Assembly: GCA_027943245.1 (NCBI GenBank)
Contig: JANDJZ010000113.1
Coordinates: 41,001 to 105,000, forward strand
Length of the DNA stretch: 64,000 nucleotides
Reading direction: 5' to 3'
Source: Acanthamoeba sp. SK_2022b
Lineage: Eukaryota; Discosea; Longamoebia; Acanthamoebidae
Shown piece after piece: positions 1 to 64,000 of the stretch (its first letter is position 1; each line of letters begins with the position of its first letter). The notes under the pieces are model-generated. The model was not told the origin of the DNA. It did not search any database and saw only the letters and a list, made by a program, of their open reading frames with translations. The position numbers and the translations under genes were made by a program.

Positions 1-101
1 GAGCTGGCATTTAATGACACGGTTGCCAACATGTTCACTCTCGAGCACGTGCGCAGCTTGCCGGCCCTCTGTGTTTTTCTCGACGACGGGGAAGATCACT
101 A
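1..101. other. Window edge, 3' flank of PPR gene
   Basis: I see no coding exon here. It lies downstream of the stop codon of the minus-strand PPR gene and may hold its 3' UTR. Confidence 0.4.
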
Positions 102-1127
102 TCATTTTTTGAACAGGCCAGCGCTGCGCAGCTTGTTGAAGCGGGCTCGCGTGAGCGCGTCGGGGCCGCACTGTCGGAGGAAGGGCAGCAGGAGCTGGGG
201 GTGCAGCGTGAAGCCGCCCTCCTCTCCCCTCGCACGAAGCACGCGCTCGAGGAAGTCCGCCGCCTCCTTCCTCTGCTTCCTCTGCGCGCAGTCGGCTGCA
301 CGACGTCGCTTGGATCAATCGAACAAGAAGACGGACATGATGATGATGATGACGATATTATTACTGGTGATGGTGAAGATGGTGGAGGTGACGCTAGGTA
401 CCGAGGTAGGGCTCGATGAAGTGGGTGGGACGGTAGGCCAGCTTGTTGCTGTGGAGGAAGCGGGTCAGGGCGATCAGCGACTCGATGTGGTCGCGCACGA
501 TCTCGGGCTTGGCCGGGACCTGGTCGAGGAAGCGCGCGATGCAGAGGCCGGTCTCCTCGTCGAGCGGCTGGCCCAGACGCTCCATCCGCGCGCACACGTC
601 GGCCATCTCGCGCACGCGGCCACGGTCGAGGAGCGCCTTGGCGTATGTGAAGTACAGTCGGGCGTCGACGGCCACATTGTCCGCCTCCATGGCGTCGAGC
701 TGGGCCACGGCGCCCTCGATGTCGTTCATCTCGGCGTAGGCCGACACGAGCAGGTTGTAGTGCTGAATGTCGGGGCGAAGCTTGTTTCGCTTGAGAACCT
801 CGAAGAGCTGGATGGCCGCGTCGGGCCGGCCTCGCTTGATATTGGCCTGCAGAAGCGGCGTGTAGGTGCGCTCGTCGGGCTTCACGCGGTGATGAGGCCG
901 CAGGGTGCCGTAGTGGGCAAAGGCCTCGTCGAATCGGCCCTGCTTGACCAACTGGGTGATGATGACGTTGTGGCTGGCGATCGATGGCTTTACTCCAAAC
1001 GAGCGGGCCATCACGTCGACCACCTTGATGGCGTTTTCGTGCTTGCCCACGTTAAATAAACATTCGATGAGGATGGCCATAATGTGCTCGTCCACCTTGA
1101 CCTGCCCAGACATTCGACAACACACAC

Positions 1128-1194
<67 letters not shown>

Positions 1195-2192
1195 TTTCAA
1201 TGTCGCTTGAGCAACGAGCGAGAACAACCACGAATCGAGAAGGGCGAGGCTAACCTTGTTCTCGAACATCTCTTGTATCACCCTCTGACAGTTATCTGAA
1301 TCGCCCTGCTTCGCGTAGGCGTTCATCAGCGTCGCGTAGCTGTACTTGTCCGGTGTCGAGCCGCAGGCCTGCATGATACCAATCAAATCATTCATGCCTA
1401 TGCGATGCGCGCTGTTAGTGTTGTGGGGCGTGGGGCGAGGTGAGTAGCGTAGTAGTAGTAGTAGAGAGAGAGAGAGAGAGAGACTGTGCGGGCGTGCGTA
1501 CTGTCGATGGCGCCCTGCTTGGAGTAGGCGTCTAGCACGATGTTGAAGACCTGTGGCGTCATCTTGACCCCCTGCGCGTCCATACGGATGAGGAACTGCA
1601 CGCCCTCGCGCAGGAAGTTCAACTGGACCAGCTCTCTGATCAAGGCGCTGTAGGAATACATGGTGCCGCCTGTGTCAGACCACGTCGATCAGACCTAGGG
1701 CGAGCGCAGGCTACACAGGCAAGCGGCCAGTGAGAGAACGCACCGCCGACGCGAGGAAACAAGGCGCACAGCCTCTGAGCCATCTCGGGCTGACGGAAGC
1801 GATCGGGCTGCTCACGGATGAGTTGCCGCAGGGACGCCGGGTGGATGGGAGAGGTGCTGGCCTCCATGTCCTCAAGGCTCATGCGCGGTGGTCGTCCCCT
1901 CTTCTCTCGGTTCATCGCCACGTCCCCTGTAAAGTGGTGCAGGGCCCAACCGGTTGCGCTCCCGTCAGCCCGAACGAGTGCCGCTACGGCCGTGGTGCGC
2001 AGGAAACGGAAAGGAGGAGTAGGGCAGGGCGGTACATAGGCTCTTCTTGGCATGGAGCGTGGCGAAGCTCCTTTGCGCGTGCACCTGGCGGATGCCTGTG
2101 GAAAGCGCCGGTACCAGCCGCAACGCAGCCGCGGAAGGCGAGAGGAGACCAGGCGTGCAACACCGCAACGCTGCGGCACACGAAAGAAGCAT
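102..2192 (-). CDS. Mitochondrial pentatricopeptide repeat (PPR) protein
   Basis: PPR proteins bind organelle RNA in helical-hairpin repeats and act in RNA processing or translation. I read six exons on the minus strand: 2192-2036, 1926-1744, 1669-1502, 1397-1255, 1101-402 and 295-102, all phase-compatible. The product has about eight degenerate 35-residue repeats, for example around YSYATLMNAYAKQGDSDN and DIQHYNLLVSAYAEMNDIEG. The ATG at 2192 opens a roughly 50-residue leader that is rich in Arg, Ser and Ala, poor in acidic residues, and contains RQVHAQRSFATLHAKKS, a typical mitochondrial presequence. A later in-frame ATG at 2053 exists but lacks this leader. The intron at 1254-1102 contains a long TG tract in the sense direction. 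The last exon ends in a basic tail. The PPR call is sure; the exact 5' exon is less so. Confidence 0.82.
1128..1192. repeat. CA dinucleotide microsatellite in PPR intron
   Basis: A near-perfect CA tract (TG on the coding strand) fills much of the intron at 1102-1254. Confidence 0.95.
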
Positions 2193-2595
2193 TTAGCGAA
2201 TTATGTGTAAAATCCACAATCCTCCTCAATTTTTGATCAAGACGCACCATTTCGTTCGTACCTGTGAAGCAACAAAAAGGCGGGACCTCACGCGAGCGTA
2301 CCCAGGTTTGGAGCGCTCTGCCACTACTTCTCCTCATCCTGCTCTGCAATCTCTTTTTTCGAATTGAAATTTGTAATTGTATTGAAAACAATTGGTGAAA
2401 AATTGGTGTCGCTAATTTTGGCCACTCGGGCAGAGCCCCTCGGGGGTCCCATCCATGCTGTCGGGACACCTCCGCCACGGGTTCTCGTTTCTCCCCAAGC
2501 CACAAGCCGCACCGGGGAGCGAACCCAGCCAAACTGTTGCGGTGGTAGTTCGTTGATTACCAGAAACAGAAGACAAGAAGAAGTCTGGGGATAAG
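2193..2595. promoter_or_regulatory. Divergent intergenic region, PPR and ROCO1
   Basis: This spacer of about 400 bp separates the start codons of two divergently transcribed genes, so it should contain both promoters. A locally AT-rich stretch lies near 2330-2420. I see no clear TATA box or conserved operator. Confidence 0.4.
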
Positions 2596-3717
2596 ATGAA
2601 GTCGAGACCCCACACCGACAGCGGGGGTACGGGGAGCGCGCCGAGGAGCTTCGGGTCGAGTTCGTCGTCGCGGTCGCCGTCAACATCGGGTGGCGCGTCT
2701 GCGGGAACGCCGGGCTCGTTCGGCGCAGTCCGGATCGGTGGCGTGGGTGCCCTCAAGGAGCTCGAGGAGACAGCCAAGCTGGGCGACGAGGCCGCCTGGC
2801 GTAGCCTTCTTGATCGCCTACCCAATGTCAACGCAATCTTTCATCTTAACGTACGCTACCCCCCACATTTCTTTTCTTTTTCGTTCTTTTTATCGCGACA
2901 GCCCCCCTCCCCTTCTCGCTTTCGTTCTTTCGTGCACATCAACTCGCGAGATTAGTTGTTCGTCGTCCGTGCGCGGGGCCCCTTTCCCTTTTTACGCTTT
3001 CTTTTTGGCCGCGCGCGTTTTCTCGTTTTGCTGCGCCGTAAGACGCGGCCCTGACCTCGCAACCTGCTCTGTCGCTCGTCTGTCGCCCAAACAGACGGAG
3101 GTACGCACGAGACTCTACGTGCCTCCCTATATGTATTTGTTTCTATCGTTTAGGTTTGCTGACGCGTCATGCGCCTCCGATGCGGCTCTCTGGGAATGCC
3201 TGCTTCAGGAGGTACATTTTACACGCTTGCTCTCTTGGTTGTGAGCAAGAGTATTATATTTGACTTAACCCTTTCCACGCACATGGTATCGATGTGCGTT
3301 GTGGTGTTGGTGATGCATGCGCTAGTGGGTACGCCGTCTCAATACTCGATGCACAATAAAAGACCCTAGCCCTATCTTACCGCCTGTCATGTAACACTTT
3401 GCACACTTCAGCGGACACCTCTGTATGTGGCAGCCGAAGAGGGACGGGCCAGCTTTGTCATCGAACTGCTCCGACGGGGCGCCGAAGTCAACGCTCCTTC
3501 GGTACCTTTCTTCTTCTCTCGCACGCACACACCGCGGCCGCATGCGCCAACCTTGTCCTGATCCTTTCCCGTGCAGAGGGTACGCTCCATGCCTGTGACG
3601 CATTGTCTTTGCCCTGCGCTGCTCTGACTGTGCGAGATCGTGGTCTTGGCGCTCTACATCTCCTCTCCGCTCACGTACACAGAGAGTACCGTCTCCTCCC
3701 GCTTGCTTTTATTACAG

Positions 3718-3749
<32 letters not shown>

Positions 3750-6700
3750 ATTTTGTTTAATTATTCGACGAATTGAGTATTGGTGCACACTCACGTAATG
3801 GCTTTGTGTGTTGTCGTGCAGGTGGTACGCGTTCTTCTTGTTCTTTTGATGTGCGGGCTGGGTCTCACACGTGTGCCCAACGTTCTGTCTCCTCTCTTTC
3901 TTCCGACCCGCCATTTCTCGCCTGGTTCAGAAACGAGTACGCTTTTTCCACTCTCCTCTGCGCATTCCGGTTGTGTTGTGGTAACTAATCTCTTTCGTCC
4001 TCTCCTCTCTCGATCTTCGATGACGTCGGCCGCAGCTGGTACGCAGTGCTCCACCTCATTATCATCATCCACATTATCATCACCACCAGCAGCAGCAACA
4101 AAGCAAAAGCACTGTGCTAACGGCTCTTACGCATCCCTCACTTGCAGGACGTGCGTTGCTCCATCCTTGCCCAGGATGTCCTTCGTGCTGTGCTTTGCTA
4201 ACATTCTGGCCTTGTTCGGGGTTGGTGTGACCGGGCCACGGATTAATTCCCACCAATTAGAATGTACGTGACTCTAAGCTCTTTTCCGATTGGTTACACA
4301 TGACTGACTCGTTTAATGTCTGGCCAGACGGTACGCTTTCACACGCACGGATACTGTTGCTAAGGACCCTAAAAGCGCGTGCTCACTAACCCCCCTACGC
4401 ATGAATCACGCTCTCCGCACTTCTCGCACGTGTTGCATTACCGCCCTCAGTTGGTACGCGCGTGGACTTTCTCGCCTCTTGCTCGACTCCCTGTTCAACC
4501 GTCCACCCCTTTTGCTAATCGCCGGCCGGGTAGGGGGTACGTCTTGGGAGTGAATGAGTGAGTGAATACATGTTCCGTGTCGCAGGACGGACGATCCCTT
4601 TGTTGGGATACGTGATCCGTTTGAACCATCTCCTAATCTCGCTATCTTGTGATGCCCTCATTCGGTGGTGACGCGCGTGTTTCCCGTTCTCTAGGCTGTA
4701 CGTATTTACTCTCTTTGATTCGCTTCGCTTGATCTGGTTTACATTCGCACACACTCACCCGTAAACCTGACAGATTGTACGTGCATCATTCACCTCTCGT
4801 GGGCGCTTCCCTTGATCACTTGTACAAACGCACACTTAACCTATAAAATTTGCCTCTCCGTTATGGTGTGTATCGTCGGCCGCATACACGGGGCTATCGA
4901 TCAACATATCAGCTGGTACGCCATATCGTCTCGAGTTGGTCTCGTCTTGTCTTCGCTTCTTATTCGATGGTGCGCGTGCGGGTATAGGGTGAAGCAGAGC
5001 CGATCCAGCCAACAATGCGAGAAGCAAAAGTGCGTTTTATGTTGTGTTGTGTTGTGTTGTGTTGTGTTGTGTTGTGTTGTGTTGTGTTGTGTTGTGTTGT
5101 GTTGTGTTGTGTGTGGGCATCATTCAAAGAATGGAGAGGCTCAAAAACTAACGACGACACCCACAAACCGCCCAACCTACGCTCTGGACGCCGTAGTATG
5201 TACGTAGCAGCCTCCCGCCGCTGTGTTTGGTTAACGGCCTATTTATTGGTTTGCCCTCTCATTCAGGAGGTACGCTGTCCCCCGAGCCTGGCTGAGCCGA
5301 GTTGAGGAGCTGATGTTATGACGCGCTCTGCTCGCTATTACTATTACTATTGGCACTTCGTTTGATCGTTGCACCAATCCCTGCAGGAGGTAAGCCTATA
5401 CCCTATCACTTTCAAGATGTCTCGCATGTTTGGAAGAGTGGGGCTGATCGGGGGGGGGGGTTGATCGCCCGGGCTCATCTCTTCAAGGAAACCGCGCTTG
5501 ATGCAGCAACGCAAAGGAATCACATGGATATTGCCCTCATCCTTCTCTTTGAAGGCGCCACTGTTGGCAGACGGGTGAGTTTCTCCCTCATGCTGCATGC
5601 TTCTCTGCGTGCGTAAAGTAGCTGAATTCAGATACGGTTCAACCACAGGCGGCCACGGTGTTTGCCAAGCAGCGAGAGCTGTCGCTGGCCGGTCGCGACC
5701 TCACAGCGCTGCCCAAGTGGGTGCGCGATTTTCGAGGGCTGAAGAAGCTCGACCTCTCCGACAATCAGCTCACGGCGCTGCCCACCTACATATCCGATTT
5801 CCGTCACCTCGAGAAGATGGACCTCACTGGCAACCCGCTGCCCAGCATTCCCGTTGAAATCAAACAGCGCCTCGAACGCAGCCTCAAGCCCCTCATGGTT
5901 TACCTCCGCAACCTCAAGATGTACGAATTCACGCACACGCACACGCATACGCACACGCGGGTTATTCACATTGCGCGCGTAAAGGTCGCAAGAGAAGAAG
6001 TGGTCCCGGGTGAAGCTGATGCTGGTGGGCCGAGAGAACGTGGGCAAGACGTCGATACTCAAGTGTCTCCACGCCTTCCTCGACAATCCCAAGATGGTCA
6101 AGAAGCACAAATCCGAAAAGAAGAAGAAAAACTCGCCCAACATACCTCTTCTGAGGTGCGCTCCCTTGAAGGCTTTCGTTTTCTCCCTCTCTCACTCACA
6201 ATCCTTCTGGTATCGTGTGTCGTGGGTCAACGATACCAGCACGGACGGCATTCAAATGGGGCGGCTGTCGACCGAGAATTGGGTGCGTCAAGCCAAGAAG
6301 GGCAGCAAGGGAAAGGAGGTCAAGAGCGATCCCGTCGAGTTCCAGACGTACGACTTTGGCGGGCAGGTGGTGTTCTACCCGACCCACCAGCTCTTCCTCA
6401 CCGCCCGATCGCTGTACATCGTGGTGTTCAACGTCGTCGAGGACGACCGCACGAACGTCCAGTACTGGCTCAAGCAGGTCAAGACATCGACCAAGGGCCT
6501 TGAGGCGCCGATCATCGTCGTTGGCACGCACATCGACCACCCCGACTGTCCCAGCAGCCAGAGCCTCCTCCAAATCGGCAAGCAGATCCAACGGTACACG
6601 ACCCAACGCGCAAACGCGCGCCACTGGTGAATGGTGGAATGTTGTATTGCTGACGATTCAGTGAATTACAGGCAAGACATGAACGTGCGCAAGGTGTGTT

Positions 6701-9167
6701 ACGTAAGCTGCCAGACGGGCGACGGCATCGAGGAGCTTATGGAGGCGATCGTCGACCTGGCCGAGAAGCACAGCTTCCTCAAGCAGACGGTGCCCGAGAG
6801 TTACCACCTGCTCCTCCAAACGATCGACAACCTGCGCAGCGGCAAGTCGCCCGACCCCGCCTCCCTTGCGTTGACGAGCACCTCCGTGTCCATGCCTCTC
6901 ATGCCCACGGGCGAGGTGACCCAGACCGTGTCCCCTCTCTACAGCAGCGAGTCGTTCATCACCTTTAGTCGCGAATCTGCGGCGCAGGTTCGTTGTTCAG
7001 GCGTCCTCTCTTTTTTTCTCTCTCTTCGTTCTTTTAGCTCCTATTTTTTAACTCCTATTGGTCAATGCTGCTAGGAGGGACTCAAGTGGACCACCTGGGA
7101 ACGGATCGAGAAGTTGGGTCGGGGCTGCGGTATTGCTGCGGAGGATCTGGGCGAAGTGGTGCACTTCCTGCACGACGTCGGCACGCTGGTGCATTTCGAC
7201 GACCCGTTCGGCGGGCTGCAGGATCTCGTCGTGATCGATCCGCAGTGGCTGGCCGACGTCATGAAGAGCATCATCTCTTTCAACAACAAGTGGATCAAGA
7301 ACGGCATGATCGCGCAGCGGTACCCTACCGAACACTCCCTCTCCCCACCGTGCGCGGTGGCCAATTTCACCTGTGAGACTGAAGCCCTTCCTCTTTGCTA
7401 AGGGAGCTATTCAACTGGGTGTGGCGTGACTTCCCGCCGCATCTCCACCCGGCGTTGCTGCGCATGTTCGAACGGTTTCAGGTGCCTGGCCCGACTGGCG
7501 CTCTATGAGGTTTGATGGTCGCCCTAACCCGTGTGCACGCGCGCATTTGGGCGTCGGCAGATTTTGTTCCAAATGCGAGTCGAGCAGGTCAAGCACCGGG
7601 AGAGCGCTGACGAGGAGGCGCGCAAGGCGGACGAGGGCGGCTCTGCGGGCGCTGGCGGGCCCAAGGGCAAGCTGTTCATGGTGCCCTCGCTTCTGCCCGA
7701 GGACTGTCCCGCCGATGAGCTGGCCCGAGAGTGGCCTGAGGTGCGGGGCGACGACGTCACCGAGTTTGGGCGCGTGTACGACCTCGGCGATTTCGTGCCG
7801 ATCGGCCTCTTCGCGCGCCTCATCGTGCGCGTGCTTCACATACCGGAGATCAAGCTCATCCTCGCCTGGCGCTCGGGCATCCTCGTAGAGCTCACGTGTC
7901 CCGGCGAGACCGACGACGCGCCGCCGGTGGTCGAGCGCGCGCTCATCCGGCAGCACTCCCGGCCCACTTACCTGTTCGAGCTTCTCGTGCGCACCAACAG
8001 CTCGACCGCGCTGTTCAACCCCGACAACGGCAAGGCCGCGGCCAGAGCCGGTCTGAGCGCCGACCAGAAGGTGCAGCACCTGCTCGCCTCGGGCCTGATG
8101 CGCATCAAGTCCATCAGCCTCTGGCGCATGGCCGATGGCGAGGGCGGGCCCGGCCCGGGCGGTCTCTCCACCCTCCGCCGTAAGGGCCGGCGCACTTCGT
8201 CGTCGATCTCGCAGTCGTCATCGGCGAGCGAGGCCGAGAGCGAGAACGCCCAGCAGCCGCAGGCGGCCGACGACGGCTCACCGCGCCACAGCCACGACGA
8301 GCAGATCCTGCGTGTGGACCTGCTCGAGCACCTGGTCTATGTGCTCGACGTGCTGTTCCAGGGCTACGTCGGGCTCGAGGTGCAGAAGCGTGTCGTGTGC
8401 CTCGCGAGCAACCACAAGAACGGCAAGGTCTGTCGATACGCGTTCGAGTACACCGAGTGCGTCGAGGCCGTCATGGGCGCACGGCCCGTGCGCTGTCCGT
8501 CGCACCGCGGCACGCCGATCCCCATCAGCCGCCTGGCGCCGGACATCGCCATGGGCTCGGTGAGGCTCATCGGCGAGGACGAGCTGCGCAAGCACAACCG
8601 CGTCGGCAAGGGCGGATTCGGTGAGGTCTACAAGGCCACCTGGAACAACTCCACCGTCGCCTTGAAGCTCCTCATCGTACGCTCCCCCCCCATCTCCCTC
8701 TTCCCAGAGGCTCACTGGCCCAACCGACGCTGACCGACCGTTTGTGCGACGCAGAGAATCAAGGAGGAGGACAAGGAGGAGGACGCCAGGAAGTTCGATG
8801 AGTTCAGGCGCGAAGCGTTCTTGATGAGGTGCCGCCATAACTCCCAAATTTTTCCCGGTGCCGTGGCTGACTGCTGTGTATGTGTGTGTTGTTGTTGTTG
8901 TGTGTCCCCTGCAGCTCTCTGCAGCACGATTACGTGATCAGACTGTTCGGCATCTGTCACCACCCGCTGGGAATGGTGATGGAGTACGCGGCTGCCGGCG
9001 ATCTCTATCACTTCCTGGACAACCAACAGAAGGGCCTCGTGCGGCAGACCTATTCGTCCGCCGTCCACCGGTACCCGATCCCGGAGGGCGCGCAGGTTCT
9101 CGAACATCTCCAAAAGGGTAGGCGCCCCCCCCCCCGGACGCCCTATCGTGTGCACGACTTGGCCGCA

Positions 9168-9239
<72 letters not shown>

Positions 9240-9831
9240 ACTGAGTGCGGAATGTCGACTGGAATGCAGGCGAGAAGGTGGGCGTGAAGCGGAACGACCC
9301 GGGCGAGGAGCGCGGGTGGTGTGAGGTGGAAACTCCGCACGGCGAGAAGGGCCTGTTCCCCAAGGAGTGCCTCCAGCTCTCCAAGGCGCCGCTCACCGAC
9401 GAGCAGATCCCGTGGGCACTGCGGTGGCGCATCGTTTTCGACGTCGCCCGAGGAATGCACTACCTGCACTCCTTCCAGCCGCCTATCGTGCACCGCGATC
9501 TCCGCTCGCCCAACGTCTTCGTGCGTTCTCCCTTCTCCCCCTCTCCCTTAGACGATTGCCAACCTGCGGTGTGCGGTGGTGGTTGTGGTGGGTGGCGAAA
9601 GCTCATGAGCACGAGCCTCGATGCACCAACCGTGGCCAAGGTGGGCGACTTTGGTCTGGCGCGACACACCGACCCGACCCTAGACGAGGGCCTGCGCACT
9701 TGGCAGTGGCTCGCGCCGGAGGTGCTCAACCTCGAGCACGTCGAATACGACGAGCGATCCGACGTCTACAGGTAATTGGTCAGCCTCTGAGAAGGAGAGG
9801 CATACTTCACTTGCTGACATTTTTTTTTTGT

Positions 9832-9894
<63 letters not shown>

Positions 9895-10292
9895 GCTTCG
9901 GCATTGTTATGTACGAGATCGCCGCGCGCAAGCTGCCCTTCGTGGACGAGTACTGGCTGAAGTTCCAGCGTAACGGCTACTTCCAAGCCAGAGACTGCAT
10001 CAACGCCATCATCCACGACGAGTGTCGCCCGACCCCGCCCGGTCCCGACCAGTGCCCCGCCGAGTTTGCGCAGCTCATGCAGGCACGCCCCCCTCTCCCC
10101 CAGCCGAGAGCGTTGCGGTTGTCGCGTAACACCGTCATGACAGCCACGAATGACTCGGGTGTGACTCACTAACGCTTGCCCGCGCAGGACTGCTGGAGAA
10201 GCAATCCGAGCGAGCGACCCACGTTCGGTACGATCGTGGACCGCATCCGCCAGCACGTGCCCGATGCAGCGTTGCGCGACACAAGCGTCTGA
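2596..10292 (+). CDS. ROCO protein kinase, LRRK1-like, with ankyrin microexons and SH3 insert (paralog 1)
   Basis: Multi-domain signalling protein: ankyrin repeats, LRRs, Roc GTPase, COR, and a TKL-type kinase. Exon 1 is 2596-2850; the ankyrin part has exons 3412-3501 and 5488-5574 plus about 17-20 microexons (separate entry). LRRs are at 5649-5920. Roc starts at 5985 with P-loop LVGRENVGKT, switch DFGGQ and the Roc-type GTHIDHPD motif. COR spans about 7075-7600 (DPQWLADVMKSIISFNNKW). The kinase begins near 8590 (GKGGFGEVYKA, VALK lysine); HRDLRSPN lies at 9490-9517 and DFG at 9647. Between lobe N and the catalytic loop an SH3-like segment is inserted (ends GEKGLFP, about 9340-9363). The domain order resembles LRRK1 and Dictyostelium Roco proteins. 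The intron at 10083-10187 uses a GC 5' splice site. It is a tandem paralog of the next gene. Confidence 0.88.
3718..3750. repeat. GTT trinucleotide repeat
   Basis: About ten GTT units lie inside a ROCO1 intron, directly after a possible but probably unused ACAG. Confidence 0.95.
5037..5112. repeat. GTTGT pentanucleotide repeat
   Basis: About fourteen tandem TTGTG-type units lie in the longest intron of the ROCO1 microexon array (4916-5196, 281 nt). The tract may explain why that intron is longer than its neighbours. Confidence 0.95.
9170..9236. repeat. CA microsatellite in ROCO1 intron
   Basis: A pure CA tract in the intron (9118-9269) just before the exon encoding the SH3 core. Confidence 0.95.
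9835..9893. repeat. CA microsatellite touching a 3' splice site
   Basis: The CA tract runs to the AAG at 9893-9895 that ends the intron, so it replaces the usual pyrimidine tract next to the acceptor. Confidence 0.95.
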
Positions 10293-10689
10293 CCGACGTG
10301 GGCGGAAAGGGAGCAAGCCTCTACGAAGGGTTGTTACCTTAAGCAATTTGTATTTGGTTGGTTTTGGTGCGGACCTGCTCTAAGAGTACAGCGGTTCTTC
10401 ACTTTCTGTTGTCCTGCCTGGACCTACAACACACCCTGCGCTGCGACTGTCGCTCTTCATTAAGCTCCGCGTAAACGTCGGCCGTCGTCAACCCGCAGCC
10501 AATTGAAGCAAGCGCATCTCACTTTGGTCGAGTTTCTTTTCCCGGTCTGGTGGTCCCAGGCCGACCAAAAAGAAAGAAATGCGACCGTAGCCTTCGTTCT
10601 TGTTTTCGTGCGGCTCTCGACGGCGACGAGGTGCGCAAGGACGTACGGAAGAGGGAGAGGAAGAGGGTTAGAAGCTATAGCTCCGCAAC
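10293..10689. promoter_or_regulatory. Spacer between the two ROCO paralogs
   Basis: Short spacer of about 400 bp between head-to-tail paralogs. It holds the 3' end of ROCO1 and presumably the ROCO2 promoter. No AATAAA or TATA box is obvious. Confidence 0.4.
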
Positions 10690-13600
10690 ATGGCAGCAGA
10701 GTTGGTGTCGAGTGGGGGGAAAGCAAGCCTGGAAATGGAGGAGCAGCGGCTCACTCAGGCCGTAAAGGCCGGCGAGATCAAGGCGCTTACTGACCTGCTT
10801 GCCGGCGGCATCACCACTCTCAACATCAACTCCCATTTAACCCAGGTTCGCCCCTTCACCTCCCCCCTTGCGAGATTTAATCTTTGAAAACAATAATTTG
10901 CCTTCTTGGGCCAAGCATTTTATTCTCATTCTTTCCTTGACATTGGGCGTGCTCTTTCCTCCAACAGGGACAAGAGGTACGCCTTCACTCAGTGAGCCCC
11001 AAAACGTGGTGCCAGCAGGCTCTCTTCTCACCCCGCTCCTCGTCGATTTCCTTTCGTGGGCTGCCTCTCAACAGAAGGTATGGCGCAACCGCCAATAGTG
11101 CTGTTTTCCCGCACAGTTCCAACATGTCGTCTTTCGTCATTTTGGCCATGTAACACCCGGGTGTATTAACTTTCTATATTTTTATTTGTTTGTTTATTAT
11201 CTTTAACTGTCCTACGTAGTGTACGCCGTTGTATCTGGCGTGTGCCGAGGATGCAGAGAACGTGGTAGACATCGTGAGCGCGCTGCTCGAGAAGGGAGCC
11301 GACATCAATAAGCCATCCGTGCGCTTGCCCTCTCCCTCCTTCCTCTCCTTTTCCGCCTCTAATCCATTTCTATCTCCTCCGCTTGCAGTTGGTACGCGCC
11401 ATGGCCGTGCTCCTCTTCATGCTTGGACCGACCGCACACGCGCCCCGCAATCTCGCTCCACACGCACACTCTGCTAACCTCTTCTCGCTCCATCGCTATC
11501 TCTCTCCCCCTCTCTCTCTCGCCTGCGTTGGTCGTCTACACCGATCGGTGCCTATAGGTGGTGCGTTCCCCTTCCGTGTGCTTCGAAGCGTTGTGGTTTG
11601 TAAAGGCGTGTCACCTTGGTAGCTGACCCTTTGATACACCGTCGGTGGTCATACTCGGTGTCTGTTACTCTATCACTACAGGAGGTACGCGCGGGCAACC
11701 TCCTCTCCGCCTTCTTTGTCGTGTGTCGTGTTTTGTCTGCGTGCGCGCATACGCCAGCTGTCGTGTCCAGAGGCTGCCTCTGCCCCACCTTCACAGTACT
11801 GACCCTTCGATCCCACCGCCCGTGCTTCTCCCGCGCTGTCCGCTCGGCCGCCACAGATGGTGCGCCAACCCGTCCTGACGAATGCGTGATGTTCCCCCTC
11901 GCCTTTGCCGTGCAGCTAGAGTCCAGTCTAATTTGTTGCTTTGCGTGTGTCTGCGCAGAAAGTACGTGATCGCCGCTTTGTCCTTATTAGGTCCACTTTT
12001 TCCGCGTAGTGGGGGTGGACATGTGGGCTAACCTCTCCATCACGCCGCGTCGATTTTGGGTGGACTCTTCTCCTCCTCACAACAGGATGAGGTACATTGG
12101 GCGCTTCTTTCTTCGTCCTTTTCCCCTCCTGCCCTGTGATCTGACATGAAACTCCGTTCCATTCGTTTGGGGGGATATTTGCTTCACTCTTTGCCCGCGT
12201 AGTTCGTACGGCTCCATTCTTGGCACCAGCAAACATGTGTCGACACATTAAATATCTTTTCACAACCACAACGCTAACGGGCACGCTTCTCTCTTCCTCT
12301 CTCTCTCTCTCTCCGCTCTTCGCTATCGACGCATCAAAGGACGTACGTTTGTGCCCTTCCCACCTTTTCATTGTCGGGTGCAAGGACCCTTGAGCATAGA
12401 CTGACTGCAGCGACGGTCACCTTATAATTGGCCATCATCGTCTCCCCTCCCAATCAGGATGTGGTCGTACGTGCTCCCGCCACCTTGTGGCTTTTTTACT
12501 GCACACTGCGTCTGCTAACCTGCTCTCTCTTTCTCTCTCTGTGTGTGTGTATATGTTTGTCTTTATAGAATGCGGTATGTAGAGCCAGCAGTCGGTTGAT
12601 TCTTGGTGACACTATCTCACTAACGCGTGTGCGTATGAACCAGCTGGCCTTGGGTGCGGCGTACGCGGACACGGCAGGCGGCAGCGGCGGCGGCAAGAAG
12701 GTAGAATCCCTCCCGTGTGTTTGCTGTCGACTACAGAGGGTTCTCCTGACAGGCTCTCTTCGCATGGCTGCCTCATGCCTGCCCGCCCACGCACTCCCTA
12801 GCTTGTACGCCGCTTTCTCTCTCCTTCTCTTTTCGCCCCTCCCCCAGCGGACAACGTTTTAACTCCTAACGACCCTTTCGCCACCAGGAGGTAAGTTATT
12901 CTATTTTTTTTTTTTTTTCCAGTTGTGACGATTCGTGGGACAAGCTTGCTGACGCTCCTTCACGTCCCTTCGGCGATCTGTTCGCTCCTTTCTAGAACGT
13001 ACTTAACCCACCCTTTGCTCGCTGTCAGGTTCACAGAGCAGTGCTGACCTCTTGCGCTGGACCACGCACATTTGTGTGCTGTGTGCTGTGACATGTTGTG
13101 ATTTACAGGAGGTACTGTTCTTCTGTTAGGTCGCCTATCATTGGAGGATGTGTTCTAACCCGTAGCGCTGACTCTGCACGAATGGTGCGACCAATACGCA
13201 CAGCTTCCGCTGGATGCGGCGACCCACAACCGCAATCTGGAGCTCTCTTTGCTGCTTCTCAACAACGGATCCAAGATGACGAGCAAGGTGCACACGCTTT
13301 GCCATATCACGTGCCATGACCCCGCTCCCGACTAACCACGACCACGCTTCAGTCGGCTGCGCGACTCCGCAAGGTGAAGCAGCTGAGCCTGGCGGGCGCG
13401 GAGCTCACGGTGGTGCCGGCGTGGCTCGAGGAGTTCAAGGGCCTGCGCCAGCTGGACCTGTCCGACAACAAGCTCACCACCTTGCCGACCTTCCTGGCCA
13501 ACATCAAGGGCCTCGTCAAGCTCGACATCGCCGGCAACCCGCTCGAGTCGATTCCCTCCGAGGTCAAGGGCGGCTCGCTCAAGGGCATCCTCGTTTACCT

Positions 13601-13796
13601 CCGACAGCTGGCCAAGTCGCAGGCCAAGTGGGCGCGGATCAAGCTCATGCTGGTGGGCAAGGAGAACGTGGGCAAGACCACGCTCCTCCACTGCCTCACC
13701 ACGCTCCTCCACAACCCCAAGGCTGCCAAGAAATCCGCCTCCGACTTCTTTGCCGCCACGGCCAAGGGCAAGAAGGTGCCCTCGCATCTCAGGTAT

Positions 13797-13862
<66 letters not shown>

Positions 13863-16477
13863 TCGCACACCTCCCCAGATCATGTGTAGTGTCGTGTGTG
13901 GCGTGCGACCACGCGAGTTGACGATGGGAGATCGGTTGACGATCAGGCACATGCCCCTGAGCACGGACGGCATAGGCATGGGCGAGCTGTCGACGAGCGC
14001 CTGGGTGGCGGCTCGGCGCAAGGGCAAGACCGACCCGGTCACGTTCCAGACGTATGACTTTGGCGGCCAGATGGTGTTCTATCCGACCCACCAGCTCTTC
14101 CTCACCGCCCGATCCATCTACCTCGTGGTGTTCAACGTCGTCGAGGATGACCGCAATCATGTACTCTACTGGCTCAAGCAGGTGCGCCCCCACCCCACCC
14201 GAATCCCTCTCACCGATCACTCCAGCAACGAGCCCCGTTTGGCGACAACCAATGGCTGACCTTTGCTCTCTCTCGCCGCTCGCCAGGTGCGAGCGTCGAC
14301 AAAGGGAAACGAAACGCCGATCATCGTGGTGGGCACCCACATCGACCATCCCGACTGCCCCAATGCACAGACCCTCACCACGATTGGCAAGCAGCTGCAA
14401 CGGTACTGCAACTGGCGGGGCCGGGACAATGTCGCCTGTGTTTTGATTTATTTATATTATTATTATTCATTTATTCTTGTCCAGGGAGGAGCGATGGGTC
14501 CGAAAGGTGTGCTACGTCAGCTGCAAAACGGGCGACGGCCTGGAGGAGCTGATGGAGTTGATCATTGATTTGGCCAACCAACACAGCTTCCTCAAGCAGT
14601 TCATCCCCGGGAGCTACTACACCCTGCATCAGACCATCACCAACCTGCGCACTGGTATAGGCCACGACCGACAACTTCTCTCTCTCTCTCTCTCTCTTTC
14701 TCGCTGCTCTCCACACACGCACATACAACACACGACACACACACACGACGCACGTTCTCCACATGCCTGTCCGTTGACTTCTTGGACGTCTTCGATGCAG
14801 GCAAAGTGCAGGTCGAGGTCCCGAAGCTGTTGACGGAGAAGAGCGACGAGGACGAGCAGCAGCATGGCGAGTTCAGCACGGCGTTCGGGGCGGCCAAGGA
14901 GGAGCATAGCGCCCAGGGGCTGCGGTGGACCACCTGGGAGCACCTGGTCAAGCTGGCCGAGGGCTGCGGCATCGACAGCGAGGAGCTGGTCGAGGTGGCC
15001 CGGTTCCTCTACGACGCCGGCACGCTGGTGCATTTTGACGACGCGTTCAGCGGGCTGCAGGACCTCGTCGTAATAGACCCCCAGTGGCTGGCCGACGTCA
15101 TGAAGAGCATCATCTCCTTCAACAACAAGTGGGTCAAGAACGGCGCCATCACACAACGGTACGACTCACACCGTAGTGGCGGTGGCTGATGCTGTTGTTC
15201 TTGTCGACGTCTGATGGGGGCTTGGCCAGGGAGCTCTACAACTGGGCGTGGCGGGACTACCCGGCCAACATCCGCCCGGCGCTCCAGCGCATCTTCGAGA
15301 AATTCCAGGTGACCCCCATACACACCTCGCCAGCCCCCTCCCCTCCCCTACGCCACCACCGTGGAGAAGGCTAACGCGATGACCGCGGTCGCCGTCATCA
15401 ACGCGCAGATCATCTACCACTTGCGGTTGGACCACGTCCAGCAGCAACAGGAGGAGGAGGAGGAGGAGGTGAGCGCGGAGTCCGGCGCGGGCTCTGGCGC
15501 AGAGGAGAAGCCCTTGGCGGGGAAGGGCAAGGTCGCCGTGGAGAAGCGGTTCATGGTGCCCAGCCTGTTGCCCGAGGATCCGGCCGACGAGGTGCTCGAC
15601 AAGGCCTGGCCGCCGAACAAGGGCGAGGACGTCGTCGAGTACGGACGCATCTACGAACTTAACGACTTCATTCCCATCGGCCTCTTTGCTCGTCTCATCG
15701 TTCGAATCATGCACATTCCCGGTATCATTTTTAACACAAGATTTTCATTATATGATATTTATTTTATTTAATGCTATTTAATTTTAATTATAACGCATGT
15801 CTATCGCTCCTATTCTCCAGGGGTGCGGCTGCTCGTGGCCTGGCGAACGGGAGTCGTGGTGGAGGCGGAGTTGCCGCAGTCAGAGTCGGCCGCTGGGAAG
15901 CCGGCCACCTACCAGGCGCTCGTCCGACAGCTGGACAAGCCCGAGTACAAGATCGAGGTCCTCGTGCGCGTGGCCGGCGCCAAGAGGGACGCCGACGGCA
16001 GTGTGGACGACGGCAAGCACCAAGGCAAGAGCAAGGGCAAGGGCAAGGATAAGGGCAAGGACAAAAAGAGGCAGAACAAGGACGACGAGCCCAAGGGCGA
16101 CGCCGAGAAGAGCGAATTCAAGTCGACCGAGCAAAAGCTCTTCAGAAGCGTCCTCCAGGTCATTGCTCCTTGTGAATACCTTGTGCGCGCGTCGATATTG
16201 CTCGAAGCTTATTGGTTATCTATGCGTGCTGTGTGTTGTGTGTTGGTGGAACAGGGAGTGGATAAGACGACGGAGACCAGGGACAAGGAGCGGAATGGGG
16301 AGAAGGTGTTCCTGTTGGAGCAGGTGATCTACCTCATCGACGTGCTCCTCCAGGGCTACACGGGCCTCGAGGTCTCCCGAAAAATTCCCTGCATCCTGCC
16401 CTTTGCCGATACCCCCGAACGTCGCTGCAGCCATCTCTTCACCTACGCCGGTAATCTGCTCGCTCTCTCTCTCTCTG

Positions 16478-16509
<32 letters not shown>

Positions 16510-18578
16510 TGCGTCTTGCTGCCTCGCTGGCTCGCGCGCGCTTTCCGTTGCGCTCTGCATGCCGCGCTCGAGTCTGATGAGTGCGCGTGCAGACTGCGTC
16601 GAGTCGGTGATGCTGGGTCGGCACGTGGAGTGTCCCGTTCACGGGACGTCGATCAGCGTGCACCGCCTGGCCCCCGATCTGGCCATCGGCTCGGTGCGGT
16701 TCATCGAGGAGTCGGAGCTGCGCCGGGGCAACCAGATCGGCCAGGGCGGCTACGGTCTCGTCTACAAGGCCTCCTGGAACAACACGCCCGTCGCCCTCAA
16801 GCTCCTCATCGTCAAGGTCAAACTTGGACAGCTCCCCTCCCCATCCCAAGTCCATGTCTGTGTACGCTCACATTGGCCTGCGCCCATGACCATACAGAAC
16901 CAGGGCGAGGAGGAGTTTGGCGATGAGGGGGAGAAGCAGAGCACCAAACACTACGACGAGTTCAAGCACGAGGCCTTCCTCATGAGGTGCGTATTGGTGG
17001 TGTGCGTGCTGACTCTACCGTACCGATCCAATGAACTGAAGATTGCGCAACGTGGGCCGTGCAGTTGTCTGGAGCACGATAACGTGATTCGGCTGTACGG
17101 CATCTGCTACAATCCGCTGGGCATGGTCATGGAGTTTGCCGGCAAGGGCGACCTGCACGACCTTCTCGAGAGCCTCCAGAAGGGCAAGGTCAACAAGGAC
17201 CCCTACTCTCTCGGTAACCTTTCTCTCTTTCTCTCTCTCCGCTCGCCCTCCCCCCCCCCATCTTCCTCAACACCATGACGCGTGCAGAGTCGGGCAAGCA
17301 CAAACTGCTGCCCTTGAAGGCGGGCGACTCGGTGATCGTTCTGGGCAAGAAGAAGAAGACTGATCTGTACGAAGTGGAAACCATGTACGGCGAGAAGGGG
17401 CTCTTCCCCATGGAGCTTGTCGACCTGAGCAAGGTGCGCCTGCCGCCGCTACCGCTTCTCTCTCTCTCTCTCTGGCGCTGCTGCAACTCAATTGCGGACG
17501 ACGGCCCCAATACGTCTTCCCATGTCCTGCGCAGGCGCCGCTCAAGGACGAGCAGATCCCGTGGGGCCTGCGGTGGCGCATCGCCCTGGACGTCGCCAAG
17601 GGAATGCACTACCTGCACTCCTTCCAGCCGCCCATTGTGCACCGCGATCTCCGCTCGCCCAACGTCTTCGTGCGCTCTCCGCTCCCATCCGCCTCCCTCC
17701 TCCCCTCCACCTCGCTGACCTCTGCTTGGCTTCGCCTCACCACAGCTGACGGCCTTCGAACCGGACGCCAAGACGGTGGCCAAAGTGGGCGATTTTGGTA
17801 TGCGCTGTGTGTGTGGCGCCAAAAGCGTGTGCGAGTGTCAAAGTTAATCATGGGGTGTGGCGTGGTCGCGTAACAACAGGTCTGGCTCGTCATGTGGACC
17901 CACGGCTGCACGAAGGCTTGCCCACATGGCAATGGTACGCGAGGCCCACGGAATCGGCGTTGGGCACCGGGGATGCGTGGACTGATCATTCTCGCGTGAC
18001 CAATGGGCAGGCTCGCGCCAGAGATCCTCGATCACGAGAACACCGAGTACGACGAGCGATCCGATATCTACAGGTGTGCCTGACTCTCCTTTGTCGTCTC
18101 ATCTGCGTACAGTCGCCTCACACACGTTGCGCGTTTCTGTGCTGTGTGGGTCGGCGAAACAAACGACACACAGCTTCGGCATCGTGATGTACGAGATCGC
18201 GTCGCGGAAGCTGCCCTACACCGAGGAATACTGGGACCGCTTCCAGAGGAACGGCTACTTCCAGGCCAAGGACTGCCAGAACGCCATCGTTAAAGATCAG
18301 TGTCGGCCTACGCCGCCGGCCGATTGCCCACCCGAGTTCTCCAAGCTCATGCAGGTGCGTGGTTAACCACTTGATGTTGCGCCTGATTTTCTGGCTGTAG
18401 GATCGCCGATTTCGCGTGATTTGATATGTGCATAGTGTCACTAGTGGCGGCGTGGTTCTCACACTCGCTCCGCATGACGCAGGCGTGCTGGGCCCACAAC
18501 CCGCATGATCGGCCCTCGTTCGAGCAGGTGGTCAAGACTATTGCCGCCTACATCGACTCGGCAGAGCAAGTCGCGTGA
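10690..18578 (+). CDS. ROCO protein kinase, LRRK1-like, with ankyrin microexons and SH3 insert (paralog 2)
   Basis: Tandem paralog of the preceding gene with the same domain order. Exon 1 (10690-10845) leads into ankyrin exon 11220-11318 (starts CTPLYLACAEDAENVV), a microexon series, exon 12644-12700 and the last ankyrin exon 13204-13287. LRRs and the Roc start are at 13353-13792 (P-loop LVGKENVGKTT), DFGGQ at 14056-14070, and GTHIDHPD near 14335. COR begins near 14925. A coiled, Lys/Gly-rich insert follows at 15970-16130. The kinase begins near 16740 (GQGGYGLVYKA, VALK); the SH3-like insert spans 17288-17430, with HRDLRSPN at about 17640-17663 and DFG at 17789-17797. More than 20 ordinary exons are phase-compatible, with many intron positions shared with paralog 1. 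The C-terminus (exon 18483-18578) is simple. Confidence 0.88.
10846..13203 (+). other. Microexon array inside ROCO2
   Basis: Candidate microexons: 10968-10976 GGACAAGAG, 11075-11077 AAG, [normal 11220-11318], 11389-11391 TTG, 11558-11560 GTG, 11682-11684 GAG, 11857-11859 ATG, 11959-11961 AAA, 12086-12091 GATGAG, 12203-12205 TTC, 12340-12342 GAC, 12458-12466 GATGTGGTC, 12569-12574 AATGCG, [exon 12644-12700], 12802-12804 CTT, 12888-12890 GAG, 12996-12998 AAC and 13109-13111 GAG. All are multiples of three and phase 0. Introns are 69-172 nt, most with CTAAC or CTGAC upstream of the AG. Read together, D, DVV, NA and LALGAAYAD give DDVVNALALGAAYAD, an ankyrin second helix plus GA turn. The leader GQE-K joins to CTPLYLA. 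Confidence 0.7.
13799..13856. repeat. CA microsatellite next to a 5' splice site
   Basis: The tract starts 6 nt after the ROCO2 donor at 13793 (GTATGA). Confidence 0.95.
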
Positions 18579-19227
18579 GCTCGGGGAAGCCCTCTACCGG
18601 GCCTTTTCCAACGACAAGCCCACGGACCGGATAGACAGCTCACACCAACCACACGAGCCGCGCAACCGGAGATTGATTGTTAACCTTTTTTTTCAAGAGA
18701 ATGCCTGGAATTTTACATCCGGAAATATCGGGCGGTCGGCGAGTGGCGGAATCGACGGCGAAAAACGATCCGCCCCAGGGAAATTTCGAGACATAAATTG
18801 GCGCGTGCTTCCTGGTACCGGAGCGTAGCGACGGGAGGCGTGCTGTCATGGCGGGGCCTTCAAATCAGCCATAAAATCCGAGCGCTGGCTGAACTTTCCA
18901 TTCCAACCAAGAGCCTCCGTTCCCGCCACGAGCGAACTCACCGCCTGCCCCGGCCACACAACAGCAGGTATTACTTCCCTTCTTGTATTCGTCGCTTCAT
19001 GTCACGCGACCTCGTTTGGAGAGGGACGTGCTCGAATCGTTGCCACTGTAGCAGATGGAGACTAATTCCATGATACCCCCCCCCTCTCTCACATTGTAGT
19101 ATTTTTAATCGAAATCGGTAAAACGCTGGCTTCCTTCGAGGCAGCCTCATCTGGCGGCGCACCAGGACTGAACAACATTCACAGACCGAGAGGGTGCAGG
19201 AGTTCACCCCCGGCTCTCTCTTCATCG
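18579..19227. promoter_or_regulatory. Intergenic region upstream of the histidine phosphatase
   Basis: About 650 bp with no coding signal I can support. It should contain the ROCO2 3' end and the promoter of the next gene. No clear motif was recognised. Confidence 0.4.
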
Positions 19228-20723
19228 ATGGGCGTGAGACGCAAGCTGGTGTTCACCTTCGTTCGCCATGGCGAGACAGACGAGAACGCACAAAAGATCC
19301 TGCAAGGGTCAAAGCACACTCCTCTCAATGAGGCCGGACGCGAGCAGGCTCGCCGCCTCGGCCTCCGCCTTCAAAAGGAACATGAGAGCACAAGTAAAGG
19401 GCGGACCGGATCTACTTCCTGCTCAAGAGCGGCTACTTACGAAAGAGAACCGGCCTTCCACTTCATCTTCTCTTCCAACAATCCAAGAGGTACAGTCCCG
19501 CCGCAGCTCCTCCGAAACCTCCGATCTTCCCCTAAGAATTTGATTGTGAATTGGCACTTCGAGGGAAATCTCTCGATGAGTAAGCAATTGCTATTCCTCT
19601 GATTTTCCATCGTTCTTGATCCTTACCTTGTCGTTGTCCGTGTGCAGCAAGCGAAACGTCAGAGATCGTGGCAGAACAGCTCGGACTGCCGACACCGACA
19701 GCAACACTTCCTTCCTCCCCTGTTACTCCGTCGTCAGTAGGCCCATCGTGGGGCCAAGTGGTCGCCACCCCGCTCCTCACCGAGAGAAGTCTGGGCGGGT
19801 ACGAGGGTCGCCGATCAGAGCAAGTGCTCGACGAGTTTGGTAGGCTCAGATGGGACCACCTCCCCGAACCCCGCATGATGGGCCTTTGGGACATCATCGC
19901 TGACGAATCCTCCTGTAAGTCTCCGCCCTCTCCTGGCGTCCCCTGACGTGGTGCACCACCGCTGACGCTTCTGTTCTGCTTGTTCTTCCACCGTGCAGCG
20001 AATCAAATGGGTGTCGAATCAAAGTTTGAGTTCCTCAACAGAGCGCAGAGGGCGATTCAATTCATGATTGCCCACATCGTGTCTTACCTCACGCACTATG
20101 TCTCCAGAAATGCCATCCCCGAGATCAGGGTCCTTTGCGTCTCGCATGGTACGCGCTTCTCCCTCTCCCCTCGCTCTTTCTTTCTCGCTGCCTGCGCTGG
20201 ACTGTCGTGGAGGCACCGGCCACGAATCATTCCATCAGCGGCCTCTTGCAGTAGTAGCGGATTGATAGAGAAAAGATGCGAGGTGGAATAGGCTGTAGTA
20301 CCACAGCAGGCATCCCTCTGCTCTGCCTTCTCTGTGCTTGCATGTTCATCTTTGCTCACGCATTCTCTCTCTTTCTCTGCTTCGTTTACTTGTGCAGCCT
20401 TGTTCATTCGTGCCCTGCTGACGCAGCTCCTCAACATCGGAACCGAGTGGATCATGAACGTGGGGAGCAAGGAGCCCACAAACTTCCGGTGGTTCGCGTG
20501 CGATATTCGCAACGCGTCCGTCACTCGAGTGCAGACCGAGTTTGTGATCTACGACGCCAAGCGCGGACGCAACGAAGAAGAGGGGAGCGGAGGGCTCCCC
20601 AACGGAGGCGAAAAGAAGCACGAGTCGCTCAAGAAGAAGGTGCGGCTCATGAATCCGTTCGTGCTCTGCCTCAACGACAGCAGTCACTGCTTCCTCGACT
20701 TCTCCGCCGTCACCAACGCCTGA
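19228..20723 (+). CDS. Phosphoglycerate mutase-like histidine phosphatase
   Basis: Histidine-phosphatase superfamily enzyme of the cofactor-dependent phosphoglycerate mutase branch, acting through a phosphohistidine. Exons: 19228-19489, 19648-19914, 19999-20148 and 20398-20723, all in phase. The catalytic RHGETDEN motif is near the N-terminus (about residue 13) and is followed by GSKHTPLNEAGREQARRLG. The second His is in VSHG (end of the 20148 exon, joining ALFIRALLTQLL). The RASETSEIVAEQLGL segment corresponds to the usual helix after the substrate-binding Arg. A Ser/Pro/Thr-rich insert follows it, then the ERSLGGYEG motif. The C-terminus adds a charged loop (KRGRNEEEGSGG) not found in minimal family members. 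The substrate cannot be inferred; it could be a broad phosphatase of the TIGAR or SixA type. Confidence 0.85.
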
Positions 20724-21247
20724 AGAAGTCACCGCATCGACCTCCGCCTGCCCCAGCCAGGATCTCTGGCACACGGGCAGTCATCCTCATCATCATCAGC
20801 ATCATCATCACCGACCCTCCACGACCACCACTGTCCGTGAACCAGCTTCCGTCGGTGACCGCCATTCTCCTTCCTTATCCACATCGTGATCTATCCCCCA
20901 CGACAACCTGACCGAACAACTACACAATTTTGGCTGCGTAGCTCTTCATCGTCATCTCCATCGTCTACTTCTACCTCTTCCGCTGCGGAGGTGGAGGCGA
21001 CTGCCGCCGATCTTCGTCGTTCGACTCGCCACGACGACCAGAGGCGCACTCCTTTTAGTTCATGGCTCCTCCTTCTCGCTCGCTTCCCTCGGCTCTGCGT
21101 GCGTTCGCTACATCGCATACTGGTAGTTGTAGCGCGCCACGCCGCCACGTTGGATCGCGAGAGGTGGAGCCCCCGTCTTGCTTTGTAAAACTCATCATCA
21201 TGAAGTTGTCCCCGCCATTCACTTGCTTTATTAAGATAATAGATTAT
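20724..21247. other. Convergent intergenic region
   Basis: Lies between the 3' ends of the phosphatase (+) and the F-box gene (-). It holds a short CAT-rich stretch at 20784-20810 and pyrimidine-rich DNA. No gene supported. Confidence 0.4.
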
Positions 21248-21764
21248 TTACTTTACCTTTCCTCCTCCTCCCTCGAGCAACCGCACGACCTTCTCGTTGC
21301 CTTGCTCGCGGGCCAAGCGTAGGGGCAGGGGTCGGCTGGACCGGCGTGCGCGAAGCAGTTGGGGCAGTTGACGTGCGAGCACCGCGTCGTGGCCGCGATA
21401 GACGGCCAGGTAGAGCAGTTCGCTCTCGGGCGACGTCGCGTAGTCCCTGGTCGCCTGCAGCACCAGGTGGCGCCAGTCGGGCACGAACGTTGTCGTCGAC
21501 GGCATCGGCAGGCCGGCGCCAAATTCTCTTTTGTGTACCTGCCTCAGAGCCAACGTTGGCAACCTCTCCAAGTCAAGGCTTGTCCCAAACACGAGAGCGC
21601 GTTACCTTGCGCCAGACCCAGCGGGCGAGGTTGGCGTCGGGGTGGACGGTGTGTGCCGTCAGGAAGAGGCGCCAGGAACGACACACCGCCTCGCACGTCA
21701 GCAGGGCACGCACGGGGAGCCACCCAAAGATGCGCGCCAAGGCTTCCGTTGGCAGCTCGTCCAT
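21248..21764 (-). CDS. Small F-box protein with ankyrin-like repeats
   Basis: F-box proteins recruit substrates to SCF ubiquitin ligases through Skp1. Exon 1 (starting at ATG 21764) encodes MDELPTEALARIFGWLPVRA, a good F-box start, followed by CEAVCRSWR. It joins in phase, after a donor GTAACG and an acceptor ending GAGGCAG, to exon 2, which carries two degenerate ankyrin units: LLYLAVYRGHDAVLARQL and LRLAREQGNEKVVRLLE. The protein is about 150 residues, short for the family. It is divergent from the phosphomevalonate kinase gene with under 100 bp between the start codons. Confidence 0.75.
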
Positions 21765-21860
21765 GTGCCTCCTTCAGCGTTTTTTCTGTTTCTATTTCTT
21801 TTTATTGCCTGCACGCGCGAATAATAATAATCATCAGTTAGTTTTTGTTGTGTGCCGGTG
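21765..21860. promoter_or_regulatory. Compact bidirectional promoter region
   Basis: Only 96 bp separate the F-box ATG (minus, 21764) from the phosphomevalonate kinase ATG (plus, 21861). The interval is T-rich, with an AATAATAATAATCAT stretch at 21821-21835. Both core promoters must lie here or within the genes. Confidence 0.5.
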
Positions 21861-22833
21861 ATGGAGGACGGCTGTTGTGTATCGGCGCCAGGGAAAGTGT
21901 TGGTGGCGGGCGGCTATCTTGTCACGCTACGGCCCCACCCAGGCCTCGTGTTCTCCGTCTCCGCTCGGCTCTATGCGGCCATACAGCCCGCGGCAGGCGC
22001 TACCTCCCCAGGAGCGGAGCAACACGAGTTTGGGCTGGTGGTCGACTCTCCACAGTTCCGGAAGACCTTCCGCTTCAGCATCTCCCTCGCCGGCAGCAGC
22101 AACGAGCCCTACCTTCTCCTCCGTAACTTGTACTTGCGCTTCTTATTTTATTTTATTTTATCTCTTTTTATTTATTTTTCATGCATCATGTGTACCGTGC
22201 AGGTCGGGTGAGGCCAACGAGTTCATCGAGACGACTTTGGTGTCTGTGCTGACGGCTGGAGTGGGCATGCTGGGTGCAGACGGCTTCAAGGTGCGCGTAT
22301 CTGCACATGCAGCAGATTAAACAAGAGGCGCCTTAACGGTCGTGGCTTGCTCAGGCTCGTATGGGTAAGGGCGTTGTGGTCACCATCCTCGGTGACGCCG
22401 CATTCTACTCTGCTCCTGAGACGCCTGAATCAGGTAACGGTGTTGTGCCCGTGTTATAGACCTCTCTGACCGTATCGACTGATCCATCTGCACAGAACCG
22501 AAGAAGACCGGACTCGGGAGCTCGGCCGCGCTGGTGTCCTCTCTCGTGGCCGCTTTGCTGACCTATATGGGCCTTCTCGACCTGACCTCCGCAGCTGCCA
22601 CCGGTCGGTGCCTCGCCCTCCGCAGCGCTTCGTCATCTCTAACTCCGAGCATTACAACCTTTAGACACGGCACGTCTGCAGCTGGCGCACAACCTGGCGC
22701 AGTACTGCCACTACAAGGCGCAGGGCAAGATTGGATCGGGCTTCGATGTCTCGTCGGCCGTCTTCGGCAGGTGAAAGCACCAAAGAAACTCACCATTTGT
22801 TGCTCGTCGAACCACCACTCACCCTCGATTGTG

Positions 22834-22881
<48 letters not shown>

Positions 22882-24320
22882 GTGTGTATGCGTGTGGACA
22901 ACTGTGCGTGTGCGTTGTTGGATGCAGCCAAATCTACACCCGGTTCTCTCCCGACGTGTTGCTGGCTGTCCCCGCGCTCCAGTTGCCGGTACGTGACGAG
23001 TTCTGCGCGTTGTTGCTGGAGACTCGTGAGGCTCGCTGCAACACGCTGACTTGTGCTCCGGCACAGGAGGGCGAAGTGGGCCAAGGCGCGGTGGCCTCAC
23101 CCACCACTCCGGCGAACATGGTGGCCATGCTCAACTCCCCGCTGTGGTAACTCGCATGCCTTGTGTTGACGCGAGAACCTGGCATCGTGTGCTGAATACC
23201 CCCCCCCCTCCCGGCCATCTATTCGCAGGGACTCCAAGGCCGAGAGCCTGCAGCTTCCCCTCGAGTTTGCCTCCGTTCTCGTTTGCTTAGTTTTCATTCT
23301 TCATTTGTTTTAAAATAACAATATTTTTATTGACTGGTCGGTCGTCATCGTGCAGGATGCACCTCCTGCTCGGAGACATCTCGGTGGGCGCCAAGACGCC
23401 GGGCATGGTGGCGGCGGTGGATAGGTGGCGCAACGCGCTCAAGGAACAGGGCAAGCTCGGTACTCGCGCCCTCGTCTGCCTCCAGCAGAGATTGGGAGCT
23501 GGAGATGGGTCTCACAAAATCCACACGGCGCATCGGGCGGGCACAACAACAGAGGGCTCGGCGTGGACTCGATTGGCCGAGTTGAACGAGCGCATGATCG
23601 GTCTCTTCAAGCAAATCAACGTCGTGGCCCACGAACGACGCGACGTCTACGAGGCCACCCTCGCACGCCTCGCCTCCCTCCCCGCCGACCAGGTGCCCGC
23701 CCGCGTCTACATTGCGGAGCTTTGTCGGTTTGGTGGCTCACTGCACGCACGCGCGCACGCGTACGAATGCAAAAGTGGCTTGCGCAGGGAGACGAGCGGT
23801 CGGCTGATGACGTCATCGTCACGCAGCTGCTGGCCCTCCGCGCCGCGTTGGTTGAGGTGCGCAGGAATCTAAAGGAGATGGGCGACCTCTCCGGCGCCGC
23901 AATCGAGCCCGACGTGCAGACGCAGGTGTGCAACGCCACCATGGCCTTGCCCGGCGTTCTGCTCGCCGGCGTTCCCGGAGGTCGGTCCATCTAATTGCTT
24001 ACTGGCGTGTTTGTTGGTCAATCGTCTTACCTCGTCTCTCTTTTCAGCTGGCGGCATGGACGCTCTGTTTGCTGTGGCGCTTGGGACTAGCGCGCAAGCT
24101 GCCGTGCGCTCCCCCCCCCCCAAACTGATCCGAATCGCTCGCCGGCTGGCTCACGCACACTTTGGGGTCTCGGGAGCAGGTCCAGGAGCTGTGGACGAGC
24201 CGTGGCATCTCGCCGCTACTGCTGGATGAGGACCACAAGGGCCTTTGCGCCCATCCCATGGCCCATTTCGCAGACCTCCGGAGCAGATGCTTGCCGAACG
24301 ATGCAGCGTCCTCTCCATGA
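21861..24320 (+). CDS. Phosphomevalonate kinase
   Basis: GHMP-family kinase that phosphorylates mevalonate-5-phosphate in the mevalonate route to isoprenoids (ERG8-type). The N-terminus reads [20 protein letters not shown], diagnostic of this subgroup. The GHMP glycine-rich ATP loop [18 protein letters not shown] is at about 22503-22560, then [18 protein letters not shown] (about 22710-22770). The third motif [16 protein letters not shown] is at 23360-23410, and the C-terminal GVPGAGGMDA spans exons 23788-23980 and 24048 onward. I read about twelve exons with consistent phases; donors at 22130 (GTACTT) and 23265 (GTTTGC) are non-standard but required by frame. The start ATG is at 21861 ([12 protein letters not shown]). 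Stop is at 24320 with AATAAA at 24373. Confidence 0.9.
22836..22880. repeat. GTGC tetranucleotide repeat
   Basis: About eleven GTGC units inside the phosphomevalonate kinase intron 22771-22927. Confidence 0.95.
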
Positions 24321-24372
24321 AAGCCTATCCGCGTCCCATCAACACCGCCACTCCATTCGAACCTCTCTTGCA

Positions 24373-24378
24373 ATAAAA
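24373..24378 (+). terminator. AATAAA polyadenylation signal
   Basis: AATAAA lies about 50 nt after the phosphomevalonate kinase stop codon, the expected place for a 3' end signal. Confidence 0.6.
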
Positions 24379-24521
24379 TTGAATAGTGTTACATTCCTCG
24401 TCGCACTGGTGGCTGGCTATGCATAGGACACTCAACCGCTCATGCGCTGCCAGCACTCGGTGTGCCTGCCGAAACCAAACGCTGTCAGGGCTGTGTGTGT
24501 GTGTGTGTGTGGTAAATTGGG

Positions 24522-25311
24522 TTACGCATACCATTCCTTGGCGACGATGGTGACGGTGGGGCGACCCGATAGCGTGGCACCGCATCCCGGACAGCGCACC
24601 TGCTCCCACGTCTTCTTATGCTGCACAGGCGCCGCGCTGTAGTGACCCGGGATGCCGCTGCCACCGCCGTAGCGCGCCGGCGCGCTGGCGTTCACAGGCA
24701 CGTTGCCGCCACTGCCGTAGCGCGAGGGCTGCGCCGCGTTCACGGGTACGCCTGGACTCCCGCCGCCGCCGTAGCCTCGTGACACGCTGGGTGATGACGC
24801 TGGGCTGCCGCCGCCGTAGCGCGCCGGCGAGCTGGCGTTCACAGGCACATTGCCGCCACTGCCGTAGCGCGAGGGCTGCGCCGCGTTCACGGGTACGCCC
24901 GGACTCCCACCGCCGCCGTAACCTCGCGACACGCTGGGCGACGACGTCGGACTGGCTCCGTAGCTGCGCGCCGGTGTGGGCGAGGCTGCGGGGCTTCCAT
25001 AATAGAGCTCAGGCTGAGCTGCGTTGACGGGAACACGAGCACTGGACGGCGAACTCGCCCCATACGCTCCGGCAGGCGCCGCACGCACTGGCACGCCACC
25101 CGACGAACCGCCTCCCGCCGGGCTGCCGCATGACGGGCAGAACTTTGCCGTAGCGCTAGGGATAGAGGCCCCTGCAGTATTGTATATATAAAAACTAATT
25201 ATTTTCCTATTTTTATATGTGTTTTTTATGGACAATTTTACCACAAGCAACATGCACTTAAGTAAGTTATACGACGAGGGAAGGCGCACCACACTGAGTA
25301 CAGAAAGGCAT
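24522..25311 (-). CDS. Zinc-ribbon protein with Gly/Pro/Ser tandem repeats
   Basis: Short exon 1 (25311-25290) gives MPFCTQCG; it joins in phase through donor GTGCGC and acceptor CTGCAG to exon 2 at 25171. The result, CTQCGASIPSATAKFCPSCG, is a compact two-CxxC zinc ribbon. A low-complexity region follows, including two near-identical blocks of about 45-50 residues containing GVPVNAAQPSRYGSGGNVPV and SVSRGYGGGG. The C-terminus adds another CxxC (RCPGCG) and a Thr/Val-rich end. The zinc ribbon suggests binding of nucleic acid or protein; the repeats look disordered and proline-rich. No specific function is proposed. The block repeats likely arose by local duplication, since their DNA is also nearly identical. 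Confidence 0.7.
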
Positions 25312-25459
25312 GATGTTTTGCGGTGGTCTTGGCTTTCCAGAACAATGACAAATGAGGAAATGGGGGGAACTTGATCCGCCGCTAATATCTCCCCTGTTCA
25401 GCCAATCCGCAAAAGAGAGAAAATGAAGATTTCCTTCCATTTCTGTATTGTCTTGCGCC

Positions 25460-27299
25460 CTACATGGTCTCTTCGAGGTGGGCGACGCCGACCATGAGGG
25501 CCACACCCATGAGGAAGGCAAAGACCTCCTTGAAGGTCTGCTTGAATGACGAGTCCTGCAGCAGGTCCGGCAGCACATCGACCGTCGCGATGTAGATGAA
25601 CCCGCCCGCTGCGCACACACGACGCAATTTCACGAGCACGCGGGGGTGTGAGTTTGCATGGGGCGTGCCAGCAGAGCGTGAGGGAGTGAGGGTCCCTACC
25701 GGTGAAGGGGAGGATGTAGTGGGTGGTGTTGCCCAGTCCGTGCTCGAGCAGCACGCCCAGCAGACAGCCCATAAAGGCGCCCACGGCGGTGGCGAACTGC
25801 GCCATCATCGCCTGGCGCCGCGAGAAGCCGCTCTGGAGCAGGATGGCAAAGTCGCCTGCGCCAATCGAAAACAAGGGGCCAAGGCCGTCAGCTCACGCGA
25901 TTCAAAGGGGGGAACGCATGCACGTGTGCGGCGCTCAGTTGTAGGAGGGGAAAGGAGGGAAGGCTCAACCGATCTCGTGGGGGATTTCGTGCACCAGGAC
26001 GGCGACGGTGGTGGTGACGCCGATCGGGGTGCTCACCAGGAAGGACGACGCGATGGCCAGGCCGTCGGTGAAGTTGTGGGTCATGTCGGCTACACAGCAG
26101 CCAGCGGTGAGCTGCGATATGTCGGAGATCCGAGCTGTTGGGACATGGGAGGGGGGGGGGAGTAACGAACCAGCCAAGTTGAGGAAGCCGCCCACCTTGA
26201 TTCCCTCCTCGACGCTCTCCTTCTCCTTCTTCTTCTGCTCCTTCTTCTTCTCCTTGCCGCCGCTGTCCGCCTTCTTCTGTTTTTTGGCCACAAGTGCGGT
26301 CGGTGGTGAGCGATGGTGAACCTGGCCGGCTCTCTCGTTGTCGGGAGAGGGGGGGGGGGGCAACCTGCGGCTTGGCGCCGTGGGAGTGGCCGTGGCCGCC
26401 GCCGCCGTGGTTGCTGCGCACGAACTTCTCGACGACGAAGAAGGCCAGCAGGCCGGCCAGCACGCCCAGGCCGACCACCATGGACAGGTCCTCCTCCTCG
26501 CCCCCGCCGTGCGAGTGGGAGTGGGAGTGCGAGTGCGAGTGCGAGTGGCCGCCTTCGCCCGAGCCCGACGAGTGGAGGGCGTGCGGGATGAGGTGCAGGA
26601 ACACGTCCGACAGCAGGCCGCCCACGGCGAAGCTCAGCAGCACTGTGGGGCATGCCAACCAACACCACAACCACACGTCACGACAGCGTCAGCGAGCGCG
26701 CATGATGCGAGTAGAGAGGTTTGGGGGGGGGGTAGGGCTACCCTTGAGGAGTGGCTGGCGTTCGGGCGTGTGGTCGATGGGGATGAGCGGAAGGATGAAG
26801 ACCGGCGCGATGCTGACCAACGCCGTCGCCAGCAACGCGTTCAGCTTCGCCCTTCACGCGCGAAAGGAGCCGGGGTGAGCGGGGGGGGGGGAGCACGTGA
26901 AAAGATGGAGCTGGAGGAGGTACAAGAGGGGGCAAGGCAAAGGAGGGAGGGGTTGGCGTACTTGGATTTGAAGGTCCAGCCTGCCAAGTAATCATCAAAC
27001 GGCGTTGCGGTGGGCGGCTGTTGGGTCTTCTGCTCGTCCATCAAGCGCTCCAGTTCGGCAATGTGGTCATGGCTCTCGTGGTCATCGTGGTCATGGTCAT
27101 GGTCGTGGTCGTGGTCGTGGTCGTGGTCATGGTCATGATCGTGCGAATGCGAATGAGAATGAGAGTGCGAGTGTGAATGCGAGTGAGCCTCGCCCCCATG
27201 TGAATGAGAGTGAGAATGTTGGCCGTTCGATGCAACGAAGAAGAGGGCCAGCACTAGGGCCGACACAACAGCCACCCACACCACGCGCATGGCTGCCAT
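25460..27299 (-). CDS. LIV-1-type ZIP zinc transporter
   Basis: ZIP-family metal transporter moving zinc into the cytosol across the plasma or an organelle membrane. The product starts [17 protein letters not shown], a signal peptide, followed by a lumenal histidine-rich domain with HS and long DH runs (27080-27220). After that come TM segments, including [18 protein letters not shown] and [18 protein letters not shown] second His-rich loop (HSHSHSHS, near 26510) lies between TM3 and TM4. The catalytic-like motifs HNFTDG (about 26085) and HEIPHEIGD (about 25975-25860) match TM4 and TM5 of LIV-1 ZIPs; the usual Cys before HEIPHE is Val. The C-terminus ends [18 protein letters not shown]. About seven exons, phase-consistent where checked. 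Confidence 0.85.
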
Positions 27300-27388
27300 C
27301 TGCCTCACCAAAATAATGCCCTGTTTTAATTTTAATTTTTCATTTTCTTTATAATTGTTTTTTGTTTGTACGAGAAAAACGTTGCCGC

Positions 27389-28587
27389 TCAAGAGCGGCC
27401 GTTCCACTCATCGCTGAACCGCTGCAAGAACGCGAGCATAAACGCATGCCTGTGGCCGTGAGAGAGAGAGAGAGAGAGAGAGAAAGATCGGTTAAAACGC
27501 AATAGGCCAGAGGCGGAGGGCAGGAGGACCTTTGTTCGGCCATGCGCTTCCCGGTCTCGGTGTTCATCATGTCCTTCAGCTTCAGCAGCTTCTCATGGAA
27601 GTGGCTGAGGTTTGTTGGGTTAGCGCGGTGCTAGGCACTCACACACACACACAGAGAGAGAGAGAGGGCGTTGGTACTTGAGAGCGGAGCTGCCGGGGTT
27701 GGACACGTATTCTTCCTTGGTCAGGGAGTCACGCGGAGGGCACGAAGGATCGTACAGCGGCGTGCCGGGGCCTGCGATCTCACGCGCACGGGTTATGAGA
27801 AGGCAAGTGAGAAAGAAAACGAGGAGCAACCAAACGAAACAAAGAGCGGAGCCTCACGCTTTGCGCCAGAGAAGGTGAAGGTGCGCGCAATGCCGATGGC
27901 ACCGATCGCATCGAGGCGATCTTTTGGGAGAACAGAGGGAAAGGAAAATCCAGTGCCGGTCAGTATCTCGGCATGCCAAGGTCGCCATCAATGGGTTCGT
28001 TCAAACCTGCATCCTGGACGATGGCCTGCTCTGGGCGAGAAGATGTGTTCCGATGCCCGGAGGCCAGTTGCTCCTTGAAGCCCATGTTTTGGATCACGGA
28101 TAGCACAGCATGCCTCGCCTCCTCGCTCACCTCCTCCTCGCCCTCGAGGAATTGCTGGCCAAGCACACGCCACGCCATACATGAATGCTCAGTGCTGATG
28201 ATGGTGATAATGATGACTGTTGATCTTGACGTATCACGCGTCGGATACCTGGGCGTAGGACAAGGAAGCGTCATCGGTTGGCGCTCGATACTTCCAATCA
28301 TCTACGTCGTGCAGGACAGCAGCCAAGTCCACCACCATTTGGTCCACTACCACACCTCGCTTGCGTTCCTCTTCGGCCTGGCCAGACCAAAGTGAGCGAG
28401 CACGTGTAGGGAGGGGAGAGTGGGGGGGGGGTACAAGGCGACGAGCTGTGGAGAGGACACGGAGGACGTGAAAGGAGTCGTGCGAGGCATCCACCTTGTG
28501 TTGGCCCGCCCCCTGCACTCTCTCCACCAAGGCCATCGCTCGCCCCACGATGCCGCTCACCTCCGGAACCGCCGCCATCTTGCGCAT
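27389..28587 (-). CDS. HD-domain metal-dependent phosphohydrolase
   Basis: HD-superfamily hydrolase similar in layout to the bacterial YedJ type. Exon 1 begins MRKMAAVPEVSGIVGRAM and carries the first metal ligand set HDSFHVLRV; the next exon gives LAAVLHDVDDWKY, the HD dyad. Further exons encode a helical region with GEEEVSEEARHAVLSVIQNM, then AIVQDADRLDAIGAIGIART, which includes the last conserved Asp, then AGPGTPLYDPSCPP, FHEKLLKLKDMMNTETGKRMAEQR, and the end FLQRFSDEWNGRS. The arrangement H...HD...D is intact, so the enzyme is probably active. The substrate is unknown, perhaps a nucleotide. About six exons. Confidence 0.75.
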
Positions 28588-28727
28588 AACGCCCGCAAAA
28601 AGAAGACAGGTTCCGGCGGCGGGTTACCGAACCGGGCTTGCTTTTTTGAAGCTTTTTTATTTATTTTTAGTTTTTGTTTTCAATCGATCTTCAAAAACGG
28701 TATGTACAAGAAGAGATTTGGCAGGCC

Positions 28728-29737
28728 TCAGCGGGTGTAGAGGGAGAGGAATGCGTGGTGGTCGTGCGAGGGCAGACCGTCAGCGTGGTACGCCGTACAC
28801 GACTGCTTTATCTTGTCGTTGATTGCGAAAAGCGAGTCGTCCTGAGCGCCAGCGTCGAACTCGTGCAACGTCCTGTCGTATGTGGGTGAGTTATCGAACC
28901 GTACCTCTCCACCACTTTACTCATTCACTGCCAGTAGCGGCGTCCTCAAGGAGGAGAGGGGGGGGGCGTACCAGGAGCCAGCCTTGCCGTTGGGCTTGAT
29001 GAAGAAATCGAGCTTGCGCAGCTGCCTCTGAGGCTCGGGGGTGTCGTAGAGTTGGAAGTGATAGCGCTCCGTGTCGAGCTCCCAGTGATAGACCGGATCG
29101 TAGTACACGTAGCCCTTGCCGAGGAACTGGGCCTCGCTCAGGTCGAAGTGGGTCAGGTTACCACGAATGTCCTGCAACACGCCCACGGCCGTTATGCGTG
29201 AGCTCGACCGACGTACGCGCCCAAGCCGTGCTCACATGCATGAAATGGAGATGACTCATGAGATGGCCCGCACCTTAGTGAAGCAGGTGGCCAGGTCGCC
29301 CTTGTAAAAGATGGCGAACATCTTCTGCGCTACGTGGTCGTAGATGAAGGAATGGAAGGACGTCTCGCCGTGTACTTCGGCCAGCCTGTCCACTCTGGCC
29401 TTCTGCAGCTTCTGTGATGCGTGGTACGCGCATAGCGTGGAGCGTGTGAGTGCCATTGTCCACGGTTTCTATCTAATGTGGGCTCATGCACCTCATCTCT
29501 GAACCAGCGGAAGTACTCTTGGTGGGGCTTATAGTTTCTCTGCACGTGGATGGAGGTCGAGAAGGCCGGCGGCAGCTATGGGCAACAAGAAGTAAAGTGG
29601 TGTTAGAGAGGGCGCCAGGTGCGGGGAAGCGAGAGACGCCCTACCACTGGCTTCTGGGGCTCTATCATCTGCTTCCAGGCATGGCAGCAGGCGATACACC
29701 CCAGGCACACCAGGAGGGTAAGCACAAGCTTCTGCAT
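28728..29737 (-). CDS. Secreted protein, possibly ependymin-related
   Basis: Five exons. The first codes MQKLVLTLLVCLGCIACCHA, a clear signal peptide with possible cleavage after Ala. The mature part of about 190 residues has YDHVAQKMFAIFYKGDLATC, then FDLSEAQFLGKGYVYYDPVYHW, LDTERYHFQLYDTP, GKAGSW and a C-terminal FLSLYTR. The size (about 210 residues), the signal peptide and the FxYDxxxxKxxxxxxKxD style near the middle suggest the ependymin-related family of calcium-binding secreted proteins, but the match is loose. Only a few cysteines are seen. I would treat the family assignment as tentative and the secretion as likely. Confidence 0.6.
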
Positions 29738-30434
29738 CTGTTGGACGTGGACGGAGTGTAGCAGGAATTGGTGGTCGGTGGGCTAAGTGATTGTGGTGGT
29801 GATGGTGGTAGGATGAAAGAGTGGCCGGCCTCCACCCGCAATGGCGTCCTTCCGGCGGCCCATGATCAGGCGTGGGCTTTTCTTCTGCTGGTCAGGTAGC
29901 GGCCACGCGACTTGTATCGCGCGACTCACCGAGACGTAAGGGCTTTTGAGCGGTACGGTTCAACCCCTCCCCCCCCTTCCACAGTCTTCAAGATCTGCAG
30001 GAGGTAGGCAGGCGATTGGCCGATTCGTGCTCACGCCACGCGGTGCAGCCGAAAACACGACAACTTTGCTTGGCCAATCCGGAAGCGGCAACTTGGCGAC
30101 AGAGTTCTGTCTTCTGGAGCACGTCGCATGCCTCGACCATTCCTGACGATTTACGGGCCGGCCAGAGGTCCGTGTTCGAGAGCTTGCCGCCGGACAAGTG
30201 CGCTGTTTTCCCTGTCACCCCCTGCAATTCGAGTGAAATGGAGTGGGCACTGGGAGAGGGCGGCCTTCACTCTACTTCAGCCGGACAGAACTCGCCCGCC
30301 CTTCTCTTGCTCCAGCCTTCTCCCAGAGAGCCTTGTCATTCATCACCACTCAAGCTAGACGCACGCTGCACTCCGTCCGGGACCACGACCTCACCACCTG
30401 GCTACCGCTCGCTCCCCACTTGGCAACACGTACG
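29738..30434. promoter_or_regulatory. Divergent intergenic region
   Basis: About 700 bp between the secreted-protein gene (-) and the F-box/RCC1 gene (+), so both promoters lie here. I see no supported gene or RNA. Confidence 0.35.
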
Positions 30435-32498
30435 ATGAAGAGGAAGGTCAGTGTTGGCAGCGACCGAGCCCTACTGCCTGCTCTCCCCAAGGAACGGAAG
30501 CAGCGCAGCGAAGCCTTTGACACAGACGATGGCGGCCAGAGCATTGAAGACGTGCTGGTGGACAAGGAGCTCATGTTCCTCATCTTCGGGCCTGACCTCT
30601 TCACATGGAAAGACCTGCCCATGCTCGCCAGCGTCTGCAGGTACCCCTACCACCACCACCTCCACCCACCACCCTCAGCCAACCCACCACGATCACCGCA
30701 CACACAAGAGAGGAGAGACGAGGCAGAGAGAATGTCAAGGCACATGCGTTCTGGCGCGAGGAAAGCAGAGTTGCCGCTTGCGACAATTCGAGAAGAGGCC
30801 GGAAGGCCAATTTCTGACGACTTCCACCAAACAGGCGCTGGTGGCGCCTAACGCAGGACGCCGTACTGCGCCAGCAGCTCGTGGAGGGGAACGTCGTCTC
30901 GTTCGGCCTGGCCGATCCATCGGGCCACGGGGACCACGTCGACAAGCTGCGGCCCAAGTGTGTCGAGGCGCTGGCACGGGAGCGCGTGAGGGACGTCAGC
31001 GCCGGCCTCTACCACAGCCTCGTGGCCACCAAGGACGGGGGCCTGCTTTCGTTCGGCTACGGCAGCGGTACAGACGCCTCTCGCTGCCTCCCTTCCTCAC
31101 GCGTGGAGTCACTCACTTGCCCTACGCTGTGCAGATGGGAGGCTGGGCCACGGCGACCAGCGCACACAGATGATTCCGCGCCCAGTGCTGGCGCTCTCCG
31201 GCATTCGCATAGTCAAGGTCGCTGCGGGCGCACATCACAGCCTTGTGCTCAGGTGAGGGCAACACCACCTTTAACAAAAAGGTGAAGTTGAGCGACCACA
31301 GTGTGCTCACGCTTCATGACGATTGGGCATGTGCAGTGACCGAGGACTCGTGTTCTCGTTTGGGGCCGGGATCGACGGCAGTCTCGGGCACGGGGATCAG
31401 GCCAGACAGTTGGTGCCTAAGCTCATCTCCAGCCTGCAACGCGAGAAGATAGTCGACATCGCCGCAGGTGCGTTAAATTAAACTCGCAGTGTACGCGTGG
31501 CGACTCTCTGTTAACCTCCCTCTCAATATCGGTCTATCTCTCCTTGCTTCAGGAAGCGCGCACAGTCTTGTGGTGGCGGAGAGCGGCAACGTCTATTCTT
31601 TCGGCCTGGGCTGCGAGGTACCAGTTTTCCCCATTTCCTGAATGCAACCGAGCCGAGTTGTTATGTTGATGTTGTTGTCCATCCATTCAGGGAGCTCTGG
31701 GTCACGGTAGCACAGACAGCAGCCTCCTCCCCACAAAGATCGAACATTTTGTACAGAGCCCGGCGGCCAAGGTCGCCGCCGGCGGAAGCCATAGTCTGGT
31801 CTTGTCCAAGGTGCGAGCGACAATCATTGTCGTTATGGTCATGATGACGAAGTTGCGGTGACTGATGTCTTCAATCACAGGAAGGAAGAGTTCTCTCCTT
31901 TGGACAGAACACCTACGGTCAACTGGGCCTGGGCCACTTTTCGAGCCAAACTGCGTTGCCGGCAGAGGTTCACATCGGCGCTGTAGCTGTGGACATCGAG
32001 GCGGGAGCGCATCACAGTCTCGTCCTCACCAAGGACGGACAGGTCTACTCCTTTGGATTCGCCCAGCACGGACAGCTGGGTATGTAGGCTAGCACAACAT
32101 TCACCGACTGTGAGAGATCGGGCACTGATCGAAGCTTTGCTGCTGCTGCTGCCCTTGCAGGCCACGGCAACAACCTGAAAGACAACCCGAGCCCCGCTCT
32201 CATCCAATCGCTCGAGGGCCAATTCATCGTGGACATCGCCGCGGGCAACAATTTCAGCCTGGTTCTCAACGCGGAGGGCACAGTCTTCTCTTTCGGCTGT
32301 GGCAAGGTACCGATAGTCAGGTCGGATTGCTGCGTTTCAGATGGGAGGGAGCCTAAGGCCTTTGACCACAACCAACAGAACGGCCGATTGGGAAAGGGAG
32401 ACGAGAGCAATGCCACTCAGCCCACCATGGTTTTCGCAGCGGGCCACACCGTATCCGCCATATCGGCTGGGTACAGCCACAGCCTGGTAGTTGTGTGA
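30435..32498 (+). CDS. F-box protein with RCC1 repeats
   Basis: F-box proteins with RCC1 beta-propellers (FBXL/UVR8-like layouts) link substrates to SCF ligases. Exon 1 (from 30435) ends in the F-box-like DKELMFLIFGPDLFTWKDLP and the joining exon gives ASVCRRWWRLTQD. From about 30895 on there are six or more RCC1 blades, each with the motif SFGxGxxGxLGHGD and AAGxxHSLVL (for example GRLGHGDQRTQM, GAHHSLVLS, GALGHGSTDS, GHFSSQTALP, GQVYSFGFAQHGQLGHGN). The C-terminus ends ISAGYSHSLVVV, closing a blade. About nine exons, all phase-consistent. No Ran-GEF-specific residues were checked. Confidence 0.85.
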
Positions 32499-32688
32499 CC
32501 ACAAAAGAAATATGTGAATATAATTTTTTTCCATTCCACAGGTTTTCTTTTTTCATGCCGGTAAAGAAAACATGTTTTCCTTTTTATGCCGGGAAATAGC
32601 CGGTCATGGTAGCCCCATGCAGCCGCGGTGGGTCTACAAGGGAGAGCGAGAACCACCACACGCGCATACGATCTCATACGCAAAGAAG

Positions 32689-33343
32689 ATGTCCGACGAT
32701 ACGAAGGTATGCCCTCCTCTCCATCTGAAGGAAAGCGAACAGACCGAGAACCAGGAGGAAGATCGCATCATGCGTCACGCCTTCAAGAAGGTGCCCCCAA
32801 GCGATAAGCCCGCCTCCGACAATAAGTTTGGCTTCTGGCTCGGTACACAATCACCCCTCTACTGCTGCCAGTGGTAGATTCAATCTCTCCATTTTAGTCG
32901 TTTATTATTCATAATTGGTTTTTTTTGTGCCCGTGCAGAGGGCTTCCCGGCCGTGCCAGGCCAACCGGTCGTGTTGGTGTTCGAGGGCAGGCAGGTGTAC
33001 CACAGCGGCAACCTTAACGGCAACGTGCAGGAGCATTTCAAGGTCGACCTCCCACCTATCACCGCCCAGTCTACGTCGGAACTCAACATCCAGCTCAAGA
33101 TTGGAGTCAAGGTACGCGCTTATCCATTTGCCACAGCATATAGTCGCTCTATAGCATTCTCAGAGCGCTCTGGAAACACACTATCACACCACTTGCCGCG
33201 GTCGTCGCTAATAACGGCCTCCTCACGCTCCATCACAGAACTTTGACAACACGCTCAAGGTGGACGTCAAGGACGGAAGGAACCTCAAGCTGGTATTCAC
33301 CGACAAGGGTCTCTCCATCCAGCAAAGGTCACAGGCCTTCTAG
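32689..33343 (+). CDS. Small uncharacterised beta-rich protein
   Basis: Three exons, 32689-32842, 32939-33111 and 33239-33343, total 432 nt giving 143 residues; the sum being an exact codon multiple supports the splice choices. The N-terminal 45 residues are charged and likely disordered (EQTENQEEDR, KKVPPSDKPAS). The rest looks like strands: FGFWLG, VVLVFEGRQVYHSG, VDLPPITAQSTSELNIQLKI, TLKVDVKDGRNLKLVFTDKG. I do not recognise the family. It could be a small carbohydrate- or lipid-binding fold. Confidence 0.65.
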
Positions 33344-36039
33344 GCCTCTTCACTATTCCCTTTGCTCGCTTCCTTCCCTTTTGTTCTTTGGCTGAGTGTG
33401 TGCAACACCATTGGCCTGCAGTAAATACGCCCCCCCTCCCTCTAGAGCTTTGCATCTTGTGGTGGTGTTGCTCTTGACCAAAGCTGAGAAATGAAGCTTA
33501 TTGTGCATGATGCATCTCACTGCACCACAGCACATTCAAAGGAACTGTGGCAGGTGGATCCAAATATGAACTGGCTGCTCAGTGACCACCTGCATCTTAC
33601 ATAACAAACTGATATGTAAGAGGATAGCTCTGATGTATGGCAGCATGAGGGCTACATACCATAGACATTTCAAGAAGGGGCAGTGTCTCATTTGCCTGAA
33701 CACTCAGTGAGGATACTACAGTAGTTGCACTGGCAAAGACCTGGAGGCAAGCACATAAGGATGAGATACAAACCCTGAGGATAGAGTGGATGTGTGGGCA
33801 AGGTAGTCAGCCAGTTCTGGCTCCTGGTCACTTCAGCCTCCCCATCCACAACCTCCAGCATCTTCTTCATGCCCACACCATCTTCCACCTCAGCACCATC
33901 TCCAGGCAGACTTGACTGCTCTACTCTGCAGCTTGCCACAACAGGGCTGCGTTGGATATCCTCTCTTCCTCTACATGCAAGCTGGCTCATGATGGGAAAG
34001 CACAGATCCATGTGACCAGAGTTATTAAGCTGTGAATTCCAACATGTCAAAAAAAAGCTGGGGCACAAAAGTGTTGTGCACACAACACACCACCAGAATG
34101 GTTGGCAGAAGATGGCATGTGAGAAGCAGAAGATGCCCACAGATGATTCCGTCATTACTGGCAAGAGCAATTGTGCTGAATACCACTGAGAGTACAGGAA
34201 ACACCTTAAGCTTGAGGGGCGGCCAATTACTCACCCCAGACACGCAGCACAGACAGCTGAACTCAAGTCTTTATGAGCCACGCTCACTGCCAAAGATGAG
34301 GAAGTGGTGCAGCTACATATGCATGTGGTAGTGTTAGAGGAAGAAATCAAGTGCCTCCATTCCACATTGTATTCCTCCAAGCTGAAGCAATCCCAAATCA
34401 ATTTGTTGGCTGGCTTCCTTGAAGGTCTTCTCTCTGACTTGATGGATCTGCTTGCCTTGTTGGCAGCAGTGGTTGAGGAAAATGTGGTGCAGCTCATTCA
34501 TAAGCTGCCCCCAATGTCACCATTTCAGCATTCTCTTCTTGGCTGCCTCTCCATCAGCCTTGGCCTGACCAACGCTAGGTGGATCTTTGGTCTCAGCTCA
34601 AGCTCCATCTATTGAGCACAATGAGAGAAAGGGGCAGCTCTTCTGGCAGTATGGTATCCACTACACACGCAGTGTGATTGTGTGGGCGAAGAGCAGTGGC
34701 AATTCTTGGCCCAATTGATTGATGAACTCCTTCCTGTGCGCAGTGGGTGCCGTTGGCAGGTACAACGCCAGACAAACTGGCAGCTCTACCAGCAATACTA
34801 TGAGTGAGCAGTGGCTATGGAACAAGTTCCTCTCTCTTTTTCCTATGTCACCTCCTCCTTCCTGCCCACCCTCTACATCCACCATGACAACAAGATGAAG
34901 TACTGCCCTCACTGCCACCACATCGCCACCAACCCACAGTCTGCCCCACTCATTTCTTCTGCCAATGCATCCAACAACAAGGAAGAGGATGAAGAGTGGG
35001 CGTACTGGCACCACCGCCACACTCCAACTCAAGAGCAACAGTACTTGAAGGAGAAGAGGCAACTTGCACAAGGGCTAAGCACCAACATCACTGCCATCGT
35101 GTGCCAAGACTTTTCCCAATTCAAAACAGAAGCAGGGAGAAAGTACCAAGTGCTCATCCTCACACACTACACCTACAACTCAGTGAGTGCTGACAGCCTT
35201 GCTTGGTGCTACCATTTGTTTGTTGGCACGCCAACGCAAAAGGTACCTTTTTGTTTTTGTTTCTTTTTTAGTTGTTGAATTAATCAATTTTTGTGTGCAG
35301 AATGATGTTGAGTTTGTCATCGGGGCATGGAAGACACTTGCTGAAGAGAACTTCTTTGGCCAACCAGGGACAGTGTCAATCTGGAGTGACAGTGGTCATA
35401 AACACTTCAAACAGACACCCAACCTTGTCTTTATGAGTGTGTTCCAGGAGCAGTACCGCACCACCTGGAAATTTATTTATAATTTTTTCCCTTCCTACCA
35501 TGGTGATGGTATATGTGATGGCCTTGCTGCAATCAGCAAACGTGCTGTCAAGCAGCAAGAGAAAGATCATGAGTTGATCTTGTCTCAAACTCAATTGATC
35601 ACTGTGTTGGAGCATGTTAGTGGTTTTCAGGTGTCAGCGGTCCTCATACCAACCTTTCCTGGTGGGCGACGCCCTATCCCTACCATGAAAAAGTGTTGTA
35701 AGTGGTACTACACTGCTTTCCTTCACTTGGCAAAATTGAAGCCTTTGAAGTCAACAGCGAGCTGACTGCGGCACCAAGAAAGACTTATCGCAAAAAACCA
35801 CAAACCACTGACATGTTTTCATTTTTGTGGGAATAAACCCAGTTCCTACATTTGTCTTTTTTTCTTTGTGTCAGCTTAATAACTCCGGTCACACCAAACT
35901 AAACCATGTAAAATCTGGATTTGGGGGTGAGACTTGGGGGAAATTAATAAAATTAGAAAGAAAAACTGGTTTATTCCGAATCATGGGTTTGCCCACTCCT
36001 AAGGGTCGGCTTGGGTCTTTTTTTAACAAATCGTAAAAG
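33344..36039. mobile_element. CpG-poor transposon-derived region
   Basis: Base composition changes after the small gene ends: CpG becomes rare and TG/CA common, and the dense introns of the flanking genes disappear. The region contains the transposase-like gene at about 34304-35837 and no other recognised gene. The element boundaries are not defined; I found no terminal repeats here. Confidence 0.6.
34304..35837 (+). pseudogene. DDE-type transposase-like gene, disrupted
   Basis: The best part starts at 34811 with a CPHC finger (KYCPHCHHIA), then a region with FKTEAGRKYQVLILTHYTYN, and continues after an intron (35243-35300, GTACCT...GTGCAG) into exon 35301. There WSDSGHKHF and the motif YHGDGICDG followed by SKRAVKQQEKD appear. 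With the upstream CQDFSQF, the layout suggests a D..D..E catalytic core of a cut-and-paste transposase. Upstream (34304-34615) is a related coding piece in the same frame but separated by stops; the C-terminus continues in another frame to a stop just before AATAAA at 35832. These breaks argue for a decayed copy. The family name is not certain. Confidence 0.55.
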
Positions 36040-38901
36040 ATGGAGGCTCCTGGCGAAGCTGACCTGCTGCAGGCAATTAGAGGAGGCGATGAGCAGCGCG
36101 TGCAACAACTGCTCAACAAGCATCCGAGCACCGCAAACGCCTCTGACTCCCACGACTGGTGCATTACAACTCTGCAAACCACCTGTTGCATTTTGTGGTA
36201 ACGAAAGTGGGACAAAATCATTTTCTGGTTTCTCACAACAGGACGGCGTTGATGCAAGCAGTTGAGCTGGGGAACGTGGCCATGGTCAAGCTCCTGCTGG
36301 ACGCCGGAGCCGATCCTCACCGGCAGACTGGAAGCGACCGCATGAACGCCCTCCACATTCTCGCCGAACAAGACCACCGCAACCCTGCTTGGCGCAACGT
36401 ACAGCCTCCACCTCCTCCCGCCCTCCCGGAGAGCCAGCCACGCCCGCCTCTCCATCTCCCGTCCATTTGCTTACAACGCTGTCCCGGCTGGTTTGGCAAA
36501 AGGACGACGCTGGTGGCGCTTCGGTCCAGTACTCGCCCATCTTCGAGATGCTAATCGAGGCCGGCGTCGACCCCACCGCCAAGAACGCCATGGGCGAGGT
36601 AGACACCGCGCCCGCCATTGTGCAGAGGTAGACACGTCGGATGGGTGAGGGGAGGCTCACCTCACAGTGCGCGCGTGTGGGTGGTGTTTGTGTGTGGGCA
36701 TAGAGCGTGCTCCACCTGTTGTGCCTGCGTGGCCACACGGAAGCCGTGCGCTGGCTGCTATCGCGCAACCTGGTGAGCAACATCGACGCGACCAACGCCC
36801 ACGGCGACACCGCCCTGCACTACGGTACCGCCACAGCCCTACCAGCGCTTGTGAAACGGACGCTAACCGTTCGTTCACCCACTTCTTTTCACATTCGCAC
36901 AAAACAAACACGCGCAGCGTCGCGGAAGGGCCACCAGCCAATCGTAGCCCTCTTGCTCTCTCACGGCGCGTCGCCGGCACAACGGGGCGAATACGGCACA
37001 CCGACGCAGGTACTCCCCCCAACCCTCCCCTTCCTCCTTTCGTGTCTTTTCTGAACGCTCGGCAACGGCTTCGAATCAAACTTCACGCCCACGCGCCCAC
37101 GCCAGGTTGCGAGCGCGTTCCAACAGGAGGCCGTGGCGTCTCTGCTGCGCGCGGTGGCCCACCCCGACCAGACTGTAGGCTTGTGGTCGCTCCCTCCCGT
37201 ACGCGCGCCCGACCATCGCTTGCCCTCCCACCTCTCCTCTTCCCCCCCCCCCTCCGATCTCTCGCCCTTGCTTCTCTGACAGCTGTGGGGCATCGGTTGG
37301 TGGCGTGGCGGTGATACAGGAGGTGCTGGTGCACATGCTCTCGTATCTGGGCACGGCCGAGCAGCTGTGCGCTGTCTCCATGGTTCGCTGCTCTCCCTCC
37401 GTTCTGCGCCGTTCTTGTCGCTGTCGACTCTTTTGAGTCTGACCACGCCGCCAAAACAAATGCTGCGTGTCTGGCCGTCGGTGGTGGGGCAGGTGTGTCG
37501 AGCGTTTGCGATGGTCGCCAGGGAGGAGAGCCTGTGGCGTCCGCTCGGCCATCCCTCTTGGGCGCATCTCAAAGTCTGCGAGTACGCAACCTCGCTCGCC
37601 TTAGGCTTTTTAATCGCGCCTTAAGACTCTTGTGTGTGTTGTATGTTGTGTGTTGTGTGTTGTGTGACACTGTAGAGAGGACGGCTGGAAAGTCGCCTAC
37701 ATGACCTGGCTCCGCGCCGCTGATAAGCAATACAGGTGGCCACGCCACCGCGTGAAAACACGCCCGCGCGTTGTCACTCGCTCACGATCACGCAATTGCA
37801 CATACGCACAATCAACGCACAGGAGCAAGAACAAGAGCCGGTACGTATCGGAAGCGGTTGCTCGGGAGGGACAGCCGCCGCCAGACTACAGCTGCATCAT
37901 CAAGCTCGTCTTTTCGGGCGACTGGTACGACTGCGTGAGTGCGCGTTTGGTTAGGCATGAACGAGGGTAGCTGAGCACGAAAAGCAGCGGGGCGGGCAAG
38001 TCGAGCGTGTTGCTGCGTTACGCGGAGGACACATTCTTTGACCACCACATGGCCACAATCGGAGTCGAATTCAAGGTCGTCATGTGCCAACTCCACGACG
38101 AGACAGTCAAGGTCCAACTCTGGGTAAGAAAACGAGGCTGCCGACAAAATGCGTCGCTTTCGTTCTTGCTCGCTTAACAGGCAGTGGCAATTGCGTGTGG
38201 GGGGGAATGGGTGATGCAGGACGTGGCCGGGCCGGAACGCTTCCGCTCGATCACTTCGTCCTACTACCGGGGCGCGCACGGGGTAATGATCACCTACGAC
38301 ATCACCAACCGGGCCTCCTTTGAATCGGTCCCCCGATGGATGGAGGAGACCCAGAAGTAAGCATTCGTCCCTCTCCCTCTCCTCTCTCTCTCTCTCTCTC
38401 GTGCCGTGTGCTGCGTGCTGTGTTGTGGTGTTTTGTTCGACGTTGTGTTGTACGATGACAGTCTAACGACCTGCGTTGCAGGTGTGCGCACGAGAATTGC
38501 ACAGTGATGCTGATCGGCTGTAAGAGCGACCTCGATGCCCAGAGAGCCGTCACCGAGGAGGAGGGACGGTACACAATCGTTGTGTGGCTGTGTTTGTGTG
38601 GCGTCGTTGCGTTTGCTCGATCGACCAACACGCCTCCCCCCCACAAAACAGGCTCTTGGCGGCGGAGTTGGGGTTCGCGGTGTTCGCTGAGTGCTCGGCC
38701 AAGACGGGCGACAACGTGCCGCAGGCCATCAACCAGCTGGTGAACCGCATCGCCGGCGGCTGGCGGTCCGTGATCGGCATGGCGACGCCGGCCTACGTTC
38801 CCTCTGAGGCCGCCTTCGCCGCCCACTGCCAGCCCACCAGCGCCCCCTCTTCGGCCCTCGAGACCGCCAAGAAGAAGGAAACCAACTGCTGTCTGCAGTA
38901 G
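36040..38901 (+). CDS. Ankyrin / F-box / Rab-like GTPase fusion protein
   Basis: One gene appears to join three modules. Ankyrin repeats start at [20 protein letters not shown] and run through [36 protein letters not shown] and [15 protein letters not shown]. Next is an F-box-like region ([20 protein letters not shown], then [15 protein letters not shown]). Then a Rab GTPase starts in the middle of an exon, without its own Met ([21 protein letters not shown]). Its G-motifs: P-loop GDCSGAGKSS, switch [11 protein letters not shown]4 GCKSDL, G5 ECSAKTG, and C-terminal CCLQ prenylation site. Exons connect in phase across all module borders, supporting one transcript. Two catalytic positions are altered (see findings). 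The GTPase may act as a membrane-anchored scaffold. Confidence 0.8.
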
Positions 38902-39705
38902 GGCATTTAAGTGCTACAAGAGATTCACTTTAATGTGGTACATGCGCATGTAAACTTCTACTGCAACGTAAAAGTGGTGTCGTCAATCCTGGGTTCTGGC
39001 AGCAGCGCCGAAGCAGAGATTACCAACGCCAACGACGTAGATTTTAGGCAGTCAACCATGGATTGTCTTTGCCATCAACCAAGATAATGGCCTGCTCCCT
39101 ACTCCTCTTGGATTGCAGTGCCATGCTTGACTGCATATTGGCCATAGCACTTGCCTCTGTCCCAATAGCCATGGCAGTCCCTCAGGAAGCCAATGCAGTT
39201 GTTGCACTTGATCAGCAGGACTGTCTTGGCCAGGAGATTGAGGAAGTGGGGGTGGTGCAGTTTGCTTGGTAACTGTTGCCATTTGGAAGCAACAGCTTAA
39301 TGGGTGCAGCAAAACATCCAGGCAAATTGACACCAGGGAAACCACCAAGCTGGGCACTTTTCACAGCTGGCAGGAAGGCCATGAAAAGGAAGAGTAGATG
39401 GGCATCCTCATTGATCTGGACCTCATTCCATCTGTCTGAATGCAACACATTAATGGCTCTACATGTGGATCACAAGGATGGCATGTCAACATGAGTAGTC
39501 TTGTGTGGTCGAAACAGGAAGTGGCTGCCCTGCCCGCAGAAACGGGTGGCCAATAGGAAACGCAGGTTTTAAAAAAGCGATTTCTGTGAATGCGAATTCA
39601 TTTCACTTCAATCTTGCTGTCTCCGAGAGGAAACGAACAACCTTTACCAACCTTCTCCGGCCGTTCGTAAACGAGAACCAACCCAACCTAACCCCAAGCG
39701 GCAGC
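38902..39705. other. Intergenic region with CpG-poor fragment
   Basis: From about 39060 to 39500 the sequence is CpG-poor and TG/CA-rich, like the transposon region at 33.3-36 kb, suggesting a small relic of repeat DNA. No coding function is recognised. The end (39600-39705) holds the promoter or 5' UTR of the next gene. Confidence 0.45.
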
Positions 39706-42047
39706 ATGGGCGGCGTAGTATCGAGCCCAGTGGATGACTCCACCAGGCGAGAGATAGAGGAGCTGACCAAGTCCATCCTCGGCATCTTCACGGCGGAGTA
39801 TGTGCTTCAGTACTCCCTCGCCATTGTGCTCAAGGCCAAAATGGACGCCAAGGCTGCCGAGGAGGAGCGTCCCTACCGTCTCGAAGAACGAGAAAGCAGC
39901 AAGGACAACCTTCTCACCGGACACCTGGTCAAGGAGGGTGCCGTGCGTAAGAATTGGAAGAAGCGCCATTTTGTCGTTCGCCACGACTACTTCATCAACT
40001 ATTTCGAGGTACATGCTCACCCTCCTCCTTCATGTGTTTGACGGTCTTTCGGAGGTTTCCGGAACGACACGCACAAATTGCATGGGCTGGTGGACTTACG
40101 TGTTCGGCGTGGTCGTTGTCCAGCGGGAGGGCGGCAAACAAAAGGGCACGATCGCGCCGGCTGGCTACACGGTCAACACGGACCCCAACGAGTCCGGCCT
40201 AAAGCGCCTCCGCGAGCTGGCCGAAAAGATGGGCATGGACGTCTCGGCACTGCCCAAGCCCAAGGAGTATCCCCCCTTCACCATCGAACTCCATCACAAC
40301 CGGCGACGCTGTTGGTACCTCACCTGTGCCAACGAGGAGGAATTCAAGAAGTGGTCCGAGCAATTGAAGGTGCGCATGTGCCCCTCCCCTCCCCTCCCCC
40401 GCTACTGCATAGAGGTTTAACGATAAATGTGGCTGCGGCTGTGTGTCATCTTGACAGGAGTGCTGCAGAAGGGCGTACGGTCTGAAGAACCGGGAATTCT
40501 GCCACGAGCGCGCCTTCAAGAAGGCGATCGTCAAGACGCGCAGGAAGCTGGGTCGGTGGTCCTGGTGGGGCTACGGTGGCTCCGAGGAGCAGATCCTCAG
40601 CGACCTCATCGTGTCCGAGATTGAGTGGAACATCATGGGCGGTGTATACAGCAAGATCACAGGCCCGTGGATGGTGCGCAGCAAGGTCATCTCGGCAATC
40701 AACGCGACCCTGGTACGCTCCCGCAGTCCCGATCCACCCAGCGATGTTCATTCACCTGGGCGACTCACTCTCGTTGTTGTATGGCCGTTGTGTTGCGGGG
40801 GCGCTTGTATGTATGTGTTTGTTTACAGGAAACGACAATCATGGCCGCGGTCACACCGGCCTGGAAGGCGATGGAGGAGACGGTGGCAGCGCTGCGTCCC
40901 AAGGTGGAGCCCAAGCTCGCCCAGCTGGGTGGGCCGCTTGGTGAGCTCGAGAATGAACTCGTTGAAAAGATCAAGGATGCTGTAATGGACGTCGTCAAGC
41001 CTGCCATCAAGGTCAGCTTTCTTGACCCCCCCCCCTCCGACATCCGGGTCCCTTACTGACACTCAGCGCTTGGGGGACAACAACCGGTTAGGAGCACATC
41101 GCCCCTCACTTGAAGGAGCCTATCGACGTCATCCGAGATCCACTGGCCGAATGCTTCAGTGACACGCTGGGCGTCTTTGAGGACAAGACCAGCGATGACG
41201 AGGGCCTGGCCGATGAAGCTTGTACGTACTCCCCTCTCCTTCAAGCTTGGTTTCGGTTCAAATGGAGGGGGTCTGTCATGTGTGCCTGACTTGTAACTGG
41301 GGGCGGGGCGAACGTGTCTTCAGCGCGGAAGAAGGCGTTCCAGGGCTACAAGAATGTGCAGTACAGTTGGGACATGTGGCGCATAGTGTGGAAGATGGAT
41401 GTAATGTACCCGCCCCTCTACGACCTGAGCGAGGTCTACCCCGACATATATCCTTCATCGCTGGTGTGGCTCGTACGTATCGACTTTCTCGACAAGTGTA
41501 CCTCCCTCATCGTTTTTTCACCACCAATTACTCATCATCGTGATGGCTCATCTAGGCGCGTGACGATGTCCGCCGCACGCTTGACAACGCCTTGTGGACG
41601 TTTGAGCAAAGGTGCCTTGAGGCGGAGAGCAAGGAAGAGCCGCTGACGCCAACGGCGATCAGCAAGATCCGTGGATCAGTCTCGCACGACTACAAGCACG
41701 ACGCGCGCCTGCAGCAGCGCGAGACACTCGTGGGCATGCTCAAGCTGTGCATCATGCCGCGCCTCTACTCGCTTGTCGGGGAGCCGTGCAAGTCGCTGAT
41801 CGAGCCAATTTCGTCTTCCATACCCAAGGATATGCAGGACTTCGTGGATCCCGACGAGGTACTGCGAGCTTGCGCGCTGGCTGACAACGCTTCCTGTTGG
41901 GTTCTTAGATTTGTTGTTCTCCCCTCTCGGCAGTTGTTCGATCAGGTTCTTGAGGGCCTCGTCGATGAAACGCTTGAGGCGGCGATCGGAAAAGGTCACA
42001 AGATCAAGGTAGCAGCGAGCTCCTCCTCTGAGGAGGAGGACAACTGA
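39706..42047 (+). CDS. Niban-like PH-domain protein
   Basis: Begins MGGVVSSPVDD, which fits an N-myristoylation signal and the start of Niban (FAM129) proteins. Following helices include ILGIFTAEYVLQYSLAIVLK. A PH domain starts at LLTGHLVKEGAVRKNWKKRH and FVVRHDYFINYFE, and ends at WYLTCANEEEFKKWSEQLK (about 40310-40370). The rest is a long alpha-helical part with GYGGSEEQILSDL, AVTPAWKAMEETV, VEPKLAQLGG and SWDMWRIVWKMD. The C-terminus is Ser/Glu-rich (SSSSEEEDN). The order PH then long helical region matches Niban. Several exons, phase-consistent. Membrane or signalling role inferred only from the family. Confidence 0.7.
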
Positions 42048-42441
42048 TGTTCTGTCAGCTGTTGTTGTGGAGCCTGGACCCTTACGCAACAAAACCAACG
42101 AGGAACGTTAGAGTGTGGGGAGCTCCACTCAAGCTTGTATTTGAGCCATCCAAGTGTACTCTTGCCTGCAAGGCCTTTCGGGCTCTTGACCCCCCACGGC
42201 GCTATCAACACCGGTCGTACGGGGGTAGTTCGCCCAGAGTCACAGAGTCTGGTCAACCTTTGCGTGTCTATCCCCTTGATATCTCGTTGTAGGTCATCAA
42301 CCACCAAGGCAACCAAGTTGCGCCACCATTGGGCAAGCTGCACTGCGACGCAATTGAGCATGTCAAGTCTGTCAACCGTTATTGTCATCACCCCAACCAA
42401 CATTGACCAGTCCATTCAATTGATTTATCAAAGACCACAAG
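42048..42441. promoter_or_regulatory. Intergenic region upstream of the C39-like gene
   Basis: About 390 bp with no supported gene. It probably carries the promoter of the secreted gene that starts at 42442. Confidence 0.35.
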
Positions 42442-43234
42442 ATGAAGTCTCTGTGCCTCGGTCTTGTATTTGCAGCCTTTATCAGTCTCTCGTTCTGCTA
42501 TGGTGCGCCACTTCTTTCCTTGTGAGGCGCCTGCTCCGGCCTGAAAGCACCATTCACCATTCTTGTCGCAGAAGGGTTCGTTGCCAAGGCAAGGGACAAT
42601 ATCTTGCCTAACCCCACGTTGGTTCAGCCCAGCCTAAACGAGACCTTAGGCGGTTGGGTCTTGTACAAGCAATGTGACAGCCGCTGGGGTGGGTACCAAC
42701 TCGGCTCATGTGGCCTTACCATCTGCCGCGCTGGCTGTGCCATGACCTCAGTCGCCATGATGTTGGCCACACGCGGCTGGAATGGCAACCCTGCTATGCT
42801 TGTACAAGCCTCCTTTCCCTCTCTAACTGACGCACGCCAAATTCTCAGTCTCTCTCTCGCCCGCGCCCGCCAACACTGCAGAACAGATGGCTCGATGGAA
42901 GTGGAGGCTACGTTGATGGATGCGACATAGTCTGGGGCACTGTTGACAAGCTTGGCCACAGCACCTTTGTGGGCGGCGAGTCCCCCTCCTACCCCGCGGT
43001 CTGCTCTGGTGTTGCCAAAGGTCACGGTGTCATCATCAACGTCCGCAATGGCAGCCACTGGGTCCTTGTCACTGGTTAACATCTCTTCTCCCCTTCACTG
43101 AGAAAAAAGCAACTCGTGCTGAGCTTGATCGTGCAGGATGCCCCGGCCACAATGTCTTCTACGTAAATGACCCTGGCTTCAACCAGGAGACCTACAGCAC
43201 CGCTGATGTATCGCACTATGTTGTGTACCACTGA
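42442..43234 (+). CDS. Secreted peptidase C39-like protein
   Basis: Signal peptide exon (KSLCLGLVFAAFISLSFCY) joins through donor GTGCGC. The mature part begins EGFVAKARDNIL, then the C39-like catalytic region: KQCDSRWGGYQLGS, ICRAGCAMTSVAMMLATRG (Cys nucleophile), GSHWVLVTG (His) and VFYVNDPGF (Asp/Asn). The donor at about 42800 (GTACAA) follows AMLVQ-type context and was chosen because it keeps the frame to NRWLDGSGG. Length about 190 residues, typical of small lysosomal or secreted C39-like proteins. All three expected active-site positions seem present. AATAAA at 43290 marks the 3' end. The gene lies at the edge of CpG-poor DNA yet has introns, so it is a resident gene. Confidence 0.8.
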
Positions 43235-43289
43235 AGCTGTTTCAAGTCTCCTTACTTTGCCTTGCCTTACCTGCTTTGCTCTGGTTATC

Positions 43290-43295
43290 AATAAA
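43290..43295 (+). terminator. AATAAA polyadenylation signal
   Basis: Follows the C39-like stop codon by about 55 nt. Confidence 0.6.
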
Positions 43296-43975
43296 ATCTA
43301 AAAACCACTTTGTGCATTCCTACTCCTGCTAACACAGTGCAAATAAAGCCCTTTTCTCTTGGGTTGTGGAGGTATGGCTCTTAGGCAAACATAAAAGTCA
43401 AGAATACCACTCATACAATCAGATTGCAGGAAAAGGAGAGGTGAAGGAAGTACATGTCTTACCATTGGGGAGCAACCCAGCAATGGGTTAGCACTAGGGA
43501 GGTTGAAATTTCATTATCTTCCACTACTGCCAATAGTGTAGCTCTTGCAGAAGTGGATGAAATTCAGACCCCCATAAGGGCCAGCACCAGCTGGGTCGCT
43601 CCCCAACATTAAAGCAACACTGCACATGTAGGCACAATGGTTTAGCAAGCATGTGTGGTGAAGAGGTGCACAAGCAAAACCTTGATGCAATGTCATTATT
43701 AAAAGATTCATTCATTTCAAAATTGATATTGAGTTGGAAGAAAAGGGTGCTATGAAGCACAAGCTGTTTTTTAGACATACCATCTCCATCCCATTAATTA
43801 CCCCTAATTCTCCTTTTGCATTGTTACCCATTTGACCATTAGGCTTGTCATGTGAAAGGTGTTCTAGTTCTGACTATGCTAGCTTAGCAATCAGGCCTCT
43901 TGTGGAGAGCTCTGCTCTGCAAACCACACCCTCCTTCCATGTCAAGTTTGATGCTATGTGATGCATTTCTTTAAG
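43296..43975. other. CpG-poor repeat-like DNA, no gene
   Basis: Low CpG, TG/CA-rich, without coding signal or splice-site patterns. It adjoins the inverted-repeat element. Confidence 0.45.
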
Positions 43976-44010
43976 GGGGAGGTATATTCTGGAATTAAAA
44001 AAAATTGAGC
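43976..44010 (+). repeat. Left terminal inverted repeat
   Basis: The 23-bp perfect part is 43988-44010; the 12-13 bases outside it match the other end at most positions. Confidence 0.85.
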
Positions 44011-45347
44011 ACCACGCAGCCACACTGTGCTGAAGAGACAGCTGTGTGGGTTGCTTCATCTGTCAAGTACCACTGTGTTGGGGAATGTGAGATGTTATTT
44101 CACGCCAAATGGCTGTACTGTTTTGTAGTGCATGCAGCTGATATCAGGACATATCTTGAGTTTAATCACATCCAGCCCATTGTTCATGGAGTTTGTGCAG
44201 TCCTGCTCAAGCAGGTTCAAGACCATGTCCAAGGGGTGGTGCTGGATGGAATTGCACATGCAGCAGTCACTCCTGCCCATAAGCAGGGTCAGCCAAGGAA
44301 GACAATGGAAATGTCAGCTTCTCCATTGAAGAAGCCTCTCCAAGGCAGTGTCACCTCTGCCTCTGCCACCACCACCACCACCACCACTGCCAACCACGCA
44401 ACCACTACCACTGCAGCACTCACAACACCTTCCTTCACTTCTCTCTCTCCGCCTTCACTTCACAATTGCTGCCACCCACACTCACAATTGCACCTGCACC
44501 AGCAATGCCCAGACTGCAGAGACCACCCACACTCCAGTTGCTGCCATCTCCAGCTCCACCACAGTCATTGCTCCACCACACCATCTCCTCATCAACCGTT
44601 CATGCCTCCAGCAGCAACAACCACAGTATGTGGCTGCAGTCCCCACCATCTCCTCCACCACCACCAATGCACACTCACCTTGGCCCCTACCCCCATACTT
44701 CACCACACTCTCCTTCATTGCCATCACCATCACCATTGCCATTGTCATCATCATCAGCATTGTCATCACCATTGCCATTGCCATCATCTTCCTTGCCATC
44801 AGCCACAAGCATAGAATAGAGCATGTGCGTACCTGTCTGAACACTTGCTTGTGGATATCATGGCTGTGTTGGAGTGGCTGATGGCACCACAGAAATGGAC
44901 TTAGAAAAAACATGCCCTTGTGGCATGTTGGACATGGCATCCACTATGGAGGCCATCATCACACAAAAAAGTGTGCTATCATCTCTGCATGGCTGGCTAG
45001 CTGGCCTAGCAAGGCAGCCTTCAGACATTGCTTGGCACAAGTCATTAGGGAAAATGATAAGGTTGATATGGGGAAAAAATTGAATAAGGCCAGTGGGGCA
45101 TCAATGATGGGAGCATACAATCAATGGGGAGAAATACCTAGCCCTTTTAGATGGTCCCCACAAGTCGTGGCAAGCTCATAATTCAATTAATGGCATTTGA
45201 AGATCAGCCATCTGTGGCGAATTTGTGCGTCGTGATAGGTAGTGAGAATGCCATGGTGCCACTTTTACCCCATGAAGAAATATTTGGAATTGCACCGCCA
45301 GTGCGCCCAAAGCGCATTCTTCGAGCGCCGATGGGGGTGCTGCCACG

Positions 45348-45382
45348 GCTCAATTTTTTTTAATTCCAGAGTAAACTTCCCC
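45348..45382 (-). repeat. Right terminal inverted repeat
   Basis: Reverse complement of the left end, perfect over 45348-45370 including the run of eight T. Confidence 0.85.
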
Positions 45383-45481
45383 AAAAGACATAAACGGTAG
45401 CTGACCAGTCTTGCTCATCCAGGTTGAATTCGGTGACTATTTATAATGAATTGATTGGTACATGGAGTTTTCAGGCACGCC

Positions 45482-46275
45482 TTATCCGCGGCTGATGCCA
45501 CCGCTCTTCTGCGGCTTGTACTTCTTCATCTCAGTGAGCTCGCGCTCGAGCCACCACAGGGCACCTGGTGGGTAAGCGGGTTATTATTAGCGCGATTAGG
45601 GGTCAATTTTTGACTACAAATGTAGCCGATTAATAACAAAAAAAAGCGAATTGAAAAAGAGAAGGGGTGGGGCGACATACCATGAGCGTCACCACCGAGC
45701 TTCTGCGCCTTGCGAACAGCGGCCTCAGCAGTGAGGAGGGCGCGGTTAAGCTCAGTCGGATCGGCCGACAGGAGCTGGGCGAGCTCGTTCTTGGCCTGCA
45801 TGGCCTTGATGCCGCTGGCGCCAGCAGCCGCAGCCTCGAGCTGCGCCTTGCGAGTCTCGATCTTGTTGATTTCGGACTGGACGGCCTGGAGAGCGGCCTG
45901 AGCGCGGGCCAGCTCCTCGTTGGAGCCCTGGGGGCGGGTGACGAGCTCGTGCACGGTGACGCGGTACTTGACGACAAGGTACTCGATCAAGCTCATCCGC
46001 TTCTTGCGGTCGAGGCCAAGGTCGCGCAAGAGCTCGCGAAGCTTCACCACCGTGGCGGTCTCCTGCCAGAACTCGAGAAAGCGGTGGGCGTTGAACTCAT
46101 CGAGATCGTTGCCCTCGGCCTTGCGGTCCTGGTCGAGCTCCACCATCTTGGCGACGTACTTCCACAGCTGCTCGGCATCACCCTTGTGCTCGTTCCAGAA
46201 AGCGTTCAAGAAGAACACAGCCTGGTCCCTGTAGGACCTCGCAATCACATCCTTGAACCTCTCCAAGTCGCTCAT
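45482..46275 (-). CDS. Conserved amoebozoan protein, possibly LAV1-2/CBP40-like
   Basis: Starts MSDLERFKDVIARSYRDQAV and continues with helices LWKYVAKMVELDQDRKAEGN, FNAHRFLEFWQETATVVKLR and LDRKKRMSLIEYLVVKYRVT. A long coiled coil with QAALQAVQSEINKIETRKAQ follows. Exon 2 adds GALWWLERELTEMKKYKPQK and a basic tail. I recall similar N-terminal sequences in the Physarum LAV1-2/CBP40 calcium-binding family, but I see no full EF-hand loop in this protein, so calcium binding is doubtful. High Lys/Glu content fits a soluble cytoplasmic or cytoskeletal protein. Two exons, donor GTATGT, in phase. Confidence 0.7.
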
Positions 46276-46490
46276 GTTGTGTGTGTGTGTGTGTGGTTGG
46301 GTACTGTGTGTGGGCCACGCGGGTAAGCTTTTTATTTGCAGTGGCCAATTGGTTGCTCAGCAGCCATCTTCCTGATGTCCGGTTGTCCGCTTGGCAACGA
46401 CAAAAGGCCCAAGGATAAAAAAAGAATAAACAAAGAAAGTAACAGAGAAAAGGGAGAGAGGGGGGGGGGCGACAGCATAGATCCACACTT

Positions 46491-47220
46491 TCAGTGCACA
46501 ACCATCACGGGCATGTGGGCGTGTGCAACCACATACTCAGACGTCGAGCCTAGAAGTAATCTGAGCGCGAGAATGCAGCAGGGTTAATCACACCGAGGCC
46601 TTTAACACTTTGTGTGTCTGTGTCTTGTCGTGTGGGCATGTACTTGTCCAGGGTGCTCATGCCCCTCCGGCCCACCACCAAGAGGTCTGCTCCCTCCAAT
46701 TCCTCGGTATGATGCAAAAGGGCCTCCTTGGGGCTTGGGGCCTCCACCTCTCGATACTCCCACTTGCCCAACTGGTGAAGAGAGGGCTTGCGTCTGTGAC
46801 TGGCGGCGTGCGCATGGAGGGTGGAGAGCCCACACAAAAAGCAGAGAGGGCGTGGTGGTGGTCGCCAAGGCACCTTGGGGGCGGCGGCATCGCACAGCTG
46901 CTTGAACTTCTCACGCACACGGCCGGCAAGCTCTCGCGCATCGACGTTTTGAAGGTGGTCGAGAGTGTCGTGAAAGGGGTCCAGCACAGAGGTGGTCACC
47001 ACTTCGGTCACATGCAGGACCACCAATTCTCCCCTTTCTCCTGTAACATCCACTGCCCTCTGGAACGCTGCATCTGTCTCGATTAGTTTCCCAATACTTG
47101 GCCAAGACCGTCTTGCAAGCTTGACGATAACATGATTTCCACCTAAGTGCGCAACGAAAAGCGAAAGCATTTACCACGCTCTGAACTTGAAGAGTTGTCA
47201 ACTGCGACCACCACCCGCAT
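46491..47220 (-). CDS. Universal stress protein (UspA-like)
   Basis: UspA-like ATP-binding protein. Exon 1 from 47220 encodes MRVVVAVDNSSSSER (the first beta-strand and ATP-site Asp). The acceptor of exon 2 is uncertain (an AG near 47150 or the CAG near 47066); the latter yields ERAFQRAVDVTGERGELVVL, a normal Usp continuation. Later come LHVTEVV and, in the third exon, LVVGRRGMSTLD, the end of the ATP-binding G-2x-G-9x-G(S/T) type motif. A 14-nt exon (NVKGLG) then joins to GSTSEYVVAHAHMPVMVVH, the canonical Usp C-terminus. The very short exon is required by phase and completes the motif GLGSTSEYVVAHA. Confidence 0.75.
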
Positions 47221-47357
47221 CGTCTCGTTTTTCTTTTGTAATCGATATAATAATATTTATGAGTAATATTTCTTCCATTTACGCAAAGGGAAAAAGGAAT
47301 ATCTGTCTGTCTGTACAGCAGCGGAGCAAGCAGGGCCAGCGGCAGACAAAGCGGAGG

Positions 47358-48462
47358 TCACAGACCATTGGCCCCACTGAGGGAATGGTTCTGTTGAGGA
47401 AGATCTTCGCAGTCGGAGAACTGAGTGTAGAGCCCGTCCGAAGGCGGGGCGTCGAACAATAGCTGCGCCAAGTAGCAGAGATCGTCCCGGTCACTGATGG
47501 CGCTGCTGCTGCGATCGCTGGAGTCGGATTGGTGACCACTACCTTGAGGCGATAGGGAAAATGACGAGTGGGGATAAGGTGAAGAGGATGAGGCAAACAT
47601 CTCGGGAGGGGCAGTGGGAGATGACGACTGCAACGGGAAGGAATGGGAAGCAGACGGCGATGAAGTCGAACAGAACATCGGCTGTGGGGTTGCATGGGGA
47701 TCATCGGGAGGACTGGACGATCGATGGGAAGTCAAGTGGTCATGGTTCGTGGAGTGTAGAGGTCGTGAGGCAAAATGACGCGAAGTCGTGTGGGCGTGGA
47801 ACGGGATGTGCGTGGTGTGCCGACTGGCCAGTTGTTGTGCCTCGTAGTGTTTCTGCATCATGCTGGCAAGACCGGTCCAGTTGCCGAACGACTCGCCGTC
47901 ATGGAGCACGTCGGGTTTCCACTTGAGCATCTTGGCAATCGTGTACTTGACCTGCACGTTATTAACACGCCGGCGGTGCGGTGTCAGTGTACGCTGGGCA
48001 GAGAGCGGACAGGGTGGGGGATGGCCCGTACGATGCCAGTGTGATCATAGAAGAATTGCACGTGCGAGATCGTCCGGAATGTGCTGCCGTCTCGACGGCG
48101 CATGAGCGAACTCATCTGGTACACATCGCTTGCGCTCCATGGAGCCCTGCCTCTTTCGAGGTTAGTCCCCCCATATACGCGAGCTCGTCACACATAGGGC
48201 GGGTGTGAACCGTACTTGGCAACGAGCACGGGGGCCACTCTCCGCTCAACCGCGGCATTGTGAGCCCACGTGTCAATAAGCGGCATTCCAGCTAGTTCAC
48301 TCTGTTGATCAGTAGGTGAGAACCGTCTCACGCATCACTGGCGAACAACAAAGCTGTACCGGCAAGTACTGGAGCATGGCGGCGAACGCGTCGTTGGTGA
48401 AGAGAAACACTGGTGGGTTGCTAGGCTCGAGACCGCTCACCACTACCGCACTTATCGGGTGG

Positions 48463-48556
<94 letters not shown>

Positions 48557-49742
48557 GAGAGAGAGAGACAGAGAGAGAATCATGTCAGGATCGGGGACAG
48601 AGAAGTAGAAAGTTATGTCGGAGTATACCTAAACATGTTGTCGAGTACGAACGGCCGGTCAGGGTGAATGTTGTAGTGATTTAGGAACGGAAGATATTTT
48701 CGTGCTTCTCGAAGGGACGGAGCTACTGCTAGGGCTGACGTGGGCGGCGGCGGCAACTGAGAAAGGACAGGAGCTGTCGGGGCAGACGAAGAAAACGAGT
48801 ACGAGGAGGACATCTCCATGGCGTCTGTCATAGACCGTGAGTGCGGTCGGAGATGGTCCAGGTCGAGTAACTCGCTGAGCCTTTTCTTGGTCTGTTTATG
48901 CTTCTCCTTAAGCCTCTTCACCTTCTCCCGCAGACTCTGGTTCTCCGTTCGCATCTTCCTCATCTCCGCTGACATCATCTCGATCATGTTGCTTGCCAGC
49001 TGCGATCCCGCTGGCCTTCCCCTCGCCAGCATAACTCCATCCTCATCTTCTTCGTCGTCCTCATCGTCGTATTCGCTTCCATCATCGCTGTCGTCTTCAT
49101 CGTCTCCTTCTGACAGCGCATCCCTGTATCGCTTTGGTCCAGGGTGCTCCGCGCGCCGACCGCTGCTGCGGGGGTATTCTGACACGAGGTCGCTCCTGAA
49201 GTTCATGCCATCTGCCAGGGTCGATAATCGAACGCACCAGGGCAAAGGGGCGCTATGGTCAACTCTCTAGTTTGGCGGTCGTGATCAGGGATGCGGGGCA
49301 CCTACCTGACCCGACAAAAAGGTTGGGGTGCACAGTAGTTGCGTGATGATCGGTGCTGCCGTTGTCTGAGTTGGCTTGGGAAGGTGGGGCAGGAATCGGG
49401 TCTGACGCTACCTGTGAGGCGTCTTTACGGCTACGTGGTCTATAGCGGGGGTCTGTCTTCCTTGGCCGGCCTCGCTTACGCATCTGGACGTCGGAGCACA
49501 AGTGCGCCTTGCCGATCTTGATACACCGTTTGCAAGGCCGCTCTCTGTTATGGACAGGCGCCACAGAGGCTAGCGCGCTCAGCAAGAAGAAACACACAAC
49601 CCTCCCAAAAAAAATGACGAGACGGCCCGACGTACGGGCCGCAAGCGGTGTGAGAGGCTCGACAGAAGTTGCAAGCCTTGCCTATCGGGTTGGTAGCTTG
49701 TTGCTGGCTGGGGTCGTCATGGTGTGCTTCGTGTGTCTCCAT
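47358..49742 (-). CDS. Fungal-type Zn2Cys6 transcription factor with PAS domain
   Basis: The N-terminus, METHEAHHDDPSQQQ, leads into a Zn2Cys6 cluster split by an intron: KACNFCRASHTACG then RPCKRCIKIGKAHLC. This has the CxxC-x6-C...CxxC spacing and the KxxxxxC end of the ERT1/RDS2/AcuK group, then basic RKRGRPRK. Next is an acidic region and a coiled coil (MIEMMSAEMRKMRTENQSLR). A PAS-like region follows in split exons (YLPFLNHYNIHP; PVFLFTNDAFAAML; SLMRRRDGSTFRTISHVQFFYDH). The C-terminus is Ser/Pro-rich with an acidic end (DDLCYLAQLLFDAP). Family members control gluconeogenic genes in fungi. Introns hold TG and GA repeats (48464-48580). Confidence 0.78.
48464..48580. repeat. TG then GA microsatellite in intron
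   Basis: About 70 nt of TG (48464-48532) run into about 48 nt of GA-rich repeat, inside an intron of the Zn2Cys6-PAS gene. Confidence 0.95.
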
Positions 49743-49999
49743 CCGTCCAACATCACAATGCCTGCGTCAGCGCGCCAGGGGTTCCCTGTCTTTCGCCGGC
49801 TTCGATGATCTGCTTCCGTTTTTCTCGCCTATCGGATAAGTCGGCCACTTAACAATTTCCCGCACACTTTTTTCAGACCAACGAGGAAACGTTTTTTTAA
49901 GTCCGACCGCCCCTTTTTCGCGTGCCGAGCGGCAGCACGACAGGAATGCGCCGCGGCGCAAAACCACAAAAAAAAAAACAACCAAAAAATGCCAACCAG

Positions 50000-51209
50000 C
50001 TACTTGCGCTCACCGTAGCTCCCGCTGCTATTGTAGTCACCGCCGCTGTAACTCGCGTAGCCCGAGCCGCCACTGCCGCTACTGCTGCCTCCTCCGCTGC
50101 TGCCGCCGCCGCCGCCGCTCCCGCTGCTACCTCCATAGGAGCCGCCATAGCTGCCCGTGCTGCCGCTGCTACTGCCGCCGCCGCTTGGTGGGTAGTTGCC
50201 GTAGGACGACGAGTAGCGATCGTCCGAACCCTGACCGTATGGGCCGTAGCCACTGCTGCCCGTATCATAGCCGCCACCGTAGCCCGAGTCCCTGCTGCCG
50301 TAGCCTCCGCTGCTGTAGGGGCCGCGAGGCGGCATCCCGTAGGGGGAGTCCCTCCTGCCGTAGGCGCTGTGCTCGCCACCGCGATGGAAGCTGCCCCTGC
50401 CACCATAGCCCCCACCGCCATAGCCGTCGTAGCCCCCGCCTCCATAGCCTCGGTCGTAGCCTCGGTCATAGCCTCCGTAGCCGCCGCCGCCATAACCGCC
50501 ACCACCGCCGTAGGGACCATAGCCGCCGCTGTAGCCACCACCGCCGTAGCCGCCGCCGCCGTAGGGACCTCTAAAGCCGCCGCGGAAGCCAGGATATCCG
50601 CCGTGGAAACCGCCCCTCCAGCCACCGTAGCCGCCCCTGCCGAAGCCGCCCCTTCCTCTGCCACCGCCCACACCCTCGGCCATCGCCTTCTTGACAAAGA
50701 TTCGTCGTCCATCGACATCCTGTGTGTGTGTGTGTGTGTGTGGTGTGTGTGTGGTGTGTCCGTACATATTTCGCAACCAAGCAGTGCGTGTGTGAGCCGC
50801 CTCATCGAACATGTGTAAGAAAACACAAGCGACGCCCACACATACAGGAAGAGAGAGAGAGAGAGAGAAGGGACAAACCGCCGAGTTCATGGCGTCACGA
50901 GCTGCAGTGGCATCTTCCGAGGTGGCAAACGAAATGAAGGCGAAACCACGCGAGCGACCGGTGAAGTGATCGACGATCAATTTCACTGTGTGTATGCGTG
51001 TTGGAACCCCGGCTCAGTCAACTCTTTGCTCTTTGGGGATAGGTTCGTTTATAGAAGGGGGGGGGGGCACCATCAGTTACGGTGCCGTGCTGACCGAAAA
51101 GCTCCTGTAGCTTCTCTCGATTAGTTTCCCAGTGCAGGCCGGCCACATAGAGCTTGGTCTCTTCTTCACCGTTCTCGTTGAGGCCTCCTTCCTGAGCGGG
51201 GTGAGGTGG
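50000..51209 (-). CDS. Glycine-rich RRM RNA-binding protein (5' end unresolved)
   Basis: hnRNP/GRP-type protein. The RRM is split over three exons: TKLYVAGLHWETNREKLQEL (RNP2), then VKLIVDHFTGRSRGFAFISF (RNP1), and VDGRRIFVKKA. The C-terminal half is a long Gly/Tyr/Ser region with GGYGGG units and ends SYGERK. Such domains promote phase separation and RNA chaperone activity. Introns near 50721-50758 and in the 50900-51080 range contain TG and GA runs. The start codon is not seen in frame close to 51209; an upstream exon is needed, and I could not place it with confidence (ATG near 51440 does not match the phase). Confidence 0.75.
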
Positions 51210-52527
51210 GTCTCAGTCATCCAAACTTTTGTGCCGTGCTGTGGGGTGTTTAGAGTTCTTATGCATGCATGCATGCATGCATGCATTATTATGATTATTA
51301 TTCTTGATATTATTTATAATTGTAAGTTTGCTTGCAAATCTCTTGTCGGCGTCTAATCTCTTGTCTATCTCGGTAAAGCTCTCTAATTTCTCGAGGTAGT
51401 AGAGTACACCAGTAACCTTTCATGAAAGACGCTGGCGCCATTCAACAGAATGATGGGGAGATGAGGAAAGGAAGCGTGCTGCAGCAGGCTTGCAGCTTAT
51501 AGGTGAGCTGGTTACGCGATTAATCATACTTTAGGGGACCCCCTGGTGGGGGACTCATCCCTTTGATCTCTCTCCTCTCTTTCTCTGTGGTCTCTTTGGT
51601 CTCTAAGCGTCTCACGCTCTTCTTCACCCCTCCTATTGTCAACAACAACTTCTTCTCGTTGATCTTTGTCCTGCGATTCCATTTGTGGCGTGTTGTGTGT
51701 GCTTCTGGAGAAAGAAAAGAAAAGAAAAGAAAAGAAAAGAAAAGAAAAGAAAAAACGGCCAGCAAGAGAGCAACGTCATCATTGCCCGGGCGCTCGGAGG
51801 GTGGCGTGGGCAACAGGCAAAAAGCTCAAGTTTCTGGCTGCGCAACAACTCCGTCTCCTCTCGTTTATTATCCTGCAATCGGTCTCTCCTGCTGAGCCAA
51901 CCATCCCGCTGATGATGCCAAACCACTACACTCTTTGGCCACCAATGGCACGTATGTTGCTGCCCTGAACATCGGTGGCCCCCACACCACCCTAAAAACC
52001 CTGGTTTCTTTCTGGACTTTCCGCTCATTTTCTTTCTTATTCTAAGACATCGTTCGAGGAAAATTCCAGAACGATTCCGCAGGCATTCGTTGAAGTGCGT
52101 TGCGATTGGTCGCCAACGGAATTCGGGTGACGCGCTGGCTGCACGAGTGGCCAGGCCCAAGAGCCTGCCACCCGGCAGCTGGTTCGTCGTTGCTTCTCCT
52201 GTCAGGAGAATACATCAAGCGACGTTTTGACACCAGCGACAGGGCCCAAAGCTACAAAGGCGGTTCTTCCTTCCTCGCCATTTTCCACACCTTCGACTGC
52301 CCCTTGCCCCAACCTCAAGAGGTTGCAACACACGCTGCGCCGAGAAGACCCTACCGCCGCTCCTCTCTCCTAATAGGCCTATTAGTTATCGTCTGGACGC
52401 AACAACAGCCTTCTAGCGACAACTAATACACACCACCAGCGAGTTCTTCTACACGACGACGACGACGAGGAGGAAGAGGCAGAGGCAGAGTTCCATAAAA
52501 CAGCAGAGCAACTACGCAACTACACAG
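51210..52527. other. Divergent intergenic region
   Basis: Contains GCAT repeats (51262-51285), GAAAA repeats (51715-51753), the possible first exon of the RRM gene and the promoter of the BTB gene. No further gene is recognised. Confidence 0.45.
51715..51753. repeat. GAAAA pentanucleotide repeat
   Basis: About seven tandem AAAAG units in the intergenic region. Confidence 0.95.
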
Positions 52528-53562
52528 ATGAGCAGAACGCTTACCCAACTTGTGGCAGAGCTGGGCGAGGCCACGCACAACTTTAGCAGCGGTTCGGCGA
52601 GCTCGGGGCCAGACGCATCAACGGTGTTGACGCACGTCTACGAGGCAGCTCTGCGCGAGCTGCACCAGCTGCAGCACGAACGACAGCAGTGGGAGCTCGA
52701 ACGCAAGCAGGCCGCGTTTCGAGACCAGCTCATTGTCGACGAACAGGCTCGTAATACCAACCTCATTCGCCTCAACGTCGTACGTCCACCACCCACCTCT
52801 CGCCCCGTAGATCTATTGTTTTCCTCTTTCCTCTTTCCCTCTTGGGCACTAGGTCGCGAGAATGCAAGGAATTGGGTTTTGTGTTTTACTGGGTTTTGGG
52901 ATGCGGAGGCAGCAGTTGGCTAACAACGGTGAAAATGGGCCTCCATCACGGTGTCATATATCTTGCTGCGTTTTCAGGGTGGGCTGCAGTACGTGACAAC
53001 GCGTGCTACGCTGTGCCGACCGGGCTCCTACTTCGAGGCGATGTTCTCAGGACGTCATGCACTGACGCAGGTCGATGGCGCCTACTATCTCGACCGTAAC
53101 GGACGCGTGTTCGAGGGCGTGCTGGACTTCCTCCGCACGGGCATCGTGCAGCCACCGCCCAACGTCACCTTCGAACAGCTGATGCACGAGCTCGACTACT
53201 TTCTCCTGCTCGACCGACCAGGTGGAGGGAAAGGCGCCGCCAGAGACGGCGAGGCCAACGGTGCCAACAACAACAACAACAACAACAGCGGCGGCGTGGT
53301 CCTTCGCCGAACGCCCGAATTGAGCGAGCTCGAGGTCGGTACCGCGGTCTGGGTCAAGCAGCAGCAAGAGACGCTCTACAACTACCCGCGCGGCGCCCGA
53401 AGTCACTTTGGAAGCAAGGCGACCGTGAGCGACCTGTTCTTTGCCGGCAACACCATGCAGCAGATCGGGCTCACCTTCAAGGACGGCTTCACCTACTACT
53501 TCTGCTGCCGCGATATCGAGGTGGAAGACCACACCCTTGAACTTGAACACCTCGCCCTCTAG
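52528..53562 (+). CDS. KCTD-like BTB (T1) domain protein
   Basis: Two exons, 52528-52779 and 52978-53562, joined in phase. The N-terminal 80 residues are helical (ALRELHQLQHERQQWELERK), ending RLNV. Then comes the T1-type BTB domain: IRLNVGGLQYVTTRATLCRP, YFEAMFSGR, DGAYYLDRNGRVFEGVLDFL. The C-terminus has an Asn repeat and a second folded part (SELEVGTAVWVKQQQ, TVSDLFFAGNTMQQIGLTF, CCRDIEVEDHTL). KCTD proteins act as adaptors for CUL3 or G-protein subunits; here only the domain is clear. AATAAA at 53709. Confidence 0.85.
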
Positions 53563-53909
53563 GCCTTGCTGCAGCCTTTTGCCGCGAGAGCTCGAGAAGC
53601 TTCATGTTTGTAGAGGGACGACAACCCTCAGAAGTCGTGGTAAGTTATAGCGTCGTACAGCACGTAGATACGTGAAAGGCGAGCAAAGGCGTGCTCAGAG
53701 CCGTGTATAATAAAACGTTCTCCCTGTTCTCTCGTTTGGCACAACAAGCTCTCTCTCGCCTCCCGCGGAATGGCGCAGGAAAAGAAGTGGAAAATGGTTG
53801 GAAAAATGAATCATCGGTGCCACGGCAGTGGTGGTGGACACACCACACGCTTGCATTGATTTAACGTTGCATTTGGCCTAGCGCTCCAATAACAACTCTG
53901 AGAAGTAGA
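53563..53909. other. Short intergenic region with AATAAA
   Basis: Holds the polyadenylation signal of the BTB gene at 53709-53714 and the promoter of TDP1. Confidence 0.5.
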
Positions 53910-56010
53910 ATGGAAAGGGAGTCAGTAGGAGACGAGCCACCTCTCCTCCTGGTTCCCGCTGACGGCACTGAAGGCAAGACGCACTTACTGATCGACCAGC
54001 GCATTACTCTCGGTCGAGGAATACAACCGTTTAGGGTTACAGACAAGTGTAGTCCCCACCCCTTTTTGTCATTGTCACTGTTCTCTCCGCTCGTGTTGTT
54101 TGGCTGGTTGACCGATCGAGCCAACAATATACAGGCGAGTGAGCCGGCACCAGGTGGTGCTGGAGCCTGCTGGGTCCAGAGGGTCAGTGGTGGTGTCTTT
54201 GGTACGTGTGTGTGTGTGTTTGCCGTAACTTCCCCTGCTAAGCGAACTCTTTCAAGTTGCTCAAGCTGCTGCTGTTTGCGCCCGCAGCAAGGGATCAATC
54301 CGTCCCTTGTGCGGCACTACCGAGAGGGCGTGGTCGAGAAGGAAACCGTACTCGCACGAAAGGGCGACGTCGCCGAGATGCTGTACTAGGCCTTCCCCTC
54401 TTTTGGTTTGTTGCATCGCGCATGACGACGACGCACCTCCACTGGCTCTGATTTACACCGTTGGCAACGTGGGCAAAAGGGTGGGTGATGTGCTGTGCCT
54501 GCTTGCCGGTGACTATTGCTTCCGACTTGAGGCCTCGACTGCCACGAGAGAGGCGCCACGGGGGCAACCCTACGAGGCCGAGGAGGAACACGAGCGATCG
54601 CTGCTAAAGAGAGCCGTTGCGGGCACCAAGCACGAGGACAGAGGAGACCATGGCGGTCACAGTGATCAAGCAAAGCGACGTCGAGTGCATGAGGACCACG
54701 AACATCCGGGTCAGAATGCGGATGGGGCCGCTGGCAAGAGACGTGGCGGGACGTCTTCTCATCATCGGCGCACTGGCAGCGGGCTGGTGCCGCTGGAATT
54801 CGAATTCGGCGAGCATGGGGCCACTGTGAAAGTGATGGACCTCACACAGCCGGAGTTGCTGAACGTGGACTCCCCCACAAGAGCTTCGAACGATGACCAG
54901 AATGAGGCCGTGGCCAAAGTGGCGAGCGTGCTCCCACATCTCCCAACAGACACCGTCCGCGGAGTGCTTGCCAAAGTGGACTGGAATGTCGAGGCGGCCA
55001 TCAATCAGCTTCTGAGCGTTGTGGAGACTCTTGCAGAGGATCCTGACAACGACAACGATGAAGAACTCGCAGGGGCGCTCGTATCTTCTAATTCGTTCAT
55101 CGAGGCCGAGCCATTCTTTCGACTTAACTGGCTCCCCAAGTATGTGACGTATCTCTTTTGTCTGTTGTTTGTGTCCACAAGGTCGGCTCGCCTGCCGCCT
55201 GTGCTGAGACAGTCTGGTGGCGGTGGTGCCACTGTCCGATCAGGTTTCCGGCCAGCGCAAATCAAGGAACCCTTGGGATCAGGCAGATCATTCCCGTACG
55301 CACACCTACCCTCTCTGTCCTCACTACGGCTTCGTGAGATGTTTCGCGTGCTCACCTGTTTCCTTGGCTGTTGTTGTTGTTGTTGTTGTTGCGTACTGCA
55401 ACCAACGTCAGGAGAACGTGGAGAGAGCGGTGATCGTGACCTACCAGATCGATGTCGACTGGCTTTTACGCCGATGCCCCGTGCTCAAGCGCATTCCTTG
55501 GTCCCTCATCCACGGCGAGAGACATCTTGGGGTAAGTGAGTCGTAACTTGAAAGTAAAAACAGAAAGGAGTCGAATCGCGTGGTTCACTCTCAGGATCGG
55601 CCAGGTCCTGCCCGACCCACCACCGCCCAACGTTCACTACCACAAGCCGTGGGTGCTCGACTACGGCTGCCACCACGGCAAGATGATGCTTCTGTTTTGG
55701 AAAGGTGCTGCTCTCTCGCTTCGCGTTCCCACGCATGTGAAAGCTGTGTAGAGTCGTTACGAGTTAGCTGACCTGCTTTCTCTTCTCGCTCCTCTCCCTA
55801 CCTTTTTCCTTTCACAAAACAAAATTATACAAATAAATAAATAGATATGTTGCGTGTTGCGATCACCACAGCCAATCTCATTCAGAAAGACTACGAGAGG
55901 AAGACCCAGGGCATCTGGCTGCAAGATTTCCCGAAGAAGGGGGAGAACAAGGTTCAACCTCCTCCAGCATGCTGCTGCTGTGGGCAAATCGGCCTCTGAC
56001 ATTCGTCTTC

Positions 56011-56077
<67 letters not shown>

Positions 56078-57458
56078 AATAATGCAGGGAAGCAACTCGT
56101 CAATGGGTGGTGAAGCGGCAGAGCTGGCAAAGGACTTCGAGAACACGCTGGTGGATTACTTCACCCACATGGGCAACGAACGGCAGCTCCAATTCCAGCC
56201 CTCCCTCATTCGTCAATACGACTTTTCCGCCGTACGCGTAGCTCTCGTCACGAGCGTGCCGGGTTATCACTCGCGTATGCTCCTCCCCTTGTCTCAGCAG
56301 ATCATCTCCGCATCTCCCTCCTCGCCATCATGTGGTACCGCAGTAGAGCTTCGTCGCGGCTCACTACGCTCTCGCGTTCACGACGCTCTGGCGCAGGAGC
56401 GACCCTGAACAGGTATGGCCACATGCGCATGCGGAGCCTTTTATCGAAGGTCCGCATGCAGGCCGACGTGGAGAGGCAGTCGTCAGTGGCCTGCCAGTTC
56501 TCCTCGGTTGGCTCCCTATCAGCCAACTGGGTGGAAGAGGAGTTTGGTCAGAGTCTCATGGCCTCTAGTGACGGGGAAGTAGGTCTCCGCGCCTCTGCGC
56601 CTTGAATCGAGCAAGGCTCATCAAGTGCGTGTCTCTATTCTCTCCTCAATGGCAGCATACGAAGAGGGCGGATGTGGAGCTCGTGTGGCCAACAGCGGAG
56701 TACGTGCGGAGTTCCATCGATGGCTACGCCGCTGGGGGTACGACGCCACCGCCTCTACAGAGACCGCGCTGCTCTGCGGCTAGGTCGACTTACCTTTGGT
56801 CGACAACTGTTCATCACTGAATCACTGTGCCGGTGGTAAAACCAGGCTCTCTTTGCTTTGGAGCCAGCAACAGGAAGGAGTTCATGATGCCCCTGTTCCG
56901 GCAGTTCAAGGCCATGCAGGAGGGCCGAAGCCGGGTCACGCCCCACATCAAGTGTTTCACGCGACACCGCGACTCTCGTTTGGCCTGGTACCTTTTCTCG
57001 CATCTTTCCCAGCGTCTCCGTCCTGGAGTCCAGGAACATGAGCCGTTAGCCCACACCTCAACCCGCGTTTCCCCTCAGGATTTGCCTGACCAGCGCCAAC
57101 ATGTCCAAAGCCGCGTGGGGAGCTTTGCAGAAGAGCAACACGCAGCTGATGATCCGCAACTTCGAGATAGGGGTTCTGTTCATTCCCTCGCACTTCAATA
57201 ACCGGTCCTTCGTGGCCGGGCCTGCGCCATCCACTCCCGCCCCCGGTAATTCCTCCTCACCACCTCTTTCCCGCTCCCCTCGTGTCACCTGTGTCCTGGC
57301 CGCTGATCTTTTTTCTTTTTGGCTGGGTAGACACAGTGGTGGTTCCGCTGCCCTACCGTATCGAGCCGCTTGAGCGCTACGGGCCGCACGACGAGCCCTG
57401 GATCTGGGATGTCCCCCATCCCGAACCCGACACACACGGCCTAACAAGAGGCGTGTGA
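53910..57458 (+). CDS. Tyrosyl-DNA phosphodiesterase 1 with FHA and CUE/UBA domains
   Basis: TDP1 removes topoisomerase I-linked peptides from 3' DNA ends. The N-terminus reads as an FHA domain ([24 protein letters not shown], then [16 protein letters not shown]). A disordered, His/Lys-rich region follows, then a CUE/UBA-like helix set ([34 protein letters not shown]; about 54900-55020). The catalytic part holds [19 protein letters not shown] (first HxK), [50 protein letters not shown], and the second HxK in [16 protein letters not shown] with [13 protein letters not shown]. About twelve exons, phases consistent where checked; a TG tract lies at 56017-56074. End at 57458. Confidence 0.87.
56017..56074. 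repeat. TG microsatellite in TDP1 intron
   Basis: TG run ending about 10 nt before the acceptor AATGCAG. Confidence 0.95.
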
Positions 57459-57518
57459 ACACTTGAGCTGCAACAAGGGGTTATTTTAAAATTCGCTTGT
57501 ACCGCCGCTGTCTGGTTC

Positions 57519-57522
<4 letters not shown>

Positions 57523-57555
<33 letters not shown>
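57523..57555. repeat. TG microsatellite between convergent genes
   Basis: Short TG tract located between the 3' ends of the TDP1 and CBS genes. Confidence 0.9.
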
Positions 57556-57557
<2 letters not shown>

Positions 57558-57673
57558 CGACCAAGAGACTAACAGGAAGGTTCGAGAATGTGTGGTGGTT
57601 GTATGACGACGACAGTAGGTACAAGATGAAGCGGCGAAGAGGAGAGAGAGTGTGAGTGAGTGAGAAGAGAAAA

Positions 57674-58841
57674 TCACGGCGCCTTTGAAGTGACGATGCG
57701 AGCAATGTCGGTGAGCGAGACAACGCCTTGCGGCTTCATCGTGGTGGGCTCGACGACGAAGACCCTGTGGACGCGTCCCTCGGCCAGCTTCTTGACTACT
57801 GTTTGCAGCGGCGTAGTGGGAATGCACCACACGCGGAAGCTCTTGCACTGGTGGCCCTCCTCCGTTCGCACGTGTTCGAGGAACTGGATGACGGGGAGCA
57901 GGAGAGCCTGGAACCTATAGTCTCTTATAAGCTTCAGGTCGGTCGCGCTAAGACAGCCCTGGAACGCGCCCTCGCTATCCACCACCGCCACTGCGCTTAG
58001 ACCTGACCCACAACCACACATATCAGTAGTAGGTCAGTACTCGCTACTCGCAGGGGAGGTGGGGAGCGGTGGGGACAAAACGCACCCTTGGAGTGCATGG
58101 TAATGAAGGCGTCGATGGCCTTGGTGTCGCTGGATACGGAGACGACCTTGTCGGCTCCACTCACGAGGCCGAGGTCGCTGATGGAGGCGTGGGCGCGTTC
58201 CTTGCCGAGGTACTTCTCAGGGTCGGTGGCGAGGAAGCGGTTGGCGTCGGTTTGAGTCAGCATGGCCACGATACGGGTAGGGTCCTCAGAGTCGACCACG
58301 GGCACTCGATGCACCCCGCGCGCGAAGTTGCGCAGGACTTCGATCAGTGGTGCGCCCAGAGTGCAGGGAAGGAACGGGTTTCGTGTGGACAGATTCGCCT
58401 GTGGAGTGGTAGAGTGATGACACACCATGACAAGGAATAAGAGTGTGTGGTGCAAACACATATTAGAGCTCTATAATACAACGCTGCCGCAGAGGCGGTG
58501 GGAGGGGGAGGAGTACGTGCCTCTGAGGCAACATTGGCGGCGTTGAAGCGTTCGCTGCGCTGGACGAGCATGTCCATGTCGTCGTGGTGAAGGTTGGTCG
58601 AGGGGGGCGACACGCGTGATTCGAAAGGCTCCGAAGCGACCTGGAGCAGGAACGACAACACGTCGAGAACGTCGACCAGACCTTCGCATTTGGACTCGAA
58701 ATCAATGACAGGCGCGGCAAGGATGTGGTGGCGGTAGAGCGTGTCAAGGACCTCCTTCACAGTGGCCGTCTTAGTGACTACGTGTATCTGGGCAGGAAGC
58801 TGTTGGTGGCTAAGGACGTCTCTCACGGTGGCGGTCTCCAT
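57674..58841 (-). CDS. Four-CBS-domain protein
   Basis: CBS pairs bind adenosine nucleotides and regulate enzymes or transport. The sequence contains four units: METATVRDVLSHQQLPAQIH with APVIDFESKCEGLVDVLDVL; NPFLPCTLGAPLIEVLRNFA with VHRVPVVDSEDPTRIVAML; VSVSSDTKAIDAFITMHSKG with AVAVVDSEGAFQGCLSATDL; and IPTTPLQTVVKKLAEGRVHR with VFVVEPTTMKPQGVVSLTDI. The layout resembles the AMPK gamma subunit, but no further gamma-specific segments were verified. Exon 1 ends at 58521; the next exon begins at 58398, and the intron starts with GC (GC-AG). Stop at 57674; convergent with TDP1. Confidence 0.82.
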
Positions 58842-59240
58842 TTGCGTGTTGGGATGCTATGCGGCCGTGGCAGTTGGGAGTGTAGTAGCAAGTTGTGTTG
58901 ATGATTGTGGCCGCCAGAGGCACCCTCTGCGGCTTTAAAAAGGTCGTTGCGCCATTTTCTGCAAGGTTTCGCTGAGATATGCGTGGGGAGTATACCATTT
59001 CTCAGCAAATTTTCGCTTCATCTCTAAAAAGATAAATTAGTAGTAGGCGGTAGATCTCTGGTTGGCCAATGGAGTGCGCTCATGCTTAGCCACGTAGACC
59101 ACGTTAATTGAGAAACAGTAGAGACCGCGGTTTTACCTTTGCTAGCCTCGCCAAGGGGACGAGAGCAGCGTAGTAGCCCAACAACGCCGCCTTCTCATCT
59201 CCACAACCTGATGGATCCCGCTCACGAGACTCACACATTT
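58842..59240. promoter_or_regulatory. Upstream region of the CBS gene
   Basis: About 400 bp with no coding signal, presumably the CBS promoter. Confidence 0.35.
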
Positions 59241-59289
59241 ATTGTTCACAACGTTGTTCAGCTCACTGTCTCTGCAGGATGTCAAGTTC

Positions 59290-59580
59290 CTTGCTGTCGT
59301 TGAAGATGTGGTCGTCGGCGGTGTGGTCGTCGTCAGAGTGGTCGTCGGCAGTGTGGTGGTCGGTGGTGTGGTCGTTGTCAGCGTGGTCGTCGTCAGCGTG
59401 GTCGTCATCAGCGTGGTCGTCAGCAGCGTGGTCGTCAGCAGCGTGGTTGGCATGGCCGTCGTTGGTGTGGTCGTCGGCATGGCGGTGAGGGCGGTGGCAG
59501 CGGTAAGCGTGGTCTTTGGTGCGGTAATTGGTGTAGCGGTCGGTGTTGTTGGCGTGGTGGTCGGCGTGGCGGGCGGCGGG
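59290..59580. repeat. GTGGTCGTC-type minisatellite
   Basis: Degenerate tandem units of 12-21 bp with the core GTGGTCGTCGGC or GTGGTCGTCAGC; one reading gives Val-rich and the other Thr-rich repeats. Confidence 0.85.
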
Positions 59581-59738
59581 GCCATGAGCATGGTGGTTCG
59601 GTGCACGCTTTCTACCCACCCTGCCTCTTCCCGCTTTCTACCCGCCCCGCCTCTCCTCGGCTTCTCCCCACCCCACCTCTCCCCACCTTCTCCCTGCCTC
59701 TCCCCACCCCGCCTGAGAAGTTATCTTCGTGGACTCAG

Positions 59739-59960
59739 TTGATCTTGGTCAGGTCCTCTTGAATGACGCTGATGAGCTCCTTCTCAGACATGTCTACATA
59801 GAGCATCTCCTCATCAAACTGGCCCACCTTCTTGGTGATCTTGTGGTCGAAGAACTCCCTGAGGTGGCCATTGAGTGCATTGTGTCTGCCCACAAGCAGG
59901 TTCTGCTTGCAGACTGTTGAGAACTTGGCCAGTGCAATGGCCTTTGCTTGTGCTCCACCT
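59739..59960 (-). pseudogene. C-terminal fragment of an unknown protein
   Basis: On the minus strand an open frame of about 75 codons encodes AKAIALAKFSTVCKQNLLVG, then NALNGHLREFFDHKITKKVG and QFDEEMLYVDMSEKELISVI, ending DLTKIN before TGA at 59739. Amino-acid composition and codon evenness suggest real past coding. Upstream (toward 59970) it is broken by a stop, so it is a fragment or last exon. I do not recognise the family. Confidence 0.45.
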
Positions 59961-62900
59961 CCACATCATGATGTGAGAAGTGTGTGGGCCGTGATTCAGA
60001 GAGAGAGAGAGAGAGTCATGCAGTGAGGTTAGATCAAGGCCTTGACCTGTCACCAAAAGCGCCATGTACACACATGGTGCTTGGTTGGGGTAGGTGGTTG
60101 GGTGTGGCAGCACAAAGTGGAGGCATGTGGGTGTGGAGGGAATGACCAACACCACCCCTGCCAGTAAAAATAAAATAAGTATTTTAATTACCACTTTGGG
60201 TTGGGGTGGGTGCATCAGGCTGTGGCATGGTCACCTGTCAAGGCAGTAAAGGCAGAGGCATGTTCTGCACAGCAACATTTTGGTTAGGATGGGAACACAG
60301 GAGAGAGATGGCCTTGTACCAGCAATGGTCATGGCACCTGGAGGAAGGGCACCAGCTCTTGCATGGCAGGCAATCTCTTGCTGGAAGTCAAAGATGCTTT
60401 CCAGAACATCACTGTCATATTCACCTGCAAGAAGCTCCCACTTGTGTGCAACACCCTTTACTTGTTCTCCTCATTGTTGGCACTAGATGTTCCTTCACTA
60501 GGGAGAGGCTTGACACTGGAGGTCAAGCTGCCACTGTGGAGCAAATGATATATGATGATGGTGCACAGGCAAGGAGGTCCAGCAAACAAGAGGGTGGCAG
60601 TTGTGTGGCAGACTGCTTTGCTGCAAGCCTATGGTCTGCCACCTGGATGCTTGCCACCAATCAAGCTTGAAGGGGTGGCAGCATTGGTGCGACCCACTGA
60701 TATGAGAGATTTAGTATCCAAGTAAGCACTGCAACAAGGCTGCAACAGGGGGCGACACACTGTAAACATTGGATTCATATCAGATTGCTCAGCCACACTG
60801 GCAATTTGATCCATCAAATTAGTGGCATCATCTGTGAGGTCTGTGAGGTCATGTGTGAGGTCAAGAGCCTCTGCTTGCACTCCACACAGCTGGCTGATGC
60901 CACCATTGAAAATCTGCCAAACTCCATCCTCACCAACTTGATTGCAGAGGGATTGGAGCTTGCTGACCTCAAGCATGCACTCAAGTTTTTGCTTCTTTTT
61001 TTATTGGCCACAGCCTCCTTCTCATTGCACTGCCTCGACATGTGCTATGGCATTGCATTGGGCAATGTCATACTCCAACCAGTGGAAGTTGCCTGCCACA
61101 TCATCCAGTCAGATGAGCTCATGGCACTGCAGGAAGGTGGGAGCCATACTTCTCTTGTCCCAGCACAAGCAGTAGTGGAACTCATCACAGCTAAGTAAGT
61201 ATTAAAGATGATATATTTCTGCCCAGACAGGGGCAGGGGAAGAATAAATGTCACCCAGCAGCCACAAAGAATTTGACAACAGTAACAGCAAGGGCATGTA
61301 AAAGGTAAGCAGTTTTACTAAATTGGAGAAACAATCTGCACACCAAAACCAACAGCTATGATGCAATTTGGTGTTTCAGTGGAGCAATGGTCAGTGTCAC
61401 TCCAAGCCCACACCTCAAGCAAACAACCCCCCCCCCCCAACAAGAAGCTCCAGTCTCTACCCAAAGACATGGCACACTCACATGATCTTTCATCTACAAC
61501 AGTGCCAGCATCATTGTCTTCACCAGCAGAGATTGCCCGACCAGTCACAGCAGGACAGCCCACAACACACAGATTAGCAATGACAGCAGCTACAGCCCTG
61601 ACTGGGTCACACCACCCAGTGCAAATTCTACCAGCACCAGCAAGCAACCCAAGCAGCAGTGGCAGTGGCAGTGGTGGTGGTGGCAGTAGCCATGGCATGG
61701 GTGAAGTGCTGTGCTTGCTCTACAGCAGTACCATCAACTACAGCAGCACCATCTGGCTGCATTGGTGGCCACAAGAGCAGTGACACCATCACCTCTCTGG
61801 GCCATGCAAGTCATTGTCATGGCACTGCCTCCACAACAGCAGCAGCAGCAACTCACAGCAATCTCAGCCATCAGGCAGTGTTGGCTTGCCCTGTGCAACA
61901 AAGGCCTCCTCCCTTGGTTGTCACCACAGCACCACCACACCAACAATCCAACCAAGTTGCCCCACTGCCAACACACACAACAAGCAAGCTGAAACAATGA
62001 GACAAACTTGAAGCAGGAGTGCAAGGTGCACATCAACCCATCCCATTCCCATCTCAACAAAGGCATAACAATTCTGAGGCAACAGATGCAGCATCCAGTA
62101 TACAACAAGGACCAGAGGATGGCAGTGCAGCCAGACCTGGGCTGAATGACCAAGAACAGGCAAAACGAAATCAAAGCAACATCCATGTGATCTTCTATGC
62201 CAAGGAGGAGAGATTGCACACACTGGGACTGCAGCCCAACCCAACAAGAAAGTGAAAGAGACCACTGGTGTGGGCGTGTGATGAGGATAGTGACAGAAGA
62301 CAGCATGACAACATGATCTGGAACAAGGTGACACACATTGCCAACCTGGTCAGGTGGCTTACCAACACAGTGGAGATGAAGTGCAAGTTCCTACATGGCA
62401 ATGATGCAACAGAGATGGCAATGGAGGTGCTTACACATCTACATGCAACAGCCCAACTGGGGAAATGCAAGGGCTTATGGCAATGGGCGAAACAACAAAA
62501 CTCAGACCAATGCTGGGCAGAAGGTTTGTGCATCTACAACAATTATATGTGCCTGGACCAGGTCTGGGCAGAAAGAAGTAATATAGAGAGAGCAGTGAAA
62601 AGCAACATGACACAGGGGAAGCAACAGTGACACAGGGGAAGCAACAGCCAAACCTGTGGAGGATGTGGACAGTAGTGTGATGACCACTGGTGAGATGATG
62701 AAATATGATGAGCATGCAGCCCTGGTGCCCAAGGACACAGCCACCAACACCATGATGGCCACCAGCAGGGCTGCTTGCAACAGCAGGCAACCAAGGAGAA
62801 GCCTGATGAACTGAAGAAAATGGCAACACAACAGTGAACAACAAGGTTGATGATGGTGGTGGTGGTGGTGGTGGTGGTGGTGGTGGTGGTGGTGGCAGTG

Positions 62901-63350
62901 GCAGGGCTGGACTACAAGCCAGTGACAAGCTGACTGTGAGTCATTGATTGGCTACTGCATGAATGGCTAGGCCTGCACTGCTGATTTGCTGAACTGCTTT
63001 GGCCAACCTACATGCCTACAGAAGTTGATGTTGCTTATGCAGCTGAGTGGCAATGAGCAGAGCTACAACTCTGGTGTTGACAGTGTAGCAGCAGCAGCAG
63101 TGGCATGAAAGGTAGAGTGGATGGCTGAGGCTGATCTAAGCCACTTTGTTTGATTTTGATAGTTGTGAATGTGACTAGATCTTACCTGGCAGTTGCATGT
63201 TGAAAAGCATAATTTTCCAGATTTTTCTCTAAACACGCAAGGCCACAAAGTGATAATTGTTCTAAGACTTAGATGACCAGCCCTAATAAGACTTGAGAGA
63301 TGGATGATAGGAAGAAGAAGAAGAAAAAAAAAACAATGGAGTTGGCGGTC
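59961..63350. mobile_element. CpG-depleted repeat-like region
   Basis: Over about 3.4 kb CpG dinucleotides are very rare while TG/CA are abundant. Only scattered weak open frames occur, such as LADATIENLPNSILTNLI near 60890 (+). The pattern fits methylated, mutated repeat DNA. No intact mobile-element gene is recognised; a CCT/GGT tract near 62855 adds low complexity. Confidence 0.5.
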
Positions 63351-63357
63351 TATATTA

Positions 63358-63937
63358 TCATTCTTTCTTGGGACCCAAGAGAATTACCTCAAGGTTGGGC
63401 TTGAGGAATTCCTCCACACATTCCAGGGCATTCCCCATCTGGTCAAAGTCCTCCCAGGTGTTGAACTCAGTGGGGTAGCCTTCCCACTTGACCCAGACCT
63501 CAAGCTTGCCATCCTCACTATTGATCCTCATGTCTTGAATCGCTTCCACTTGATCCTCTTTCTTGTTGTTGCTGAAGTTGTGGTCGTTGTCAGAGTTCAT
63601 CTCTTCTTTCTTCTTCTTCATCTTCTGCTTCTTCCTCTTCCTCTTCTGCTTCTTCCTCTTCTTCCTCTTCCTCCTCAAGCAGCCTGGCACTCTTTCTTTT
63701 GTGGCCAGACAAGCTTTCCCACTCTGCATCATCAGCAGTTTCTCTAGCCTTCCTCTTTTCCACATCAACTCTCTGGACTTTTCCCTCAGAGGTGATGGCA
63801 CCAAGCATCTTCTTTTCCATCTCAGACATGGTTTCATGGTCACCTGCTGCTACCTTGGCAGAGTTGGCCAGGTGAAGAGTACCCTTGTGTTTTTTGTGGA
63901 GATCATGTCTTTTTCCCCCCCCCCACCCAGTGCACAC
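63358..63937 (-). pseudogene. Chromodomain protein with charged low-complexity region, frame-broken
   Basis: At 63358-63560 (minus) the reading includes KLEVWVKWEGYPTEFNTWED and CVEEFLKP, a good chromodomain (aromatic cage residues W, Y, W). Upstream is a Glu-rich or Lys/Arg-rich low-complexity stretch where the two overlapping frames meet: one contains HETMSEMEKKMLGAITSEGK, then ends in acidic repeats and a stop, while the chromodomain is in the neighbouring frame. So a frameshift or small unseen intron separates them. It could be the tail of a chromovirus-type integrase or an independent chromatin reader. Confidence 0.5.
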
Positions 63938-64000
63938 ATTGCTGTTAGGGTTAGGGCAGTGTCCCGAAGGGCAGTATGAGTCCTTGAAGAAGTAACATAC

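What the first reader, a model, noticed from the sequence alone, without database searches (positions are those of the whole stretch)
2851..5487. Run of single-codon microexons spelling ankyrin sequence in ROCO1
Directly seen: AG, then 3 nt (twice 6 nt), then GTACGY or close variants, about 20 times, with ordinary intron spacing. By chance GTACG occurs about once per kb, so this many, almost all with AG exactly a codon multiple upstream, is very unlikely. The lengths keep the frame, and the first set completes a normal ankyrin start (TEEW then RTPLYVAAEEG). If confirmed, an ankyrin region would be encoded mostly one residue per exon, which demands extraordinary splicing precision. Alternatives: recursive splice points in one long intron, or insertions of intron-like elements.
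Basis: partly seen in the sequence, partly recalled or inferred. Interest (0 to 1): 0.93.

Follow-up and report, generated by a model that had tools for sequence, protein, structure and literature searches.

The report
Arrays of single-codon exons, Acanthamoeba ROCO genes
In four related amoeba kinase genes, loops between ankyrin repeats appear to be encoded by long runs of exons only one codon long, and two apparently spliced sequences from close relatives contain nineteen of these tiny exons joined in the predicted order.

Summary
ROCO1 (ATG 2596) is modelled with 19 exons of 3 or 6 nt (17 single codons) between 2851 and 5487, each YAG|codon|GT, mostly GTACG, separated by introns of 64-281 nt. 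The same layout is modelled in three more ROCO paralogs of this genome: ROCO2 in the window and two on other contigs. In all: 61 exons of 18 nt or less, 51 of them single codons. Thirteen strict sites lie in 2.6 kb where the genome-wide density predicts 0.03. Of 42 GTACG with a YAG within 12 nt, 41 are a codon multiple away (background 47 of 125). Decisive: after the models were fixed, a database protein from an unnamed close relative (P0266) read TE-E-W-[exon]-R-R-V-KR-L-D-N-T-L-G, then ran into the next intron. A second (P0283) did so for six ROCO4 microexons. So 19 microexons (16 single-codon) are seen joined; 42 are predicted only. There is no genome-wide excess of such sites. Microexon residues are not significantly conserved between paralogs, and Pfam's Ank_2 prefers the proteins without them. 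Stepwise, intron-defined splicing is the likely mechanism. How the arrays arose, and whether they do anything, is unknown.

The parts
2596..2850 (+). ROCO1 exon 1, ends ...NVNAIFHLN
   Evidence: P0266 covers its end
3095..3100 (+). microexon 1, ACGGAG (TE)
   Evidence: in P0266
3209..3211 (+). microexon 2, GAG (E)
   Evidence: in P0266
3326..3328 (+). microexon 3, TGG (W)
   Evidence: in P0266
3412..3501 (+). ROCO1 ankyrin exon RTPLYVAAEEG...NAPS
   Evidence: in P0266
3577..3579 (+). microexon 4, AGG (R)
   Evidence: in P0266
3683..3685 (+). microexon 5, AGA (R)
   Evidence: in P0266
3822..3824 (+). microexon 6, GTG (V)
   Evidence: in P0266
3931..3936 (+). microexon 7, AAACGA (KR)
   Evidence: in P0266
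4036..4038 (+). microexon 8, CTG (L)
   Evidence: in P0266
4148..4150 (+). microexon 9, GAC (D)
   Evidence: in P0266
4261..4263 (+). microexon 10, AAT (N)
   Evidence: in P0266
4328..4330 (+). microexon 11, ACG (T)
   Evidence: in P0266
4451..4453 (+). microexon 12, TTG (L)
   Evidence: in P0266
4534..4536 (+). microexon 13, GGG (G)
   Evidence: in P0266
4537..4694 (+). 158-nt intron whose counterpart is read through in P0266 (...G-VRLSEA; here G-VRLGSE then TGA)
4695..4697 (+). microexon 14, GCT (A), predicted only
4774..4776 (+). microexon 15, ATT (I), predicted only
4913..4915 (+). microexon 16, CTG (L), predicted only
5197..5199 (+). microexon 17, TAT (Y), predicted only; follows a 281-nt intron with a (GTGTT)n run
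5267..5269 (+). microexon 18, GAG (E), predicted only
5387..5389 (+). microexon 19, GAG (E), predicted only
5488..5574 (+). ROCO1 ankyrin exon ETALDAATQRN...VGRR
5649..9115 (+). rest of ROCO1 as far as modelled (LRR, Roc, COR, start of kinase), introns of mixed phase
10690..10845 (+). ROCO2 (tandem paralog) exon 1, ends ...NINSHLTQ
10968..11077 (+). ROCO2 microexons 10968-10976 (GQE) and 11075-11077 (K), predicted only
11220..11318 (+). ROCO2 ankyrin exon CTPLYLACAED...NKPS
11389..12574 (+). ROCO2 microexons, predicted only: L 11389, V 11558, E 11682, M 11857, K 11959, DE 12086-12091, F 12203, D 12340-12342, DVV 12458-12466, NA 12569-12574
12644..12700 (+). 57-nt exon inside the ROCO2 array, LALGAAYADTAGGSGGGKK, predicted only
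12802..13111 (+). ROCO2 microexons, predicted only: L 12802-12804, E 12888-12890, N 12996-12998, E 13109-13111
13204..13287 (+). ROCO2 ankyrin exon LPLDAATHNRN...TSK
   Evidence: read by eye; one search flagged the wrong start 13210, corrected's script; shown

Best explanation
In four ROCO (LRRK2-like) kinase genes of an Acanthamoeba or close relative, loops between ankyrin repeats are encoded by arrays of coding microexons, mostly one codon each, separated by introns of about 100 nt. Shown: the site arrangement, codon-multiple lengths, branch-point-like motifs, and in-order presence of 13 microexon products in a ROCO1 ortholog and 6 in a ROCO4 ortholog. Inferred: those two sequences are spliced RNA; the introns are removed one by one by intron definition; after each step the codon just added is the end of the upstream exon, next to a fresh GTACG-type 5' splice site, so the array is spliced like a ratchet that leaves one codon per step. 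Inferred: frame, splice signals and absence of stops are what is constrained, and the ankyrin loop tolerates the residues. A retained intron ends the reading frame, as both public sequences show.
For: P0266 (80/86 identical to the ROCO1 model) holds TE,E,W,R,R,V,KR,L,D,N,T,L,G in order and then enters the 158-nt intron. P0283 (69/71 to ROCO4) holds EM,E,R,G,R,R and then enters the 240-nt intron. The models were fixed before. 0 of 22 microexon residues differ, against 3 of 128 others, first residue of P0266 and the intron-derived tails left out. 41 of 42 YAG-GTACG distances up to 12 nt are multiples of 3; background 47 of 125. CTNAY motif in 57 of 72 microexon-flanking introns, 12 of 72 on their reverse complement. 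0 stops in 77 microexon codons. Only 2 of 61 microexons begin with GT, so nearly all cannot be removed by re-splicing at their own start. Four paralogs share the layout.
Against: Joined-sequence support covers 19 of 61 microexons: none in ROCO2 or ROCO3, none of ROCO1's last six, 6 of ROCO4's 17. I could not see the DNA, species or library type of the two supporting contigs; that they are cDNA is inferred from their running into intron sequence at predicted junctions. Each shows an unspliced intron. Microexon residues are not significantly conserved between paralogs (of six pairs the best has 64 of 1000 shuffles at or above it). For Pfam Ank_2 all four proteins score higher with the microexons left out, and ROCO1, 2 and 4 gain little or lose with most other ankyrin models. 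The zero-stop count is weak given G-rich third positions. Genome-wide counts show no excess of the motif over the in-frame control.
Confidence: 0.93

Rival explanations
1. Recursive splicing points inside two long introns (561 and 1986 nt), removed without leaving codons.
For: Without microexons the first ROCO1 loop has the usual ankyrin length by my count (6 residues) and Ank_2 scores are higher in all four proteins; the layout resembles ratchet points.
Against: Distances are 3, 6 or 9 nt, not 0, in 41 of 42 cases. Only 2 of 61 start with GT. P0266 and P0283 contain the codons.
Confidence: 0.03
2. The arrays are alternative: some transcripts include all codons, others skip blocks, giving loops of variable length as a regulated product. 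Compatible with the best explanation.
For: In the models all microexons and ankyrin exons are multiples of 3 in phase 0, so any subset keeps frame. Both public sequences carry a retained intron.
Against: No skipped form appeared among the 120 best proteins listed by each of three searches, but only two informative sequences exist.
Confidence: 0.2
3. Arrays grew by repeated insertion or tandem duplication of intron-like units. Compatible with the best explanation.
For: Uniform phase and similar intron size; one 51-nt, 84% match between the 240-nt and the 118-nt ROCO4 introns (E 1.7e-9; score 60 against a maximum of 30 in three shuffled sets).
Against: Eight of the 12 listed intron pairs exceed 30, but of the four alignments shown the other three are CT-rich; with low-complexity filtering the next best match is 18 nt, E 0.002. 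No intron family is seen.
Confidence: 0.3
4. Chance or a DNA motif unrelated to splicing.
For: Genome-wide YAGN3GTACGY (940) does not exceed the in-frame control YAGN12GTACGY (958), and the reversed-pattern control is higher (1517).
Against: 13 sites where 0.028 expected, Poisson P 8e-31; branch motifs; P0266.
Confidence: 0.01

Closest known systems
Schistosome micro-exon genes (MEGs)
   Same: Genes with 10 to 20 consecutive very short, mostly 3n-long exons that automatic annotation struggles with (PMC10526429, abstract and passages).
   Different: Most MEG exons are 15 bp and the minimum is 6 bp in that paper's results (its abstract says 3-81), introns to 5 kb, secreted proteins. Here 51 of 61 are 3 nt, introns about 100 nt, in ankyrin loops of a kinase family.
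Isolated ultra-short exons: 3-nt mouse Ncam, 1-nt Arabidopsis APC11, 1-nt Fusarium CYP621A
   Same: Exons of 1-3 nt; [quoted passage not shown] PMC4674806 passages; PMC12940212 abstract).
   Different: Reported as single exons; here up to 16 modelled microexons (10 seen joined) follow one another in one loop.
Adjacent microexons: RPS24 (three), rice Os08t0562700 (5 and 12 nt)
   Same: Several neighbouring microexons in one gene (PMC11162997 and PMC12686416, search listing; PMC8831610 passages).
   Different: Two or three, not runs of single codons. The 'clusters' of PMC8831610 are families across species.
Recursive splicing at ratchet points in flies
   Same: Long introns removed in steps at juxtaposed 3' and 5' splice sites (PMC8605326 and PMC6110457, search listing).
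   Different: That nothing is left in the mRNA there is recalled; here each step leaves a codon.

Membership tests
Coding microexons | Internal exon of 30 nt or less between functional splice sites, joined into coding sequence | tested here: met
   61 modelled; 19 present in order in P0266 and P0283
Coding microexons | Inclusion in mRNA of this very organism | not testable with these tools
   no RNA data; support comes from close relatives
Schistosome-type micro-exon gene | Most of the coding sequence in microexons, secreted product | tested here: not met
   Microexons lie only in the ankyrin loops; most of the 1107 modelled residues are in ordinary exons. Secretion not tested
Recursive splicing at zero-length exons | 3' splice site directly abutting a 5' splice site, nothing retained | tested here: not met
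   distances 3, 6, 9; codons retained
Introner-derived introns | Many introns share sequence | tested here: not met
   72 introns all against all; one pair stands out that is not simple sequence
ROCO proteins | Roc GTPase followed by COR, with LRR and kinase | tested here: met
   ROCO1 model: Roc 61.1 bits, COR-A 69.3, COR-B 30.1, kinase 63.1, LRR_8 27.5, Ank 31.6, each above Pfam's cut-off; Ank_2 26.2 is below its 27.3. ROCO2-4 were not scanned beyond the ankyrins

The most novel reading that the evidence does not exclude
A 'codon ratchet': a spliceosome working by intron definition crosses stretches of up to 2 kb in about 100-nt steps, each step adding exactly one amino acid, so that a protein loop is written one residue per intron. 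The layout was inherited by four ROCO paralogs and makes expression of these kinases depend on finishing some 20 consecutive splicing steps.
Probability: 0.5. Interest if true: 0.95.

Novelty: new variant of a known kind. Interest (0 to 1): 0.9.

Why it matters
Single exons of 1-3 nt are known as rarities. A run of ten microexons, nine of them single codons, joined in one sequence is a far harder test of how spliceosomes order and pair splice sites. It offers a natural substrate for measuring splicing order and fidelity, bears on intron-gain models (in the models all 72 flanking introns share one phase), and suggests why annotation truncates such genes: the A. castellanii Neff protein P0002 begins M-V-Q directly before the ROCO4 exon that follows the array.

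Tried and rejected
Pfam scoring with and without microexons (for ROCO2 the 57-nt exon was left out too) was mixed, and I do not use it as support. With microexons ROCO3 gains in Ank, Ank_3, Ank_4 and Ank_5 and loses in Ank_2 (77.5 against 91.6). Ank_2 falls in ROCO1 (32.1 against 36.7), ROCO2 (29.5 against 34.0) and ROCO4 (63.6 against 89.8); Ank_4 also falls in ROCO1 and ROCO4. A shuffle test for conservation of microexon residues between paralogs was not significant in any of six pairs, although linker 1 of ROCO1 (HLN-TE-E-W-R) and ROCO4 (HLYQTE-EM-E-R) look alike by eye.

A genome survey for more arrays was only partial. Pair patterns gave 118 and 128 hits, with reversed-pattern controls of 323 and 310, and only the first places were listed. 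Triple patterns gave none for 60-90/60-90 (control 0) and one, ROCO1 itself, for 52-82/83-113 (control 3); the 83-113/83-113 triple did not complete. The single motif gave 940 (N3), 831 (N4) and 958 (N12), with reversed controls of 1517, 1181 and 1370. So further arrays elsewhere are not excluded. Among fetched loci a relaxed pattern flagged, besides ROCO loci, only L013, which by eye looks like an ordinary gene on the other strand. C67 had two close strict sites; its locus L002 was not flagged.

P0001, a 1813-aa ROCO protein on a 5602-base contig, was meant as a cDNA control; its own-genome search did not complete. Against the window and L062-L065, the only loci compared, it is not a near-identical product. 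Structure prediction was not tried because spliced proteins are not read letter for letter from the DNA.

My first ROCO2 and ROCO4 models had wrong exon edges, corrected; the start of ROCO2's last ankyrin exon went from 13166 to 13210 to 13204. One search's ROCO2 protein still carries the wrong start; alignments A1 and A3 use the corrected text. Notes 1 and 2 hold rough coordinates (for example 5193 for 5197). A possible 15-nt exon in the 240-nt ROCO4 intron was left out of all counts.
Full report
It belongs to an Acanthamoeba or close relative: the ROCO4 model of this genome is 94% identical over 159 residues to an A. castellanii Neff protein, P0002.

Observation. Reading the sequence and splicing it gives a ROCO1 gene starting at 2596. 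Exon 1 ends at 2850. Then come TE (3095-3100), E (3209-3211), W (3326-3328), the ankyrin exon 3412-3501, sixteen further microexons (R,R,V,KR,L,D,N,T,L,G,A,I,L,Y,E,E) and the ankyrin exon 5488-5574. The introns are GT-AG. The array introns are all phase 0; of the nine downstream introns in the model, four are phase 0 and five phase 2. Pfam finds Ank, LRR_8, Roc, COR-A, COR-B and kinase in the 1107-residue model, which stops inside the kinase.

Chance. YAGNNNGTACGY occurs 940 times on the two strands of the genome. That predicts 0.028 in 2637 bases of one strand; 13 are found, Poisson P 8e-31. In the four array spans 46 GTACG were examined; 42 have a YAG within 12 nt upstream: 36 at 3 nt, 3 at 6, 2 at 9 and 1 at 1. 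Among 419 GTACG from other loci and the rest of the window, 125 have one within 12 nt, 47 of them at a multiple of 3 and 20 at exactly 3. Genome-wide, N3 (940) does not exceed the in-frame control N12 (958); N4 gives 831; the tool's reversed-pattern controls are higher for all three (1517, 1370, 1181) and differ in make-up. So the signal belongs to these loci, not to the genome at large.

Relatives in the same genome. Three further ROCO genes carry the same layout: ROCO2, directly downstream in the window; ROCO3 on C478 (L062, minus strand); ROCO4 on C1057 (L065, minus strand). Models (ROCO2's last exon as corrected): ROCO2 NINSHLTQ|GQE|K|CTPLYLA..NKPS|L|V|E|M|K|DE|F|D|DVV|NA|LALGAAYADTAGGSGGGKK|L|E|N|E|LPLDAAT; ROCO3 INGYY|N|G|M|TALHWA..NVTE|E|Q|G|PE|TPLHYA..DAPG|W|D|YQTPLELA; ROCO4 VNHLYQTE|EM|E|R|TPLYLA..NAET|G|R|R|L|DD|S|M|T|D|M|T|RETPFHAA..NIMPMT|R|EMGVAM|E|GPIELCA. 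Together they hold 61 exons of 18 nt or less (19, 16, 9 and 17), 51 of them 3 nt. By my count on these models, inclusion gives ROCO3 loops of 5, 7 and 6 residues between the VNA-type motif and the next T, near the usual six (recalled), against 2, 2 and 4 without. In ROCO1, 2 and 4 inclusion makes loops longer than usual (9 to 40) and exclusion gives 3 to 6. Two other ROCO-like loci, C1102 and C498, have few such sites, and C1102 has one continuous tblastn match to ankyrin repeats of P0001.

Intron quality. 72 modelled introns flank a microexon. They run from 64 to 281 nt, median 103; 13 ordinary introns of these genes run from 64 to 131. CTNAY lies 8-70 nt from the 3' end in 57 of 72, against 12 of 72 on the reverse complement; for the ordinary introns it is 8 of 13 against 2. 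GTACG opens 45 of 72, but sites were chosen partly by that pattern. The 77 microexon codons contain no stop; with their G-rich third positions that is weak. Codon make-up (first base G or A, last base G) resembles exon edges, so splice signals may dictate many of the residues.

Transcript-level test. Three protein searches were made; each listed only its best 120. The first (ROCO1, 1107 aa; 603 proteins) and second (N-terminal alignment; 152 proteins) listed no relative covering an array. The third (ankyrin alignment that includes the predicted microexon residues; 928 proteins) listed P0266. It reads MGALKELEE...NANAIFHLN TE E W RTPLYVAAEEG...NAPS R R V KR L D N T L G VRLSEA and ends. The last six residues look like the opening of the 158-nt intron (here GGG|GTACGTCTTGGGAGTGAATGA, G-VRLGSE-stop). 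A BLAST of all 358 listed proteins against the four models found a second, P0283: a ROCO4 ortholog with EM, E, R, G, R, R, then VSGFDA, like the opening of the 240-nt intron (here AGG|GTAAGTGGCTCATGA, VSGS-stop). Of the predicted microexons up to the retained intron, 13 of 13 and 6 of 6 are present, with none extra. 0 of 22 microexon residues and 3 of 128 other residues differ; the first residue of P0266 and the intron-derived tails were left out. A genomic contig cannot give this reading unless its upstream introns are absent; in that case the codons would still be coding. I could not see the contigs' DNA, species or library type.

Mechanism. Exons of 3 nt leave little room for exon definition. 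[quoted passage not shown] With about 100-nt introns, one-at-a-time removal fits. After each step the added codon is the exon end in front of the next 5' splice site. Only 2 of 61 microexons begin with GT, so removal of the codon by re-splicing at its own start is ruled out for nearly all. That both public sequences retain one intron suggests that completing the array is slow or leaky; two sequences do not prove it.

Origin. The layout is shared by the paralogs, but the residues show no significant conservation. A single 51-nt duplicated piece links two ROCO4 introns. Growth by duplication or by fission of a phase-0 intron would keep phase and codon length; insertion of introns into a continuous exon at random would be expected to mix phases. 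This is inference.

Known or not. Full-text searches for Acanthamoeba with microexon (0 papers), 3-nt or single-codon exon terms (9), microexon arrays or clusters (5), microexon with protist and introns (7) and schistosome MEGs (6) showed no description of runs of single-codon exons in their titles and abstract openings; adjacent microexons in small numbers are known (RPS24). I read abstracts or passages of seven papers, so print outside this open-access library, and text that I did not open, is untested. The A. castellanii genome paper reports 6.2 introns per gene, and the passages that I saw mention no microexons (PMC4053784); a 2025 paper on alternative splicing in A. castellanii does not use the word microexon in its main text (PMC12404691).

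Noticed in passing
L065 (C1057) and P0002: The A. castellanii Neff annotation of the ROCO4 ortholog begins MVQ-GPIEL, directly at the exon after the microexon array, so that public protein lacks the ankyrin part modelled here.
   Followed up: partly
12644-12700: A 57-nt exon (LALGAAYADTAGGSGGGKK) is modelled inside the ROCO2 array; its LGA..Y resembles ROCO1's L-G-A-I-L-Y microexons by eye, but the ROCO1-ROCO2 shuffle test was not significant.
   Followed up: partly
L065 about 6723-6709, minus strand: Possible 15-nt exon (WNFQT) inside the 240-nt ROCO4 intron that is retained in P0283.
   Followed up: no
about 1129-1192, 3717-3750, 5036-5113, 9171-9236, 9834-9892: Simple repeats (CA, GTT, GTGTT) in or near introns; the 281-nt ROCO1 intron is lengthened by (GTGTT)n.
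   Followed up: no
about 394-1960, minus strand: By eye, an intron-containing gene with PPR-like repeats, divergent from ROCO1 (open frame 394-1674); no family scan was made.
   Followed up: no
P0001: A 1813-aa ankyrin-LRR-Roc-COR-kinase protein on a 5602-base contig, 38% identical to ROCO1; by its length relative to the contig probably a spliced transcript of another ROCO gene.
   Followed up: partly
P0121: ROCO3 ortholog fragment (90% over 124 residues) on a 3705-base contig that by eye runs into unrelated sequence after the start of Roc.
   Followed up: no
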